NCBI GenBank assembly: GCA_013044385.1
Contig: JABEUN010000047.1
Coordinates: 1 to 64,000, forward strand
Reading direction: 5' to 3'
DNA length: 64,000 bases
Origin: Acidimicrobiaceae bacterium
GTDB taxonomy: Bacteria; Actinomycetota; Acidimicrobiia; Acidimicrobiales; Acidimicrobiaceae
Shown here piece after piece: positions 1 to 64,000 of the stretch; position 1 is the first letter of the stretch; each line of letters starts with the position of its first letter. The notes beneath the pieces were generated by a model that was not told the DNA's origin, made no database searches, and saw only the letters and a list, made by a program, of their open reading frames with translations. Both the position numbers and the translations under genes were made by a program.

Positions 1-90
1 ACAACGACAATCGCACCCACAACGACAATCGCACCGACAACGACAATCGCACCGACAACGACAATCGCACCGACAACGACAATCGCACCG
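1..90 (+). repeat. 18-bp tandem repeat coding for TTTIAP
   Basis: Five consecutive copies of an 18-base unit, identical except that the first ends CCC instead of CCG. The unit is a multiple of three, so copy-number change would lengthen or shorten the Thr-rich linker without a frameshift. The array probably continues to the left of the window. Confidence 0.9.
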
Positions 91-315
91 ACAACGAACA
101 CCTCCGGCGAAGGTGAAAAGGGACACTGCTCTGCACAGGCCGCGCAGACCGTGTCCACCGTCCCCGCCGGTAGTCCGAACTGTGGTGTGGGACACCAGGG
201 CGAAGGGGATGGTTCGTCTCAAAGTAGCGGTGGTGATTCGTCAACGACGACCACGCAGCCGACTACGACGACGACCTCCGGTGACGGCGGATCCTCTGGG
301 GGATCAGACAACTGA
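1..315 (+). CDS. C-terminal part of a Thr/Ser/Gly-rich surface or secreted protein (5' end outside window)
   Basis: Frame 1 is open from the first base to a TGA at 313-315, so this is the end of a gene that begins upstream of the window. It reads as five TTTIAP hexapeptides, then a Gly/Ser/Gln-rich stretch with two cysteines, then runs of threonine (TTTTQPTTTTT) and a Ser/Gly/Asp tail ending SDN. Such low-complexity Thr/Pro-rich tails are typical of exported, wall-spanning or O-glycosylated regions of actinobacterial proteins. The function of the whole protein cannot be told from this fragment; extracellular location is inferred from composition only. Confidence 0.6.
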   Translation, partial: TTTIAPTTTIAPTTTIAPTTTIAPTTTIAPTTNTSGEGEKGHCSAQAAQTVSTVPAGSPNCGVGHQGEGDGSSQSSGGDSSTTTTQPTTTTTSGDGGSSGGSDN

Positions 316-495
316 TCCGGAGTCAGATCTGGTAGTGAGTGGACTCCCAGTATCGCGGGACGGGGTGTGCGGTGAAATTCCGACCACCCCGTTGTCGCGT
401 TCGCCGACTGGTTGCCTGGGTGTAGATTTGGTCATCGTCTGCAGGGAGCTCTCGCACCCGAAGTGATGGCGCGCCCGACGGCACCGAGGAGAACA

Positions 496-1263
496 ATGGG
501 AACATGCATCGACCTTACCGGCAAGGTGGTCGTAGTGACTGGTGGAAACGGCGGGATAGGTCTTGGCCTCGCCAAAGGGGTAGCAGAGGCGGGAGCACGC
601 GTAGTCATCATGGGGAGGAATCAACAAAAAATCTCCTCGGCCTTGGAGACCATTAGTGAGGTTGGAGTGGGCGCAGTTGGCCTCGAGGTCGACGTGTCTG
701 ACGAGGAGTCGATTGTGACGGGTTTCCAGGCGGCCCGGAAAGCATTCGGTAGGGTAGATGCATTATTTGCTAATGCGGGAGTATCTAGTGGTCGTGTCAA
801 CTTCGTAGATACGAAGGTTGATATGTGGAATTCTGTCCTGCAAACTAATCTGATCGGTGCCGTGCTGTGCATGAGGGAGGCAGCAAAGATCATGATTGAA
901 CAGGGCGATGGCGGATCGATTGTGGCCGTTTCATCTGTCTCTGCCATCCATGGGGCGGCCGGCAATATTCCTTATGCTGCTTCCAAAACGGCTCTGCTCG
1001 GAGTGGTTAGGGCATTGGCGGTAGAGCTTGCAAGGTACAAGATCAGGGTCAACTCACTGTTACCTGGATGGATCGAGACCGAGATGACTGCACCGCTGCA
1101 AGGGCACGAGAAGTTCATGAATGCTACCTTGGCGAGAACACCGGCTCGCAGGTGGGGGACCCCTGACGACTTCAAATCTGTCGGAGCTTTCCTAGCTGAC
1201 CCGCATTCGATCTACCACACTGGCGACACTATGGTTGTGGACGGGGCGTACAGCATTTTCTGA
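496..1263 (+). CDS. short-chain dehydrogenase/reductase (SDR family)
   Basis: A 255-residue NAD(P)-dependent oxidoreductase of the classical SDR fold. The cofactor motif TGGNGGIG is at residues 15-22, the catalytic serine is in the VSSVS segment (about 146-147), and the Y-x3-K pair is Tyr160/Lys164 in YAASK. The C-terminal PGWIETEM segment is the usual PG motif. The ATG at 496 is chosen because it directly precedes the conserved beta strand and has a GAGGAGA ribosome site just upstream; a longer in-frame reading from 412 adds 28 unconserved residues. The substrate cannot be deduced. It stands alone, convergent with purE. Confidence 0.9.
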   Translation: MGTCIDLTGKVVVVTGGNGGIGLGLAKGVAEAGARVVIMGRNQQKISSALETISEVGVGAVGLEVDVSDEESIVTGFQAARKAFGRVDALFANAGVSSGRVNFVDTKVDMWNSVLQTNLIGAVLCMREAAKIMIEQGDGGSIVAVSSVSAIHGAAGNIPYAASKTALLGVVRALAVELARYKIRVNSLLPGWIETEMTAPLQGHEKFMNATLARTPARRWGTPDDFKSVGAFLADPHSIYHTGDTMVVDGAYSIF

Positions 1264-1296
1264 TTGGCTTTTGGTGGTGGGCTCTCACGGAGTCAA

Positions 1297-1797
1297 TCAG
1301 GTGGGCAATCTCTTGGTTCTCGACTCGTTGGCGATGTTTTCAATGTATTTATCGAGCTTGTCTGCCAAGTCGGAACTGGAAATAGCAAGGATCCTTACTG
1401 CGAGCAGGGCAGCATTCTTTGCGTTGTCAACACCGACTGTGGCAACTGGGACACCGGCTGGCATCTGCACGATCGAGAGAAGTGAGTCGATTCCGTCGAG
1501 CGACGCTAATTTGACTGGAACTCCTATTACCGGAAGTGGCGTGGCAGAGGCGATCATCCCTGGAAGGTGTGCTGCTCCACCGGCTCCAGCGATGATTACC
1601 GATATGCCTTCAGACTTGGCGGTTCTGGCGAATTCGAGCATGTCGAACGGTGTGCGGTGTGCCGATACCACCCGTTTGACCACATTTACATCGAACTCCG
1701 CAAGGAGTTCGACTGCGGTACCCATGATCCGGTAGTCCGAGTCCGATCCCATCACCACGGCTACGGTCGAGATTTGACTATTGTCGTCAATTGTCAT
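1297..1797 (-). CDS. purE: N5-carboxyaminoimidazole ribonucleotide mutase PurE
   Basis: 166 residues, the usual size for class I PurE, which converts N5-CAIR to CAIR in de novo purine synthesis. Visible family motifs are GSDSD (residues 17-21), SAHRTP (45-50) with the catalytic His47, and the [12 protein letters not shown] loop that binds the nucleotide phosphate. It starts 13 bases after the purK stop on the same strand, the classical purK-purE pair in which PurK makes the unstable N5-CAIR that PurE consumes. Likely cotranscribed with purK. Confidence 0.95.
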
Positions 1798-1810
1798 GAT
1801 CGCCTCGGTC

Positions 1811-3013
1811 CTAGTTCTGGTGGGTGCCTAGAGCGGCCATTGGATCACCGAGTAGAGGGGCCATCATCGCCCTCCGAGCTGACTCCCAAGCGTCAGCCGA
1901 GGCGCTGGTTGTTGAATCTGCCAAGACGGTAACGTGGCCGACCTTACGCTTTGGTTTCGGAGACTTGTGGTAGTCGTGTAGCGATGCGCCCGCAACTGAT
2001 AGTGCGGCAGCGAGTTGGAGGGGCCGGTGCTCTTTGGCATCTGGACCGGCGATTAGATTCACCATCGATGCAGGGGATATGAAGTCGGTCGAACCCAAGG
2101 CGAATCCGAGGACAGCTCGTATGTGATTCTCGAACTGGGAGGTCTTCGCTGCCTCGATCGTGAGGTGTCCGCTATTGTGTACCCGCGGAGCGAGCTCATT
2201 CACAAGTACCTCGCCACCCACTACGAAGAATTCGACCGCCAGAACTCCCACAGAATCGACTAATTCAGCGATTGAGAGGGCGATCTCGACGGCTCTGGCG
2301 TCGATAGATCGAGGAAGGTGCGAGGGCCAAGAGGCTTCGACACAGATTCCCTCATGCTGCCGTGTCCTGATCGGTTGATAGACCGAGACCTCTTTTCGGT
2401 TACTCGACCGGACTACTAACACGGAAAGTTCGGCGTCCAGATCGAGCCGCTCCTCAACCACGTATGGCACGGGCATTTTGCTTGTGCCAAATATCGAAAT
2501 CACATCATCCATAGATGAGATTTCAACGACTCCACGCCCATCGTAGCCACCCCTAGCGGCCTTCAGTATTAGCGGAAATTTGAATGCAGCCGAAATGGCT
2601 TCGACCTCTGCGGCCGATTCGACGACAGCGAAGCGAGGTGTGGGTATGCCAGCTTCAGCCAACGTTCGCCTCTGTCGCGCCTTGTCGGCTGCCAGTGCTA
2701 ATGTGGTGGCGTTCGGCAACATAGTACAGTTCCGACTCGAGAGCTCCGAAACGATCTGTGCAGGTATCAGCTCGTGGTCAAAGGTGACTATATCGCAGCG
2801 TCTGGCGAAGTGGTAGAGGGTTGTTGCATCGAAGGAAGATGCGACCGTCAACTCCTTGGCATAGCTATTCAACGACTGATCGCCCTCTGATCTTAAGATG
2901 TGCACCTCCACTCCAATGGAGATAGCGGATTGGAAGAGCATCTGAGCTAGCTGTCCGCCGCCGATGATCCCAAGGACGGGTGCCCTTTTCTCAGTTTCCC
3001 AGACTGGGGACAA
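1811..3013 (-). CDS. purK: N5-carboxyaminoimidazole ribonucleotide synthase PurK
   Basis: ATP-grasp enzyme that carboxylates AIR with bicarbonate and ATP. It opens with [11 protein letters not shown], the PurK signature, followed by the ATP-grasp core ([14 protein letters not shown], then the VEFFVV and [12 protein letters not shown] metal/ATP loops). A TTG at 3013 is preferred because AAGGAG lies five bases upstream and it sits close to the first conserved strand, giving about 400 residues; the frame stays open to 3052. purE follows directly downstream. Confidence 0.93.
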
Positions 3014-3196
3014 TGTCACTCCTTGAATCTTTGCGAGCACTACGAGGTACAACAGGTGGATGGTACATTACCGGGCGTACTAGTATATGTAGATGGTCAG
3101 CACAGATACGAAGGATAGTCGGACCTTTCGCTCCGCCGTAGATTGTCAAGCTACCTGACAGTCCTGGACTAGCGGTTACTTTATGGGCGAGGCACC

Positions 3197-4660
3197 CTAG
3201 AAACTGACCACCGACAGCTCAGGTATCTCACCTAAGGATTGGTCGCGTGCGACATACCATTCGTCGCGCAACTTATTGTGCTTGACGGACCCTCGTGTTA
3301 CTGTCGGTTTGACAATATGGTTCGCTAGATGCAACTCTGCTATCTGCTCTATTCCGTCAAGTTGCCCCAAGCTGATTAGACCCATCAATCCGGCACCAAG
3401 GGTAGTTGCTTCGATGACACCCGATACCACGAGGTCTATTCCACAGGCGGTGGAAAGTTCCTCGATCATTGCACGGTTGGTTGCCATTTTCCCATCTACG
3501 CATAGATGATCAGCTTTGAGTCCTCCGTCGGATTCCGCCGCATCCAAAAGGTCAGCGGCCATGTGCGCAATACCTCGGAAGCAGGCCCTGAAGAGCTCTT
3601 TGACGGATGTGGCGCGTCCCATTCGAAAAAAGGCGCCTCTTGCTCCGAAGTCCCAAGCCGGAGCGCCTTGCCCGGCAAGCGAGGGGACCATAATTGTGGT
3701 GTCGGTCGGACTAGCAGCGAGAGCCAAGGATTCAGTATCCGCTGCAGTTGGTGCGAGACCCATGCTCCCCACCATCCAATCGATAGTGGATCCTGCAGAT
3801 AGGCCTATGGCCTCGACTCCCCAGTAGCGCTTGTTACCGTCCCACTGCACAGCTACAGGGAAGCTCCCGTACTCACCCCGACGGGGGAAGGCGGGGCGAG
3901 ATGGTCCGACAAACAGATCCAGCATCGCTCCTGTTCCTAGGGTTAGTTTCGCTCTGCCTGGAAGCACGCACCCTTGACCGACAAGTGATGCCTGCTGGTC
4001 GCCGATCAGCGCGACGATTGGAAGATTGGAAGTCAGTACCTTTGTACTGCCCAATATTTTTCCATGCGGAACTATCTCAGGCAGCCACTCCGGTTTGAGG
4101 CCCAGCTGCTCAATCTTCACTGTGTCGTATCCGGTGCCATCTTGGAGCATTAGCCCTGTTGTAGCCGCATTCGTGAGATCGGTTATGAAGAGGTCACCAC
4201 CGCTAAGGATGTACGCGACAAAAGTATCGATTGTTCCGAGTCTGGGTCGGATCAACTTGTCGGCATGTTGCGAGATGAGGTATAGGAACTTAGAGGCACT
4301 TTCATTTGGCGCCAATTCGATGCCCTGAGTTCGCAACAGCAGGCACTGGGTGGATGTTCGTAGGTCCTGCCAGGAGATGCCATTGCCAGCCGGGAGGCCA
4401 TTATGGTGGTCCCAGAGAATCGATGTGGCTCTCTGGCTGGCGATCGCTACGGCTTCTAGGCTTCCGCCGGAGATGGCGATCGCCTGCTCAGCTACCTCAA
4501 CGACCTTTCTTGCCAGATCCTCAGCGTCGATCTCGATCAGGCCCATGCCGAGGTGCAGCGGCGGTGTGGAGATTTGTGCAAGGGTTCGCATGGTCCCGTC
4601 GACACGGACCTCCGAAGCCCTGACGGAGCTGGAACCTACATCTATCACCAATACGGGCAC
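3197..4660 (-). CDS. FGGY-family carbohydrate kinase (glycerol-kinase-like)
   Basis: 487 residues with the two-domain FGGY fold: N-terminal phosphate-binding VIDVGSSSVRAS, the SQRATSILWD segment where glycerol kinases have NQRE, and the central GDQQASLVGQGC block characteristic of the glycerol kinase branch, then LTLGTGAML and a C-terminal VDGKMATN motif (usually VDGG). It lies 121 bases downstream of glpD on the same strand, suggesting a role with glycerol or a related polyol. A more canonical GlpK sits at 22791-24293, so this paralogue may act on another substrate. GTG start with GGAG upstream. Confidence 0.85.
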   Translation of the reverse strand: MPVLVIDVGSSSVRASEVRVDGTMRTLAQISTPPLHLGMGLIEIDAEDLARKVVEVAEQAIAISGGSLEAVAIASQRATSILWDHHNGLPAGNGISWQDLRTSTQCLLLRTQGIELAPNESASKFLYLISQHADKLIRPRLGTIDTFVAYILSGGDLFITDLTNAATTGLMLQDGTGYDTVKIEQLGLKPEWLPEIVPHGKILGSTKVLTSNLPIVALIGDQQASLVGQGCVLPGRAKLTLGTGAMLDLFVGPSRPAFPRRGEYGSFPVAVQWDGNKRYWGVEAIGLSAGSTIDWMVGSMGLAPTAADTESLALAASPTDTTIMVPSLAGQGAPAWDFGARGAFFRMGRATSVKELFRACFRGIAHMAADLLDAAESDGGLKADHLCVDGKMATNRAMIEELSTACGIDLVVSGVIEATTLGAGLMGLISLGQLDGIEQIAELHLANHIVKPTVTRGSVKHNKLRDEWYVARDQSLGEIPELSVVSF

Positions 4661-4781
4661 GATATCTCCAGATGTTTAGCGTAGAAGGATCGGAGGGGTC
4701 CTCATCACCTGAATGAAGGTTAGCGAGCACTAGGACGTCACTACTTCGGTTGGAGTGATCATCCTGGTAGGGACAGTTGTT

Positions 4782-6455
4782 TCAAGCTCTCCATCGGGTC
4801 AGGGACGAGATGGTCTTCTGGTAAGAGAGCATCTGGGAGTTTAGTTGTTCCGATGACGCATCAGAATGCTCTAACAGTGCAGCCTTTGCTAGTTCGGCGG
4901 TACTCTCAGCTAAGTCGAAGTCCAATATGCCAATGCGCGATCGCCGAAGGACAAGGTCTGAAACTGTAGTGGCCTTCTCCTTGAGAATCTGATATCGGAA
5001 CTCGCCGATAAGGTCCCCAGTGGGAGTTTTGTCGAGACCATCAGGTTGGTCAGTCAAATGGCCTGCAACTTCAACTGCTCTTGAACCGTAACGTTGAACG
5101 AGTCTGACTACCGTGTCCTTTTCTACTTTGGTGGAGGAATTACTTGTGAGCGCCCGCTCTACCTGCGTCAAAAGCGAACCAAGTCCCCCTTTGGGTATTG
5201 AGCCTACGAGATTGACTCTATCGGTAATCGAGGTCCGACTTTGACCCAGCCGATCGCAAACTATGTCGACGGCTACCTCGGCCATGCGGCGATACGTCGT
5301 GAGTTTCCCTCCAGAGACCACAACCGCCCATGAAGCCGGATTGGTGACCTCGTACCGTCTAGACAGCTCTGCAGTGGTCCCGTCCTGGTCCTCCCTCGGT
5401 CGGATCAATGGCCGTAGACCTGACCATCCACCAGTTATATGGGAGTGTGTCAACCCCGCAGAAAATGTTCGGTTTACCGCAGAAAGCAGGTAATCCACGT
5501 CTGTGCGATCGATATCTGGACTGGCGAGATTGCCGGCGTAAGGGGTATCGGTAGTACCGAAGTAGGAGTAGTTTCCCCACGGCACTACGAAGATGCGCCG
5601 CCCATCTCCCACATCGATTGCCCCGGCTGAACCGAGCGGGAGATCTTCGGATCGCACCACAAGATGAACGCCTTTCGAGGGTACTATGTCGATGCCACCG
5701 TGGGTATCGGCAATTTGGGACAACGCTCCGTTGAATACTCCACCTGCTAAGACAACCATTTTCGCCCTTAATGAAGACGGTTGGATCGTCGGAGCGGACG
5801 GGTCGCTTTCCAAAGCAATTTCGACCCAGCCCGACGAGGATGGGGGAGTCAGACCCACCACCTTGGTATGAGTTAGGATGGTGGCCCCAAAATGCTCTGT
5901 AGCTGTCAAGGCGACGCTTAGGCAGAGTCTGGCGTCATCTGCGAATGCGTCATGATAGAGGTTAGAACCAACTAAGCCATCGGTTTTGAGGCTAGGGAGA
6001 CGCTCCAGTGTGTCTGCTTTCGAGAGCGTACGATGCATGGAGGAGGACCTAAAGGAACCTGCGGCGTCGTAACCGTAAAGGACGGCGGAGAGGGCGACCA
6101 ATTTGGCTAATCCAGCGACGCGACTGTGACTATGGACGGGAATAACGAAACTTAAGGGCCTCACTAGATGAGAAGCCGTGCGACTGAGGATCGCCCTTTC
6201 TGCGAGGCTCTCAGCGACGAGTCTCACTTCGCCATTTTCGAGATACCTGAGCCCCCCGTGGATCAGCTTCGACGAGGCCGATGAGGTTCCAGATCCTACG
6301 TCGTCGGCTTCTATTAGGGCGGTTCTGAGTCCTCGAGAACTTGCATCAAGGAGAACCCCAACGCCTGTCGCACCTCCGCCAACGACTATCAGATCGAAAT
6401 CGTTTCGCATCTCAGTCATCCATCGACCATCCAGCTGGGAATTTGCGGTATCCAC
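4782..6455 (-). CDS. glpD: FAD-dependent glycerol-3-phosphate dehydrogenase GlpD
   Basis: 557 residues, matching aerobic GlpD, a membrane-associated flavoprotein oxidising glycerol-3-phosphate to dihydroxyacetone phosphate and passing electrons to quinone. The dinucleotide motif GGGATGVG is near residue 25, followed by GSGTSSASSKLIHGGLRYL, the GlpD FAD/substrate signature. Later blocks include FVVPWGNYSYFGTTDT and GGKLTTYRRMAE. The GTG at 6455 is supported by a TAGCCT -10-like hexamer exactly six bases upstream (leaderless pattern); ATGs at 6419 and 6410 are alternatives. It heads a leftward row with the FGGY kinase and is divergent from the Fur-family gene. Confidence 0.95.
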   Translation of the reverse strand: MDTANSQLDGRWMTEMRNDFDLIVVGGGATGVGVLLDASSRGLRTALIEADDVGSGTSSASSKLIHGGLRYLENGEVRLVAESLAERAILSRTASHLVRPLSFVIPVHSHSRVAGLAKLVALSAVLYGYDAAGSFRSSSMHRTLSKADTLERLPSLKTDGLVGSNLYHDAFADDARLCLSVALTATEHFGATILTHTKVVGLTPPSSSGWVEIALESDPSAPTIQPSSLRAKMVVLAGGVFNGALSQIADTHGGIDIVPSKGVHLVVRSEDLPLGSAGAIDVGDGRRIFVVPWGNYSYFGTTDTPYAGNLASPDIDRTDVDYLLSAVNRTFSAGLTHSHITGGWSGLRPLIRPREDQDGTTAELSRRYEVTNPASWAVVVSGGKLTTYRRMAEVAVDIVCDRLGQSRTSITDRVNLVGSIPKGGLGSLLTQVERALTSNSSTKVEKDTVVRLVQRYGSRAVEVAGHLTDQPDGLDKTPTGDLIGEFRYQILKEKATTVSDLVLRRSRIGILDFDLAESTAELAKAALLEHSDASSEQLNSQMLSYQKTISSLTRWRA

Positions 6456-6678
6456 GCTCGAAGGCTAGCCCCCATTTGCCCCTATTTCCAACCTCGATAC
6501 GACTAATGATCTACTGTGAACGACTCTTGCGCGAGTGACTTCAGAGACTGGTTGGTGTCCGAGTTATTTTTCATAATTTACCGGAAGTTGCTTGATCTCT
6601 TGATCCATATTCGCCTAGGTAGCGCTAGATTGAAGGTGTTCGTAAAGGATTGTTACCTAATAGAAGTTGTAAATACAA

Positions 6679-7149
6679 GTGGCCAAGTCAGATCGCATGC
6701 AGGAGCTATTCCAAGCTAGGGGAATGAAGCTTACTCCGCAGAGGCAGAGGATCCTAGAGGTGTTGGCGGAAAGTGAGGGCCACCCAACTGCCGAGGCCGT
6801 CTGCTCGACAGTTCGCGAGAAGATGCCAACGGTCTCTCTCAAGACCGTTTACCAGACACTCCACGACCTTTACGAATTTGGTGGGGTACTTCAGCTGGAT
6901 CTGGGTACTGGTTCTACGAGGTTCGACCCGAATACTTCGGGTTCTCATCACCATCTTGTCTGTGATATATGTGGGAACATTTCCGATGTAGAGCTTCGAG
7001 AGTCAGCAGAGGAGCTCATAGGAGTCTCTGTCGACGGCTTTAAAGTTGAACGAGTTGAGATAGTTCTAAGGGGACGTTGCACCAATTGTCAGGACCTAGT
7101 AGGTGATCGCGTACCAACCGCGAAAGCTCACCTAAGCGCTGGGTCCTGA
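6679..7149 (+). CDS. Fur-family regulator, PerR-like
   Basis: 156 residues with the Fur layout: an N-terminal winged helix (MKLTPQRQRILEVL, then TVSLKTVYQTLHDL as recognition helix region) and a C-terminal metal-binding dimerisation domain with the HHHLVCDICGN block and a second CTNC, forming the structural Cys4 zinc site. Within the family the position directly before a rubrerythrin gene favours a peroxide-sensing PerR role over iron homeostasis, but residues alone do not settle this. GTG start at 6679; a small inverted repeat TTGTA-AA-TACAA (6667-6678) lies immediately upstream and could be an autoregulatory site. Confidence 0.9.
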   Translation: MAKSDRMQELFQARGMKLTPQRQRILEVLAESEGHPTAEAVCSTVREKMPTVSLKTVYQTLHDLYEFGGVLQLDLGTGSTRFDPNTSGSHHHLVCDICGNISDVELRESAEELIGVSVDGFKVERVEIVLRGRCTNCQDLVGDRVPTAKAHLSAGS

Positions 7150-7178
7150 GAGAGGGGTCTGATCTTTAGGCAGGCGAA

Positions 7179-7199
7179 GTGGTGGGAAGCTCCCATCAC
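7179..7199. repeat. short inverted repeat between fur-like gene and rubrerythrin
   Basis: Arms GTGGTGGGA and TCCCATCAC (8 of 9 pairs) around an AGC loop, 25 bases before the rubrerythrin ATG and before its GAAAGGGA ribosome site. It could be an attenuating or stabilising hairpin or a regulator site. No T-run follows, so it is not an obvious terminator. Confidence 0.4.
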
Positions 7200-7223
7200 T
7201 CGATTAATTGGAAAGGGAATGAT

Positions 7224-7640
7224 ATGGCAGAACTCAAGGGTTCCAAGACGGAAGAGAATCTGAAGGAGGCATTCGCAGGCGAGAGTCAAGCGAACAGGCG
7301 TTATCTATACTTTGCTCAGAAGGCTGACGTGGAGGGATATCCAGATGTTGCTTCGCTCTTTAGGGCGGTTGCTGAAGGCGAAACTGGCCACGCGTTCGGA
7401 CATTTCGACTTCCTAGCAGAGGTTGGGGATCCAGTTACCGGCGAGCCGGTCGGTCCGACGGACGAAAACCTGAAGTCAGCGATAGCAGGTGAGACTTATG
7501 AGTACACAGAGATGTACCCAGGTTTTGCTAAAACGGCTAGGGAAGAGGGCTTTGCCGAGGTTTCGGAGTGGTTCGAGACGCTAGCACGGGCGGAAAAGAG
7601 TCACGCGGGACGTTTCACACAGGGTCTCGAGTCACTTTAG
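7224..7640 (+). CDS. rubrerythrin (erythrin-type, no rubredoxin domain)
   Basis: 138 residues of four-helix ferritin-like diiron protein that reduces hydrogen peroxide. The carboxylate/histidine ligand pattern is visible: EAFAGES, EGETGH, then AGETYEY and [10 protein letters not shown]. The C-terminal rubredoxin domain with two CxxC knuckles of classical rubrerythrins is absent, so an outside electron donor is needed; the Fe-S protein at 7831-9123 is a candidate. ATG at 7224 has GAAAGGGA upstream; a longer reading from 7179 would run through the intergenic hairpin. Followed by a strong hairpin at 7691. Confidence 0.93.
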
Positions 7641-7690
7641 AGTCGTGAATACGCTGGACCCCCACGATGGTCTTGCGCAAATTTCGAAAC

Positions 7691-7728
7691 CTAGCTCTCC
7701 AACTGGCGTGAACCAGTTGGAGAGCTAG
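7691..7728 (+). terminator. hairpin after rubrerythrin
   Basis: A perfect 16-bp stem (7691-7706 with 7713-7728) closing a six-base loop CGTGAA. It lies 51 bases after the rubrerythrin stop. The downstream tract is only moderately T-rich, so partial termination or mRNA 3' protection between rubrerythrin and the Fe-S gene is possible. Confidence 0.75.
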
Positions 7729-7830
7729 TTCCGCTCAATTTGAAATGGACATAATGCCGAATTTGGGATCAAATTCGGAGCTGTACCTTTTTGGCAAGTG
7801 TCTGCCAAGTTCTGATGTTCTGGGAGCAAG

Positions 7831-9123
7831 ATGACCACCACCTACGATCCATCTAACCCGAGCTACTTTGATGAGTCGGATCTGCGCAAGGAGCTGACGA
7901 GGGTCTATGACCTTTGTCACGGATGCCGACTCTGTGTGAACCTCTGTCCGTCCTTTCCCTCCATGTTCAATGCGATCGATGCCCGTGACGGCGATGTCGA
8001 GGCTATGACAGTTGCTGAGCAAGACAAAGTAGTAGATGAGTGCTTTGGATGCAAGATTTGCTATGTGAAGTGCCCATACGTACCTCCTCACGAGTGGGAA
8101 CTCGACTTTCCCCGCCTGATGCTCAGGGCTAAAGCAGTCAAGGTCAAGCAGAAGCGCCAGTCCTTTAAGGAGATTGTGACCGATCGTGCGCTTGCAATGA
8201 CCGATATGTCCGGGTCTGTGGCTGTGCCACTTTCGCCAATTGTGAATCGCGTGATAGGGGCGCGTGATTCTGTAGGCAGAGGTCTGATTGAGGCAACGAC
8301 TGGAATCTCCAAGTCCCGGATGCTCCCTCCGTACGCCCGGGTCCGGTTCACGACTTGGTTTAGGAAACGCCTCCGACCATTTATCTCTAAACGGAGGGGG
8401 AAGGTCTCAGTTTTCCCGACATGTTTCATTGAGTATATGGAACCTAATATTGGTAAAGATCTTGTCAAGGTGTATGAGCGCAACGGTATTGAGTGCTCCA
8501 TGCCCGATGGAGCGAAGTGCTGTGGCGCACCCTGGCTTCACCAGGGGAATGTGACAGAGTTTAAGAGGGCAGCAAGTCGTAACGTTCGAATCCTTGCCAC
8601 AGAGGTGGCCCAGGGAAAGGACATCATTATCGCTCAGCCGACCTGTGCTTACGTAGTCAAAAAGGACTACCCGCTCTACCTTGGCACCAAAGATGCGGAG
8701 CGCGTTGCCTCCCATACCTACGACGCATCCGAGTACCTCATCAAGATGCACAAGTCCGGCGGTGGCATCGACGTTGACTTCGAAGGTGAGAAGCGACAAG
8801 AAGTTACCTATCACGCCGCCTGCCATCTTCAAGCCCAGAACATCGGTTTGAAAGGCAGGGATTTGATAAAGCTGACCGGAGCCAAGGTCAATGTTGTGTC
8901 TCGATGCTCCGGAATCGATGGTACGTGGGGATACCGAAGCGAGAACTATGCAAGTTCTAAGAAGTTGTCGGGTGCCTTGGCTCAGCAGATTGCCAAGACT
9001 GGTCATGACGAGCTTGCGGGCGAGTGTCACCTCGCAAATAAAGCGATTCAGGAGGAGACGGGAGAGTCTGTCTCGCACCCGCTTCAAATAATTGCTCGAG
9101 CTTACGGAATACAGGAGGAGTAG
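7831..9123 (+). CDS. heterodisulfide-reductase/GlpC-like iron-sulfur protein
   Basis: 430 residues. The N-terminus carries two ferredoxin-like 4Fe-4S sites, CHGCRLCVNLCP (about 29-40) and CFGCKICYVKCP (about 72-83). The C-terminal half has CCG-domain features (CCGAPW near 230 and later isolated Cys/His such as CHLQ and GECH), as in HdrD, GlpC and lactate-utilisation LutA-type proteins. In many bacteria this protein is encoded with rubrerythrin and DUF3501, as here, and probably delivers electrons to the diiron enzyme. The DUF3501 start is four bases after its stop. ATG has GGGAG upstream. Confidence 0.88.
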   Translation: MTTTYDPSNPSYFDESDLRKELTRVYDLCHGCRLCVNLCPSFPSMFNAIDARDGDVEAMTVAEQDKVVDECFGCKICYVKCPYVPPHEWELDFPRLMLRAKAVKVKQKRQSFKEIVTDRALAMTDMSGSVAVPLSPIVNRVIGARDSVGRGLIEATTGISKSRMLPPYARVRFTTWFRKRLRPFISKRRGKVSVFPTCFIEYMEPNIGKDLVKVYERNGIECSMPDGAKCCGAPWLHQGNVTEFKRAASRNVRILATEVAQGKDIIIAQPTCAYVVKKDYPLYLGTKDAERVASHTYDASEYLIKMHKSGGGIDVDFEGEKRQEVTYHAACHLQAQNIGLKGRDLIKLTGAKVNVVSRCSGIDGTWGYRSENYASSKKLSGALAQQIAKTGHDELAGECHLANKAIQEETGESVSHPLQIIARAYGIQEE

Positions 9124-9126
9124 CTC

Positions 9127-9714
9127 ATGTCACGACTCACTATCGACGACATACTCGATCTCAGAGAGTACGAGAGGATTAGGGAGGATTTTCGCGCAGA
9201 GATTATCCAACTCAAGCGTTTGCGTAGGATCCCCCTTGGTGAAATCATCACCCTTCTTTTCGAGTCTGAAGCTACGATCAAATTCCAGATTCAGGAGATG
9301 GCCAGAGCAGAGAAGATGATCAGCGATGAGGCCATCTCTGTGGAGCTTGAGACCTACAATCCTTTGATTCCGTCTCGGAACCAGTTGACGGCAACTGTGT
9401 TCGTCGAGCTCACCTCCAAGGGTGACCTGATGTATTGGCTCCCGAGGCTGGTCGGAATCGAACGTAGCTTCAAGTTGAATATTGGTGGTGGGCGGTATGA
9501 GGTGCGTGCAGCCCCCGAGGCGGACCACGAGAGCCAGCTGACTAGGCAAGACATCACCTCCACAGTTCATTACATAGCGTTTGACCTGACGGAAGAGGAG
9601 TCGAAGGCGTTCGCGAATTCGCAAGTGGTTCTCGAGGTCGACCATCCGGAATATAGGGCGACCACGGAACTGTCCTCTGCGTTTAGGGCCTCGATTGTTG
9701 CCGACTGGACGTAA
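9127..9714 (+). CDS. DUF3501 family protein
   Basis: 195 residues matching DUF3501, a family of unknown function found next to rubrerythrin and HdrD/GlpC-like genes. It begins with LTIDDILDLREYERIRED and contains the helical GEIITLLFESEATIKFQIQEM-type segment, followed by a beta-rich half. No catalytic motif or membrane segment is obvious. It starts four bases after the Fe-S protein stop, so the two are surely cotranscribed and probably form one oxidative-stress unit. A long antisense reading over the same bases is a shadow. Confidence 0.88.
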   Translation: MSRLTIDDILDLREYERIREDFRAEIIQLKRLRRIPLGEIITLLFESEATIKFQIQEMARAEKMISDEAISVELETYNPLIPSRNQLTATVFVELTSKGDLMYWLPRLVGIERSFKLNIGGGRYEVRAAPEADHESQLTRQDITSTVHYIAFDLTEEESKAFANSQVVLEVDHPEYRATTELSSAFRASIVADWT

Positions 9715-9796
9715 TTGGTAGACCCAATATGCCATGATCACTGTGTTTGGCTAGTATCGGGACTCGTTGTCTGAACTTTGGTGAGGGTGGTAAAAG

Positions 9797-10972
9797 ATGG
9801 ATTTTGACCTCTCTGATGAGCTTTTGGCTCTCCAAGAGACGGTGAGGAAGATCGCTTTAGAAAAAGTCGCACCCCGTGCGCGGGAGATCGACCTCTCAGG
9901 TGAATACCCACAGGATCTATTCGACGTGTTCAGGGATGCGGGACTTTTGGGGCTCTGCATACCGGTGGAATACGGTGGTTCGGGTGCGGGGATACTTGGG
10001 TTGACGGTCGCTATCGAGGAAGTGGCAAAGTACTCGAATACCGCTGCCCTAATGCTGCTGCTCACGCGTCTCCCAACTGGCCCCATCATGATCGCGGGAT
10101 CCGAGGCGCAGAAGCAGAAGTACCTGCCCGGTATCGCTGAAGGATTGAAGCGAGCCTCGTTTGGATTATCCGAACCGCAAGCTGGCTCGGACGTTGCCGG
10201 TATGCGCACTAGAGCCGTGATTGACCCCGATTCCGAAGGGGGATGGATACTGACCGGCTCGAAGTGTTGGATCTCTGGCGCGGTGCAGGCAGACTGGTTC
10301 ACCGTGTTTGCCAAGACGGGTGCAGCAGATTCACGGAATCACGACTCAATTACGGCATTCATAGTTGACCGAAATATGCCAGGAGTGTCGGTGCCAAGGA
10401 CCGATCGAAAGATGGGCGTACACGGTGTGGACACCGGCGATATCCTGCTTGAAGGTGTGAGGGTGCCGCAGGAGAATGTGATCGGCGAAGTTGGTGGTTT
10501 TAGACTGGCGATGCTGGGACTCAATGCCATGCGACCTATCGTCGCAGCTAGAGGCATCGGCTTGGCTGAAGGTGCCATAATGTATGCGGTCGACTATGTC
10601 AAGTCAAGGGATGCCTTCGGAAAGAAGATCGCCGATTTCCAAGGAATTCAGTGGGAGATCGCGAAGATGGCAACCGAGATCGAGGCCGCGAGGCTGCTGA
10701 CCTATAGGGCGGCGTGGATGGCAGATCAAGGCAAGTACACCAAGGAATGGGTTCCCTATCTCTCGATGGCGAAGTACTACGCCACAGAGATTGCCGTGAA
10801 GGCTTCTGGACTGGCAGTTCAGCTACTTGGTGCGGCTGGCTACATGGAGGACCATATGACGGAACTGTACTACAGGGACGCTAAACAGCTCACCATCGTA
10901 GAGGGTACCTCCCAGGTCCAATTGGGTCTCATTGGCAAAGGTGTCCTAGATCACCATCTCTGGTGGAACTAG
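9797..10972 (+). CDS. acyl-CoA dehydrogenase
   Basis: 391 residues, full length for a FAD-dependent acyl-CoA dehydrogenase introducing the alpha-beta double bond during beta-oxidation or branched-chain acid breakdown. Features include the N-terminal helical domain, FGLSEPQAGSDVAGMRTRA (first ACAD signature), and the C-terminal ELYYRDAKQLTIVEGTSQVQ with a glutamate in the catalytic-base region. ATG at 9797 with GAGGGTGG upstream. It stands alone after the rubrerythrin module; substrate chain length cannot be judged. Confidence 0.93.
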   Translation: MDFDLSDELLALQETVRKIALEKVAPRAREIDLSGEYPQDLFDVFRDAGLLGLCIPVEYGGSGAGILGLTVAIEEVAKYSNTAALMLLLTRLPTGPIMIAGSEAQKQKYLPGIAEGLKRASFGLSEPQAGSDVAGMRTRAVIDPDSEGGWILTGSKCWISGAVQADWFTVFAKTGAADSRNHDSITAFIVDRNMPGVSVPRTDRKMGVHGVDTGDILLEGVRVPQENVIGEVGGFRLAMLGLNAMRPIVAARGIGLAEGAIMYAVDYVKSRDAFGKKIADFQGIQWEIAKMATEIEAARLLTYRAAWMADQGKYTKEWVPYLSMAKYYATEIAVKASGLAVQLLGAAGYMEDHMTELYYRDAKQLTIVEGTSQVQLGLIGKGVLDHHLWWN

Positions 10973-11329
10973 GCCGCCCTGATCTAGGATTGAGCGTTGC
11001 GGCCGAGCCGGATTCGGCCAATGGGGTGCTTGTTTTTTAGATCCTTTAGGTCATTGCGGCTGCTAGATGCTCCGATATGCCTAGTTGGCCAACCAAATTG
11101 GATCAATACTCGGTGCTAGGTGGACAAATCCGATGTATCGCTGGATGGATGTACTAAACCAGTTTTGAGTTGTAGTGGGTTTTGGCAATTGGACTTGGTT
11201 ACGCGCAGCTGGAATACGGAATCTCCCCACCTCGCAGTGGGATGAACGAAATCAGCACATCAGAGCAAGGCTTATGGCTGATTCATCCGGAATACGAGCC
11301 AGAATCGTTTTGGCGGCTAGATTCTCCGT
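10973..11329. other. gene-free stretch with possible terminator and trpD promoter
   Basis: No convincing gene. A 6-bp stem GGCCGA/TCGGCC at 11001-11019 followed 13 bases later by a run of six T (11033-11038) could end the acyl-CoA dehydrogenase transcript. At the right end TAGATT (11318-11323) lies six bases before the trpD ATG. A 19-codon open frame (11274-11333) overlaps the trpD start by ATGA but has no Trp codons. Confidence 0.5.
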
Positions 11330-12436
11330 ATGAATGAGACGACTGGGTTAGCAGGGACTGCACCGGATACTGGTTCGACGAATTCTCCGGCGGAGCTGTT
11401 CGGTGGCTGGCCCGAACTTCTCTACGGCGTCACCAGGCGAGAGTCTCTGAGTTACGAAGTCGCGTACCTTGCCATGAGTGAAATACTTGCCGGTCGAGTA
11501 ACGGATATGGAGTTGGCTGCTTTTCTAGCAGCATTGCGGACGAAGGTTGAAAGCATCGATGAGATGTCCGGCTTCGCTGATGCGATGCTCTCCTTCTCCA
11601 AGAAAGTGGAGTTCGAAGGTACCGTGGTGGACACCTGTGGCACCGGAGGCGATAGGAAGGGAAGCATCAACGTTTCCACCGGTGCTGCACTCGTCTTGGC
11701 GGGTGCCGGAGTCACCGTCTGTAAACACGGTGGCCGGGCATCGTCGTCTTTGAGTGGATCAGCCGATGTGCTTGAGCACCTTGGCGTGGTGATTGACCTT
11801 GACCCACTTGGTGTTGAGCGCTGCATGAGAGAGGCCAACATCGGATTCTGTTTCGCTCCTGTTTTCCACCCGGCCATGGCGAAGGTGGTTCCAGTTCGGA
11901 AGGGACTCAAGATTCCTACGGCCTTCAATTTTCTTGGGCCACTTGTAAATCCCGCTGGAGCGTCGCGGCAGCTTGTCGGCATAGGCGACGCGTCGGTTGC
12001 CGAGACTGCTATTGGAGTTCTCGGTCGCCTAGGTTCGGAGAAGGCGATGGTTGTCTACGGCTCTGATGGGCTCGATGAGATTTCAACTACCGGACCATCA
12101 ACGATTCTCGAACTGAATCGCAGGCCGGACCGGAGCTTTGAGATCAGAACTTTCGATTTTGACCCAGCTGAATATGGAATCAAACGAGCGACTTTGGATG
12201 ATCTGAGGGGTGGGAGTGTCGAGTACAACGCTGAGGTGCTTGAGGCGACGCTTTCAGGTGATAGCGGACCGAAGACCGACATTGTCAGGATCAATGCTGC
12301 CGTTGCATTTGTCGTGGCGGGACGTGCCAATGACTTCGGCGAAGGTATCCAGTTAGCTGATCAGTCCATCGGATCAGGGGCAGCAAAAAGCGCGCTTGAA
12401 GATCTAGTCAGGGTTTCTCAGTCCGCTTCTAAATAG
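11330..12436 (+). CDS. trpD: anthranilate phosphoribosyltransferase TrpD
   Basis: 368 residues; transfers phosphoribosyl from PRPP to anthranilate, second committed step of tryptophan synthesis. Family blocks: CGTGGDRKGSINVST (about 103-117, PRPP/Mg site), KHGGRASSSLSGSADVLEHLG (family usually KHGNR; here GGR), and GPLVNPAGASRQLVG. About 20 residues of unconserved N-terminus precede the first helix. TAGATT six bases upstream of the ATG and no ribosome site suggest a leaderless mRNA. No other trp gene is nearby. Its last 19 bases overlap the convergent repair nuclease gene. Confidence 0.94.
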   Translation: MNETTGLAGTAPDTGSTNSPAELFGGWPELLYGVTRRESLSYEVAYLAMSEILAGRVTDMELAAFLAALRTKVESIDEMSGFADAMLSFSKKVEFEGTVVDTCGTGGDRKGSINVSTGAALVLAGAGVTVCKHGGRASSSLSGSADVLEHLGVVIDLDPLGVERCMREANIGFCFAPVFHPAMAKVVPVRKGLKIPTAFNFLGPLVNPAGASRQLVGIGDASVAETAIGVLGRLGSEKAMVVYGSDGLDEISTTGPSTILELNRRPDRSFEIRTFDFDPAEYGIKRATLDDLRGGSVEYNAEVLEATLSGDSGPKTDIVRINAAVAFVVAGRANDFGEGIQLADQSIGSGAAKSALEDLVRVSQSASK

Positions 12437-13941
12437 GATGGGTCAGCTTCTCCACCAGTCGGTGTGAAAACTTCAATAGCGTCTATGAGGGCCGTACTGA
12501 CTGGGTCGAACTTGAGTATGGGTGATGTCCGCTCGACATGTTGGATGGTCACACAAAGTTCGTCCATCGACATCGACGATAGGCCGTATTCTGGCGGTCC
12601 CGGAACCTCGGGAGCACCTGGAGATCGCCACCTAGGTCTGAGAGCTCTCGGAATTCCATCTGTGAGTTCGACCTTGCCGCCCGGAAATGTGAGGTCGATA
12701 CTCCCAGAACCAACTAGTTGGTACAGTCTGTTCTGGCGCAGTGCGATCCTCATCAGAGTCGCTGTCGCCGCACGTCTGGACTCTGCGGCTTCAAATCTCT
12801 GCTGAGTGGCGAGCGATTGCATATCAGATAGCGCCAATTTGACCAGCTCCGCAATACCTTTCTCGCTATGTATTGATGCTGGCTCAAAGTTGAATGTCCC
12901 GTCAGGTCCAATACGAAAGCGCAGGGCTTCAAGACACCGCCTTGCTTGGGAGGAGGTGCGGATTGGACCTATCGTTGAGCTATCCAAAGTGGACGTAGAA
13001 CGGATGGAGGTAGGACCATTGCGAGAGGCAGAAACGTGTAAGTAGCGCTCAGGAGTCATTCCAACTTTGTTGTACTTCGGCTTAAGTTTTCTAATCAGGC
13101 GTATCTCTGCTAGGTGAGCTTCGAGTTCGGTGCTGAAGACCATGGCCTCTATCGAGCCAACTTCCCCGAGCATCCTTGGCACCTTTTTCCTGGGCTCGTT
13201 GTGGAAGTAGCTCCTTACTCTCGCCTTCAGGTCCGTGGCTTTTCCTATGTAGATAGGCGTGCCTGAACGATCGCAAAAAAGATACACGCCCGGACTATGG
13301 GGCAGCCTGGTGGTCATACTGAGCTTCGCTCCAGAGATCGAAAGATCTATCCGTCCCAGCTGTTCCAACTCATCTATGTGTGTACATCCAAAGCTGGCGG
13401 CCCTCTCGATTAGTGCGTGCAACACGTCCACTGTTGCCAAGGCGTCGTCTAGGGCCCGGTGACTCGGCTGATGCGGAGTTCGCAGGTAATTTGCCAATGT
13501 GCCCAACTGGAAGTTGCAGACCTCGCCGGCGAGGAGTTTCCTTGCGAGCCTGAGCGTGTCTATCCTTCGAAACTCAGGAACCGGTAGGCCAACGCGCTCC
13601 AGGGAGGCTGTCAGGAATCCCAAGTCGAAGCCGACGTTGTGGCCGACGATGACGGTCCCTATTATCTGTTCATACAAGGCGGAAACCATCTCGTCCTCCT
13701 CAACACCGGACCGAAGCATGGAGTTGGTGATTCCGGTCAATGAGGTTATGCGTGTCGGAATCGAGACATTCTGGCGAACGAGGCAGCCCATGGTAGCCAG
13801 TACCTCTCCAGCTCTCACCTTCACCATGCCAGCTTCGGTTATACGGTCGCCTGCAGGGTTTGAACCCGTAGTCTCGAAGTCGATGACGCTAAATGTCATT
13901 CGACTCAAGTTGGTAAGTTCGGCATCGAGGACCATCTGCAC
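12418..13941 (-). CDS. DEDDh 3'-5' exonuclease fused to UvrC-type GIY-YIG nuclease
   Basis: 507 residues in two parts. Residues about 15-180 are a DnaQ/polymerase III epsilon-like exonuclease: IDFETTG (ExoI), VGHNVGFDLGFL (ExoII), HRALDDALATVDVLHAL (ExoIII). Residues about 210-300 are a GIY-YIG nuclease like UvrC's N-terminus: SPGVYLFCDRSGTPIYIGKA then KARVRSYF. The C-terminal part has no recognised catalytic motif and lacks UvrC's second nuclease half. The combination is known in actinobacteria as a presumed repair nuclease. GTG start; a LexA-type box and TATTCT -10 directly upstream indicate SOS control. Confidence 0.92.
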   Translation of the reverse strand: MQMVLDAELTNLSRMTFSVIDFETTGSNPAGDRITEAGMVKVRAGEVLATMGCLVRQNVSIPTRITSLTGITNSMLRSGVEEDEMVSALYEQIIGTVIVGHNVGFDLGFLTASLERVGLPVPEFRRIDTLRLARKLLAGEVCNFQLGTLANYLRTPHQPSHRALDDALATVDVLHALIERAASFGCTHIDELEQLGRIDLSISGAKLSMTTRLPHSPGVYLFCDRSGTPIYIGKATDLKARVRSYFHNEPRKKVPRMLGEVGSIEAMVFSTELEAHLAEIRLIRKLKPKYNKVGMTPERYLHVSASRNGPTSIRSTSTLDSSTIGPIRTSSQARRCLEALRFRIGPDGTFNFEPASIHSEKGIAELVKLALSDMQSLATQQRFEAAESRRAATATLMRIALRQNRLYQLVGSGSIDLTFPGGKVELTDGIPRALRPRWRSPGAPEVPGPPEYGLSSMSMDELCVTIQHVERTSPILKFDPVSTALIDAIEVFTPTGGEADPSYLEAD

Positions 13942-13947
13942 CGCTAC

Positions 13948-13953
13948 AGAATA
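13948..13953 (-). promoter_or_regulatory. -10 element of the DEDDh/GIY-YIG gene
   Basis: TATTCT read on the minus strand, exactly six bases before the GTG at 13941. With no ribosome site present, this places transcription start at or next to the start codon (leaderless). Confidence 0.55.
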
Positions 13954-13954
13954 T

Positions 13955-13970
13955 CAGAACATATGTTCGA
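13955..13970 (-). promoter_or_regulatory. LexA (SOS) box
   Basis: On the minus strand the site reads TCGAACATATGTTCTG, matching the actinobacterial SOS box TCGAAC-N4-GTTCGA at all core positions (GAAC-N4-GTTC) and 10 of 12 overall. It abuts the -10 element of the DEDDh/GIY-YIG gene, where bound LexA would block polymerase. Confidence 0.8.
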
Positions 13971-14660
13971 AGGTTGCTTGCGTCGGACCTAAAGTTAATT
14001 GGCTGACGCACCGGAGCGAACCTGCTAACGGGGCAAAGGATCTGGGATGCGTCCGGTCTTAGGCGTGTTCAAATGGGGTTGTCTAAGTTCGACAAACCGA
14101 GACATGGCTATTTAGCGTGCGCCAACCTACTAGCACGAGTCTCTTGGCTTTACCTAGGCTCCGAGCTGGGGCCACCTCGTCGAAATAGCCGTGGCCGATT
14201 ACGGGAACTGATCTACAGTCCGCCGGAACTCTTTGTCTGGCGGTCGAGCATTCGCATTCATTGCTGACCGACTATATAAAACAGCTAGGGAGCTGGTGAC
14301 GGGCTCTGTTGTTTGGAACAGTTTAACGAGCCGGCGTGGTCACTGCGGTAACTCGGTCAACTATGACTAGGCGTTACTAATCGCTGATGGCTGTCTTCGA
14401 CACGCGCAAAGAAAGTAGTGCAAGAGCGACTTTGCCCTCGTTCAAAACGAGTTACGAAGTTGTCGGTAAATTCCACCCCTAGAAGTAGAAGTGGATTCCA
14501 AATGCCAGGCCGGTGAGGTAACTGAAGTTGTGATTGTTTGCTTGCGAGGACGGCATGATGGCGAAGGACTTCCCTTGAATATGAAGTGGTCTTTGTCGCA
14601 CTGAGAAGTAGGTCACGTCTTGGGGCTTAGTCGCGAGTTGTGGACGAATAGTGTGCCTTC
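13971..14660. other. 690-bp gene-free region between divergent genes, with hairpins
   Basis: No open frame with recognisable homology. Several small hairpins occur: CAGCT-AGGG-AGCTG (14282-14295), a stem GGCTC/GAGCC enclosing TGTT/AACA (14302-14332), and CTCGTT-CAA-AACGAG (14437-14451). They could belong to a small RNA, but no known family is recognised. The right end holds TAGTGT (14649-14654), six bases before the next gene's GTG. Confidence 0.45.
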
Positions 14661-14867
14661 GTGAGTACATTGCGCTACCGGTGTGAGAACTGTGGGAATG
14701 TTACGCGGTTCGATGTCACCGAAACAAGAACGACGAAGTCTTACTACCACTACACCATTGGGGGCGATCTCTCCATAGAAGGAGGCGATACGCTCGCTTC
14801 AGAGGTCATTGAGGTGTCATGCCGTTGGTGCTCCTCGCCCAAGTCAGTAGTAGCAATAGCCGAGTAG
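14661..14867 (+). CDS. small zinc-ribbon protein
   Basis: 68 residues with two Cys pairs, CENCGN near the start (about 8-13) and CRWCSS near 54-59, which would form a single zinc ribbon. Between them is a Thr/Tyr-rich beta segment. No catalytic motif is visible; it may bind nucleic acid or a protein partner. The GTG at 14661 is preceded by TAGTGT six bases upstream, the leaderless pattern of neighbouring genes. The FNR-like gene begins 47 bases after its stop. Confidence 0.7.
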   Translation: MSTLRYRCENCGNVTRFDVTETRTTKSYYHYTIGGDLSIEGGDTLASEVIEVSCRWCSSPKSVVAIAE

Positions 14868-14914
14868 CGATCGCTTGGGATTTTTTGGGACCCTGCGGCG
14901 TTAGAATCTTATCG

Positions 14915-15691
14915 ATGGAAGCAGAATCCGCAACTAGAGTTCCGCGTGTACGGGACGTGAATCGTCCACCGGCTCCTAAGTGGCAGATCGGCGAAGTGGT
15001 TGACGTCATAGTTGAGACGCCTGAGACAAATACTCTTAGGATTCAGCTTGCTGAACCCACCCCCTATTCAGCAGGACAATACTTCAACATTCGTATTCCG
15101 GTCGAAGGGAGACCACGACCGATTCAGCGCGCATATTCGGTTGGTTCATCTCCCACAGACGGGTTGGATGCGATCGAAGTTGGAATCCGTGAGACAGAGG
15201 GCGGCCTAGTTTCACCTGTACTGGTCCGGCAGACTTCGGTAGGCTCGCAGCTAGAAGTTAGAGGACCGTATGGCGAGTTCACTTGGACCGAGGCCATACC
15301 TGGGCCCGTCTTGTTGATTGGCGCAGGATCTGGCGTAGTTCCACTCAAGTCGATCATCAGGTATGCGTCGCACAAAGGGCTGTCGGTGCCGATGCACCTC
15401 CTTTTCAGCTCGAAGAGTGCGGAGTTTGCAATCTACCTCGAAGAATTGGCGAAACTGGAGGCGGAGGAAGATTGGCTCACGGTTGACCACACCTTCACTA
15501 GGGATTCTGGTGACACGAGGGCTAAGTACCACAGACGGATTGACAAGGAGATGATCTCGGAGGTCTACCGGATCAGCGAACCCGCAATCGCCTTCATTTG
15601 CGGTCCACCCGAGATGGTTGAAGAGGCAGAGTCCACCCTCGTCGGACTGGGCATGGACCCGGCATTGGTCAAGACTGAGAAGTACGACTGA
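14915..15691 (+). CDS. ferredoxin-NADP-reductase-like FAD/NAD-binding oxidoreductase
   Basis: 258 residues of the FNR fold: an FAD-binding barrel with the flavin motif RAYSVGSSP (RxYS type) and an NAD(P) domain starting LLIGAGSGVVPLKSI, ending CGPPEMVEEAESTLVGLG and YD. Such proteins serve as reductase components of oxygenases or pass electrons between NAD(P)H and ferredoxins; the partner is unknown. ATG 14915 is chosen because TAGAAT lies seven bases upstream and the preceding gene ends at 14867; a reading from 14819 would overlap it. The DUF4031 gene follows after two bases. Confidence 0.9.
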   Translation: MEAESATRVPRVRDVNRPPAPKWQIGEVVDVIVETPETNTLRIQLAEPTPYSAGQYFNIRIPVEGRPRPIQRAYSVGSSPTDGLDAIEVGIRETEGGLVSPVLVRQTSVGSQLEVRGPYGEFTWTEAIPGPVLLIGAGSGVVPLKSIIRYASHKGLSVPMHLLFSSKSAEFAIYLEELAKLEAEEDWLTVDHTFTRDSGDTRAKYHRRIDKEMISEVYRISEPAIAFICGPPEMVEEAESTLVGLGMDPALVKTEKYD

Positions 15692-15693
15692 CT

Positions 15694-15966
15694 GTGATCC
15701 TGGTCGACCGCCCTATCTGGCACTTCAAGGGCAAGCGGTGGTCTCACCTAGTAAGTGATCACTCGTACGAAGAACTCCACAGCTTTGCTGGGGCGCTCGG
15801 CGTGCCTAGGCGGGCCTTCCAGGGCGATCATTATGATATCCCCGAGGAGTACGTACCGTTGGCGTTGGATCTAGGTGCCCATCAGGTTGACCCCCGGCAA
15901 CTCCTTGCGCGACTCAAGGCGGCTGGTTTGAGAGTTTATCCGCATCAGAGATCCGGTGACCGGTAG
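15694..15966 (+). CDS. DUF4031 protein
   Basis: 90 residues matching DUF4031, a small actinobacterial family. Recognisable blocks are VDRPIWHFKGKRWSHLVSD, ELHSFAGALGVPRRAFQGDHYD and a C-terminal VDPRQLLARLKAAGLR. The conserved Asp, Trp and His residues suggest a binding or enzymatic role that has not been described. It is squeezed between the FNR-like gene (2-base gap) and queG (11-base overlap), so it is translated as part of an operon. GTG start. Confidence 0.85.
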   Translation: MILVDRPIWHFKGKRWSHLVSDHSYEELHSFAGALGVPRRAFQGDHYDIPEEYVPLALDLGAHQVDPRQLLARLKAAGLRVYPHQRSGDR

Positions 15967-17125
15967 AGGTCGGGCGGCAGCCGGAGTTCCTTCTGACTAC
16001 CTTGATCCGACACAGCTGCTCATTGACCTGAGGCGGCGTTCGGTAGAGCTGGGACTCATCGGGCCGAGGGTAGCCTCTACCGATCGATTCGAGTTCGAAT
16101 TCAGTGAGATAGAGGCTGCGTTAAGCGAAGGCAGGTCCTCGACGATGGCCTTTACTTTCAGAAACCCGCCGAGGTCTACTGATCCATCATCCGCGCTCGA
16201 CGGAGCGAAGTCGATCCTCTCCTTCGGTCTTGGCTATCCCCAGTGGTCGACGGCAGAAACGGCGAAGGGGTCTATAGCTTCGTACGCCGTCCGCGACTAT
16301 TACCAGCAGTTGCGGGACTCGCTTTCCGAACTATGCGCCATGATCGTCGACTCTGGATATCGGGCTTTGAGTGTTCTGGATCAGAATGTGACGGTCGACA
16401 AAGGGGCTGCCCGTAGATCTGGCCTCGGCTGGATGGGGAAGAATACACTGATACTCACCAACAAGACTGGACCATATCTGGTTCTTGGTGAGATCTTCAC
16501 GGACTGCATTTTCGTTCGCGACCAACCGAGCCCTAAGGGCTGCGGGAACTGTCAACGTTGTCAGGTCGCTTGCCCCACCGGCGCCCTTAATCAGGCCTAT
16601 AAGTTGGACGCAAGAATATGTCTCTCCTGGTTGCTCCAGAAGGCAGGCAGCTTCCCAATTGAACTTCGCGAAACCCTCGGACTCCGTTTCTATGGATGCG
16701 ATGACTGCTTGGTCTCGTGCCCAGTCGGTGCAAAATCAAGGCCCATCTACTCTTTTGAAGAGCCATTCGATCCGGTATTTTGGCTGGAACATGACGATGC
16801 AGCATTGATGTCGGCGTTCTCGGCCCTTTATATTCCCAAGAGGGATCCGAGCCACCTGAGGAGAAACCTGCTTTTGATTCTTGGAAACCACGCTACCTGT
16901 CCCAGTGGAGCAGATGCGGCGATAGAACGACATTTGACTCATCCTGATCCTGTGGTGAGGGGCACGGCCGCTTGGACTGCAGGACGACATGGCCTTTTGA
17001 ACCTGCTCAACAGATGTCACGTGTCTGAGTCGTCACACGAGGTCAGGGGAGAGATCGAATCAGCGCTTGCCAAACTTTATGCTGCTGGCCGGCGTGATCA
17101 GTTCGAGCCAATCTCGCCCGGATAA
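15956..17125 (+). CDS. queG: epoxyqueuosine reductase QueG
   Basis: 389 residues; reduces epoxyqueuosine to queuosine in tRNA wobble positions using cobalamin and two 4Fe-4S clusters. Seen: the N-terminal domain with the GWMGKNTLIL segment, ferredoxin motifs CGNCQRCQVACPTGAL and CDDCLVSCPVG, and a C-terminal HEAT-like helical part. The GTG at 15956 overlaps the DUF4031 gene by 11 bases. The cobalamin need fits with the B12-dependent ribonucleotide reductase elsewhere in the window. No other queuosine genes lie nearby. Confidence 0.93.
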   Translation: MTGRGRAAAGVPSDYLDPTQLLIDLRRRSVELGLIGPRVASTDRFEFEFSEIEAALSEGRSSTMAFTFRNPPRSTDPSSALDGAKSILSFGLGYPQWSTAETAKGSIASYAVRDYYQQLRDSLSELCAMIVDSGYRALSVLDQNVTVDKGAARRSGLGWMGKNTLILTNKTGPYLVLGEIFTDCIFVRDQPSPKGCGNCQRCQVACPTGALNQAYKLDARICLSWLLQKAGSFPIELRETLGLRFYGCDDCLVSCPVGAKSRPIYSFEEPFDPVFWLEHDDAALMSAFSALYIPKRDPSHLRRNLLLILGNHATCPSGADAAIERHLTHPDPVVRGTAAWTAGRHGLLNLLNRCHVSESSHEVRGEIESALAKLYAAGRRDQFEPISPG

Positions 17126-17137
17126 CATCTATTTGCT

Positions 17138-18361
17138 TTGTCTAGACACCTTTTAGTCACGAACGATTTCCCTCCCAAGGTCGGAGGCATCCAGAACTAC
17201 CTATTCGAGCTGTGGGGAAAACTCAGCCCGGACTCGTTTGTTGTCCTTACCTCCTCCCACCAAGGAGATGTCGAATTCGACAGATCGCTCGGATTCGAAG
17301 TAATAAGGAGAAAGGGTCCATTCCTTCCGACGCCTAGGATGCTGCGGGAGATCAGGAGTCAGATCCAACTCACCGGCGCCACGAGCGTCATGCTCGACCC
17401 GATCTTCCCGCTTGGACTCCTCGGCCCCTTCATTGGGGTCCCTTTTGGCCTCGTTCTTCATGGCGCAGAGGCTGTAGTTCCGGCGAAACTTCCGCTGCTT
17501 GGAAGTGTACTTCGTTATGCTGCCAGGCGTTCAAAGCTCATGGTATGTAGTGGTAGCTATCCCGAGAGGTGTGCGAGAGAACTGGTAGGTGCGGGTCTGA
17601 GTGGAGTCCGGCCTGCATTTGTGCAGATAAATCCAGGGGTGGACCGCGGAAGATTCAGACCCGCCTTGCCCGGTGAGGCTGCGGAGGTTAGGCGCGAGTT
17701 CGGATTGTCGACGGGACCTGCGGTGCTATTCGTATCGCGTCTTGTCCCGAGGAAGGGCGCTGACATATTAATCCAAGCGCTGAGTCGGCTTAGTGGACTC
17801 AATGTGCAACTTTGGATCGCCGGAACAGGAAGGGATGAGAAGAGACTGCGCAAGCTCGCTTCACGTAAGGGTGTGAATGTGATCTTCTTGGGCCGGGTTG
17901 ACGATGAATCACTTGCCAGAATCCACCGTTCAGCTGACGTGTTTGCCATGTTATGCAGGGATAGGTGGTTCGGCCTCGAACAGGAGGGTTTCGGTATCGT
18001 CTTTGTCGAGGCAGCAGCCTCTGGGGTCCCAACGCTTGTAGGTCGTTCCGGTGGATCATCGGACGCGTTGCTAGATCGGGAGACTGGATTCCTGATCGGA
18101 TCACCCAGAGACGACGTGGCTGTTGCTAGGACGATAGAGTCATTGTTGGTCGATGAGTCGCTGAGGTCCGCGATGGGAAAACGTGCACGTAGGTGGGCTA
18201 TGGAGTCGCTTGATTATTCGTTACTTTCGGGCCGGCTAAAGGACTCGATAGATGATGCGTTTAGCGATAATGTTCAGGCTAGCATCAGGGTTGTGAAAGT
18301 GGCGGAGAGTTCGTCGCGGGTAAAATGGAGGAATTGGTGGATAGCGCTAAGGAGAAGGTGA
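17138..18361 (+). CDS. GT4 glycosyltransferase, PimB-like mannosyltransferase
   Basis: 407 residues of GT-B fold. N-terminal TNDFPPKVGGIQNYLFELW is the PimB/GT4 acceptor-side motif; the C-terminal half has VSRLVPRKGADILIQAL and the donor-binding EQEGFGIVFVEAAASGVP (E-x7-E). In actinobacteria the closest family member adds the second mannose in phosphatidyl-inositol mannosides at the cytoplasmic membrane. The adjacent SRPBCC and ROK genes repeat an arrangement seen near mycobacterial pimB. Start is a TTG at 17138, 12 bases after queG. The 3' end overlaps the next gene. Confidence 0.85.
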   Translation: MSRHLLVTNDFPPKVGGIQNYLFELWGKLSPDSFVVLTSSHQGDVEFDRSLGFEVIRRKGPFLPTPRMLREIRSQIQLTGATSVMLDPIFPLGLLGPFIGVPFGLVLHGAEAVVPAKLPLLGSVLRYAARRSKLMVCSGSYPERCARELVGAGLSGVRPAFVQINPGVDRGRFRPALPGEAAEVRREFGLSTGPAVLFVSRLVPRKGADILIQALSRLSGLNVQLWIAGTGRDEKRLRKLASRKGVNVIFLGRVDDESLARIHRSADVFAMLCRDRWFGLEQEGFGIVFVEAAASGVPTLVGRSGGSSDALLDRETGFLIGSPRDDVAVARTIESLLVDESLRSAMGKRARRWAMESLDYSLLSGRLKDSIDDAFSDNVQASIRVVKVAESSSRVKWRNWWIALRRR

Positions 18362-18789
18362 TAGTCCGGGCTACCCCAGAGGAGTGCTACAGCGTGGTCA
18401 TTGACTTCGCCAGCTATCCGGAGTGGGCATCGGACATAAAGTCTGTGAATATCTCCAAGATGGATGCAGATGGTAGAGCAACCGAGGTGACCTTCAGAGC
18501 CGGTGCATTCGGGCGGTCTACTTCTTATACGCTTGGCTACAACCACAATGAGGCTCCTGGAAGTATCTCCTGGAAACAGGTCGGTGGAGACATTACTTCT
18601 AGACTCGACGGTCGCTACAGGTTTGTTCAACTTGACGATACTCAAACGGAGGTCGAGTACGAACTTGACGCCGAACTACTTGTTCCAATTCCTGGGTTCA
18701 TAAAGCGCAGAGCCGAGTCCAAGATAGTGCATTCTGCGCTTGAAGACCTGCGGTCACGAGTGGAGGGCGTCGCTGCCCACCACGGTTAG
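18337..18789 (+). CDS. SRPBCC (START/polyketide-cyclase-like) protein
   Basis: About 150 residues of the helix-grip fold that binds hydrophobic ligands. It begins DSAKEKVIVRATPEECYSVVIDFASYPEWAS, the usual SRPBCC opening, and ends with a long amphipathic helix. Mycobacterial homologues sit beside PimB and are thought to handle lipids; the ligand here is unknown. GGAGG at 18327-18331 is five bases before a GTG at 18337, so that start is preferred over the ATG at 18325. Either start overlaps the glycosyltransferase end, implying translational coupling. Confidence 0.85.
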   Translation: MDSAKEKVIVRATPEECYSVVIDFASYPEWASDIKSVNISKMDADGRATEVTFRAGAFGRSTSYTLGYNHNEAPGSISWKQVGGDITSRLDGRYRFVQLDDTQTEVEYELDAELLVPIPGFIKRRAESKIVHSALEDLRSRVEGVAAHHG

Positions 18790-18815
18790 CTGACTTCATC
18801 TGAGCTATTGCGAAG

Positions 18816-19673
18816 GTGTTTGAACCGACAACATATGTGGGGCTGGACCTTGGTGGCTCAAGGCTGAAGCTAGTCGATTACAGGCAATCGGAAGACTCAT
18901 TTGAGCGAGTTGGTAGTTTTCCGATAGGCGAGGCTGATGAGATGCTCGATTGTCTCGACAGCCATCTTTCCGAACTCGCCGGGCGTAAGCTGGCAGTTTC
19001 CGGCATTGGAATTGGCGTGCCCGGACTGCTTTCCCCAAAAGGTGAGGTCCTCTACTCGCCCCATCGGCCGGAGCTGATCGGAATAGAGCTAGCGACAGAG
19101 GTCGCCTCGCGCACCGGGATTTGGCCGGTGATCTGGAACGATGCAGCTTGCGCCGCTGCCGCAGAGTGCGTCAAATGGGGCGATAGAAGTGTCCTTGTAG
19201 CAAATTTTGGAACCGGGGTCGGATCTGCGATGGCCCGATCCGGCACGGTGACCGCAGGTGGAAGTTTCGCGTTTGGGGAGCTGGGCCACACTGGACGTTA
19301 TTCGAAGGCCCGGTGTGCATGCGGCCGTATCGGATGCTTTGAAGAGACCATTCGCGTCATGCTACCTATGGGTGTTGACGATGACAGTGAGCTGCATCTA
19401 ACTTCTAAGTCCAGCTATGGTGATGCGGTCGAGCTGATCGCCTCTGTCCTTCACGACCTAGTTCTTGTGCTCGACCCGCACGAATTGGTACTTGGAGGCG
19501 GACTAATGGCGAGGCTGGACCAGATTTTTGAAGATGTGTCGGTAAGGCTTTTGGCAGAGCTTTCCGAACACAGGAGACCGATTTCAGTTCGGATTCACAA
19601 GGCCATAGCTGATGAATATTCAGGAGCAATGGGAGCAGCACTTTTGGCGGCCCGACGTGTCGGATACGAATGA
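18816..19673 (+). CDS. ROK-family sugar kinase (glucokinase-like)
   Basis: 285 residues. The phosphate motif GLDLGGSRLKLV opens the protein; NDAACAAAAECVKWG carries the catalytic Asp; the ROK zinc site is CACGRIGCFEE with an upstream His in GHTGRY; LVLGGGLMARL is the adenosine block. ROK proteins phosphorylate glucose or similar sugars or act as repressors; no HTH domain is present, so a kinase role is likely. GTG start, 26 bases after the SRPBCC gene. Polyphosphate as donor cannot be excluded. Confidence 0.87.
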   Translation: MFEPTTYVGLDLGGSRLKLVDYRQSEDSFERVGSFPIGEADEMLDCLDSHLSELAGRKLAVSGIGIGVPGLLSPKGEVLYSPHRPELIGIELATEVASRTGIWPVIWNDAACAAAAECVKWGDRSVLVANFGTGVGSAMARSGTVTAGGSFAFGELGHTGRYSKARCACGRIGCFEETIRVMLPMGVDDDSELHLTSKSSYGDAVELIASVLHDLVLVLDPHELVLGGGLMARLDQIFEDVSVRLLAELSEHRRPISVRIHKAIADEYSGAMGAALLAARRVGYE

Positions 19674-19699
19674 CTAGACGGTTCCACTAGCTTTAGCGG

Positions 19700-20881
19700 A
19701 TGGAGTTTCGCAGGATAGTTGGCCTTCCGCCGTATGTGTTTGGAATCATTGATTCGATCAAGTCCGAGGCGAGAAGGTCGGGTCGGGATGTGATCGACCT
19801 CGGATTTGGCAATCCTGATATCCCTTCGCCTGCGATTGCGGTCGAGAAGCTGGCCGAGGCCGCACATAACTCCCGCAATCATCGCTACTCGTCCTCCAAA
19901 GGCATACCGAAGCTGCGAGGTGCGATTGCCGACCTATATAAGGAACGATACAACGTCGATCTAGATCCCGACACTGAGGTGATTACCACGATCGGGGCGA
20001 AAGAGGGGCTTTCCCACCTGATGTGGGTACTTGTCGGACCAGGTGACGTAGCTCTTGTCCCGTCTCCCAGTTACCCGATCCACATCTGGGCTCCGCTCTT
20101 TGCAGGTGCGGAAGTTCGCCAAGTTCCGCTCGGTTCTGATTGCGAGGGAAGAGAGTTCTTCGATTCATTGAAGGAGGCCTACGAATCCACTTGGCCAAAG
20201 CCAAGGGTGATAGTCTTCTCTTTTCCACACAACCCCACAACCACGGTGGTAGATCTACAATTCATGCGCGAGATCGTAGAGTTCGCTCGTGAGCGAAACG
20301 TAGTTCTCGTTCACGACTTCGCATACTCCGATACCGCCTTTGACGGCTACAGGCCACCTTCAGTACTTGAAGTTGAAGGTGCCAAGGACGTCGCCGTAGA
20401 GCTATACACCATGACCAAGTCCTACTCGATGGCGGGTTGGAGGGTAGCTTTTATGGTTGGAAATAGGGAAGTGGTTCAGGCCCTGACGAAACTCAAGAGT
20501 TACTTAGACTACGGGACCTTCCAGCCGATTCAAATCGCTGCGACCGTGACTCTACAGGAGGCGAAAGAGTATCCTCTCCACGTGAATGCGATCTATCAGT
20601 CTCGCCGAGATGCGTTGGTGGATGGGCTAGGCAGGATTGGATGGAGTGTTGCAAGACCCAAAGGCACGATGTTTCTTTGGGCGCCGATTCCGGAGCCGTA
20701 CCTGGAGATGGGTTCACTTGAGTTTGCCAAGTTCCTTGTCAAGGAGGCAGATGTGGCAGTTTCGCCTGGTGTTGGCTTTGGCCCCGGTGGGGATGGCCAC
20801 GTCCGCTTCGCATTGATCGAGAACGAAGCTCGGATCGCTCAAGCGATGCGTAACCTGAAGAGGGTTCTACCGAAACTGTAA
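19700..20881 (+). CDS. alaC: alanine-synthesising aminotransferase AlaC-type
   Basis: 393 residues of class I/II PLP aminotransferase, strongly resembling E. coli AlaC: N-terminal [45 protein letters not shown], and the PLP lysine in [15 protein letters not shown]. Expected reaction is glutamate plus pyruvate to alanine plus 2-oxoglutarate. The ATG at 19700 has TAGCTT six bases upstream, suggesting an own leaderless promoter rather than only read-through from the ROK gene. Related LL-diaminopimelate aminotransferase is the alternative. Confidence 0.88.
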
Positions 20882-20923
20882 AGCCCAAGCGACCTCACCA
20901 AGTAGGAGACTTATGAGGCTCTC

Positions 20924-21967
20924 TCAACTCCGTACGATTGAGCCCTTCAAGAATGAGGCTGCGCGGTCGAGGTCATTTTCATCGTTGTAGATGTGAAACG
21001 ATATTCTGAGACCTCCGCCCCGCAGAGATGCCCTAAATGGTACTTTGGCTGGATCGACCGACGAGTTGATCTTAAGTGAGACAATCGCCGAGTCAGTTGG
21101 CTGCATGTCGAGCTCAACTAGTAGTCGGTTGGCGAGATAAACGTTGTGCCTGTAGATTTCTTCGATGCCGATAGTCAGCAGGTCGTTGTTCGCTGCTGCA
21201 CCACCTACCCAGGAGAACCATGCTGGCGAGATGTCGAATCTTCTCCCATCTTTGGCAAGACGCAATGGTGGGCCATAGTAGGAGTCCTTTATCACCTCGC
21301 CTGCGTACCATCCCGCAGCGGAGGGTTCGAGCATTGCTGCGAGTCGTTCTGACAGAGTCATGTAGGCCACTCCACGAGGTGAACAGAGCCACTTGTAACC
21401 CGAGCACACCACGGCGTCGTGCTGACTGGCGTCAATCGGATACCAACCTGCGGCCTGGGTCGCGTCGACGACGGTCAGTGCTCCCACCGACTCGGCAGCG
21501 TTTCGAAGGGATGTTAGCTCCACAACCTCACCAGTGGCTGACTGTACCGCTGAGGTAGCAACCAGGTCACAGCCTTGAGCCACAGTCTCGTTCAGGTATT
21601 CGAGCGGAACTGCTCGAACCACCACGCCATGATCCTCCGCAACCATCCAAGGAAAGAGGTTGGACGTAAATTCGATGTCTGGCACAACGACGACGGCTTT
21701 TCGAGGGAGAGAGCTGGCGATCATTCCTATGAGTTGAGAGGAGGCAGCACCTATAGTTACTGACGACGACTCAGTGTTGACGAGTTTCGCAAAGCTCGCC
21801 CGTGCAGACTCCGTTGACGTGGACCACTGCTCCCATACACCTAGACCGGACTGCCATTCTGAAAGGGCTTGTTCGACTGCTTGCATGGTGCCGATGGATG
21901 GCAAACCGTAGCTCGCGGTATCTATGTATCCCTCTACCGGTTTCCACAGCAGATCGATCGAGGTCAT
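20924..21967 (-). CDS. class V aminotransferase (cysteine-desulfurase-like)
   Basis: About 347 residues of fold-type I PLP enzyme. The PLP-binding lysine is in VVCSGYKWLCSPRG, with the upstream VVDATQAAGWYP aspartate block. The general plan fits the IscS/kynureninase/isopenicillin-epimerase group, but a desulfurase catalytic-Cys loop is not evident, so the reaction is open. The ATG at 21967 is close to the first conserved residues and has GGGAGAG upstream; the frame stays open to 22015. Convergent with alaC, divergent from the ACT gene. Confidence 0.82.
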   Translation of the reverse strand: MTSIDLLWKPVEGYIDTASYGLPSIGTMQAVEQALSEWQSGLGVWEQWSTSTESARASFAKLVNTESSSVTIGAASSQLIGMIASSLPRKAVVVVPDIEFTSNLFPWMVAEDHGVVVRAVPLEYLNETVAQGCDLVATSAVQSATGEVVELTSLRNAAESVGALTVVDATQAAGWYPIDASQHDAVVCSGYKWLCSPRGVAYMTLSERLAAMLEPSAAGWYAGEVIKDSYYGPPLRLAKDGRRFDISPAWFSWVGGAAANNDLLTIGIEEIYRHNVYLANRLLVELDMQPTDSAIVSLKINSSVDPAKVPFRASLRGGGLRISFHIYNDENDLDRAASFLKGSIVRS

Positions 21968-22170
21968 ACGCACCCATTCTCTCCCAGGCACGACCGCCTG
22001 CTTGTCCTGACGCATACCCGCAACTGGGTGGGTCGCTACTAGCTTATGGCGCTAGGAACCTACTAGGTTGTGTTGCGATTACGTAAACGGACTGTGACTT
22101 TGCCGTTTCCTACTATGTAAGGGCCAGGCGGTCAGTTCGGCCGTCGTCGTAGCTATTTATACTGTGGCCC

Positions 22171-22821
22171 ATGGCACTCTTCGTACTTCGGATCTGGCTG
22201 GAGGATCGACCTGGCGCACTTGGGGCGGTGGCCAGCAGAATTGGGGCCGTCAAAGGTGATCTAGTTGGAATCGAGATTCTGGAACGGGGTGGGGGTAGGG
22301 CAATCGACGAACTGCTAGTGGAACTTCCCTTTCCCGAACTTGTGTCCCTTATGATTCGAGAGATCAGTGAAGTCGATGGCGTTGACGTAGAGGATGTTAG
22401 AGAGGCGTCCGATGACCTGAGGGACGTGCGGATCTCTGCCCTCGAAGCAGTTGCGTTGCTCGTGGACCAGACAGATCCGAATGAGCTCCTCAGCGAACTG
22501 GTGGCTACCGCTGTTTTCGATTATGAATCAGACTGGGCTGCCGTCGTCAGGACTTCTGATGGTGAGATGCTGATCGCCACGGGAGAGGTTCCGATATCGA
22601 GTTGGTTGTCGGCCTTCGTGGAGGGGGTACTTCTGTCCAATATTGGATCGGAGACAACTGGCCCGGATGATGTGGCCTGGGGACCGTTGGCCCGGTCGGG
22701 ACTTGCGATGATCATCGGAAGGGCAAAGAGACCGTATCGAGCGATTGAAAGGGAGCAGCTGATCCTTACTACACGAATTGCAGACGCACGCTACATCGAA
22801 CTGGTATCACCAAGTCGCTGA
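22171..22821 (+). CDS. ACT-domain protein with GAF-like C-terminal part
   Basis: 216 residues. The first 75 form an ACT domain (FVLRIWLEDRPGALGAVASRIG, then GGGRAIDELLVELP), a small-molecule, usually amino-acid, sensing fold. The rest resembles a GAF-like sensor domain without clear catalytic residues. It is likely regulatory, but no DNA-binding segment is present. TATACT at 22158-22163 lies seven bases before the ATG, a leaderless start. The last 31 bases overlap the convergent glpK gene. Confidence 0.75.
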   Translation: MALFVLRIWLEDRPGALGAVASRIGAVKGDLVGIEILERGGGRAIDELLVELPFPELVSLMIREISEVDGVDVEDVREASDDLRDVRISALEAVALLVDQTDPNELLSELVATAVFDYESDWAAVVRTSDGEMLIATGEVPISSWLSAFVEGVLLSNIGSETTGPDDVAWGPLARSGLAMIIGRAKRPYRAIEREQLILTTRIADARYIELVSPSR

Positions 22822-24293
22822 CTAGCACCTCGCGCTCGCGATAGTGATCTCAACCACCTTTCGTGCCGTGACCTTGGCCCTGCCTTGGACTTGGTTGGTT
22901 CAAAGGTGACATCAGCTCGATACAGTCTGTTTACTTCGTCGAGGTCATTCCAGAGGCCGATACCAATGCCTGCAGCGTAAGCCGCACCTAGCGTGGTGCA
23001 CTCGCTCGATTTGCCTCGGGTTACCGGTATGCCGAGCTGATCTGCTTGAAACTGACAGAGTAGGTCCATGACAGTCGCACCACCATCGACGCGCAATTCT
23101 GCGATTGGATCGGCTGCGTATTCTCCCATGGAGATCACGACGTCTTGGGTCTGATATGCCATAGCTTCGATGGCGGCCCGAACCAGGTGGGCCTTGGTGG
23201 TGGAGTTCGACAGGCCCGTGATCGCTGCCTTTGTTCTGGAATCAAGCCATGGTGATCCTAGGCCTTCGAATGCCGGTACCAGATATACCCCACCTGTGTC
23301 TCGTGTACTGCTTGCTATCTCTGCAACTTCGTCGTAGCTGGCGAACAGTCTGAGGTCGTCGCGCATCCACTTCAGGATCGACCCGCACGCGAAAATAGAA
23401 CCCTCTAGTACATAATGTGCCGAGCCGTCGCCTAACCCCCATGCTACAGATGCGAGAATTCCTGGTCCTGGGACGGGTCTGCGGGCGCCAGTGTTCATAA
23501 GTACGAAGGCGCCAGTTCCATATGTGTTCTTGGCTGATCCAGAATTAGTGCAACCTTGACCCAGCAGCGATGCTTGCTGGTCGCCTAGCACCCCTGTGAT
23601 CGGTACTCCACGAAGGGCTGGATGAAGAGTACCGTCAACAATGGCAACGGTCCCGAAGCTGGGTCGCACCTCGGGTAGCTGGATCTCGTCCAGGCCGAAG
23701 ATGTTCTTGAGTTGATCTGAGAATCTAAGTTCGTCAATGTTGTACAGCAACGTTCGACTTGCGTTGGATGGGTCGGTAACCCAGCCACCCCCACTGAGTC
23801 GGTTGATGATGAGGCTGTCCACGGTTGCCAACAGAGCTGGTCCGGAGTACCCATCGCTCCTAAGTTTGGAAAGCACGAGCTTCGCCTTAGTCGCGGTGAA
23901 GTAGGGATCGATTGCCAGTCCGGTCGAGCGCCTTACTTCTTCTTCAAGGCCGATCTCTTTGAGCTTGTCGCAGCTGGATGCGCTTCGTCGGTCCAGCCAG
24001 AGAACTATTGGGCTAAGGATTTCGTCCGATCGAGGATCGACCAGGACGAAACTTTCTCGCTGGTTCGTAATACCGATTGCCGTGACTTTTTTGCTACCAA
24101 GCTGTTGGAGGACGTCAGTTATGCACTTCCATACGACCTGCCATACCTCTTCTGGGTCCTGTTCCGCGTATCCTGGCACAGTTGACTGTGTTCCGATCTC
24201 GGAGTGCGACTGATAGACGATGCTTCCGAACTCGTCGACGACGGATACCCTTACTGAAGAGGTGCCGGCGTCTATCGAGAGTATGAAGGCCAT
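22791..24293 (-). CDS. glpK: glycerol kinase GlpK
   Basis: 500 residues, full-length FGGY kinase converting glycerol to glycerol-3-phosphate. Canonical blocks are present: ILSIDAGTSSVRVSVVD, TNQRESFVLVD, GVLGDQQASLLGQGC, KNTYGTGAFVLMN and LRVDGGATVMDLLCQ. This fits GlpK better than the FGGY gene beside glpD, so glpK and glpD are separated by about 16 kb. It lies downstream of the epimerase gene on the same strand (58-base gap). A TAGGTT hexamer lies eight bases upstream of the ATG. Confidence 0.94.
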   Translation of the reverse strand: MAFILSIDAGTSSVRVSVVDEFGSIVYQSHSEIGTQSTVPGYAEQDPEEVWQVVWKCITDVLQQLGSKKVTAIGITNQRESFVLVDPRSDEILSPIVLWLDRRSASSCDKLKEIGLEEEVRRSTGLAIDPYFTATKAKLVLSKLRSDGYSGPALLATVDSLIINRLSGGGWVTDPSNASRTLLYNIDELRFSDQLKNIFGLDEIQLPEVRPSFGTVAIVDGTLHPALRGVPITGVLGDQQASLLGQGCTNSGSAKNTYGTGAFVLMNTGARRPVPGPGILASVAWGLGDGSAHYVLEGSIFACGSILKWMRDDLRLFASYDEVAEIASSTRDTGGVYLVPAFEGLGSPWLDSRTKAAITGLSNSTTKAHLVRAAIEAMAYQTQDVVISMGEYAADPIAELRVDGGATVMDLLCQFQADQLGIPVTRGKSSECTTLGAAYAAGIGIGLWNDLDEVNRLYRADVTFEPTKSKAGPRSRHERWLRSLSRARGASQRLGDTSSM

Positions 24294-24351
24294 GGTGATC
24301 GAACCTAGTCAGAAGGGAACAGCATCTCGCTATGGAATTGACGGTTGCAGT

Positions 24352-25251
24352 TCAGTCCCTGACGAGTTGAGTTTGAAAGTCCTGCCAGGTCAGATTTAGA
24401 CCCTCGGTGATCATGACGCTTGCCGAGTATCCCCACTTCTCGGCGCCGGTGATGTCGATCTCCACCCCGCGCATTTCGCCTGGCTGAGCGGGTAGTGATT
24501 CAGGTGCCAGCTGGCACTCGGTGACTAGTGATACCAACTGGACCAGCTTCGTTACGCTAATCGATTCTCCCGAGCCGATTGGTACGACAGTCGACTGGTT
24601 GGATTCCATTGCACGCTCCATTGCGGCTGCGACGTCATCGACGAATACGTAGTCTCGGTACTGCTCACCGTCACCATAAACAGAGAAGGAGCCCTGGCCT
24701 GATGCGAACCGAAATAGACGTGGAATGATGGAATCCTTCCTCCACATTTCTGGGCCGTAGACGTTTGTCAATCTGAGTGCTGAAGTGACTATGCCGTAGC
24801 TCGAGCTGTAAGCACTGAGTAGCGCCTCTGAAGCTGCCTTGGACGCTCCATAAGGAGTCAGGGGGAGCGTTGGGGTCCTTTCGGAGATCTTAGAGTCGCT
24901 CTGTCCGACGACTGCGTTGGTCGACGCAAACACGAAGGACTTAGTGCCCCTCAGGCGAGCTTGATCGAGTAGAAGTTGAGTTGCGAGAACGTTGGTCTCG
25001 AAAACTTCCTTGGGGACTTTGATGGAGTTGAGAACTGATGTCTTGGCTGCAAGATGTACCACAGACTCAGGATTAGTGTCGAAGGCGGCCTCTACGGTTG
25101 CCGGGTCGGTCACGTTGCCTCTGATGAAATTTACACCATCGACTCTCGGAGCTTCAAGGTCAAAGACAGTGACCTCGTGAGAAGCCTGTAGCAGCCGACG
25201 GACCAGTCTTGTACCGATGAAGCCAGAGCCACCGGTGATAAGAACTCGCAT
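24352..25251 (-). CDS. NAD-dependent sugar epimerase/dehydratase
   Basis: 299 residues of extended SDR. NAD motif GGSGFIGTRLVRRLL at the N-terminus, VHLAAKTSV, and the catalytic YGASKAASEALL; later YGDGEQYRDYVFVDDVAAA is the nucleotide-sugar block typical of UDP-glucose 4-epimerase-like enzymes. The exact sugar is not determinable. GGGAG precedes the ATG. It is divergent from gtrA and next to other envelope-sugar genes, so a role in polysaccharide precursor supply is likely. Confidence 0.9.
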   Translation of the reverse strand: MRVLITGGSGFIGTRLVRRLLQASHEVTVFDLEAPRVDGVNFIRGNVTDPATVEAAFDTNPESVVHLAAKTSVLNSIKVPKEVFETNVLATQLLLDQARLRGTKSFVFASTNAVVGQSDSKISERTPTLPLTPYGASKAASEALLSAYSSSYGIVTSALRLTNVYGPEMWRKDSIIPRLFRFASGQGSFSVYGDGEQYRDYVFVDDVAAAMERAMESNQSTVVPIGSGESISVTKLVQLVSLVTECQLAPESLPAQPGEMRGVEIDITGAEKWGYSASVMITEGLNLTWQDFQTQLVRD

Positions 25252-25361
25252 TTGCTCCCGTTCCTAAGTGAAACCACCGAGCACTTCCCCCAGAGCTTCG
25301 GTCGGGGCGTACCATTCGTACACCTGCAACAGTTTCTCCAACTGCTCATAATATCTTAATT

Positions 25362-25853
25362 GTGATTTCGAGGACAGACGTCGTGAGGAACCTAAGGAGT
25401 TCACACTTTTTCCACAAACTTCTAAAGTACGCGATCGGCTCGGGGATATCTGCAGTGGTCTCTCAGACTGCGTTCATTCTGAGTTTTTCCGTTTTTGGTT
25501 TTTTCGGGTCACGGAACTCGGCAATTTTTGCGACGCTAGTAGGAGCAGTGCCTTCTTACTTCCTGAATCGGAATTGGGCGTGGCAGAAGCGGGACCGATC
25601 GTCATTTAGTCGAGAAGTTCTCCCCTATATTGCCATGGCATTGATTGGTCTTGTCTTTTCAACATGGTCAGTTGACTTCGCTGACAGCCACATTTCGGCA
25701 CTTGGAATATCCGAAAAGGCTAAGGCGGTCGTCATCCCGGCGGTATACTTCGGATCTTTTGCCGTGCTTTGGTTCGGCAAATTCGCTTTTCTGAACAAGT
25801 TCCTTTTTGGCGGAGCTTCACAGACCGCGGCTCCAGAGTCCGGCGAGGGTTAG
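25362..25853 (+). CDS. GtrA-family membrane protein
   Basis: 163 residues with four predicted membrane segments in the GtrA pattern: FLKYAIGSG-like opening, GAVPSYFLNRNWAWQ between helices 2 and 3 (family hallmark), and a final helix before FGKFAFLNKFLF. GtrA proteins are thought to help move lipid-linked sugars across the membrane. The GTG at 25362 is preceded by TAATAT seven bases upstream. It converges on the giant membrane protein that follows. Confidence 0.88.
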   Translation: MISRTDVVRNLRSSHFFHKLLKYAIGSGISAVVSQTAFILSFSVFGFFGSRNSAIFATLVGAVPSYFLNRNWAWQKRDRSSFSREVLPYIAMALIGLVFSTWSVDFADSHISALGISEKAKAVVIPAVYFGSFAVLWFGKFAFLNKFLFGGASQTAAPESGEG

Positions 25854-25870
25854 TCCTGAGGGGGACGACC

Positions 25871-28606
25871 TTAAGGTCTTCGCAGATCCGAAGTGTCTAG
25901 CGAGACGTGCTTTGGGACCCAATTCTTTGAAGCCGTTCCTTTACGTCGCCGAAGAAGCCCATAGCCTGCTGCGAGCATTACAAGTGCCGAGACGGCAGTA
26001 ACCAGCATTCCAGTTCTTAGTCCGGGCGCTTTGTAGTAGATGCGGACTGTAGACGATCCGTTAGGCACTTGGAATCTCATCGTGGTCCAAGGTAGTTCCT
26101 GTGTCGGGAACTCCCTTTTGGTGACTCCACTATGTTCAACCAGCGCATACCAGCCAGGTGCGTAGTTTTGGTTCCAAACTATGCTGCCGATACCGACCGA
26201 TGTTGCAGCGACGACCGAACGCCCTGATAAGTCTGTGGACGAAGCCGTGATGGTGGTATTCTGAGTGGCCGTAAAAAGCTTGACTTTCGGATTAGTGCTG
26301 ACGAAGGTACTGATCCCTCCTGAATTTGAGACGAAGCGCCAGAGCTGGGGAGTTATGAAAGGGGCCTCCACCCCATTTATTTCGTATGCGCCGGCCGGGG
26401 TAGTGATTCTGATGCCGAGGATCGGGTGTCCACCGGCACTGTTAATGAGACAACGAGGCAGTGTGTAGCCGACCGCCGAAGTGGGGACTGAGAAGTTGAG
26501 GGTGTAGACAGGGTCGCCATTCGGGGTAGCGCCCAGTGCTACCGAGCTCGGGGCAGTCAACTCACCGCTGACTCCAAGCAGGCGAAATCCTGACAGGCAG
26601 GAAGTGGTCGTCCCGGTGGGTGGAGCGAGGATGATGGAATCGACCTCGAATGGCTTACCGAAATAGCCGCCAGAATAAGTAGGCAAGCCGTTCTGCAGTG
26701 GAGTCAACTCCGCCTGTGGAGGCTGGGGAGCGGCTTGGCCGAGTTGTCCTCCGTTGGCCTGGTAAAAGTAGAGCGGTGAGGTATTGAATAGGTCGAGGTT
26801 ATATACGTTATGCAGAATTGAATTAACCGCTGGCAGTCCTAGCTGATCGAGATAGTGGCTGTCCGTAAGCGTGTTGTAGTTTCCGAGTGATAGCGAGCTG
26901 TAACCCTGTACAGACGGTACGCCAACATAGACGTTGCTATCGGTGCTAAGTACGTTAGCCAGGTTCGGGAAGCCAAAGAGTTGCGGATTGTAGCTTCCGA
27001 ACCTTCCACCTTGTGGCAGAAGAGCAATCTGACTCCTCACCGATGGACTGTTGGCGAAGTACTGGTTACCACCTGGGATCTGGGATATGAGCGTGGAAAG
27101 TCCGAATAGGCCGACCTCTGCAACGAAGATCGGTAGAAGTATCCACGTGATCCAGTCTGTGGACTTCTCCTTTACGCCATCATAGAGCAGCAAGCCGACC
27201 GTCAGCAGAATCTCAACACCGGCGACGATTACGTAAATGGTAAGGGGGTGCGAACGGTGTCCATTCGAAGGGACGACGTCGAGTATTTGGTAGAGCTCCC
27301 GAGTATTGAAGAAGTACATGAACTCGGTTGCAACGGTGACGCCGGCCAATACAAGCAGGACAAGGCGACCGGTGATAGAGATCCTTTTGCGCCGAAGGCG
27401 GAAACTGTCCCAGGTAAGTCCGGCAATTACGCACAACATGATCTCGAATCCGAAGAAGTTTCGACTCGGTAGCCGCTGGTGACCGTAGAGGGGGACGTGG
27501 AACATCAGCAGAGCAAGCGGTGTGTAGGCGCCTAAGGATAGGAGCAGGCTGGCGATTCCAGCGGCCTTTAGTGCGTTGAGCCTGCGATCCATGCTAAGTG
27601 AGGAAGATCGGGTAAATAGGCCAACAAGGCCGAGCGAAACCACGAGTATCGATACGTAGGAGCCGATCTCGCCGAGATTATAAGGCCCGAAGTAAGCGGG
27701 TTGGTTGAAGATCCCAGAGCCACCCTCCAAAAAGGGGAAGAGGAGGAGAATAAGAGACTGGGGTTGGAACGGCCCGGAGATGTAGAAGTTGTACCCGCCA
27801 GCGCTTCTGTTCGAGATCTGTTGAAAATCCAGGCCGGGGATCCACTGGATTGCCGATAACCCAAGGGCTAAGACTCCGGCAATGGCCAGTAGCAGTACGA
27901 ACCTGGGGATTGGCATTCTCGTCTTGCCAACCAGTGCTAGCGAAAAAACTGCGATCATCAATACCCCGTCGAGCATCGCCTCTGGCGCTCCGGCTGTAAC
28001 GCACAGCGCGAAAGAGAGAGCTAGGGCCGCAGACCACATGAACCCACCGCGTAAATCGGGTTGTTCGGACATCTTCAGGATACAAAAAACTGACCAAATG
28101 ATGGCAGTGATCCCAGAGATCATGTCCAGGTGGACAGTTTGCGAGACGAAGACCCCACTTAGCGTAAATGACGACGCAGCGATAGCACTTGCTGTAGCAC
28201 TTCCACCCAGTTGCCTAGTGATAAGGATGATGCCCCCGGCTGCAAGCGAGTATTCAGCGACCAGCATTACTGAAAAAGCCCAAGTTGGGGAGAGGATCAG
28301 GAATAGCCAAGAGAGCGGGAAGAAGGTCTGTACATTGAACCCAGCAAGTAAGGGAGTTCCCGACCATGAGAACGTGTTCCAGACTGGGAGCCGGCCGCTG
28401 AGTTCAATCTTTGCAGCGAGGTAGTGTAGCGGAACGTTCTGATTCAGGTTGTCGGAAAAGATTAACGGGTGACCAAGGGCCGCTGGAACCAACATCACGA
28501 TGACAATGGTCGCGCTGAGAATCGACCAAACCAGAAGATAAGAGCCTCCCTGGGAGGCGAAGGTGGAGTCAGCTAACGCTTGACGAGGAATCGCTCTCGA
28601 AGCCAA
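25871..28606 (-). CDS. large multi-pass membrane protein, YfhO-like
   Basis: 911 residues. The N-terminal 500 hold about a dozen membrane helices, beginning with an aromatic-rich SDNLNQNVPLHYLAAK loop and PVWNTFSWSGTPLLAGFN, the pattern of YfhO and GT-C-like transferases that use polyprenyl-phosphate sugars. A large external beta-rich domain follows (about 530-860), then a last helix and a basic tail. The start overlaps the upstream GT2 gene by 34 bases, so the pair probably works together: GT2 makes the lipid-linked sugar and this protein transfers it outside. The substrate is unknown. Confidence 0.8.
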   Translation of the reverse strand: MASRAIPRQALADSTFASQGGSYLLVWSILSATIVIVMLVPAALGHPLIFSDNLNQNVPLHYLAAKIELSGRLPVWNTFSWSGTPLLAGFNVQTFFPLSWLFLILSPTWAFSVMLVAEYSLAAGGIILITRQLGGSATASAIAASSFTLSGVFVSQTVHLDMISGITAIIWSVFCILKMSEQPDLRGGFMWSAALALSFALCVTAGAPEAMLDGVLMIAVFSLALVGKTRMPIPRFVLLLAIAGVLALGLSAIQWIPGLDFQQISNRSAGGYNFYISGPFQPQSLILLLFPFLEGGSGIFNQPAYFGPYNLGEIGSYVSILVVSLGLVGLFTRSSSLSMDRRLNALKAAGIASLLLSLGAYTPLALLMFHVPLYGHQRLPSRNFFGFEIMLCVIAGLTWDSFRLRRKRISITGRLVLLVLAGVTVATEFMYFFNTRELYQILDVVPSNGHRSHPLTIYVIVAGVEILLTVGLLLYDGVKEKSTDWITWILLPIFVAEVGLFGLSTLISQIPGGNQYFANSPSVRSQIALLPQGGRFGSYNPQLFGFPNLANVLSTDSNVYVGVPSVQGYSSLSLGNYNTLTDSHYLDQLGLPAVNSILHNVYNLDLFNTSPLYFYQANGGQLGQAAPQPPQAELTPLQNGLPTYSGGYFGKPFEVDSIILAPPTGTTTSCLSGFRLLGVSGELTAPSSVALGATPNGDPVYTLNFSVPTSAVGYTLPRCLINSAGGHPILGIRITTPAGAYEINGVEAPFITPQLWRFVSNSGGISTFVSTNPKVKLFTATQNTTITASSTDLSGRSVVAATSVGIGSIVWNQNYAPGWYALVEHSGVTKREFPTQELPWTTMRFQVPNGSSTVRIYYKAPGLRTGMLVTAVSALVMLAAGYGLLRRRKGTASKNWVPKHVSLDTSDLRRP

Positions 28607-29397
28607 GTTCCTAGAACCACCCTTGTGTAGTTGAGCCCATACTTGAGGTTGTTGCCCTTCTTCGACGTTCCTGTTGGACGTCTGTGCATGACGGTTGCAA
28701 TCTCCCTTATTCGAGCACCGGACATGATCGCGCCAATCAGAAGTTCGGATGACTGATACTGCGGCTCCGACAGCCTGATCCCTGACAGCAGTCGGGTCCG
28801 GAAAGCTCGGTAGCCACTAGAAGTATCGGTCACCTTGGTTCCCGTTAGGACTGTAATTAGCCTGGCAAAGACTGTAACGCCGAAATCCCTCACGGGATCT
28901 CCGACTCGAGTCTCCCCCAACGACCGTGACCCTTGAACGAAGTCGGCGCTACCTTCCTTTAATGGAGCGAGGATAGCACCTAGATCGGAAGGATCCCATT
29001 GCCCGTCTGCATCGACGACAATCACGTATTCGGCTCTGAGTTCGATAGCCAGTTGATAACCCATCTTGAGTACGGCGCCTTGACCACGATTGACAGTGGC
29101 AATGCAGACTCCAAAGCCGAGTTGGCGAGCTACGTCTTTGGTGTCATCCTCGGAACCGTCGTCTAGTACCACCACACGTCCAACTCTGATCGTGTCAGCA
29201 GCATTCTGGATCAGCTGTGCAACAATAGGGAGATTCTTATGTTCGTTGAAGGCGGGTATGAGTAGAACGAACTCGACCGAATCCGGCCTTCCAAACTCAT
29301 TTAAGTACGCGTCGATGGCCCTCTTGTTGACCGGGTCGGGCGCAAGTAGGTACTCCGCCTCCACGGTCTGAGGAACCCTAATTCCGCCCCGCTTCAC
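28573..29397 (-). CDS. family 2 glycosyltransferase (dolichol-phosphate-mannose-synthase-like)
   Basis: 274 residues. GT2 hallmarks: VLLIPAFNEHKNLP, VVLDDGSEDDT (nucleotide-binding DD), VIVVDADGQWDP (DxD), and the acceptor region SSGYRAFRTRLL. No C-terminal membrane helices, so it resembles DPM1/ArnC-type polyprenyl-phosphate glycosyltransferases. A GAGAGG ribosome site precedes the GTG. The reading overlaps the YfhO-like gene by 34 bases, indicating coupled translation. Confidence 0.87.
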   Translation of the reverse strand: MKRGGIRVPQTVEAEYLLAPDPVNKRAIDAYLNEFGRPDSVEFVLLIPAFNEHKNLPIVAQLIQNAADTIRVGRVVVLDDGSEDDTKDVARQLGFGVCIATVNRGQGAVLKMGYQLAIELRAEYVIVVDADGQWDPSDLGAILAPLKEGSADFVQGSRSLGETRVGDPVRDFGVTVFARLITVLTGTKVTDTSSGYRAFRTRLLSGIRLSEPQYQSSELLIGAIMSGARIREIATVMHRRPTGTSKKGNNLKYGLNYTRVVLGTWLRERFLVKR

Positions 29398-29635
29398 TAC
29401 TGCCCTCTCGATATTTGGCTCAGCAGAGACTAGTCGCCACCGTTGGTAGCAGGTTCACTACTGAGGTATAGGATTTGGGTCTCCCATTGAGCTGCCACGG
29501 CGGTGTAGCCGACGGTAGTCGCCAGTTGCGCCACATGTACGGAGTTGTCGGACCGGACTTTCGAGGGTCTTTTGAATTACACGACTGAAATTACAGAATA
29601 TTTCGATTTGGAGCAGCATCGTTTTAGCTTCCTAC

Positions 29636-29651
29636 CTACAATATCTGGTAC
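29636..29651 (+). promoter_or_regulatory. NrdR box 1 upstream of nrdJ
   Basis: CTACAATATCTGGTAC, matching the NrdR palindrome core CWATATMTWG at 9 of 10 positions (CAATATCTGG). Its core starts 31 bases before that of box 2, the three-helical-turn spacing expected for paired NrdR boxes. Confidence 0.75.
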
Positions 29652-29666
29652 TTGGCTCATGGTTGA

Positions 29667-29682
29667 GCCCTATATGTAGTGT
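29667..29682 (+). promoter_or_regulatory. NrdR box 2 upstream of nrdJ
   Basis: GCCCTATATGTAGTGT, with core CTATATGTAG matching CWATATMTWG at 9 of 10 positions and the typical TGT flank. With box 1 it should mediate ATP/dATP-responsive repression of nrdJ by NrdR. Confidence 0.75.
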
Positions 29683-29823
29683 TCTCTCGTTTCGTACAGT
29701 GGATGGCCGACGAAAAGTGGGATCTAGCTTCGAAGTTGTGACAAGAAGTAGTGGAGAGTCAATGGGGGTCTCGAGCGACCAGATTGTTGTGGTCATTCGT
29801 GTGCGGAAAGTGGGAATTCAGAA

Positions 29824-32607
29824 ATGGCAATAGCACCAGAGAGAATGTCGATCGGTATCAGGAGGCACTTCACCTCCGAGGTTGAAGAGGTCTATCGTAT
29901 GGTCGAGTGGGAGGTCCGGGAGTCTCGGATCACCAATTACCGTGACGGTGCTATCGCATTCGAGCAGCTTGGTGTCGAGGTTCCAAGTAGTTGGAGCGTG
30001 AATGCCACCAATATTCTGGCTCAGAAATATTTCAGAGGAAATCTCGGCTCACCCGAGCGCGAACACTCGCTCAAGCAGGTAGCGGACAGGGTTGTGGACA
30101 CAATCCACGCGTGGGGAGTTAAAGATGGCTACTTCGTCGACGATGACGAGGCGGAGTCCTTCAAGGCCGAGCTCAAATATCTCGTCATAACTCAACGTGC
30201 CGCGTTTAACTCTCCAGTTTGGTTCAATATCGGCGTTAAGGGTGTTCCCGCACAAGCATCAGCCTGTTTTATTCTTGCGGTCGATGATTCCATGGACTCC
30301 ATTCTGAACTGGTATAGAGAGGAAGGGATCATCTTCAAAGGTGGGTCCGGAGCTGGTGTAAACCTCTCCAAGATCCGTTCGTCGAAGGAGTTCATACAAG
30401 GTGGCGGAACAGCGTCGGGACCTGTGAGCTTCATGCGTGGTGCCGATGCTTCGGCTGGGACCATCAAGTCTGGTGGAAAGACCCGTAGGGCTGCCAAGAT
30501 GGTGATTCTGAACGTAGAGCATCCAGACATTCAGGACTTCATTTGGTGCAAGGCCCTCGAGGAGCGTAAGGCGCGTGTACTTCGTGATGCCGGCTTCGAT
30601 ATGGACCTTGATGGGAAGGACAGTTTCTCCATCCAGTACCAGAATGCAAACAACTCGGTTCGCATCGCAGACGAATTCATGAAGGCAGTAGAGGATGACC
30701 TCGACTGGGAACTGAAGGGAGTCTCTTCCGGCGAGACTGTCAAGACGGTGAGGGCACGTGAGCTGTGGAGGGAGATCGCCCAAGCATCCTGGGAGTGTGC
30801 TGATCCCGGACTCCAGTTCGATACGACCATAAATAGGTGGCATACTGCACCCAACTCCGGTCGGATCAACGGCTCCAATCCGTGCTCGGAATATATGCAC
30901 ATAGATAATTCTGCGTGCAACCTTGCCAGTTTGAATCTGCTCAAGTTTTTGAATGACGACGGTACCTTCGATATCAGTGGCTTCGAGGCCGCCTCAAGAA
31001 TTATCTTCACAGCACAGGAGATACTGGTCGGAAATGCCGACTACCCGACCGAGGGGATTGGCGAGAACTCAAGGAGATTCCGGCAGCTCGGTATCGGCTA
31101 CGCCAATCTGGGTGCACTCTTGATGGCAAAAGGTCTTCCCTACGACTCCGATGAAGGTAGGGCATGGGCGGCGTCTATTACGGCATTGTTGACTGGTACC
31201 GCTTATGCAACCTCAGCGAAGATGGCTGCAAGATTGGGTCCATTCGCTGGCTTCAGTGAGAACAGAGAAGCAATGATCAATGTCCTCAGGATGCATCGGG
31301 AGGCTGTATCGAACATCGATGAGGAGTTAGTCCAGACCGAGTTGTTGACGGCTGCTCAAGAGGTATGGGACGAGGCAGTTGAGCAGGGCGAAGTGTTTGG
31401 CGTGCGCAATGCACAGGCGAGCGTTCTGGCACCGACCGGGACCATCGGACTTCTGATGGACTGTGACACGACTGGAATCGAGCCTGATCTAGGACTTGTG
31501 AAGACCAAGAAGCTGGTTGGTGGCGGGACTATGTCGATAGTGAATCAGACCGTCCCAAGGGCTTTGACTCAGCTTGGGTACGGCGACGACCAGAGGAATG
31601 AAATCATCTCCTACATCGACCAGAATCGCAGCATTGTTGGCGCACCCTACCTCAAGAGCTCGGACTTGCCGGTTTTCGCGTGTTCCATGGGTGATAACAC
31701 CATCCACTACCTTGGCCACGTGAGAATGATGGCTGCGGTTCAGCCGTTTATCTCAGGAGCCATTTCGAAGACGGTAAATATGCCCGAAGAGGCTTCAGTT
31801 GAGGACATCGAGCAGCTTCATTTCGATGCTTGGAAGATGGGCATTAAAGCGGTTGCCATCTACCGTGATAACTGCAAGGTGGCTCAGCCACTGTCGACCA
31901 CCAAGTCGGACTCCTATGCTGCGCCTAATGATGCGGAGCTAGCCAGGAAGGTCGAGGAACTCGAAATAGCTCTGAAGACCCAGACAGTAGTTGTGAAGCG
32001 TCCGATTCGAGAACGGCTACCAAGGCGCAGGAGGTCGAGCACCTTCGCGTTTCGTGTAGCGGATTGCGAAGGTTATGTCACTGTCGGGGAGTACGAGGAC
32101 GGTCGCCCCGGTGAGGTGTTCATGAAGGTATCCAAGCAGGGGTCTACCCTGGCGGGGATCATGGATGCATTCTCAATCTCAGTCAGTTTGGGGCTGCAGC
32201 ACGGGGTACCACTGTCGACGTTCGTTCGTAAGTACACCAACATGAGATTCGAGCCCGCCGGCATGACAGATGATCCGGATATCAGGATTGCATCGTCACT
32301 TGTGGACTACATCTTCAGGCGTCTAGCCGTCGATTATCTCCCACTTGATGAGAGGCAGGAACTAGGTATCCAGACGGTGGAGGAGCGGACCCAGCCAACG
32401 CTGTTCCAAGAGGAACAATCTGTAGAGCGCCTTAGTAGTCAGCAGGATTACCCGCACGAAGTGAAGATGGTTGCAAAACCGGATGGACTTATCTCTCGGG
32501 AGATGGCCAAGGACTCACCTTACTGCTATCAGTGCGGCAACGCGATGCAGAGGTCAGGTTCTTGCTATGTATGTAGCAGCTGTGGCACCACCAGTGGGTG
32601 CAGCTGA
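29824..32607 (+). CDS. nrdJ: class II (adenosylcobalamin-dependent) ribonucleoside-diphosphate reductase
   Basis: 927 residues; makes deoxynucleotides with a B12-generated thiyl radical, oxygen-independent. Active-site N-x-C-x-E is Asn352/Cys354/Glu356 in NPCSEY; FKGGSGAGVNLSKIRSS and LAPTGTIGLLMDCDTTGIEPD are the barrel phosphate and substrate loops. The C-terminus has a zinc-ribbon-like tail (CYQCGN and CYVCSSCG) carrying the redox cysteines. No N-terminal ATP-cone is evident. It is monocistronic, with paired NrdR boxes upstream and a strong terminator downstream. Confidence 0.96.
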   Translation: MAIAPERMSIGIRRHFTSEVEEVYRMVEWEVRESRITNYRDGAIAFEQLGVEVPSSWSVNATNILAQKYFRGNLGSPEREHSLKQVADRVVDTIHAWGVKDGYFVDDDEAESFKAELKYLVITQRAAFNSPVWFNIGVKGVPAQASACFILAVDDSMDSILNWYREEGIIFKGGSGAGVNLSKIRSSKEFIQGGGTASGPVSFMRGADASAGTIKSGGKTRRAAKMVILNVEHPDIQDFIWCKALEERKARVLRDAGFDMDLDGKDSFSIQYQNANNSVRIADEFMKAVEDDLDWELKGVSSGETVKTVRARELWREIAQASWECADPGLQFDTTINRWHTAPNSGRINGSNPCSEYMHIDNSACNLASLNLLKFLNDDGTFDISGFEAASRIIFTAQEILVGNADYPTEGIGENSRRFRQLGIGYANLGALLMAKGLPYDSDEGRAWAASITALLTGTAYATSAKMAARLGPFAGFSENREAMINVLRMHREAVSNIDEELVQTELLTAAQEVWDEAVEQGEVFGVRNAQASVLAPTGTIGLLMDCDTTGIEPDLGLVKTKKLVGGGTMSIVNQTVPRALTQLGYGDDQRNEIISYIDQNRSIVGAPYLKSSDLPVFACSMGDNTIHYLGHVRMMAAVQPFISGAISKTVNMPEEASVEDIEQLHFDAWKMGIKAVAIYRDNCKVAQPLSTTKSDSYAAPNDAELARKVEELEIALKTQTVVVKRPIRERLPRRRRSSTFAFRVADCEGYVTVGEYEDGRPGEVFMKVSKQGSTLAGIMDAFSISVSLGLQHGVPLSTFVRKYTNMRFEPAGMTDDPDIRIASSLVDYIFRRLAVDYLPLDERQELGIQTVEERTQPTLFQEEQSVERLSSQQDYPHEVKMVAKPDGLISREMAKDSPYCYQCGNAMQRSGSCYVCSSCGTTSGCS

Positions 32608-32693
32608 AAAACGGGACTCCTTGGGTGTCTCCTTATCGAGACAAAACGTAGTAAGTCGGAGTCTGATCGCTGCCGACGATACGGGTTAGGAGC

Positions 32694-32735
32694 GTCGTCT
32701 CCCCTCAGCATTGCGAGAGGGGAGACGACTTTTTA
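32694..32735 (+). terminator. intrinsic terminator of nrdJ
   Basis: Perfect 13-bp GC-rich stem (32694-32706 with 32717-32729) with a 10-base loop, followed directly by TTTTT. It is 86 bases after the nrdJ stop. Confidence 0.92.
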
Positions 32736-33376
32736 TGGGGGGTATAAGGTTTCGTTTTGCGCCCGGGGAAGTTGACCATCTTGACCCACGCGTCCTGACT
32801 CTGCAGGTGCATTTCCTATCTGCGAAACGAGCGCAGACTCGATGATCTGAGCGAGAGGTTAACAGACGGGTCCGTAGTGACCTCCGAGGACCTGCGATCT
32901 CTTTATCAGTCTCAACAGTTTACGGAGCTGGCAAACTCATAGTTCACCGATATCAAAAACAGTTCTTCCGGCATGCATATACTCGCCACTGGCGAACCCA
33001 CTTTCGGAGTGAAACGGTGATCATACCGAATGGCTATGCAATCTTGATGATCGCAGCCCACTCCGGGGAGTAGGCTTTCCGGTGATCGATCACCTGCCGG
33101 ACCAGCTTCTGCTTGCTCTCGTTGTCCCCACTTTTTCCTTTGACGCCATCCCTCTCTCAGGAGAGGGATGGCGTCAAACCCGGGCCGATACGAATCATTA
33201 ATCAGAGCGAAATGTCTTGTTCGGTCAAGCAATTGCAAATCGCCATTTATCGGAGCTTTCGTTTGTTTGCTAGCTCGACCTCCAGTAGTTCGAATGTATT
33301 TCAATCAAGCCGCGTGGCCAGACACGATCGATGTTTGCCATTGGTATCGGCCGTGCGGCAGATCTATAGTTAGACG
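32736..33376. other. gene-poor stretch with coding remnant and long hairpin
   Basis: No intact gene. From 32820 to a TAG at 32940-32942 one frame reads like the tail of a helical protein (RRLDDLSERLTDG then EDLRSLYQSQ), somewhat like a SHOCT domain, but it lacks a normal start. A perfect 18-bp hairpin lies at 33139-33178. TATAGT at 33365-33370 is a -10 element for the GNAT gene. Confidence 0.4.
33139..33178. repeat. perfect 18-bp inverted repeat
   Basis: Arms 33139-33156 and 33161-33178 pair perfectly around a TCAG loop. A T-run lies before, not after, the plus-strand hairpin, and neither strand shows a following T-tract, so it is not a classical terminator. It could be a transcription block, RNA 3' end or part of a small repeat family. 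Confidence 0.8.
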
Positions 33377-33895
33377 ATGGATTCAATACATGCCTCCCAG
33401 AGACCAATTGTCAGCAGATCAATTGAGCTGGTACGGAAGTCGGATTCAGACTTGGAGATGTTTCTTGAGGTTCAATTTGCTAACTACATCGCCGAACGGG
33501 TCGCATCTGGTGAATCTGAATCAAAGGCACGAGAGATAGCTCTCGAACAGCGAAAAGGGTATTTTCCAAACGGTGAGAGGACGGACGCCCACAGGGTGTA
33601 CACCATCAAGTCTCATCCAGAAGGGGAGATCGGCGACCTTTGGATAGGAAGACCTGAGCCAGCTGAAACGAGTGCATGGTGGATATATTTCATCGGCATC
33701 CATCCTGAGTTCAGGCGCCGAGGATTCGCAAGACTGGCACTTTCAGAGGTAGAAAAGGTGGTTCTTAATCTTGGTGGAAGTCGGCTGGGATTGAATGTAT
33801 TCGGCACGAACTCCGGGGCTAAATCACTTTATCTGCAGGAGGGGTACATAGAAGTTTCAGCACAAATGGCAAAACAGCTCCTTGAACCCGCCTGA
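33377..33895 (+). CDS. GNAT-family N-acetyltransferase
   Basis: 172 residues. The acetyl-CoA loop is clear: GIHPEFRRRGFARLALSEVEK (RRxGxG/A type), followed by LNVFGTNSGAKSLYLQEGY, the usual beta5-alpha4 region where many GNATs have NxxAxxLYxxxGF. Substrate unknown. The ATG at 33377 is preceded by TATAGT six bases upstream, a leaderless start. It stands alone, convergent with the membrane protein gene. Confidence 0.88.
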   Translation: MDSIHASQRPIVSRSIELVRKSDSDLEMFLEVQFANYIAERVASGESESKAREIALEQRKGYFPNGERTDAHRVYTIKSHPEGEIGDLWIGRPEPAETSAWWIYFIGIHPEFRRRGFARLALSEVEKVVLNLGGSRLGLNVFGTNSGAKSLYLQEGYIEVSAQMAKQLLEPA

Positions 33896-33926
33896 TCGGC
33901 CATCTCTCCCCATACCAAGATCACCG

Positions 33927-34445
33927 CTAAGTTAGCTTCGAGTTATCTTCTCGGTCATTGATGAAAACCAGGGCTATGGTGCCAATCACTGCGACCGCAG
34001 CCAGAATCACCGATATATAGGCCAAGATCTGGCTGTTTAAGCTGAGAGAAAACTGCCAAGCCCAAACCAATCCCGGGGATCTAGCGCTGTAAATGGCGGT
34101 AGCTCTTGGAAGATTGTGTTCCGGGTTGTGCCATAAGAAGAAGGCGATCAACTCACCTGCAACGGTTATAGATGCCAGTAAAACTCTCTGCCATAACCTC
34201 TGCAACAGCCACACACCGATCAGCAGCAGCGGAACCAAAAGGTAGGTTTTGGGCAGGTAGAGAACGTCTATACCCGGTCCACCCCCTTGAACAAGCGGAG
34301 CGTAGCCGGTCCATCCCGTGAAAATAGTTTCGAAAATGAGTGGCAGGACCAGGGGAATCAGCCAAGCGAGCAGGAGTCCTATGAGTATCTTCGATCTTGT
34401 AGAGATCGAACTGAACATGGTCGATAGCGTCCGGCTCTTCGACAT
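33927..34445 (-). CDS. four-helix membrane protein of unknown function
   Basis: 172 residues. A short basic N-terminus precedes four hydrophobic segments (about 20-42, 70-85, 87-107 and 137-160). No family is recognised. GAGGG lies upstream of the ATG. It is 82 bases downstream of the S9 peptidase on the same strand and may share its transcript. Confidence 0.65.
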   Translation of the reverse strand: MSKSRTLSTMFSSISTRSKILIGLLLAWLIPLVLPLIFETIFTGWTGYAPLVQGGGPGIDVLYLPKTYLLVPLLLIGVWLLQRLWQRVLLASITVAGELIAFFLWHNPEHNLPRATAIYSARSPGLVWAWQFSLSLNSQILAYISVILAAVAVIGTIALVFINDREDNSKLT

Positions 34446-34527
34446 ATATACCCTCAGATCAATCGTTCGTTACTATGGGTTCTGGTCAACTCGCTAAGAC
34501 ATTCTTGCCGCACAGGTCTTGTTCGGG

Positions 34528-36690
34528 TCACACCATATCTAGGCCTTCGAGGAGGAAACTCGTACGTCGACGGGTGATCTCCAACAACGTCTCGTATCCC
34601 CTAGGTGAATGGCGTGACTCGGGAAGTAGGATAAGTTCTACCTTCTTGCCTTTGCCGATTATCTCCTCCATAAGGCGAGCTGTATTTCTAAAATGGACAT
34701 TCTCATCAATAAGTCCATGGATCACCAAGACGGGACTGCTTAGTGAATCTAGATCAGTAAGGACACTTGACGCATTATAAGAAGTTCCATCCTCTGGGAG
34801 CCCCAGATACCTCTCGGTGTACGCGGTGTCATAAAGTGTAAAGTCCACGACAGGTGCCCCCGACACGCCTACCTTGAAAATGTTTGGCGCCTTACACATC
34901 GACTTGAGCACCATGTATCCGCCGTAACTCCATCCGTAAATGCCAACTCGAGTTGGGTCAATACCGTATTGGTTTGTCAGGTAGCTAATGCAGTTGAGTT
35001 GGTCCTCGATCTCGACAGTCCCGAATCGACGATTCAAATGGGATTCAAATCTCAGCCCCCTGTTGTAACTTCCCCTGTTATCCAGTTTTACAACTACGGC
35101 ACCCTGTTGGGCCAGGAGCTGTGCCTGTAGGTCAACTGTCATTGCCCAATGATCTTGCACCGCCTGAGCATGGGGACCACCGTATACCGAGACGACCAGC
35201 GGCCGCCCTTTGGTCACTCCATCAGGAGGAAGGTAGAGCGCACCAAAAAGCGACTCCCCGGAGTCCGCTTCTATATTGAAGAATCTCGGTGGTTCGAGCC
35301 CAATATCACCTCCGGAATAGACCTCGGAAACTACATGACAGACCAACTCACCCGTCGGGGAGAGGATCCAGGAAGTGGGTGATGCATCCAAGCCCGAGTG
35401 CTGAACGAAGATGAGATTTCCGGCGGACTCCGAGAATACTGCGGTGTGAAAGCCAGAGTGCGTCGTTACCCTTTGGGTTGCACCAGTGCGAAGATCCACC
35501 CGGTAGAGGTGCCTCTCGAGCGGACCTTGCTCAGTCGAACAGATCCACGCCCACGAGAGATCCGAATCGACCCCGAGAATCTCAGTCACCATCCACTCGC
35601 CCGACGTGACCTCACGGACTGAACCGTCAGAACCTATGACGGCAAGATGGGCGAATCCACTCGTTTCCACAGTTGTAAGGACGGATGAATCTCCGAACCG
35701 AAGGACACTTACCGGTAGATTTACCCAAGGCTGTTTTGAGTGGTCAAACACGGTGGAAATGTTTCCCGAAGTCGGATCGTACCGATACCAGATCAACCTC
35801 ACCTGCGCTCTGTCCAATATCGAGAAAAGGAGTTCACCTGACTTCAGCCAGCAGACTCGTGCAAGATATCCGTCCTCGATATCAAACACCTCGATCTGTG
35901 CGCTATCGTCTCGAGTTAGGTCCCGGATCATCAACTTCACCTTGGCATTGGGAGCTCCAGCGAAGGGGTAGCGATGCAACTCGGTTTCGTTTTTTTTCGA
36001 TCCCAAATGCGCTATCTGAATCGGACTCACAGGTGACTCGTCCACTTCTGCGTAGGCGATGCGAACATTGTCCGGAGAGATCCAGAATCCATCGAGTCGA
36101 TCAAGTTCCTCCTGCGCGACGAATTCCGCGAGACCAACTGTAACTGTCGACTTATCTAGGTCTCGAGGCACGACAACCGCTACCGAACCGGAATGGATGT
36201 CGACCCGCACAATTCCGGAGTCGTCAACACCGAAAAGGCAGCTTCCATCTGGGGAGACCTGCAGCTTGACCAATGATCGATCCGATAAGTCAAGGACCAT
36301 CTCGCTGCTATTAAGGTCGACTATTGAGAAGGAACCTCCACGGTTGATTAGGATCAAGTCGCGATCTGGATGATCGATGAGCGAAAAGTCGGATAGACCG
36401 TCCCAAGTGATACGCAGCCGCTCCCGCCTAAGTTGCTCCTCAAGTGTCAGTATCGCTTCGCTTCCGTCTGCATCTAAAAGCTTCTCCCATTCACCTGTGG
36501 CAATCTCGACCCTGAAAAGATCAAGTTGCTTTCCAGACTCTGGGAACATGAAGTAGAGGTATCTCCCACTTTTGTCGAAAGTCATTCCTACGGGAACCTT
36601 GGTACCCGGAAGTGGGCGCTCAGCCGCTAATTCAGGTGTCAGCTTTGAGAGGTCGAATACGTCGTGCGGCGTAGAAGAAGGGTTCGGCAT
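34528..36690 (-). CDS. S9 family prolyl oligopeptidase / dipeptidyl-peptidase IV-like
   Basis: 720 residues: an N-terminal beta-propeller (about 30-460) and a C-terminal alpha/beta-hydrolase domain. Catalytic serine is in YGWSYGGYM, the aspartate follows in VIHGLIDENV, and the histidine is in LPESRHSPRG. The VSVYGGPHAQAV strand is the S9 oxyanion motif. No signal peptide is visible, suggesting a cytoplasmic enzyme trimming short proline-containing peptides. TAGATT seven bases before the ATG at 36690 suggests a leaderless mRNA. Confidence 0.92.
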   Translation of the reverse strand: MPNPSSTPHDVFDLSKLTPELAAERPLPGTKVPVGMTFDKSGRYLYFMFPESGKQLDLFRVEIATGEWEKLLDADGSEAILTLEEQLRRERLRITWDGLSDFSLIDHPDRDLILINRGGSFSIVDLNSSEMVLDLSDRSLVKLQVSPDGSCLFGVDDSGIVRVDIHSGSVAVVVPRDLDKSTVTVGLAEFVAQEELDRLDGFWISPDNVRIAYAEVDESPVSPIQIAHLGSKKNETELHRYPFAGAPNAKVKLMIRDLTRDDSAQIEVFDIEDGYLARVCWLKSGELLFSILDRAQVRLIWYRYDPTSGNISTVFDHSKQPWVNLPVSVLRFGDSSVLTTVETSGFAHLAVIGSDGSVREVTSGEWMVTEILGVDSDLSWAWICSTEQGPLERHLYRVDLRTGATQRVTTHSGFHTAVFSESAGNLIFVQHSGLDASPTSWILSPTGELVCHVVSEVYSGGDIGLEPPRFFNIEADSGESLFGALYLPPDGVTKGRPLVVSVYGGPHAQAVQDHWAMTVDLQAQLLAQQGAVVVKLDNRGSYNRGLRFESHLNRRFGTVEIEDQLNCISYLTNQYGIDPTRVGIYGWSYGGYMVLKSMCKAPNIFKVGVSGAPVVDFTLYDTAYTERYLGLPEDGTSYNASSVLTDLDSLSSPVLVIHGLIDENVHFRNTARLMEEIIGKGKKVELILLPESRHSPRGYETLLEITRRRTSFLLEGLDMV

Positions 36691-37095
36691 GAAGTCAAAT
36701 CTACTTGACCATGACTAAATAGGGAGTTGGGCTACCTCTAAGATTGGTCAGGTTGTGAGGAAATAGGTCGAGTTCGAATCCAAGTACGGTGCCTCACCTG
36801 CTCCGCAGTTTGAGAAAACAGTCCGCGTGCAGAAATGACTTCTCTGAGATGGTCACATATGTAGGTTTTTTTGTAGTTTGAGTTGGCTGGACCTGCAGAT
36901 CGATGGAACCACCGATCTGTGATGAATCATAACTGCAGTCCGTATTTAGCTTCAGGAGCCAGATCGGTTTGGGGCAACCAGCCCGGGCGACATCGATTTG
37001 TGGTTTCGGAACCTGATGCTGTCCGAAGCGTGATCTGCAAGAAACCCCACGTGATTATTTATCGGATTCGACTGTAAGGAATCTCAATGCTGTTG
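36691..37095. other. gene-free stretch before the IS110 remnant
   Basis: About 400 bases without a recognisable gene. It contains the S9 peptidase promoter at its left edge (TAGATT). The IS110 right boundary must lie near its right edge, but no clear terminal repeat or duplicated target was seen. Confidence 0.4.
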
Positions 37096-38297
37096 TCAAG
37101 CGACATTGAGTGCGGTGGGGATGGGCTCGTGATAGAGGGTGTGATCACGCAGCATCGCCCACATCACGTTGATTCGACGCCTAGCTATGGCGAGGAGAGC
37201 CTGCTTGTGAGTCTTCCCCTCGTTGCGTTTGCGATCATAAAAGGTGCGAGACGCAGGGCTGTTCTTCAAACTGGAGAGAGCGGCGAGGTAGCAGGTTCGC
37301 AGGAGCCTTCGGTTGAATCGGCGGGGCCGATGGTGGTTACCACTGATGCGTCCCGAGTCACGAGGAGCCGTGCAACGCCAGCAACGCTAGCGAGTCGATC
37401 GGAGGACTCGAACGCGGACAGGCCACCACCGATGTTCGCGAGGAATGTCGCGGCGAGGATATGCCCAAAGCCAGGCATGCTGAGCAAGATTGCGGCGTCT
37501 TCGTGGTCGTTGAACCGCGAGGTGATTAACCCATCGACGTCAGCCAGTTCCACGTCCAGGTTGGTAATCACCTCGGCTAGACGTGCGACTATCGTTGAGC
37601 CCATTTGCTCGGTGGCCAGGGTGGACATCTGTGCGTGAGCAGCGACAAGCGCGCGCTGTGCAACCGTGACGCTGTTGCGACATCCACGGTTCTTCAACCA
37701 TGTCGCAAGACGAGACTCTCCCATGCGGCGCAGAGCAGCGGGTGTCTGGTAGGTCGACAGCATCATCAGAGCCGCCTTGCTCTTGGAGAAGTCGAACGCC
37801 GCCTCCAGGGCGGGGAAGTACTCCACCAAGGTGGCGCGAAGCCTATTGATGGCGCGTACTCGGTCACAGATTAGATCCGTGCGTCGTGCCGTGAGTAGGC
37901 GTAGGTCGGCACTGATCTGGTCTCCGATGTGTACTGGCTGCAGATCAGTGCGCATTCGGGCCTGATCGGCGATGATCCGTGCGTCCTTGGCGTCAGTCTT
38001 GCCGTCTTTGCGATAGGTCGCAGCCGCGTGATGAACAATCCGCCCCGGGATGTAGAGCACCCCTTGACCCTGATCGGCCAGAAGTGAGATGAACAGGGCC
38101 GCACCGCCCGAGTTCAGGTCCGTCGCCCACACAATCTCGCGACTGCCAGCAATCTCGATGACCCTGGCGAAGAGATTGAGTAGCGCACCCTCATCGTTTT
38201 TCACCCTCTTCGACTCAAGCACGGTACCGTCCTGGTCAATCACGACGCAGTGATGTGTCCGCTTCCCTGAATCGATACCTGCCCATACTTTGTTCAT
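37096..38297 (-). pseudogene. IS110-family transposase, frameshifted
   Basis: The N-terminal RuvC-like DEDD domain is intact: AGIDSGKRTHHCVVID, TDAKDARIIADQARM and the RAINRLRATLVEYFP region. The frame then fails near 37368-37372: one base is missing after GVA, and the expected continuation (PRDSGRISGN, RRLLRTCYLAALSSLK with the catalytic serine, RRRINVMWAMLRD) is readable in another frame to a stop at 37096-37098. Restored length would be about 400 residues, normal for IS110. As it stands the product ends at 37266 and lacks the catalytic serine domain, so it is inactive. Confidence 0.88.
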
Positions 38298-38299
38298 GC

Positions 38300-38480
38300 G
38301 TCCTCCTTCAGTCTGGTCCTTCGATGTCCCTGTCTATAACCACGACGGCACGTCCTTACCCAACGATCTGGTGTCGCAACTCTCAATCAGCGGTCGAGTC
38401 ATCGGTGAGTAGCGGACGGCCATTCCCAGTAAGCTGTCGAACCGGCAGGGAGATCTCAGCCATACCCGCTACTCAAGGGT
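38300..38480 (-). ncRNA. candidate IS110 bridge RNA region
   Basis: The noncoding left end upstream of the transposase is where IS110-group elements encode their bridge RNA. A perfect 9-bp inverted repeat (38407-38415 with 38466-38474) encloses a 50-base insert, giving a long stem with an internal loop. Target and donor loops were not resolved. This is inference from position plus the visible stem. Confidence 0.35.
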
Positions 38481-38520
38481 GATCGAAACACTACGGTAGT
38501 TTCGACGTCACCCGCCACAA

Positions 38521-39056
38521 CATCGTAAGGAAGGCGATCTCATCATCGGACACCGGCGTTCGGCAATAGGCACGCTCGTGGAACGAACCACGAGATTCAT
38601 CATGCTGATCCATCTTCCTCGCGAGGAGGGTTGGGGCGAGATCGCGCCCACGAAAAACGGTGCGCCTCTCGCTGGCTACGGAGCGGTGGCAATGAAGAAT
38701 GCGCTGTCAGCGGTGATCACGACGCTTCCGATTCAACTTCGTCAGTCCATCACGTGGGACCGGGGCAAGGAACTCTCCCAGCACGTGGCCTTCACTGTTG
38801 AGACCGGTGTTCCAGTTTTCTTTGCCGATCCACGAAGCCCATGGCAGCGCGGCACGAACGAGAACACCAACGGACTACTCAGACAGTATTTCCCCAAGGC
38901 ACGGATCTTGCACGTTGGGACGCACAAGACCTAGAGGCAGTTGCTCACGCACTCAACACACGACCCCGCAAAACTCTTGGATGGAAGACGCCAGCGGAAT
39001 CCCTCGAAGAGCACTTACAATTGCTTCAGCAAGCAGGTGTTGCTTCCACTGGTTGA
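38521..39056 (+). pseudogene. IS30-family transposase, N-terminally truncated and frameshifted
   Basis: Reads EGDLIIGHRRSAIGTLVERTT from about 38530, the first catalytic Asp block of IS30; then TWDRGKELSQH (second Asp) and SPWQRGTNENTNGLLRQYFPK (catalytic Glu). At about 38898 one base is missing, and the expected end, GTDLARWDAQDLEAVAHAL and TRPRKTLGW, continues in another frame to the TGA at 39054. The N-terminal helix-turn-helix half is absent; its place is taken by the IS110 left end. Nonfunctional. Confidence 0.9.
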
Positions 39057-39990
39057 ACCTAGTCAGCACAACAAGACTACCTTTCGAACGTTTGGCTGCA
39101 CGACTTCTTTTAAAGGGTAAGGATCTGGCTGTTGGGCGAGCCACCTACCCGATAGAGGTTCTCTTCCACGCAAGAAACTCGCCTAAATGTAGGAGTTGGG
39201 CAAGAGCTTTGCGGTTCATGCAGACGTGAAGAAAACCGATGTACGGCGTAATCTAGGACAGCAATTTTGCTGCATGGAAACTGTCAAGGGACATTTAAAC
39301 CTGCACGCTGGCGGACACGTTAACTGCACGCTGGCGGACAGTAGTTCTGCACGGAGTCTGTCATGAGGGGGCAGTCTCAGTTGACCTGTCCTCCTCCAAC
39401 ATGTAGGAGTAGTTCCAGTACCTTGCCGGCAACCTAGGGCGCAGTTTAAAGTGGATCGCTCCTTCTCCGGCGGCGAAGTCAGTCGCCAGCACACAGGTAC
39501 CCCACCTGCGCAGCTACTGACCTCACAAAACCCGCCAGCGGCTCTCGCTGGTGGTCACTTGACCTAAAAAGATGCCCTGTCATCCACTTGGTGCCAAATG
39601 AGTGGGAGCCTAAATCTGAGGTTGTAGTCAACCATTTCGTGTGTTGGCTGCACATGGGCAAAAAGGGTGGCAGCCGCCGCCAGAACCTCAACCAAGTTCC
39701 AAGACTTAACGACCGAGAGTCGAGAATGGCATCTGTTGCGCTGAAGGAGATTTTGCTATCGGGGCTGGGTTCATGTCGATTGACCAAGCGGGAGTTGGGC
39801 CCACCAGGCTCAGAGAAAATAGATCTGAAGTCGAAGTTCGGAGAATGATTGCTTCAGGCGTCGTACATCACCAACTGCACTAGCTTGTGCTTGGTCCCGC
39901 ACCAACCGGCGTGATCACAATGACCAAAACGGAGCAAACAGAATCGCATCGAAGAAGCCAATACGAGATACCGGCCACCGATCTGCAAGC
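39057..39990. other. 0.9-kb stretch without a recognisable gene
   Basis: Open frames here are short and unlike any family I know. It contains the 23-base-period repeats at 39301-39354. Possibly old IS debris. Confidence 0.4.
39301..39354. repeat. short direct repeats with 23-bp period
   Basis: CTGCACGCTGGCGGACA occurs at 39301-39317 and 39324-39340, and CTGCACGG starts a third, partial copy at 39347. Exact 23-base spacing suggests transposase-binding repeats at the end of a lost insertion sequence, as in IS21-type ends, but no such transposase remains nearby. Confidence 0.6.
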
Positions 39991-40074
39991 GCCAGAGTAC
40001 TGGTTGCCGCAGCCCTCTGGGGACTCTCAGGCACTGCGGCCCAGGTCCTATTCAGCCGGTTCAGAGTCGGGCCG

Positions 40075-40875
40075 ATGTGGCTCCTTTGGTTCCGGACGCT
40101 CCTCTCTGGCATCGTACTGATGGCACCATCACTCCGACAGAGCGAATTACCGAGACTGAGGGCGCTCCTTACGTCTTCTAGGGACATGGTACAAATCATC
40201 ATTTTCAGCATCTGTGGCCTACTGGCAGTCCAGCTCACATATTTCCTGGCGATTTCCAACGGTAACGCAGTATCGGCGACCATTCTGCAGTATCTCAGCC
40301 CCTTAATACTGACCGTTTTCGTCGCAGTAAAAGCGATGCATCTCCCCTCGACTAAGGAGATATCAACGCTTGTTCTTGCAGTTTCCGGCACGGCCCTGCT
40401 TCTCACAGACGGACACTTTGGGACTATGGTCGTACCCAAGACTGCGGTCTACTGGGGACTCGCTTCTGCCTGCTTTAGCGCTTTTTATACCTACTACCCA
40501 GTGCAGCTCATCAGGAAGCACGGATCCCAGGTTGTGCTCGGTACGGGACTTCTTTTTGGAGGACTGCTACTCACACCTTTCGAGCTCACTAAGAGCTTTC
40601 CGCCGATCACAACAGAGACCATCCTCCTCCTAGCATTCATCGTCCTGTTTGGATCAGCACTCTCGTTCCACCTTTATCTCGGCTCACTGGCTCGACTCGC
40701 TCCGGTGGAGGCAATTCTGCTTGCAAGTGCAGAGCCGATTTCGGCAGCAATTGTGGGAGTTGGATTCCTCGCTGCACCTTTCGGCCCTATTGCCCTTATT
40801 GGTGGCGTTCTTACCCTTTTTGCCGTTACGTCCGTGGCCGTCGGAGAGCGGAAGCCAAACAAACTCGACGAGTAG
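40075..40875 (+). CDS. EamA/DMT-family transporter, possibly missing its start
   Basis: 266 residues from the first in-frame ATG, with about nine membrane helices and the two EamA repeats (GLLAVQLTYFLAISNGNAVSATILQYLSP, and the C-terminal LGSLARLAPVEAILLASAEPI block). The conserved first helix lies upstream of this ATG: the same frame reads VAAALWGLSGTAAQV from about 40000, but no ATG, GTG or TTG starts it. An ATG at 39920 is in a different frame. Either a start is non-standard or the 5' end has lost a base. Likely metabolite exporter if functional. Confidence 0.7.
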   Translation: MWLLWFRTLLSGIVLMAPSLRQSELPRLRALLTSSRDMVQIIIFSICGLLAVQLTYFLAISNGNAVSATILQYLSPLILTVFVAVKAMHLPSTKEISTLVLAVSGTALLLTDGHFGTMVVPKTAVYWGLASACFSAFYTYYPVQLIRKHGSQVVLGTGLLFGGLLLTPFELTKSFPPITTETILLLAFIVLFGSALSFHLYLGSLARLAPVEAILLASAEPISAAIVGVGFLAAPFGPIALIGGVLTLFAVTSVAVGERKPNKLDE

Positions 40876-42107
40876 GCGATCTAGTACTCGATTACGGTAT
40901 GGAAGAGGTCACTAAGCCTGGCCGGTGGATTAAGGATGTGCGGTGTCGAGGCAGACGCTGCAGTGGCAGTAACGCAAGACCAGGAAGGGTTCGGTCAGAG
41001 AAGTTCGGTTGGCTGATCTGCAAAGGTTCCGGGACACTGGATGTCGATATGAGCCCGGCTCACAACCATCATTCAGCGATGGAGGCGGCGTCAATGGCCC
41101 TACTTCTTCCAGAGAGGTAGCGATGGCAACCGGATGGAATTTACGAATGCTTGAGTAATAGACAGTGGAGTGGCGATCCATAGGAAATCCCTTATAAGTG
41201 TTTCAGCACCGCTGTCCTGGCGGCTATCTTGCACCAACGAGAGACGTGAGAAATGTAGCGATAGACGAGTCCGTCCACCTTCTGGCTCGAAGAGGTCCCG
41301 ACTTTCGACAGTAGTCCGCTTCGTATATGCGCGAATGTGGCACCATCACGGTCAATACTGCTAATTGTTTTTGGCTTTTCCGCAGTGATTTGACCCCGCT
41401 CCACCGAGTATTGAGGAGACAGAGCCACTACCTCTTCGGTTGATTAAACCGCCATGATCTAAAGCATGTCCAGAACCTATCCTGGCAGAAGCTAGAAGGA
41501 GATGTTGCACTCTAGACAGGCCAGAGTTATGGCACGAGAATGGTCAACCCGATTGCTGATGTCGCGGTATCGATTGAGTTCGATCGAATAGATGCCCTTT
41601 ACGGCCCCCGCCCCCTGAACTTATCTGCAGTCGGCCCAATTCGCTAGTGTTGACTTGCTTTACCAAAATTGAATTCGTGGCCCACTTCGGCAGAAACGGA
41701 GAGTGTGGATCCACGCTTTGGGGCTTGACGATGGGAATCGTGAAGCAAGGTGCTCAAGACGCTCGCTTATCCAACGTGTCTCGCTCTGGCGGACCCGGTC
41801 CCGACGCTCGCCATTATTTTCCTCGGATCGAGACCATCATCACGTCCCAACTTGAACATGCGGTTACTCGGAAAAGTCTGATTTGGGGACGTGAAACTGG
41901 TAACGAAGGAGCCAGATCTTAGGTGAGCAACTCGATAACGATTGGTAGTACGTACCTCTTCCGGCCGTCCTGTGTAACGGCCTAGAAGCTACCCTCCGAC
42001 TCGCGCAAGGGAGTTCCGGTGGAATTGGCAAGGCAGGTCCCTAACCTACTCAAACAGATTACCGACGCGTGTGATCTGCGGAATGGGTCTTATGACATAA
42101 TGTTCGA
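40876..42107. other. 1.2-kb gene-free stretch
   Basis: Only short, overlapping open frames on both strands without recognisable motifs (for example 41647-41922). CATAAT at 42096-42101 is a plausible -10 for the VOC gene. Confidence 0.45.
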
Positions 42108-42497
42108 ATGGATCAGCGCGTCAGTTTGGTCACGCTCGGGGTAAGGGACCTCGGTGTTGCTCGGGCCTTTTATGAGGCAATTGGCTGGAGGGATTCACAA
42201 CAGCCAGATGATGAGGTGTGCTTCTTCCAGGCCGGTGCCATGGTCTTTGGCCTGTGGACAGCGCTTGGAGGTCACGGTGCGCCAGGCATTGAATTGGCGT
42301 ACAACGTACGAACTCCAGAAGAGGTTGCACTTACCCTCGACGAGGCTAAACGCGCGGGTGCAACGATCATTCGGCTGCCAGAACTAATGCAGTGGGGTGG
42401 CACTTCAGGCGCGTTCGCCGACCCTGACGGTTATGTGTGGGAAGTCGCCCACAATCCGAATTGGACCCTCAACGAGGACGGTTCCATCCACATTTAG
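42108..42497 (+). CDS. VOC-family protein (glyoxalase/bleomycin-resistance fold)
   Basis: 129 residues with the two beta-alpha-beta3 modules of the vicinal oxygen chelate fold: VTLGVRDLGVARAFYEAIGW at the start and GTSGAFADPDGYVWEVAHNP at the end, the latter with the usual metal/edge residues (DPDG.xWE). No His is obvious at the first metal position, so it may bind a ligand rather than catalyse. It is one of very few intact genes in this decayed stretch. CATAAT lies six bases before the ATG. Confidence 0.88.
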   Translation: MDQRVSLVTLGVRDLGVARAFYEAIGWRDSQQPDDEVCFFQAGAMVFGLWTALGGHGAPGIELAYNVRTPEEVALTLDEAKRAGATIIRLPELMQWGGTSGAFADPDGYVWEVAHNPNWTLNEDGSIHI

Positions 42498-43848
42498 ACG
42501 AAGTTCGGGCAATCGACCGCGCCAACAATCGCTATGGTTTCAGGTGAGGTTGGCATTGCACCTAATTGGCATTTTTGATTCGCAAAGTGGACTTAGTTAC
42601 CTAAAACAACAGATCGAAGACTTCTTTGGCAATTGCGTAATACTGTCCAGCTGTCTAAGACCAACTAATTGCGCTGTAGGTATGTTGTTTGACGCGAGAT
42701 GGCAGCCTGGGCCTGGCAGAAGGGAGAAAACTGCTGACGTGTCGCGACAACCTGAGTCGGGGATGCCACAAAATGTGCTTGACAGCTTTCCGTACTGGAA
42801 TCGATGGACCATTCAGAACACGACACGTAGCAGTCGTTTTTAAACTTCGGGCACTGGCCATGGTCAAACTGCGCCATTCTGAACGAATGTCAGTGCGGAC
42901 ATACTTCTTGCACGCGGCGCTGTAGCGATACTTGCTCGTCAGAATCCATCTGTCGAAAACTGAAGTCAATCCTCACGCGTTGATAGCTCGAGGCGTGGTC
43001 TAATCCGATGAGACTGTCCGCAGGCAGGCCCTCGGTTTAAAGGCTCGTTCGTCTTGTAGGTGCGGCTCGCCGCCGCCTTAAACTCACCCTAGTGGACTCG
43101 AGCGATTGAAGGATTTGCGTCTTTAGGACTTTGCTGGAGCCACCACTGAACCAGCTTTATCGATCCGTCCCTACTGCTCAGCTATCTGCGGCTCTACACC
43201 GACGTCGGCGAGTTGGAAGGCGTGTCGCAGGATTGGGGCCGGCCAGAGGTGAGGCTAATCTCCTAGTCGTAGCTGATGAACGAGCTGGGCTTTTGGCCCG
43301 CAATCGCTTAAACTTTGCGTTTTGGTAATTCTTTGCGCGCTCGTCTACAGGCTTACTCAGAGGTTTCTGTCTTCGGGTTCGTAATGTAGCTGAAGCTGTG
43401 GCCATCCCAATGGAGGCTCATGGCAGGACGACCAGCGACTTGCCGACATTGTTGGCAAGACTTCTGCAGTTAGGGCCTACCTCGTATGTGATGACTTATC
43501 CGACCTTCTCATATTTCAATTCCGCTGTTTTGATCCCGATTGGGATTAGTGGGGGCTGTGAATTTATTGGGTCTTTATTTTCGCGGTTGTAAGCCGGATT
43601 CCAAGCGGGCAAGCGTCACTGGCTGGCAAAGAAACAGCCGAGGGGGCGATCGAGGGAACTTCTGCAGATTGCCCCAGTATCTGAAGTAGATACGCTTCGA
43701 CTGCTGGCGGGCCACGAACTCGCCAAATTGCAATCTGCAACTTTCGAGCCGTGTTCCCATCTTCAATCGCAGGCGTGGGCGCCGACCAGTAGGCGACTGC
43801 AGGACGACGACCCTAGGCTTTGGGGAGCGTTACATCGTGTCTGATCGG
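42498..43848. other. 1.35-kb gene-free stretch next to tRNA-Val
   Basis: No recognisable gene. An 80-codon frame without a start (about 43591-43843) reaches almost to the tRNA 3' end, but shows no known motif. No copy of the tRNA 3' end that would mark an integrated element was found. Confidence 0.4.
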
Positions 43849-43921
43849 TGGGCCGTAGAGGACTCGAACCTCTGACCCCTTGCGCGTCATGCAAGTGCGC
43901 TACCAACTGCGCCAACGGCCC
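43849..43921 (-). tRNA. tRNA-Val (GAC)
   Basis: 73 bases on the minus strand. Acceptor GGGCCGT pairs with ACGGCCC, D arm GCGC/GCGC, anticodon stem CTTGC/GCAAG around loop ATGACGC (anticodon GAC, valine), T arm AGAGG/CCTCT with TTCGAGT loop; discriminator A. CCA is not encoded. Confidence 0.95.
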
Positions 43922-44976
43922 GTGGGGAACTAACCTAGCAGTGAGTTGGGCTGATCCTTGTCGGTCCAGCTCGAATTTCCGGACCATTTAGACGAGCGTG
44001 AAGTACCCGGGCCAAATCTAACCGGCGGCTCCGACTACTTGGAACTCCATGTAGATGCCAACTTTTCCTATCTGAAACTACTCCTCGGGTCTAAGGAGCT
44101 CGGTGTTGGCGCTTTTTATAAATGCTTGCCAAACCAGCTTCCACATTCCTAATCCACGGATTCCACATACAGGAGTTGCGACTCATTCCATCGCAATGCC
44201 GGCCGCCAGAGCCAGGACCAGAATGATCTCGCTCGCCAGTGAACACTTTTAGCTGACTTAGTTGAGACAACTGGCTCCAATTAGCGACGTTGGACTATGT
44301 CTCCCCCAAACGGCATGCGGTGAGATGAGCGGGCCCCCTGAAAGCTTGGCACTTTTGCCCATTGCTCGGGAAGCCGAAAAGCACCCGACTGCATACGGGT
44401 CCCGGCGACTGCCTCAAGCCGAGAAAGGACATATTCGCCTAGGTGAGATGTCAGACAGCTGTTTGCGCTGGAGCGTCCAATCTAAGAGTCGAATCCAGCG
44501 AGGAGAAAAGAGTCGAAGTGGATCTGACTAGATGATGCAGATAATGCATCTGCGCAATTTTCGGTCCGAACCGGTTCCATCCATTGGCGACTGGTTGACT
44601 CTAGCCAATTTGGCATGCCTAATTGACGACGTTTATCCCTAGGCAAAATGCGTCCATGCCAACATTGGTCCCCGCCTTCAGCTTTAGAAATGATGTCGTT
44701 CCTACTTGTCAGATGCGCGAGGAGATTGCGTCTGACTAGGTCTCTTCCAAGAAGTTTGGTCAGCTAGGTGATGACAGTCTCGGTCCAAATGGGACGTCCA
44801 CATCTGCGAAATGACTCCACGAGCGGCTCAACCGTTGTCGCCTTTCACATCGATCCGATAGCATCGGAAAACAATGAAGGCCATGACAGGCTACGACATA
44901 ACTAGATCATCTCTGACATTCAGACGAATCTGATCTGAATTGGATGCCCTTGAATGGACCGAATAGAACAAGCTAA
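43922..44976. other. 1.05-kb gene-free stretch between two tRNA genes
   Basis: Contains only short frames without similarity to known families. The tRNA-Val promoter should lie at its left edge; the tRNA-Cys terminator is at its right edge. Confidence 0.45.
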
Positions 44977-45011
44977 AAATACCCCTGCCGTCTCAGACGG
45001 CAGGGGTATTT
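44977..45011 (-). terminator. terminator of tRNA-Cys
   Basis: Near-perfect palindrome with 17-base arms about a single central base, ending in ATTTTTA on the minus strand. It lies a few bases beyond the tRNA-Cys 3' end. Confidence 0.9.
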
Positions 45012-45017
45012 CTAAAG

Positions 45018-45088
45018 AGGCGGCGAGCGGAATCGAACCGCTGTGCAAGGCTTTGCAGGCCTCTGCCTAACCACTCGGCCACGCCGCC
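45018..45088 (-). tRNA. tRNA-Cys (GCA)
   Basis: 71 bases on the minus strand. Acceptor GGCGGCG/CGCCGCC, anticodon loop CTGCAAA (anticodon GCA, cysteine), T loop TTCGATT, and U as discriminator, the identity base for cysteine tRNA. CCA is not encoded. Followed by a strong terminator. Confidence 0.95.
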
Positions 45089-45139
45089 CTGTTGGACTTT
45101 ACAGGATAGCGAGGAAGCGGAAGTTTTTGGTCGCTTTCC

Positions 45140-45970
45140 TTAGGTCTTGGTTTTGTATCGACCCACGGCAAGAGGTGCGAAGACCGCTATCAGTCCAACT
45201 GTCCAAAGCAGGGTGTAAAGGACATAACGCGCTGTCGGTCCTCCGAGGGAAAGTGCCCGAAGGGCATCGACTGCGTTGGTGATCGGGTTTACCTTTACGA
45301 ACCCCTGAAGCCAGCCCGGCATGGTGTTCACCGGAACAAATGCGGCACTTGCGAAAGTTAGGGGAAAGATCCAGATGAAGGATGCGACCTGCGCCCCCTC
45401 CACGTTCTTTGCCGCCAGTCCTGTGAATGCCGATATCCAGCTGAGCGCAAACCCGAAAAGTACGGCCAGCACGATTGAGAACAGTGCCGGCAAAATGCCA
45501 TTATGGAATCTAAACCCGATCAGATACCCGACAGCGATCATCAAGAAAATGACAGCGAGATTCCTAGCCGAGTCTGCGATTGTTCGTCCTGCCATCACAG
45601 CCGAACGTGCCATCGGAAGCGATCGGAATCGTTCAATCAGTCCTTTACCCATATCTTCAGCGAGGCCGACTCCAGTCTGGGTCGACCCGAACGCAACTGT
45701 CTGAATCACTATCCCAGGAATCAGGAAGTCTATGTAGGAGGTGTGCAATCCCTTGACTGCGCCGCCGAAGACGTAGGTAAAAAGTACCAAGAAGATCACC
45801 GGTTGGATAGTGGAGAATACGAGAAGATCCGGGATCCTCAGGTAACGGAGCAGATTCCTTCTGGTCATTGCCATCGCATCGGAGAAAGCGTGCCGAAGTT
45901 GACCGATTACCCCTGCATCGACGACATGGTAGACATCTCCAGCATTAATCTTTGAGAGCTGTTCAGTCAT
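45140..45970 (-). CDS. ABC-2 type permease (DrrB-like)
   Basis: 276 residues with six membrane helices of the ABC-2 exporter permease type; the segment FLIPGIVIQTVAFGSTQTGVGLAEDMGKGLIERFRSLPMARSAV is the DrrB/NodJ signature. ATG at 45970 overlaps the ATPase stop by eight bases (ATGACTGA arrangement), so the two are coupled; a longer reading from 46018 lies inside the ATPase gene. Expected to export a hydrophobic compound or lipid. Confidence 0.92.
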   Translation of the reverse strand: MTEQLSKINAGDVYHVVDAGVIGQLRHAFSDAMAMTRRNLLRYLRIPDLLVFSTIQPVIFLVLFTYVFGGAVKGLHTSYIDFLIPGIVIQTVAFGSTQTGVGLAEDMGKGLIERFRSLPMARSAVMAGRTIADSARNLAVIFLMIAVGYLIGFRFHNGILPALFSIVLAVLFGFALSWISAFTGLAAKNVEGAQVASFIWIFPLTFASAAFVPVNTMPGWLQGFVKVNPITNAVDALRALSLGGPTARYVLYTLLWTVGLIAVFAPLAVGRYKTKT

Positions 45971-46931
45971 AACTACCACCTTTGGTCCCATGTCCAACCA
46001 GAGAAAGAAAGGCATCATCGAGGGTCGGTTTCATGACCGCCACTTCTGCTACCGGCAGTCCCGATTGATCGAGGAGCCGGACGACATCAGCTACGATGCC
46101 GCTCCTCTCCCTGATCGCCATTCTGATTCTTCCGGCGACTATCTCCACTTTGTTGGGATCCAGCGCTATGGCGCTAAGTACGATCGCTGCTTCGTCATGT
46201 CTTGAAGCGTCCTCGAGCGCCACTTCCAAAACCGATGATCCGACAAGTGATTTCAGTTCGGAAGGTGTCCCCATTGCGATCACCTTTCCAGAGTCGATCA
46301 CAGCGAGATTCTGCGCCAACCTGTCGGCCTCTTCCAGATACTGGGTGGTAAGGAGGATCGTGGACCCCATCGCCGCAAGCCTCTCAAGCACCTCCCAGAG
46401 GTCGTTTCGTGATCGCGGGTCGAGTCCCGTTGTCGGCTCATCGAGGAAAAGTACCACCGGCTCCGCGATCAAGGCTGCGGCAAGATCAAGGCGTCTCCTC
46501 ATGCCTCCTGAGTAGCCCTTTGCAACCCGATCCGCCGCTCCGGTCAGATCGAAATCGTTGAGAAGTTCTGCCGACCTTGACCGGACCAGTTTCTTAGGAA
46601 GGTGGTAGAGACGACCTACTAGATCAAGATTTTCCCGACCCGTGAGGTTCTCGTCTACGGCAGCGTACTGTCCTGCTAAACCGATTCTGGACCTCAGGCG
46701 CCGAGGCTCCTTTACAACGTCTAGACCCGCTACTGTCGCCCTGCCAGAATCGGGTGAGAGGAGTGTCGTGAGGATCTTGACGATTGTAGTCTTACCAGCT
46801 CCATTGGGTCCGAGTAGTCCGAAAATCTGGCCTCTTGGAACCGAGAAGCTGACCGAGTCCACTGCCAGATAGGAGCCAAAACTCTTCGAAACGCAGTCGA
46901 CTTCTATCAGAAGTTCTGAGGAGTATTCCAC
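45963..46931 (-). CDS. ABC transporter ATP-binding protein (DrrA-like)
   Basis: 322 residues. Walker A GPNGAGKTT, signature YSGGMRRRLDLAAAL, Walker B VLFLDEPTTGLDPRS and a C-terminal DrrA domain ending in KPTLDDAFLSLVG. It powers the ABC-2 permease encoded just downstream. GTG 46931 is preferred because TAGCTT is six bases upstream; another GTG lies at 46937. Probably drug, lipid or antibiotic-like efflux. Confidence 0.93.
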   Translation of the reverse strand: MEYSSELLIEVDCVSKSFGSYLAVDSVSFSVPRGQIFGLLGPNGAGKTTIVKILTTLLSPDSGRATVAGLDVVKEPRRLRSRIGLAGQYAAVDENLTGRENLDLVGRLYHLPKKLVRSRSAELLNDFDLTGAADRVAKGYSGGMRRRLDLAAALIAEPVVLFLDEPTTGLDPRSRNDLWEVLERLAAMGSTILLTTQYLEEADRLAQNLAVIDSGKVIAMGTPSELKSLVGSSVLEVALEDASRHDEAAIVLSAIALDPNKVEIVAGRIRMAIRERSGIVADVVRLLDQSGLPVAEVAVMKPTLDDAFLSLVGHGTKGGSYD

Positions 46932-46991
46932 CAGCACAAGCTAACAAATTTTCAAACCCCTTACCAACCTGAAATCTACGATTACGGCAGC

Positions 46992-47546
46992 ATGAGGCAT
47001 TGGTGCAACAATAGCAAGGTGGCCGACACATCAACGAGAAGAAGAAAAGTACGGTGGATACTTGGCACTGCGGCGATCCTCATAGCAACAGTAGGCACGA
47101 TCTTGTCGGTCCCCACGTCATCGAAACCCGCGACTATTCCACTGCCTTACCCCGAATCATCGGGCCAATCTATGCTCGCAGCACTTGCGATCGGCTCCTA
47201 CCTTCCTGGCAACGTCGAGTCCGCATTTTATGTCCCAAGAGGAACCGTTCAGGTTGGCCAGGAAGTTTACGATAATGGGACCAGTTCATTCGATCGTGCC
47301 CTCATATTACGGCTGCCAATCGCTGGAGCTGCAGCGTCTGAATTCTTCGATGTTGCTCTGTCCGATAAGGGTTGGAACGTTATCTACAACAAGGTGGCGG
47401 GCGCCAAATCGACTCTGATCGCACGGATTGCAGGCTCTGATGGTAACTTCTGGGAAGTCGGTGTCACCCAGACGGTACCAAAAAAGTTCAAGGGTAAGGG
47501 CGGCAATTTAGTGGAGACTAGGATCCTGCAGATTCAACCTCAGTGA
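46992..47546 (+). CDS. membrane-anchored or secreted protein of unknown function
   Basis: 184 residues. A basic stretch (STRRRKVRW) precedes one hydrophobic segment (about 23-40) and then an exported Ser/Pro-rich linker and a beta-rich domain with FDRALILRLPIAGAAASEFFDVALSDKGWNV. It has the look of a small extracytoplasmic sensor or lipoprotein-like domain, but no lipobox or family is recognised. Divergent from the ABC exporter, 54 bases or less from its promoter. Confidence 0.7.
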   Translation: MRHWCNNSKVADTSTRRRKVRWILGTAAILIATVGTILSVPTSSKPATIPLPYPESSGQSMLAALAIGSYLPGNVESAFYVPRGTVQVGQEVYDNGTSSFDRALILRLPIAGAAASEFFDVALSDKGWNVIYNKVAGAKSTLIARIAGSDGNFWEVGVTQTVPKKFKGKGGNLVETRILQIQPQ

Positions 47547-47629
47547 GGTGCATGTCACCAGCGGGAATGCGCCGAACTCTACCGAATTGAGGCACTAATT
47601 GCGAAGGACGATCGACACAGTGCAAATAC

Positions 47630-48895
47630 GTGCAGAGGCGGAAGTTGAAAAGCACCTCTAAGGCCGATTTCGAAGTTGCCGTTGTAGGCGGAGGGCCATC
47701 TGGGTCGACTGCTGCGTTGGTGTTGGCGAGATCTGGAGCAAGGGTCATTGTCATCGACAAGGCGCAGTTCCCTCGCGACAAGGCATGTGGCGACGTGATC
47801 GGTCCTAAGGCGGTCAGAATACTTGAGACTCTCGGTGTCAGCCGGCCAGCGGATGCCATTGACCTATCTGATGTTGCAATTGTCGGTCCAAGCGGAGCTG
47901 CAATACGTCTCCCTTCTGAAGCCGGACTCGACTACAGCGGAATAGGTTGGTCTTGCCCCCGAACATCGTTTGATGCACACCTTCTACAAGCAGCAGTGAC
48001 GAATGGTGCTTGTGTCCGCACTGCCAGAGTCGAAAAAATTGGATCAGACTCACGGCGCTTCGAGCTGCGCCTCTCAGATGGGACCGAGGTAACCTCGGAT
48101 TACCTGATCGGAGCCGACGGATCCAACTCGAGTACAGCCACCCAACTTGACTTAGTTGACTCGGCGAGCCTCCTTCTTGGGTTCGCAGCCCGATCATATG
48201 TCACCGGCAAGGTAGAACTCCCGACAATCTCGCTTTGGAATAGTGATAAAAGGCGTCTGTTCCCAGGCTACGGGTGGGCATTCCCTAGCTTTGGAGGGAG
48301 GCTTAATTTGGGGGTAGGTGTCGGAGTGGGTAGTAACCGGAAGCTGGGGGCAGCAGCAACAAAGCAGGTGCCTATCTATGCCGAGATGCTTTATCGCACT
48401 GGCATCATCGAAAAGCCGCCTACCTTGGGCCCGCTACTAGGTGGCTGGATAAAGATGGGCTCATCCGGAACGAAAGCCGCATTAGGGAATGCACTTTTGG
48501 TTGGCGATGCGGCAGGATTCGTAAATCCGCTGCAGGGTGAAGGTATAGCACAAGCAATTGCTTCAGGGAAAGCTGCCGCCGAAGTGATCCTCGCCGGTTA
48601 CGGCCGTCCGGCTAAGCAGTACCAAAATTGGATTGACGACAATTTAGCCCCGTACCAGAGGGCAGCTTCGGTACTCCACAGACTTGCATTGCAAAGCCCA
48701 GCTCTTGCTTCGGTAGCCACTTCGGTTCTCTTTGCAAAGCCGCTTGAGAGCGTGATCGCATCCACATGGGGAATCTTCTGGAACGACCTTGCTGATGGCG
48801 CCGGAAGGATCTCAGGGGCCGGCTCGGCAAGGACCCTTTTAAAAATGCTCAATTATGTCGATCTACTGTCGAACCGATATGCACCACGACCCTGA
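47630..48895 (+). CDS. geranylgeranyl-reductase family FAD-dependent oxidoreductase
   Basis: 421 residues. FAD motif VVGGGPSGSTAALVLARSG at the N-terminus, the PRDKACGDVIGP segment typical of GGR-type reductases, ADGSNSSTATQL, and LLVGDAAGFVNPLQGEGIAQAI. These enzymes saturate isoprenoid chains (menaquinone side chains, chlorophyll, lipids) or hydroxylate; in actinobacteria menaquinone modification is a common role. A TTG at 47645 with AGAGG upstream is an alternative start. Confidence 0.88.
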   Translation: MQRRKLKSTSKADFEVAVVGGGPSGSTAALVLARSGARVIVIDKAQFPRDKACGDVIGPKAVRILETLGVSRPADAIDLSDVAIVGPSGAAIRLPSEAGLDYSGIGWSCPRTSFDAHLLQAAVTNGACVRTARVEKIGSDSRRFELRLSDGTEVTSDYLIGADGSNSSTATQLDLVDSASLLLGFAARSYVTGKVELPTISLWNSDKRRLFPGYGWAFPSFGGRLNLGVGVGVGSNRKLGAAATKQVPIYAEMLYRTGIIEKPPTLGPLLGGWIKMGSSGTKAALGNALLVGDAAGFVNPLQGEGIAQAIASGKAAAEVILAGYGRPAKQYQNWIDDNLAPYQRAASVLHRLALQSPALASVATSVLFAKPLESVIASTWGIFWNDLADGAGRISGAGSARTLLKMLNYVDLLSNRYAPRP

Positions 48896-48916
48896 CTTCC
48901 ATGAACGTCGGAAGAT

Positions 48917-49471
48917 TCACATTAGGCTAACGAACGCCTCGAGCCCGTCAATGCTGGTTGCGTTTTTCCTCTGGCGGTAACCGATGAGTCCTTCCGGACC
49001 CTTCTTGTCACACCACTGCTGCATATCGTCTCGCTCCGCAATGAGATCCATGCGGGGGACCCCATAGCCGCAGCTGGTGGAGACTCGATTCACCTCTACC
49101 AAAACAATTGACCTAGCTCCTACGTTTACTGGGAAATGCTTTGAGTAATCCACGAACTCTTCATCGTGGATCGTGAACACTTTCCCGGTCCCATGCACCC
49201 TTGCGACCTTCGGAATCTCATCGAAAGAACACCACATGATCACAATGCGACCGTTCTCTTTGATGTGCGCGATCGTCTCGGAACCCGATCCAGTCAGGTC
49301 AAGATAGGCAATGGTCTTCGGATCTAGGACTGCAAATGTACCTACTCCGCCCTTTGGCGAACAGTTGATATGCCCCTCTGCAGCCAGAGGAGCAGTCGAC
49401 ACGAAGAACACTTTCTGGTCAGAAATGAACTGGATCGTTTTCTCATCCAATTCAGCACCCTTCAGTCCCAT
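48917..49471 (-). CDS. pyridoxamine-5'-phosphate-oxidase-family flavoprotein
   Basis: 184 residues with the split-barrel FMN fold: FVSTAPLAAEGHINCSPKGG, IAYLDLTGSGSETIAHI and GRIVIMWCSFDEIPKVARVHGTG. It belongs to the broad PNPOx-like group (FMN or F420 binding); substrate unknown and not PdxH. ATG at 49471 has GGAGG upstream; a longer frame runs to 49540. Convergent with the GGR-like gene. Confidence 0.87.
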   Translation of the reverse strand: MGLKGAELDEKTIQFISDQKVFFVSTAPLAAEGHINCSPKGGVGTFAVLDPKTIAYLDLTGSGSETIAHIKENGRIVIMWCSFDEIPKVARVHGTGKVFTIHDEEFVDYSKHFPVNVGARSIVLVEVNRVSTSCGYGVPRMDLIAERDDMQQWCDKKGPEGLIGYRQRKNATSIDGLEAFVSLM

Positions 49472-50078
49472 TGCGAACCTCCAACACCCATAGCAAACTC
49501 CCAACCCAAACTGGCTCGCAGCTGATTTTTCTACGCCCATCCTAGGTCAGCATTGTGTGGATCGCCTTGGCCGTATGGTGGCTACTCCCTACCTTGGAGA
49601 GCCACTCACATGAATCACTGGGAGAAGGTGCCATCGGTCAAGTAGGGGATCGGAGTGTCCGGACTTGGCTCTCGCCAAGGTGCAAATCTAGGTGAGCCCA
49701 TCCGGTACTACTACTACGTTGAGGTGACCTCGCATCGCACCGAGTTGCACAGACAGCGGCGACCTGAGACCACAAAAAGATGGTAGTCCGGACGGCAAAT
49801 TCACCGTTGCCGATCGATTTCAATCAGGGATCGATGGCGATCCAGCCCGATTTGCCGCCAGACGACTCTGATGAAGAAACCATGCCGATAGCGGACCCGG
49901 GCCAGTCGACCAGGCAAGGAATAGCACTTTCCTTGCGGTGCTCCAGACTGGAAAAGATTGCGAAGGTCGGCTCTATTGCCCAAAGCTGGACTTCACGCTT
50001 CAAAACGACTCGGCTCTGCAAAAGATCGGATCTTGCTCCGGTTGGCACTCGCGAGCCTTGGCTGTTAGCCTCACAACA
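49472..50078. other. 600-bp gene-free stretch upstream of selD
   Basis: No recognisable gene on either strand and no tRNA-Sec. TAGCCT (50066-50071) at the right edge lies seven bases before the selD ATG. Confidence 0.45.
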
Positions 50079-51137
50079 ATGGAACACGCGCCCAGGCTGA
50101 CGTCTTTCAGCCACGGAGCTGGTTGAGCCTGCAAGCTCGCCCCTGGCGACTTGGACCAGGTTCTGGCCCGTCTGAAACCTAGTAGTTCTAATGAGGTCTT
50201 GGTCGACGCCACGACTGGGGACGACGCGGCCGTGCTCAAGTTCGGAGATCGGGCTATCGTCTATACAGTTGACTTCATCACCCCATTGGTCGACGACCCG
50301 TTCAATTGGGGAAGGATCGCAGCGGCGAACTCCGCTTCAGATGTATATGCGATGGGTGGAATCCCCAAGTTCGCACTAAACATCGTCGCTTGGAACAACG
50401 ATGACCTTCCAGACTCGATCCTGGTTGAAGTGTTAAAGGGAGCCGAATCGGTCGCCCGTCAGGGGGGCTGGATTACAGTAGGCGGACATACCGTAACTGA
50501 CAAGGAGCCGAAGTTTGGCCTGTCAGTTATAGGTGAGGCGGACCCCAGTAGGTTGTTACGGAACTCGGGCCTTAAGACCGGCGATACCATAGTGCTGACT
50601 AAGCCAATAGGTACGGGGATCGTAACTACTGCCATCAAGTCCGGTGTCGTGACCGAACACGACCGGATAGACGTGATCGAGCAGATGGCACAACTGAATG
50701 ACACTGCATCCCAAGCAGCCCTTCTCTTTGGCTCAGAAGCTGCAACAGACGTGACAGGCTTCGGACTCCTCGGTCACCTCTATAAGATGAGCCGGGCGTC
50801 CCATGTAGCCATAGAACTGAGCATCGGATCGGTACCGATCATTGAAGGTGTCGCCGATCTGGTGAGATTGGGTCAGGTTCCAAGTGGAAGTAAGCGGAAC
50901 TTGGCATGGGTTGAACCCCACCTTCAGATGAGCGAGGATCTCAAATCCGGTTCAGTCCTAGATGACACACTTCTAATGCTGGCAGACGCCCAGACTTCCG
51001 GGGGGCTATGTATTGCACTTGAGGCAAACAAGGTCGATCAAGCGATCTCATGGCTCTCAGAAAGGTCGGTAAGCGCTTGGCCGATAGCCACAGTGGGTGG
51101 ATATTCCGAAGACGGCCAGATCGAGATAGTGCCTTAG
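50079..51137 (+). CDS. selD: selenide, water dikinase SelD, selenocysteine-containing
   Basis: 352 residues if the in-frame TGA at 50124-50126 is read as selenocysteine. Around it the protein reads LTSFSHGAG-U-ACKLAPGDLDQ, the SelD active site, with Sec16 where many SelD have Cys and Lys19 matching the essential lysine. Downstream are TGDDAAV, IAAANSASDVYAMGG and the C-terminal ATP domain. SelD makes selenophosphate from selenide and ATP for selenoprotein and seleno-tRNA synthesis. The ATG at 50079 has TAGCCT seven bases upstream (leaderless). A start after the TGA (TTG 50151) would delete the catalytic residues. Confidence 0.92.
50142..50160 (+). promoter_or_regulatory. selD: candidate bacterial SECIS hairpin in selD
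   Basis: CCTGG (50142-50146) pairs with CCAGG (50156-50160) around a nine-base loop, starting 15 bases after the UGA. Bacterial SECIS hairpins sit in this range and bind SelB. The stem is short, so this is tentative. Confidence 0.4.
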
Positions 51138-51391
51138 TACGAGTTTCCTAGCTATACAAAACCCCACCGGGTAGCCCTTTGTAAAAGGTTCGGCACGAAT
51201 AGATTTTTCAACTCCTGCCAGGTTATTTAGACCTGTAGTCAAAACCAAGACGCCGACGCAACCTATATCGCACTGCGCTACGGCTGAAACTCGCGTGGAC
51301 CAGCATCGGTTTGGTCATGACATGGGTCTCAATTACTGATTCGTCTCTCTTACCAAATAAGGCCGAGACGGACGCGTAACTGCTCGCTGTC

Positions 51392-51565
51392 CTATGTTGT
51401 CTCCCGGCTTGGAGGTGGCGTCTGCTCACCTAGATAGTTAGCCCTGCGCCTATGACGACGAAGCGCTCTGATCCCGATCACAGAGGCGGCAGTGATCGAA
51501 AAGAATCCGAGTAGGACCAGCACGGCAAACACATAGGGTTGATTTGACATACCCGCCATCGGCAT
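51392..51565 (-). CDS. small single-helix membrane protein
   Basis: 57 residues: a hydrophobic segment (YVFAVLVLLGFFSITAASVI), then a basic run RALRRHRRRANYLG and a polar tail. One transmembrane helix with cytoplasmic positive charges. It begins nine bases after the MFS exporter stop on the same strand, so it may be an accessory of that transporter. ATGs at 51565 and 51550 are both possible. Confidence 0.5.
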   Translation of the reverse strand: MPMAGMSNQPYVFAVLVLLGFFSITAASVIGIRALRRHRRRANYLGEQTPPPSRETT

Positions 51566-51574
51566 TGGCACGAC

Positions 51575-52981
51575 TCAGAGTCCCCGAATCCTGTCGCCGG
51601 CGACCAGGTCGCGCAGTATCGCCAAAGGTCGCAATCTCGCAAGGCCTGCGTGGCCTCCAGGAGAATCCATCGCCAAGATCTCCGATGGCTCGGCTGCGTC
51701 GTGAGGCTGGAGGGCCTTGTTCATAGCACCACGTCGAAGCGCAAACGGTATGCAGATGAACACAAAAAGTGCTCCAGGAAGTGCCAGTATGACTCCTGGT
51801 GATATGAATGTAACGAGTGCACCCCAACCTATGCCAGCCACTCCCATTGCGCCGGTAGTGAGGGAGAGTTGCACGCTGGCCACTCGACCCCTCATCTGGT
51901 CAGTTGCAACTCCCTGGTTGGCCGAGTAGATCCCCGCCATGAACACTGCTTGGGAACCACCAGCAATGGCGGATGAAACCAGAGCAACTCCCAGATTGTG
52001 CACTAGCCCCAAGCTGACAAGGGGCAACCCACTAAAAATGCCAGAGGTGATGAGTATCGGAACCGCTGGCAAACGTCGCCCGAAAGCCATCATGAAGAGA
52101 GGGCCGACTACGGAGCCAAACCCGAATGCGGTGAGAAGAAGTCCATATGCAGCAGCATTCCCATTCAAATTCGAAGTCGCCACGGCTGGAAGGATGCCGA
52201 CCGAGGCCATTGTAAGACTGCAGTGAAGTCCTACCCAAATGAGCATCGTTCCAAGCGGAGCTGTTTTTCGGATGTAGCTGAATCCTTCGGCGACCTGACG
52301 GAAAACGTGAGGCCGCTCGGACTCACGGTCGGGTGTCAAGGTGGCTCGGCGGACATGCCAAAGCATTGCAACACCGACGTAGTAGAAAACTGCGCAGACT
52401 AAGAAGGCGGCACCTGGCCCGATCCCGGTCAGCACTAACGTGGCAACTGCCGGACCGGTAAGCTCCGCTCCTTGTTGGGCGATTCGAGCGTTCATGCTAG
52501 CGTTCAAAAGTCGGTCCCGGCCGACTAGGTCGGGGATCATGGCCTGCCACGCCGGCCCCTGAATTGAATTCCCAATTCCAATTGCAGTGACAAAGATCAA
52601 AAGGTTGCTCAGGTTGAGATTACCCGTCGTGATAAACAGCGTCGCTAGCGTACAGCTGATCGCGTTTACCAGTTGACCCACCGCCGCCATGCGGGCCCTG
52701 TTTCTTCGATCCGCTGCACTCCCTGCTAGAAGTCCGAAAAGCATGGATGGAATCAGAAGGAGCATGCTTACCATGCTTGGCCAGAAAGATGAGTGGTGGC
52801 CAAGGCGGTACGCCTCCCAACCAGCAACGAGAATCACCGCAAAGCGGCCCGAATTACCACTGAGGGCTGCAGTCCAGACCCAGCGAAATGGGATCACCTC
52901 AAATGCCGAAAACATCCCCTTGAGGCCATGGTTCTCATCGGCGCCTGCATTGCTACCGAGTGACCCGTGGTGATCATTCAA
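51575..52981 (-). CDS. MFS exporter (EntS/macrolide-efflux type)
   Basis: 468 residues with 12 membrane helices. The loop AGSAADRRNRARMAAVGQ after helix 2 and GNSIQGPAWQAMIPDLVGRDRLLNASMN are hallmarks of the MFS-3/enterobactin-exporter-like group (siderophore, drug or metabolite efflux). TTG start at 52981 has GGAGAAG upstream; it overlaps the stop of a doubtful upstream frame. The tail after helix 12 is longer than usual. Confidence 0.9.
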   Translation of the reverse strand: MNDHHGSLGSNAGADENHGLKGMFSAFEVIPFRWVWTAALSGNSGRFAVILVAGWEAYRLGHHSSFWPSMVSMLLLIPSMLFGLLAGSAADRRNRARMAAVGQLVNAISCTLATLFITTGNLNLSNLLIFVTAIGIGNSIQGPAWQAMIPDLVGRDRLLNASMNARIAQQGAELTGPAVATLVLTGIGPGAAFLVCAVFYYVGVAMLWHVRRATLTPDRESERPHVFRQVAEGFSYIRKTAPLGTMLIWVGLHCSLTMASVGILPAVATSNLNGNAAAYGLLLTAFGFGSVVGPLFMMAFGRRLPAVPILITSGIFSGLPLVSLGLVHNLGVALVSSAIAGGSQAVFMAGIYSANQGVATDQMRGRVASVQLSLTTGAMGVAGIGWGALVTFISPGVILALPGALFVFICIPFALRRGAMNKALQPHDAAEPSEILAMDSPGGHAGLARLRPLAILRDLVAGDRIRGL

Positions 52982-53400
52982 GCGACTTCTCCTTGCAGGT
53001 GTAACTTGCGGTAGTTTCTGTGGGCATGAGGCAACACCTGTCCGGAGTCTGGGTATTGTCTACCGTCATTTGCGGTATTGGTGCTCACGAAGGTGCAGAC
53101 TCCAACTGAACTAGGACGTGCATAGTCCGGCCAGTCACAGAGATCGAGTGTGGCATCGATACCCCAATCCACTTCTGTGTTAATCAACGTACTACCGAGT
53201 TGTTTCGCCCGCCACCTCGGTGCAACGAGACGGCCACCACATCCGGTATGGATCTGGCTGGGTTGGAGCCCGAAGGTGCCAACGTAAGGTATAGTTCGAG
53301 ATCTGTTCGCTACGCTGGAGATTTCACGGTGGAACTCTGCTTCGGCGAAATCAGGAACGGATCGCATTAATGCTTTCGGTCCTTTGGCTGCCATTTGCAT
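52978..53400 (-). CDS. hypothetical protein upstream of the MFS gene
   Basis: 140 codons whose stop overlaps the MFS start (TTGA), a coupling-like arrangement that is the main reason to list it. The sequence shows no known domain or membrane segment, and composition is unusual (many Arg, Ser, Asn, few long hydrophobic runs). It may be a chance frame. Confidence 0.35.
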   Translation of the reverse strand: MQMAAKGPKALMRSVPDFAEAEFHREISSVANRSRTIPYVGTFGLQPSQIHTGCGGRLVAPRWRAKQLGSTLINTEVDWGIDATLDLCDWPDYARPSSVGVCTFVSTNTANDGRQYPDSGQVLPHAHRNYRKLHLQGEVA

Positions 53401-54086
53401 CAGAAATCGTCACGTTCTAGTGGTGCAATAGTTGCCTCGCCGACCTGCAGGACCTGCTCTGCCGACGAGCGTGTGCCACAGAACCGGGCACAGAGCGATG
53501 TATCTAGATCTGTCATATCCGGTGCCGGGTCATCACCTAAGTCAGCCTAGGCGATTGGCTCATGAACTGGGAAGACGACGCCGATTCGTTGACCCAATCT
53601 ACTTTGAGTGTTGCTTTTAGAGGACGAACCCCGGCCCTGATGGGACTATGACATCTCTGCCAGGAGCCATTGGCTATCGGCTCGGAAGTGCCACGGGCCA
53701 TCGGAAATCCCCGCTAGATGGCTCGCTAGTCTCTGGTCTTTCAGCGAATCACCGAAATTTCTTCTGCCTACGGCCGGCATGAACGGTGCTGAGAGCGCAT
53801 AGAGGCATACAGAGCCGAAGCATTGGGAGTACGAGTTTTACATTCGCGCAGACACTTTTTTCACAGAAACTAACGTGTTTCCTTGTACGCAAGTTGCAAG
53901 TCGATCGGCCGGAAATTTGGTTGTCGAAGTGCGAAGATGCGGTCTATTTGATTTCAATGGTTAGGCCGAAGGAATTGAGTGAGCTACTTGAAATAGTGGG
54001 ACAGCGTAAATTTCGGTGCCTCAAAACGGAGGCCCGGAAATCTTCTGCATCGAGTGGTTCCAATATGGCTGTGGTGGGAGGGGATT
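53401..54086. other. 690-bp gene-free stretch
   Basis: Short frames only, none recognisable. The right end carries the GGGAGGGG ribosome site of the COG2345 regulator. Confidence 0.45.
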
Positions 54087-54764
54087 ATGGCTGGTAGGCG
54101 ACCTTCGGATGGTATACCTAATCGGAAGCGTGTGCTAGAAGCCATTCTCGGATCCGAGAGCAGACTCTCCGTCGCTGACCTGGTTGAAAAGCTTGATCTG
54201 CATCACAACGCCATCCGCCACCACCTTGCAAATCTTCTGGATGCCGGCCTGATCACTGAGGAACTCGAACAGCGTATAACTAGGGGGAGGCCCCGGTATC
54301 TTTATGCGGTCACTCCGAGTGCACGTAAGCGCTCGGGTTCTGCTTGCGAGCGCGTCGTAGCGATGCTTGCTGAGGCGGTTGAAAAGGGAGTCCACCCGGA
54401 GCAGGTCGGAATTGAAGTCGGTATGAGCCTTGTCGATCAGGCGGGCTTCGGTCAAGGTGACCGCCAGAGGATCGTAAAACTGGTCCGCAGCGAGATGAGA
54501 GACTGGGGTCTGGATTTTAATTCGACCTGGGCAGGTCAGAGTTGCGTCGTACGGGTGGGTGAATGTCCGCTGCGTCCATTGATCCCATCGAGCCGCGGCC
54601 TAGTCTGCTCGCTTCACCTTGGAGTGATCCGAGGTGCGGTAGCCAAGGCGGGCATGGTGGTTGAGGAGGCAGTGATTTCAAGTGAACTAGCTGGGAGCTG
54701 CCTTATTCGACTCGGAGAGGCTCAACTCATACCAGCTGATGGCGACCTAACCCGTCAGCGCTGA
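54087..54764 (+). CDS. COG2345-type winged-helix regulator (SufR/ArsR-like)
   Basis: 225 residues. N-terminal winged helix (RLSVADLVEKLDLHHNAIRHHLANLLDAGLI). The C-terminal domain has GECPLRPLIPSSRGLVCSLHLGVIRGAV, the conserved C-x-n-C segment of COG2345/SufR regulators, in some of which cysteines bind an Fe-S cluster. It may respond to redox or iron-sulfur status; target genes unknown. ATG 54087 has a strong GGGAGGGG site. Confidence 0.85.
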   Translation: MAGRRPSDGIPNRKRVLEAILGSESRLSVADLVEKLDLHHNAIRHHLANLLDAGLITEELEQRITRGRPRYLYAVTPSARKRSGSACERVVAMLAEAVEKGVHPEQVGIEVGMSLVDQAGFGQGDRQRIVKLVRSEMRDWGLDFNSTWAGQSCVVRVGECPLRPLIPSSRGLVCSLHLGVIRGAVAKAGMVVEEAVISSELAGSCLIRLGEAQLIPADGDLTRQR

Positions 54765-54917
54765 TTAGCGTCCGCTGCTCGAAGGGACCATGAGCTAAGG
54801 GAAACACAAGTTGGTCGCGGTGTAGTGTGAATTCGCAGTACTCTACGCGTGGTTTAGTGTCGAGCTTTATTGCTAGTCTCTGCGGTTGGGGAAGTTGTCG
54901 GTTGGGGGGGTCTACTA

Positions 54918-55802
54918 GTGGGCACCATAAAGGTTGCCTGGGACAGGATCATGTACGGTTCCGCCGAGGACCAGTTCGTAGACCTGTACACGCCGGTTCC
55001 CGAGCATCCGACTGAGATGATAGACCTAGACAAGCCTCTTCGACCCAGGATAAGGCGTGTTGGTGACATTGCGGTCTACAACTTAGGTGCCGTAGCATCT
55101 TGGCGTCGTCCCAGAACAGCCGTGCTTTTTATCCATGGTGGATACTGGCGTGCCCAGCATGATCTCTCTCTCATGGAAGAACTCGTCCATGATCTTTTGG
55201 ATTCTGGGTTAGAGGTGGCAAATGTCGAATATAGAAGGGTTGGCAGTGGAGGGGGATGGCCAGACACCTTCTTCGATTTGGCCGCAGCGATGGATGCCCT
55301 CTATCAAGCCGGTGTTCGAAGGATAATAACAGTTGGGCATTCAGCAGGCGGTCAACTTGCCCTCTGGTTGGCAGCAGTCTCCGAGCGGTCAACAATTGGT
55401 CCCGAGGCAGAGTTGCATTCGTCGGTTCAGGTTTCTGCAGCCGTGTCCTTAGCTGGACTGAACGATCTTAGGTTGGGTTGGGAACTGGACTTATCTGCCG
55501 GTGCCGTTCAGAATTTCATTGGTGGTACTCCGACTGAGTTTCCCGACCGCTACTCGTGGGTGTCGCCAATTGAACTGATCCCGATGGCTATTCCGATCCT
55601 CCTTGTGCATGGGCGTATGGACGCCAACGTACCTATCGAAATGACGCTGTCCTACGCCGCTGCGGGCAGGGCCATAGGGGACTCTGTCGACCTGCTGGAG
55701 ATGGACGATGAGGACCATTTTGACGTCATCAGATCCTCCTCTCGTTCATGGAGTTTGGCGAGAACCTGGATCATCTCTAGGTACTCTCAACTCGCTGATT
55801 GA
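54918..55802 (+). CDS. alpha/beta hydrolase (kynurenine-formamidase/BD-FAE-like)
   Basis: About 294 residues. The oxyanion motif HGGYWRAQHD, nucleophile GHSAGGQLALW, acid in HGRMDANVP and His in DDEDHFDVI give a complete catalytic triad. The HGGYW and HSAGG pattern matches the formamidase/esterase group. GTG at 54918 is chosen because a GGGGGGG run lies seven bases upstream. Converges on the membrane protein gene. Confidence 0.85.
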   Translation: MGTIKVAWDRIMYGSAEDQFVDLYTPVPEHPTEMIDLDKPLRPRIRRVGDIAVYNLGAVASWRRPRTAVLFIHGGYWRAQHDLSLMEELVHDLLDSGLEVANVEYRRVGSGGGWPDTFFDLAAAMDALYQAGVRRIITVGHSAGGQLALWLAAVSERSTIGPEAELHSSVQVSAAVSLAGLNDLRLGWELDLSAGAVQNFIGGTPTEFPDRYSWVSPIELIPMAIPILLVHGRMDANVPIEMTLSYAAAGRAIGDSVDLLEMDDEDHFDVIRSSSRSWSLARTWIISRYSQLAD

Positions 55803-55811
55803 GTTCATCTT

Positions 55812-56474
55812 CTAGTTCAGGATGTTGATCGCTCGGGCTGCCACGATTGAAACTGTTAGAAGCGAGACGAGCGATTCAGCTGCCATGAGGAGTTTGGCGA
55901 TGGCGGTGAGCGGAAGTGTGTCAGTAGGACTGAATGCGGTGGCGTTCGTGAGAGATAGGTACAAGTAGTCGATTATCGATGGCGTCCAGTCAGTATCTGC
56001 TAATCCCGATTGGGTCATCTGGGCGAAAAGGAAGTCAGGATATCGTTCCGTGTTCGCCAATCTGGCCAATGGACCACCTTTGTCGGCCTCCCAGAACCAA
56101 AGGCCATAAACTAGGACGTTCGTGAGCCAGATCTCGACGGCGGCGAAGAAGAGCTGTGCTCCACTGCCTTTGTAGCCCTTGAGAAGTAGGCTGGTAAGAA
56201 GTCCGACGGAGACGATGTTTCCAATACTTACTAGACCGATAAGGCCGATGGAGACGTAGCGAGCCAGCTGGGTCCTCCTCATCCTCCTCGGTGAGGTGAC
56301 GGCCAGGAGTACCACTAGCACCGCTTCCAGACTCGGCAGGATCCAGCCGGGTCCGATTGTAAGCGTGGCTGGGAGCGTGATATACAAAGTCAACGCGATC
56401 AGAGTGACGCCGACAGCTGGAAGTCGGGGATCGTTGAAGAAGTGCAAGACCTCGTCTGCAGGGTTTTTGTTCAC
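55812..56474 (-). CDS. membrane protein with channel-like segment (DUF1345-like)
   Basis: 220 residues with about six membrane helices. The loop DYLYLSLTNATAFSPTDTLPLT between the last helices resembles the pore-like segment of DUF1345 and related putative ion channels. Substrate unknown. GTG 56474 is preferred because TACTTT lies seven bases upstream; a TTG at 56483 is also in frame. Confidence 0.78.
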   Translation of the reverse strand: MNKNPADEVLHFFNDPRLPAVGVTLIALTLYITLPATLTIGPGWILPSLEAVLVVLLAVTSPRRMRRTQLARYVSIGLIGLVSIGNIVSVGLLTSLLLKGYKGSGAQLFFAAVEIWLTNVLVYGLWFWEADKGGPLARLANTERYPDFLFAQMTQSGLADTDWTPSIIDYLYLSLTNATAFSPTDTLPLTAIAKLLMAAESLVSLLTVSIVAARAINILN

Positions 56475-56554
56475 TTGTACCAAAGTAGCTGAGTACTTGT
56501 CTTGTTGGACGACAGCATTGGTGAGCTATTCGGGCCAGCTGTAGTATTGATCCA

Positions 56555-57133
56555 GTGAGATCGGCAATAAATTCGGCGTTGGCTACGAGACTCAGACCAA
56601 GCGAGAACCCGGAGTACTTCTTTGCAAGGCTCCGTGAACTGAAAGCAGCACTTTATTTGGCGGTGCTTCTTTATTCGCTCGGGTTTGTAGCGCTCGGGCT
56701 TGCTATATTTCATGTATCGGTTGACGCAGGCTCGGTGGTGCTCGCCGTGGCGGTGCTCGCTGGCGTACTGACAATGGGGAGAGCCCTCCGGCTAAGACAC
56801 TCAAAGGCGACCAAGCTGGATGCGTGCGATACGTTGCCGGAGACCGGTTGTGCCAACGGGTGCGAGGTGGGGAGTTCTTGTGCTGATCGGCTGGAGCAGG
56901 AGTTGTTGACCCGTGCGGCTGAGTACGATGGGAAGAGACTCGCCGCAATTCTCGCTTCTGGAGCTCTGATTCAACTAGTACTCTTTGCCATCTGGCCTGC
57001 AGTGGCGACAGTGGCACTATTTGCCAGCAGTTCAGATTGGGGATTCGGAATTACTTCAGCTGCAGCTTTTTGGCTTGGTTTCGCAACCTTGGTCTGGGTA
57101 AGGGGTACAGCTGGGCGGCTGGCTTTTTCGTAG
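56555..57133 (+). CDS. four-helix membrane protein with Cys-rich loop
   Basis: 192 residues. Two N-terminal helices, then a cytoplasmic loop LDACDTLPETGCANGCEVGSS with four cysteines spaced 6, 3 and 5 apart, then two more helices. The loop could bind a metal or form a redox site. No family recognised. GTG start with TAGTAT seven bases upstream. It lies between the DUF1345-like gene and a CDF metal exporter. Confidence 0.65.
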   Translation: MRSAINSALATRLRPSENPEYFFARLRELKAALYLAVLLYSLGFVALGLAIFHVSVDAGSVVLAVAVLAGVLTMGRALRLRHSKATKLDACDTLPETGCANGCEVGSSCADRLEQELLTRAAEYDGKRLAAILASGALIQLVLFAIWPAVATVALFASSSDWGFGITSAAAFWLGFATLVWVRGTAGRLAFS

Positions 57134-57178
57134 CGGCTGCCTCGGATAAAGCTTGTATAAATAGAGGGACCCCTCTGA

Positions 57179-58108
57179 TTATCCTTTCAGAGAGTGCTCT
57201 GGTGTCTCGCACGGATGGCATTCTGTCTCAAGGGTGGCGTGCTCGATTCCAAAGCGTGACGAGAGCAGCTCCTTGATCCGATCCACCTTCTCCTGAGCGC
57301 TGTGAAGGTCGGTTGATTCGCCGAACACTAAGTGGGCCGAGAGTGCCGGAATCTCCGAGCCGAGACTCCAAATATGAAGGTGATGAACTGCGGAAATATC
57401 GCTCTGTTCCAAGATCATCTCCGTAACCGATTGCGGATTGACACTACGGGGGGTGGCTTCCAGCAGTACCTCAGCTGTCCTTGTGATGAGGTTCCACGTT
57501 GCTGCGACAATCAAGACAGAGACGAGTATTGCAGCTATCGGGTCGGTACGGTCAAAGCCAGTCAGTTGAGTTACCAGTCCAGCGAACACCGTGACGATCC
57601 AAGATACCGAGTCAGCCATAAAGTGGTACATGTTTGCCCGTATCGCAAGGCCCTTGCCCCCCGAGCGTTGGACTATTGCTGCTGCCGCCAAGGAAACAAT
57701 GCCTCCCAGTACGGCTACCACGCTTACGGCAGATCCGTCTGAGGCGGTCGGATGCTGCAGATGCCCAATAGCCTCCCAAAGGATCCACATCGTCGTTGCG
57801 ATCAGGATCATTCCATTTATGAGTGCGGCAAGCACCTCAAGGCGTGCGAAGCCGTAGCTGTGCCTCAATGATGCTGGCCTGAGCGAGATCGCTAAAGCGG
57901 CAATACTGAAACCGATGCCTGCGGCATCTGTCAGCTGGTGGGTGGCTGCAGCGATCAGCACCAGTGAGTGATACCTGGCTCCCGCGATGACCAGCACGAC
58001 AATAAGTAGCACATTCAAGCCGAGGACCAGTATGAGTGGTCTGATCTGATTCGCGTTAGTCGGAGTGATCGTGTGGGAGTGCGAATGGTGACCGCTGCCG
58101 CTCTTCAT
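57179..58108 (-). CDS. cation diffusion facilitator (CzcD/ZitB-like)
   Basis: 309 residues, six membrane helices plus a C-terminal cytoplasmic metal domain. A His-rich N-terminus (HHSHSH), the AAATHQLTDAAGIGFSIAALAIS helix with D in the HxxxD metal site, MYHFMADSVSWIVTVFAG (second HxxxD), and C-terminal HHLHIWSLG. Exports zinc or similar divalent metals against protons. ATG at 58108 has TATACT exactly six bases upstream (leaderless) and sits right before the His-rich segment; a TTG at 58189 is unlikely. Confidence 0.92.
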   Translation of the reverse strand: MKSGSGHHSHSHTITPTNANQIRPLILVLGLNVLLIVVLVIAGARYHSLVLIAAATHQLTDAAGIGFSIAALAISLRPASLRHSYGFARLEVLAALINGMILIATTMWILWEAIGHLQHPTASDGSAVSVVAVLGGIVSLAAAAIVQRSGGKGLAIRANMYHFMADSVSWIVTVFAGLVTQLTGFDRTDPIAAILVSVLIVAATWNLITRTAEVLLEATPRSVNPQSVTEMILEQSDISAVHHLHIWSLGSEIPALSAHLVFGESTDLHSAQEKVDRIKELLSSRFGIEHATLETECHPCETPEHSLKG

Positions 58109-58182
58109 GGTCCAAGTATAGTTGCAGCTCGTTTCCAGATAAATGTTGACTAGAGTGGTCGACAATAAGCGGCCGACAGGTA

Positions 58183-58217
58183 TTGACAATTAGGAGTGAC
58201 TTTTGTTAAAAGTCACT
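58183..58217 (+). promoter_or_regulatory. peroxiredoxin promoter with palindromic operator
   Basis: TTGACA (58183-58188) and, 17 bases on, TTAAAA (58206-58211) form a promoter. A perfect palindrome with 10-base arms AGTGACTTTT and AAAAGTCACT around GTT (58195-58217) covers the -10 and start region, the usual place for a repressor. The regulator is unknown. Confidence 0.65.
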
Positions 58218-58239
58218 TTCACTTTCCAAGGAGAAGAAG

Positions 58240-58875
58240 ATGGCACTTCAATTGGGTGATACGGCACCAGATTTCGAGACGGACACCACCACTGGCCCGA
58301 TCAAGTTTCACGATTGGATAGGTGACAGTTGGGCGATCCTATTCTCCCATCCCAAGGACTTCACGCCTGTTTGCACAACCGAACTAGGTGAAGTGGCACG
58401 ATTGAGCGGCGAGTTTGCCAAGCGCAACACGAAAGTCATTGGCCTCAGCGTCGATGATGTTAGGTCCCATCTCGAATGGGAGAAGGACATTTCAGACACA
58501 CAGGGGCAGAATGTCAACTTTCCCATGATCGCTGATCCTGACAAAAAGGTTGCGGACTTGTACGGCATGATCCACCCAAATGCGTCGAATACCTTCACTG
58601 TGAGATCCGTGTTCGTCATCGACCCCGCCAAGAAGGTCCGGCTGACAATTACCTACCCAGCTTCGACGGGCCGCAATTTCAAAGAGATTCTTAGGGTCGT
58701 GGATTCGCTGCAATTGACCGACGAATACATGGTATCTACGCCGGTCAACTGGACAGATGGTGACGATGTGATCATTGCGCCATCGCTTTCTGACGATGAG
58801 GCGACGGCTAAATTCCCCAAGGGATATCGGAAGCTGAAGTCCTATTTGAGGCTGACGCCACAACCAAATAGGTAG
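58240..58875 (+). CDS. 1-Cys peroxiredoxin (Prx6 type)
   Basis: 211 residues. The active site HPKDFTPVCTTELG has the peroxidatic Cys45 and Thr42; the C-terminal extension after the Prx core (about 170-211) and absence of a resolving cysteine place it in the Prx6/1-Cys group that reduces peroxides using outside thiols. RBS AAGGAG precedes the ATG. Expression is probably controlled through the palindrome just upstream. Confidence 0.94.
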   Translation: MALQLGDTAPDFETDTTTGPIKFHDWIGDSWAILFSHPKDFTPVCTTELGEVARLSGEFAKRNTKVIGLSVDDVRSHLEWEKDISDTQGQNVNFPMIADPDKKVADLYGMIHPNASNTFTVRSVFVIDPAKKVRLTITYPASTGRNFKEILRVVDSLQLTDEYMVSTPVNWTDGDDVIIAPSLSDDEATAKFPKGYRKLKSYLRLTPQPNR

Positions 58876-58895
58876 TCGGAACTATTGAATGATGG

Positions 58896-58928
58896 GCGGT
58901 CCCGGACATTAGTCGATGGCCGGGCCGC
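58896..58928. terminator. possible bidirectional terminator
   Basis: Stem GCGG-T-CCCGG/CCGGG-CCGC with a one-base bulge and a 14-base loop between the convergent peroxiredoxin and acyl-CoA synthetase genes. No T-run follows on either strand. Confidence 0.45.
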
Positions 58929-58966
58929 ACCTATTGAGTCCAAGGCGTTCTCACCTTTTGGCGCAG

Positions 58967-60709
58967 CTAGGCCTTGTTGACTTCAATGTCAATCACTTCG
59001 TCTCTAAGTTGTCGCTTAAGAATTTTGCCTGCGGCGTTGCGTGGAAGTTCGTCATCTCTGAAGTAGACGTACTTCGGTACCTTGAAGTTGGCTAGCCTCT
59101 CGGCCACGTGGGACCTGACTTCGTCCTCACTCAGCTCGAATCCCGCTCTCCGTTGGACGATCGCGCAGACTTCCTCGCCTAGGACTAGATCAGGAATGCC
59201 TATAACCGCCACATCAGCGACTGCGGGGTTTTCAAATATTGCGGACTCGATTTCGACCGAATAGATATTCTCACCACCGCGTATCAACATATCTTTCGCC
59301 CGGTCGACTATGTGGATGAAGCCTTCTTCGTCGATGAAGGCGATGTCACCGGTGTGGAGCCAACCTTCGGAAAAAGTTGATGCAGTCGCCTCAGGCTTGT
59401 TCCAGTATCCCCGAACGACATTTGCGCCCTTCATCCACAGTTCACCTGGCATATTCACCGGAAGTTCAGACCCGAGAGCGTCGACGACTTTCGCTTCAGA
59501 GATGGGAACTGGCGGCCCGGCCGAATCTGGCTTGCGAACGTAGTCGTCGCCGACGTTCATGGTGGCAATTGCACAGGTCTCGGTCATGCCATATCCATTG
59601 GAGGGGCTGCCGGTGGGGAAGTGTTGCTTGATCCTACGTACGAGTTCTGGGGCAGAGGGAGCGCCTCCGTATCCAATGTTCTCGACCGACGTGGTGTCCC
59701 TCTTGTCGAAGTCCGGAGAGTTTAGGACCTGCCACACCATGGCCGGAACTCCCCCGAAACTAGTTATCGACTCTCGCTCTATCAGTTCCAGAGCGCGTTC
59801 TGGATTCCAGCGATACATCATCACGAGCTTCGCTCCCGCGACCATGTTTGGGATCATTACTGCGAAACAACCCGTTGCGTGGAACAGCGGAACAGAGAGG
59901 AGGTACGCCTTCTGCGCAGGTGAAGACTCTGGAAGCGTGAGTCCCTTGGCCTCTGCTCGTTCTTTTGCAAGCATCCCTGCCCTGGTTGCGACGAAGAATG
60001 CGTTGATCAAGTTGGAGCCCAGATTCCGGTGAGTGGCCACAGCACCTTTGGGTTTTCCGGTGGTTCCGGAGGTATAAAAAATCGTAACATCGTCGTCTGA
60101 GTCGACCTCGACTGCGGGCATTACGGCGTCTAGATCACCAACTAGTGACCCGAATTCGAAGTGGTCGATTCCGGATGGGATCTGATCTACCACCCGTGTG
60201 GGCGTGCGTGTGTGAATGACCGTGAAGTTCACCTGGTTGAACAGTTCCTCCATGTGCGGTAGCAGGCGTTCGGTGCGCTCATCGTCGAGGACAAGTACCT
60301 TTGCTCCGGAGTCCGATACACCGTATTCAAGTTCTGGTCCGGTCCACCATGCGTTCAATGGAACTGCTATTGCACCCAATGCAACCGTAGCCCAGAATGT
60401 GATGACCCAGTCTGGGTAGTTCCTCATAGCGATTACGACACGGTCGCCCTTGCCTACCCCCATCCCCTGGAGAGCCGAAGCGAAAGAAGCTACTCGCTGG
60501 TAGTGCTCCTGAAAGGTCAGTCGCTCATCCTCGAATACCAGAAACGTTCGGTCTCCGTATCCCTTTGACCCCTCTAGCAGGTCGATCAAATTATTTGGCG
60601 CCTTGACCCAGCACCTCGTCGGAATGCCACGGATGTCCCTGATCTCCACCGCAAATGGTGAATCTGCGGCGGTGAGGATACGTGTTGCTTCAGCCACGGT
60701 CATTGTCAT
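58967..60709 (-). CDS. AMP-forming acyl-CoA synthetase (FadD-like)
   Basis: 580 residues. Adenylation motif YTSGTTGKPKGAVATH, GYGMTETCA, the GDIAFIDEEGFIHIVDRAKDMLIRGG hinge region and C-terminal Lys in NAAGKILKRQL. Activates a carboxylic acid to its CoA thioester; chain length is not evident. The ATG pair at 60709/60703 follows GGGAG. Divergent from the LLM gene. Confidence 0.93.
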   Translation of the reverse strand: MTMTVAEATRILTAADSPFAVEIRDIRGIPTRCWVKAPNNLIDLLEGSKGYGDRTFLVFEDERLTFQEHYQRVASFASALQGMGVGKGDRVVIAMRNYPDWVITFWATVALGAIAVPLNAWWTGPELEYGVSDSGAKVLVLDDERTERLLPHMEELFNQVNFTVIHTRTPTRVVDQIPSGIDHFEFGSLVGDLDAVMPAVEVDSDDDVTIFYTSGTTGKPKGAVATHRNLGSNLINAFFVATRAGMLAKERAEAKGLTLPESSPAQKAYLLSVPLFHATGCFAVMIPNMVAGAKLVMMYRWNPERALELIERESITSFGGVPAMVWQVLNSPDFDKRDTTSVENIGYGGAPSAPELVRRIKQHFPTGSPSNGYGMTETCAIATMNVGDDYVRKPDSAGPPVPISEAKVVDALGSELPVNMPGELWMKGANVVRGYWNKPEATASTFSEGWLHTGDIAFIDEEGFIHIVDRAKDMLIRGGENIYSVEIESAIFENPAVADVAVIGIPDLVLGEEVCAIVQRRAGFELSEDEVRSHVAERLANFKVPKYVYFRDDELPRNAAGKILKRQLRDEVIDIEVNKA

Positions 60710-60863
60710 CTCCCTAGGTTACAAAACTTCCGAGCTGGCTGGGGCGCGCTTCGATCCGCGGATTTCGGTTCAAGTAGCGCAGCTGTACATAATCAGTTGG
60801 TCATTTGAGGATAGATTTGGAGCGGAAGTAAAGGGTTTCCGTAGTTTGGAGAAGGTGCCAACA

Positions 60864-61892
60864 ATGAAGCTGAGCATGCAATTGAACTACGCAGGAAGCT
60901 TTCTCGATGTAGTCGGTCAAGTTCAGGCGTATGAAGCAGCTGGTCTCGATGTCGTCTGGGTGGCCGAGGCGTACGGATTCGACTCGGTATCTTTGATGGG
61001 ATTTCTTGCCGCAAAGACCAATTCCGTTCTGATCGGATCTGCAATCCTCCCCATCTACACAAGAACGCCAGCGCTTTTGGCGCAAACAGCTGCTGGCTTA
61101 GATGAGGTCTCGTCAGGACGTGCCATTCTGGGCCTAGGTGCGTCGGGCCCACAGGTCATAGAGGGCTGGCACGGTGTCGCTTACGATCGGCCACTACAAA
61201 GGACAAGAGAGATAATTTCGATCTGCCGCCGAGTATGGCTAAAGGAGAGATTGACGAATTCGGGGATTTACGAGATACCGCTACCCCCAGAGGAGGGAAC
61301 GGGTCTCGGCAAACCACTCAAGATGATTACAAATCCGCGAAGGGCGACAATTCCTATCTTTGTCGCATCGCTTGGACCAAAGAACGTGGAGATGACAGCC
61401 GAACTTGCCGATGGCTGGCTGCCAATCTTCTTCGTCCCCTCAAGGGCGCATGAGGTCTGGGGTACTTCACTAGCAGCTGGAATGGCTCGAAGAGATCCCG
61501 GACTCGGACGATTGGACATAGTTGCCGGTGGACTACTCGCCATTGGAGACGATGTGGACCACCTACTCGATCTCGGACGCGCCTCGATGGCGCTCTACAT
61601 AGGAGGCATGGGAGCCAAGGGGCGTAACTTCTACAACGATCTCGCCAAGCGATACGGCTACGAGAAGGAGGCAGATCGGATCCAGGATCTCTATCTGGAA
61701 GGTAAGAAGAAGGAGGCAATGGCTGAGGTCCCCATCGACTTTCTTCGCCAGACCTCGCTAATTGGTTCAAAAGAGTATGTGAGGGACAGGATCGCTGAGT
61801 TCGAAGCGGCCGGAGTGACAATGCTCTCAGTTATTCCGGTAGGCGATGATCCGATGGGCTCGTTCAGGACTGTCCGGGATCTGACGGCCTGA
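60864..61892 (+). CDS. LLM-class F420-dependent oxidoreductase
   Basis: 342 residues of the luciferase-like monooxygenase fold, close to F420-dependent family members: MKLSMQLNYAGSFLDVVGQVQAYEAAGLDVVWVAEAYGFD start region and the repeated barrel blocks (LGLGASGPQVIEGWHG, PIFVASLGPKNVEMTAELADGW). Uses F420 or FMN; substrate unknown, possibly lipid or cofactor metabolism. ATG 60864 has GGAGAAGG upstream, while a reading from 60603 overlaps the divergent gene. The carotenoid-type pair follows 8 bases downstream. Confidence 0.9.
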   Translation: MKLSMQLNYAGSFLDVVGQVQAYEAAGLDVVWVAEAYGFDSVSLMGFLAAKTNSVLIGSAILPIYTRTPALLAQTAAGLDEVSSGRAILGLGASGPQVIEGWHGVAYDRPLQRTREIISICRRVWLKERLTNSGIYEIPLPPEEGTGLGKPLKMITNPRRATIPIFVASLGPKNVEMTAELADGWLPIFFVPSRAHEVWGTSLAAGMARRDPGLGRLDIVAGGLLAIGDDVDHLLDLGRASMALYIGGMGAKGRNFYNDLAKRYGYEKEADRIQDLYLEGKKKEAMAEVPIDFLRQTSLIGSKEYVRDRIAEFEAAGVTMLSVIPVGDDPMGSFRTVRDLTA

Positions 61893-61900
61893 GCCAAGTC

Positions 61901-63037
61901 ATGTGGCCGTCCCTCCTGACCGATCTGATCGGCTTGGTGGCGTTGGTCGTCGGTTCTTGGCGCATCATCAGCGGAAGCGGTTCTCTGGGCGACTCACCTG
62001 TATCTTCGGGACGGATTGAGGATATACGTGTGGTGATTCCCGCACGAGATGAAGCTGAAAATTTGTCGAGGCTGCTCACGTCCCTATACGAGGACGGTTC
62101 AGTGACTGGACCTTCGATTATTGTCGTCGATGATGGCTCAACGGATGCAACGTCCGCTGTGGCTCACTTGTTCGGCTGCAAGGTAATTGATGCTCCCGAG
62201 CCGGAGGATACGTCGAACGGTAAGTCGTCCGCTCTCGCTTCGATCCGGTCCGTGCTGCTGGAAGGGCCAGACAGTGGCCGAATTACCTTTGTCGATGCCG
62301 ACGTCACATTCGGTGTTGGTTCTCTCAAGCGGCTGTACCAGAGGTCGCTGGATCTTGGCGGACTGGTCAGCGTTCAGCCCTACCACGCAACTGGCGGCTT
62401 TTCGGAGTCGATGGCTATCTTCTTCAATGTCGTTTCACTGGTCGCAACCGGTGCATTCGTCCCCAGATCCAAGGGCGACACGAAGGCTATTTTCGGTCCA
62501 GTGCTGATTTGTGGAATAGGTGATTACAGACGCTCAGGCGGACACTCGGCAGTCGTGGGCGACGTTCTAGATGACGTAGGGCTAGGTCGAGCTTTCAGAG
62601 AATCGGGTCAGCCGACGACACTTTTTGTAGGCCACGGTTCGATTGAATTCAGGATGTATCCGGGAGGGTTTGGCGACCTTGTCTCAGGATTCCGTAAGAA
62701 CATCGCACTTGGCGCCAGAAGCACAAGATCGTGGTGGTCAATCCTTGGATTTCTAGTGGTAATGGGTGCACTCTCCGCCGGCGTGGTGGAACCGCTCAGA
62801 TCCGTATCCACTCATGGTGCGGAGCGGATTTGGGTTACTGTCGTAGCGTATGCCGTATGGGTCGTATTTCTGTGGTTCGTTGCCAGGCGAGTAGGACGCT
62901 TCTCGCTGCTCAGCTACCTGCTGTTCCCGTTTCCGCTGCTGGTGTTCTTGATGGTGTTGGCAATATCTACGGTCGATGTCTTTGGAGGCAAGGTCAAGTG
63001 GAAGGGAAGAACTATCAGGCTGGGGCCGGGAACTTAG
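61901..63037 (+). CDS. CrtQ-like family 2 glycosyltransferase with membrane helices
   Basis: 378 residues. A short N-terminal helix, then GT2 blocks VVIPARDEAENL, VVDDGSTDAT, TFVDADVTF (DxD), and three C-terminal membrane helices. This architecture and the neighbour are those of staphylococcal CrtQ, which glucosylates diaponeurosporenoate; acceptor here is inferred only. Its stop abuts the ATG of the CrtO-like gene, so the two are one translational unit. It may belong to a larger pathway whose carotenoid synthesis genes are elsewhere. Confidence 0.8.
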   Translation: MWPSLLTDLIGLVALVVGSWRIISGSGSLGDSPVSSGRIEDIRVVIPARDEAENLSRLLTSLYEDGSVTGPSIIVVDDGSTDATSAVAHLFGCKVIDAPEPEDTSNGKSSALASIRSVLLEGPDSGRITFVDADVTFGVGSLKRLYQRSLDLGGLVSVQPYHATGGFSESMAIFFNVVSLVATGAFVPRSKGDTKAIFGPVLICGIGDYRRSGGHSAVVGDVLDDVGLGRAFRESGQPTTLFVGHGSIEFRMYPGGFGDLVSGFRKNIALGARSTRSWWSILGFLVVMGALSAGVVEPLRSVSTHGAERIWVTVVAYAVWVVFLWFVARRVGRFSLLSYLLFPFPLLVFLMVLAISTVDVFGGKVKWKGRTIRLGPGT

Positions 63038-63532
63038 ATGGAAATTCGTGTCTCCATTGAAGTTGCCTACCTGGGTATCGATGTAGCTTGGTGGCTTTCT
63101 ACTTCGTATGCGGTGGGACGCGCCTGTAGAAGATTGCGCCCCGAATCGTTTGTGCACCTCACGTGGCTTCTTGGCGAGCGAAAGTTCGAGTCGAGCGGTC
63201 GATTTTACGAGGTTGGACTGAGAATTAAACGTTGGAAGCGGTACCTTCCAGAGGCTGGGGATTTGTTCAAGGGGGGGTTCGACAAGTCGAAGCTTTTGTC
63301 GACTGATATCGAGGACCTTGAGAAATTCGTGGTTGAGACTAAACGCGCCGAAGTAGTTCATTGGTTTTTACTCGTACTTGCCCTAGTACCGGTACTTTTC
63401 GGTCCGTGGTTTTTAAGAGTTGCAGCAATTGTATATTCTGTGGTAGCTAACCTCCCGTGCCTCCTTGCCCAGCGCTATAATCGCCCCAGATTACTCAGGG
63501 TTATCGCGCTCAAGCGATCTCGGTTCCGTTAG
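63038..63532 (+). CDS. CrtO-like glycosyl-carotenoid acyltransferase family protein
   Basis: 164 residues, same length as S. aureus CrtO, with the shared blocks GLRIKRWKRYLPEAGDLF, DIEDLEKFVVETKRAEVVHW and the C-terminal RYNRPRL. Hydrophobic helices at both ends suggest membrane location. In Staphylococcus this enzyme esterifies the glucosyl carotenoid to make staphyloxanthin. Here it directly follows the CrtQ-like gene (no gap), supporting a glycosylate-then-acylate step on a carotenoid or similar lipid. The 3' end overlaps the convergent orn gene by 23 bases. Confidence 0.83.
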   Translation: MEIRVSIEVAYLGIDVAWWLSTSYAVGRACRRLRPESFVHLTWLLGERKFESSGRFYEVGLRIKRWKRYLPEAGDLFKGGFDKSKLLSTDIEDLEKFVVETKRAEVVHWFLLVLALVPVLFGPWFLRVAAIVYSVVANLPCLLAQRYNRPRLLRVIALKRSRFR

Positions 63533-64000
63533 CGGTTCCCAACTCAACTTTCTCAGCGGAGTCTGGCGATTTGGTGGTCACCGGTTTAAATAGTGCCTCG
63601 CGGTAGTACCTGAGTTCGGTCACGCTCTCTTTGATATCGTCCATTGCCCTGTGGCCCATGGCCTTTTGTGGGGCCGCCTTGAGTTCCTCCGGGTACCATC
63701 TTCGGGCCAACTCTTTGATGCTGGAGACGTCGATTGACCTGTAGTGGAGCCAGTCCTCTATCACTGGCATGTGTTCTGCAAGAAATCTCCGATCGGTGCC
63801 TATCGAGTTTCCACATAGCGGCGCTGAGCGCTGCTTAGGAATGTGAGATTGGATGAATGCCAGGGTCTGGGAAGTTGCATCTTCCAATGTGATGCTCGAG
63901 AAGGCAAGTTCTGCCATGAGCCCTGATCGGCTGTGCATCTGGATGACGACGTCATCCATCTGGTCCAACTCCTCTTGGGTGGTCTTGATCACCAGATCGG
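63510..64000 (-). CDS. orn: oligoribonuclease, 5' end outside window
   Basis: The last 163 residues of a DEDDh 3'-5' exoribonuclease that degrades 2-5 nt RNA and c-di-nucleotide linear products. Seen: MDDVVIQMHSRSGLMAE, APLCGNSIGTDRRFLAEHMP, YRSIDVSSIKELARRWYPE and the HRAMDDIKESVTEL Exo III block. The frame is still open at the window edge (DLVIKTT), so the first catalytic DLEMTG motif lies beyond 64000. The GTG at 63992 is internal, not the start. Confidence 0.93.
   Translation of the reverse strand, partial: DLVIKTTQEELDQMDDVVIQMHSRSGLMAELAFSSITLEDATSQTLAFIQSHIPKQRSAPLCGNSIGTDRRFLAEHMPVIEDWLHYRSIDVSSIKELARRWYPEELKAAPQKAMGHRAMDDIKESVTELRYYREALFKPVTTKSPDSAEKVELGTANGTEIA

Follow-up and report, generated by a model that had tools for sequence, protein, structure and literature searches.

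The gene at positions 50 079–51 137 of the window, the whole 64 000 nt stretch of Acidimicrobiaceae DNA analysed here, is almost certainly a functional selenoprotein SelD (selenide, water dikinase; selenophosphate synthetase), in which an in-frame UGA would be recoded as selenocysteine (Sec) by way of a downstream SECIS hairpin. SelD belongs to a long-known, classic selenoprotein family whose biology is already established; no bacterial selenoproteins are more widespread than FdhA and SelD (PMC1794560). What is added here to the first-pass annotation of this DNA is the position of the SECIS element, its covariation among relatives and the evidence favouring a leaderless start. The features are collected in Table 1.

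Table 1. Features of the selD locus, in window coordinates; offsets (+) are counted in nt past the UGA
Feature	Position	Strand	Basis
TANNNT (TAGCCT) -10 box, putative leaderless promoter	50066..50071	+	24/47 orthologues with TANNNT 6–7 nt before start
selD, 352 aa, Sec at residue 16, ATG start, TAG stop	50079..51137	+	TIGR00476, PDB alignment
UGA codon at the catalytic position, predicted to specify selenocysteine	50124..50126	+	TGA at same codon in 48 sequences; tRNA-Sec, selA and selB in genome
AAG codon, conserved Lys19	50133..50135	+	Aligned with Lys of GAGCGCK in 3u0o
Candidate SECIS hairpin GGACCAG-GUU-CUGGCCC, +30..+46	50153..50169	+	Pairing and covariation in 48 Sec sequences
Apical loop GUU, +37..+39	50160-50162	+	N1-G-U-N-N2 triloop

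Translated with TGA as Sec, the region is a single open frame of 352 residues whose sole TGA is residue 16, and the protein begins MEHAPRLTSFSHGAG-U-ACKLAP..., with the U lying within SHGAG-U-ACK. The product scores 350.4 bits against the SelD equivalog TIGR00476 (cutoff 125) over residues 6–317, the match beginning before the UGA. The alignment with known SelD proteins that had been proposed as a check sets U16 and K19 on the Cys and Lys of the solved SelD 3u0o (GAGCGCK), in the glycine-rich loop near the N terminus. This agrees with the first-pass annotation in placing the TGA at the catalytic Cys/Sec position and an essential lysine at residue 19. Ordinary gene calling had also been expected to begin past the TGA, and the standard ORF list indeed opens at TTG 50151; such a call would drop the active site, and the gene model is corrected accordingly. 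The locus resembles described Sec-containing SelDs (PMC1794560, PMC13188914) in its equivalog match, in a UGA at the catalytic position with Lys three residues on, in a SECIS past the UGA and in the presence of selA, selB and selC in the genome. Nothing distinctive sets it apart from them: Ala, not Gly, follows the Sec, as in most of the relatives compared. The earlier view of this Ala as unusual does not hold, since it is the majority residue (36 of 48 Sec-SelDs, with Gly in the other 12).

The protein search on which these comparisons draw took in 147 genomes, from the genus, the family and the order. In 49 of them, the window genome counted, SelD has a single in-frame TGA; in 27 it has none. 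Among the loci read out, 48 SelD sequences of the order (again counting the window) carry TGA at exactly the window's codon, and the UGA is therefore not a chance occurrence. The peptide ahead of it (RLTxxSHGAG) is likewise conserved, and the rest of the frame stays open across 350 residues. Conservation of Lys within this set is not independent evidence, because the alignment script demanded Lys at +3 of Sec. Sec use, with SelD itself as a selenoprotein, is accordingly widespread in this order of actinobacteria. In several Sec-SelDs, Ala, Gly or Ser stands in place of the Cys two residues past the Sec (U-A-G-K, U-A-A-K, U-G-A-K, U-A-S-K; loci L138, L141, L143, L145, L147–L149, L151 and L152), so this Cys seems dispensable in proteins that have the Sec.

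Upstream, the leaderless-type -10 box previously placed seven bases before ATG 50079 is borne out: TAGCCT stands with a gap of exactly 7 nt to the ATG, its first T 13 nt ahead. A TANNNT roughly 12 nt ahead of the start codon marks leaderless genes, and the box agrees in form with the leaderless signal reported for Actinobacteria (PMC3160421). A start codon is present in 47 Sec-SelD orthologues; TANNNT stands 6–7 nt ahead of it in 24 of these, against 6 % in shuffled upstream sequence. Eight of the 24 belong to a single genus and are close relatives, so the count overstates the number of independent cases. The selD transcript is probably leaderless, starting at or beside the ATG.

The candidate SECIS pairs positions 30:46, 31:45, 33:43, 34:42, 35:41 and 36:40, with an A.C mismatch at 32:44 in the window copy that falls at a pair kept in 46 of the 48 Sec sequences. 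Bases 34–35 (CA), 37–38 (GU) and 41–42 (UG) are invariant across the set. Pair 33:43 occurs as GC (30 sequences), UA (10) and CG (6). Pair 36:40 occurs as GC (26) and CG (10), and the switch from GC to CG at this pair turns Gln..Leu in the protein into His..Val. On average 6.48 of 7 pairs are formed in the Sec set, compared with 4.75 ± 0.14 in synonymous-codon shuffles (0 of 1000 as high), in a test that is not blind since the hairpin was chosen after viewing conservation in the same alignment. The 79 Cys homologues form 3.14 pairs against 2.92 in synonymous shuffles and show no hairpin signal at the matching place; this control set was gathered by a scan pattern with Cys substituted for Sec, which returns Cys forms by design and makes the Sec:Cys ratio uninformative. 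Folding energy points the same way, with a mean z, relative to synonymous shuffles, of -1.1 to -1.6 for the Sec set and close to 0 for the Cys set. Cys-type SelDs of the same order (TSCGG-C-AAKW clade) and of Pseudonocardia (SHGAG-C-ACK) are homologous and share the active-site layout, but have Cys for Sec and are without the hairpin signal.

The 48 sequences are related, and covariation was also counted on a tree built without the hairpin region, using starred branches only. For pair 33:43, base 43 changes independently four times and base 33 changes with it in 3.9 of 4, a number too small to give significance from the tree by itself. For pair 36:40, 0.7 of 4 changes are matched by the partner, which lends that pair little support.

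The bSECIS model described in PMC13188914, which derives from Zhang and Gladyshev 2005, calls for a G in the first two apical positions, a distance of 16–37 nt from the UGA and an MFE of at most -7.5 kcal/mol. The window hairpin is like the model in its small N1-G-U-N-N2 apical loop at 32–33 nt from the UGA. It departs from the model in carrying the A.C mismatch and in its stability, which is a weak -6.4 kcal/mol for the hairpin alone and reaches -8.7 to -9.0 kcal/mol with more flank.

Folding the bases after the UGA had been proposed as a way to find a SelB-binding hairpin. A hairpin is there, but at +30..+46 it sits farther from the UGA than the obvious fold. That obvious fold (+2..+40, MFE -20.6 kcal/mol) could itself be the SECIS of a genuine Sec-SelD, which we regard as improbable. 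It is the most stable structure for the 42 nt past the UGA (z -3.4, or -3.0 relative to synonymous shuffles), and in naked RNA its pairing of +2..+8 with +34..+40 is more stable than the +30..+46 hairpin. Strong as it is, its apical loop, CCU, is without the G demanded by the bSECIS model (PMC13188914). Conservation and covariation in the 48 sequences track the +30..+46 hairpin instead, and the larger fold was rejected as the SECIS. With the UGA in the A site its lower arm would also sit inside the ribosome, which counts against it. The +30..+46 hairpin, a SECIS within coding sequence with RNA-level covariation, is usable to find other selenoproteins in the order.

An active Sec-decoding system elsewhere in the genome was implied by the first-pass annotation, and its parts are present: selA adjoins selB on contig C27, from 1309 on, and tRNA-Sec (selC), with anticodon UCA, is on contig C41. 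A second intact selD, which like a lack of selA, selB and selC would have spoken against the assignment, was not found in the genome, the other AIRS-family matches falling in other proteins. The one such match that was read out, on contig C38, is a 311-aa ORF that is ThiL-like by eye. A search of the genome for selenouridine synthase (TIGR03167) likewise gave no match, which leaves Sec as the known purpose of SelD here, the Mo-hydroxylase selenium cofactor trait (yqeB/yqeC) aside. Order-wide, SelA occurs in 45 of 49 genomes with Sec-SelD, versus 3 of 71 without SelD; incomplete genomes may explain the exceptions.

A complete Sec machinery, together with a TGA kept at one codon in 48 sequences, a conserved RLTxxSHGAG peptide before it and a long intact frame after it, makes it most improbable that the UGA is a true stop arising from sequencing error or decay. 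The locus would in that case be a pseudogene or a truncated SelD without the catalytic Sec, read from TTG 50151, where the mechanical ORF list opens. Less probable still is that the genome decodes UGA as another residue, such as Trp or Gly. A UGA within a conserved frame would fit, but more long ORFs in the window end in TGA than in any other stop (22 of 41), and a plain reassignment of UGA is thereby refuted. The in-frame UGAs that turned up lie at the established Sec positions of SelD and FdhA, and the genome holds tRNA-Sec (UCA), selA and selB.

The second selenoprotein, FdhA of a formate dehydrogenase (C9:75099-76967, motif CNRT-U-HAPS), is encoded 24 kb from selD on the same contig and has a GGUCU-loop hairpin 18 nt past its UGA. 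The Fdh operon extends over about C9:72260-77075, outside the window (L179 8260-13075, minus strand). It resembles the cytoplasmic Sec formate dehydrogenase FDH3 of Actinomycetospora chiangmaiensis (PMC7176365) in subunit make-up and size, on which the likeness rests: an FdhA of about 640–680 aa with Sec, an FdhB of about 614–632 aa and a third subunit of about 310 aa. The Sec FdhA is split, with TIGR01591 positions 49–672 within the UGA-bearing gene and positions 1–49 in the closing part of a NuoG/HoxU-like Fe-S gene that lies two genes down from fdhA. Many genomes of the order likewise have an FdhA with one TGA that starts near profile position 50.

Taken together, these features suggest how the gene may work. 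Transcription would start at or beside the ATG, giving a leaderless selD mRNA. With the ribosome at UGA codon 16, SelB carrying Sec-tRNA-Sec would bind the G-U-loop hairpin 32–33 nt downstream and insert Sec; we infer this insertion, and the catalysis that it would allow, from the sequence features above. The 352-aa SelD is predicted to use Sec16 and Lys19 to convert selenide and ATP to selenophosphate, which SelA would use to convert Ser-tRNA-Sec to Sec-tRNA-Sec. Both SelD itself and the Sec formate dehydrogenase on the same contig would in turn need this product. Since SelD would itself be a selenoprotein, it follows that its selenium dependence would be autocatalytic.

The differing elements of the two genes raise the speculative and rather doubtful possibility that SelB of this lineage accepts two SECIS spacings within one cell, about 18 nt with a GGUCU loop in FdhA and 32–33 nt with a short, weak GUN triloop in SelD. 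If so, the SelD element would constrain the protein itself, with Q..L or H..V as paired alternatives, and SelD recoding could be less efficient, which might provide selenium-sensing self-control.

In a quick tree, the window SelD groups with eight family members of genus g6 and one other sequence (SH-aLRT 92), and it sits on a long branch of 1.05 changes per column. Four congeners (G001–G004, 76–85 % complete) yielded no SelD and no convincing SelA (one marginal match, E 5e-4), and their FdhA, full-length in three of the four, is without TGA. Sec use therefore differs within the genus, and the trait is patchy inside the family. Loss of the trait in the congeners is a fair reading, but given the incomplete genomes and the long branch it may instead have been gained by transfer. 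Elsewhere in the order, a Sec-SelD and a Cys-SelD (SPGAG-C-ACK) of one family are sisters (L032 and L134, family f47; SH-aLRT 96), a pair that probably reflects a recent replacement of Sec by Cys.
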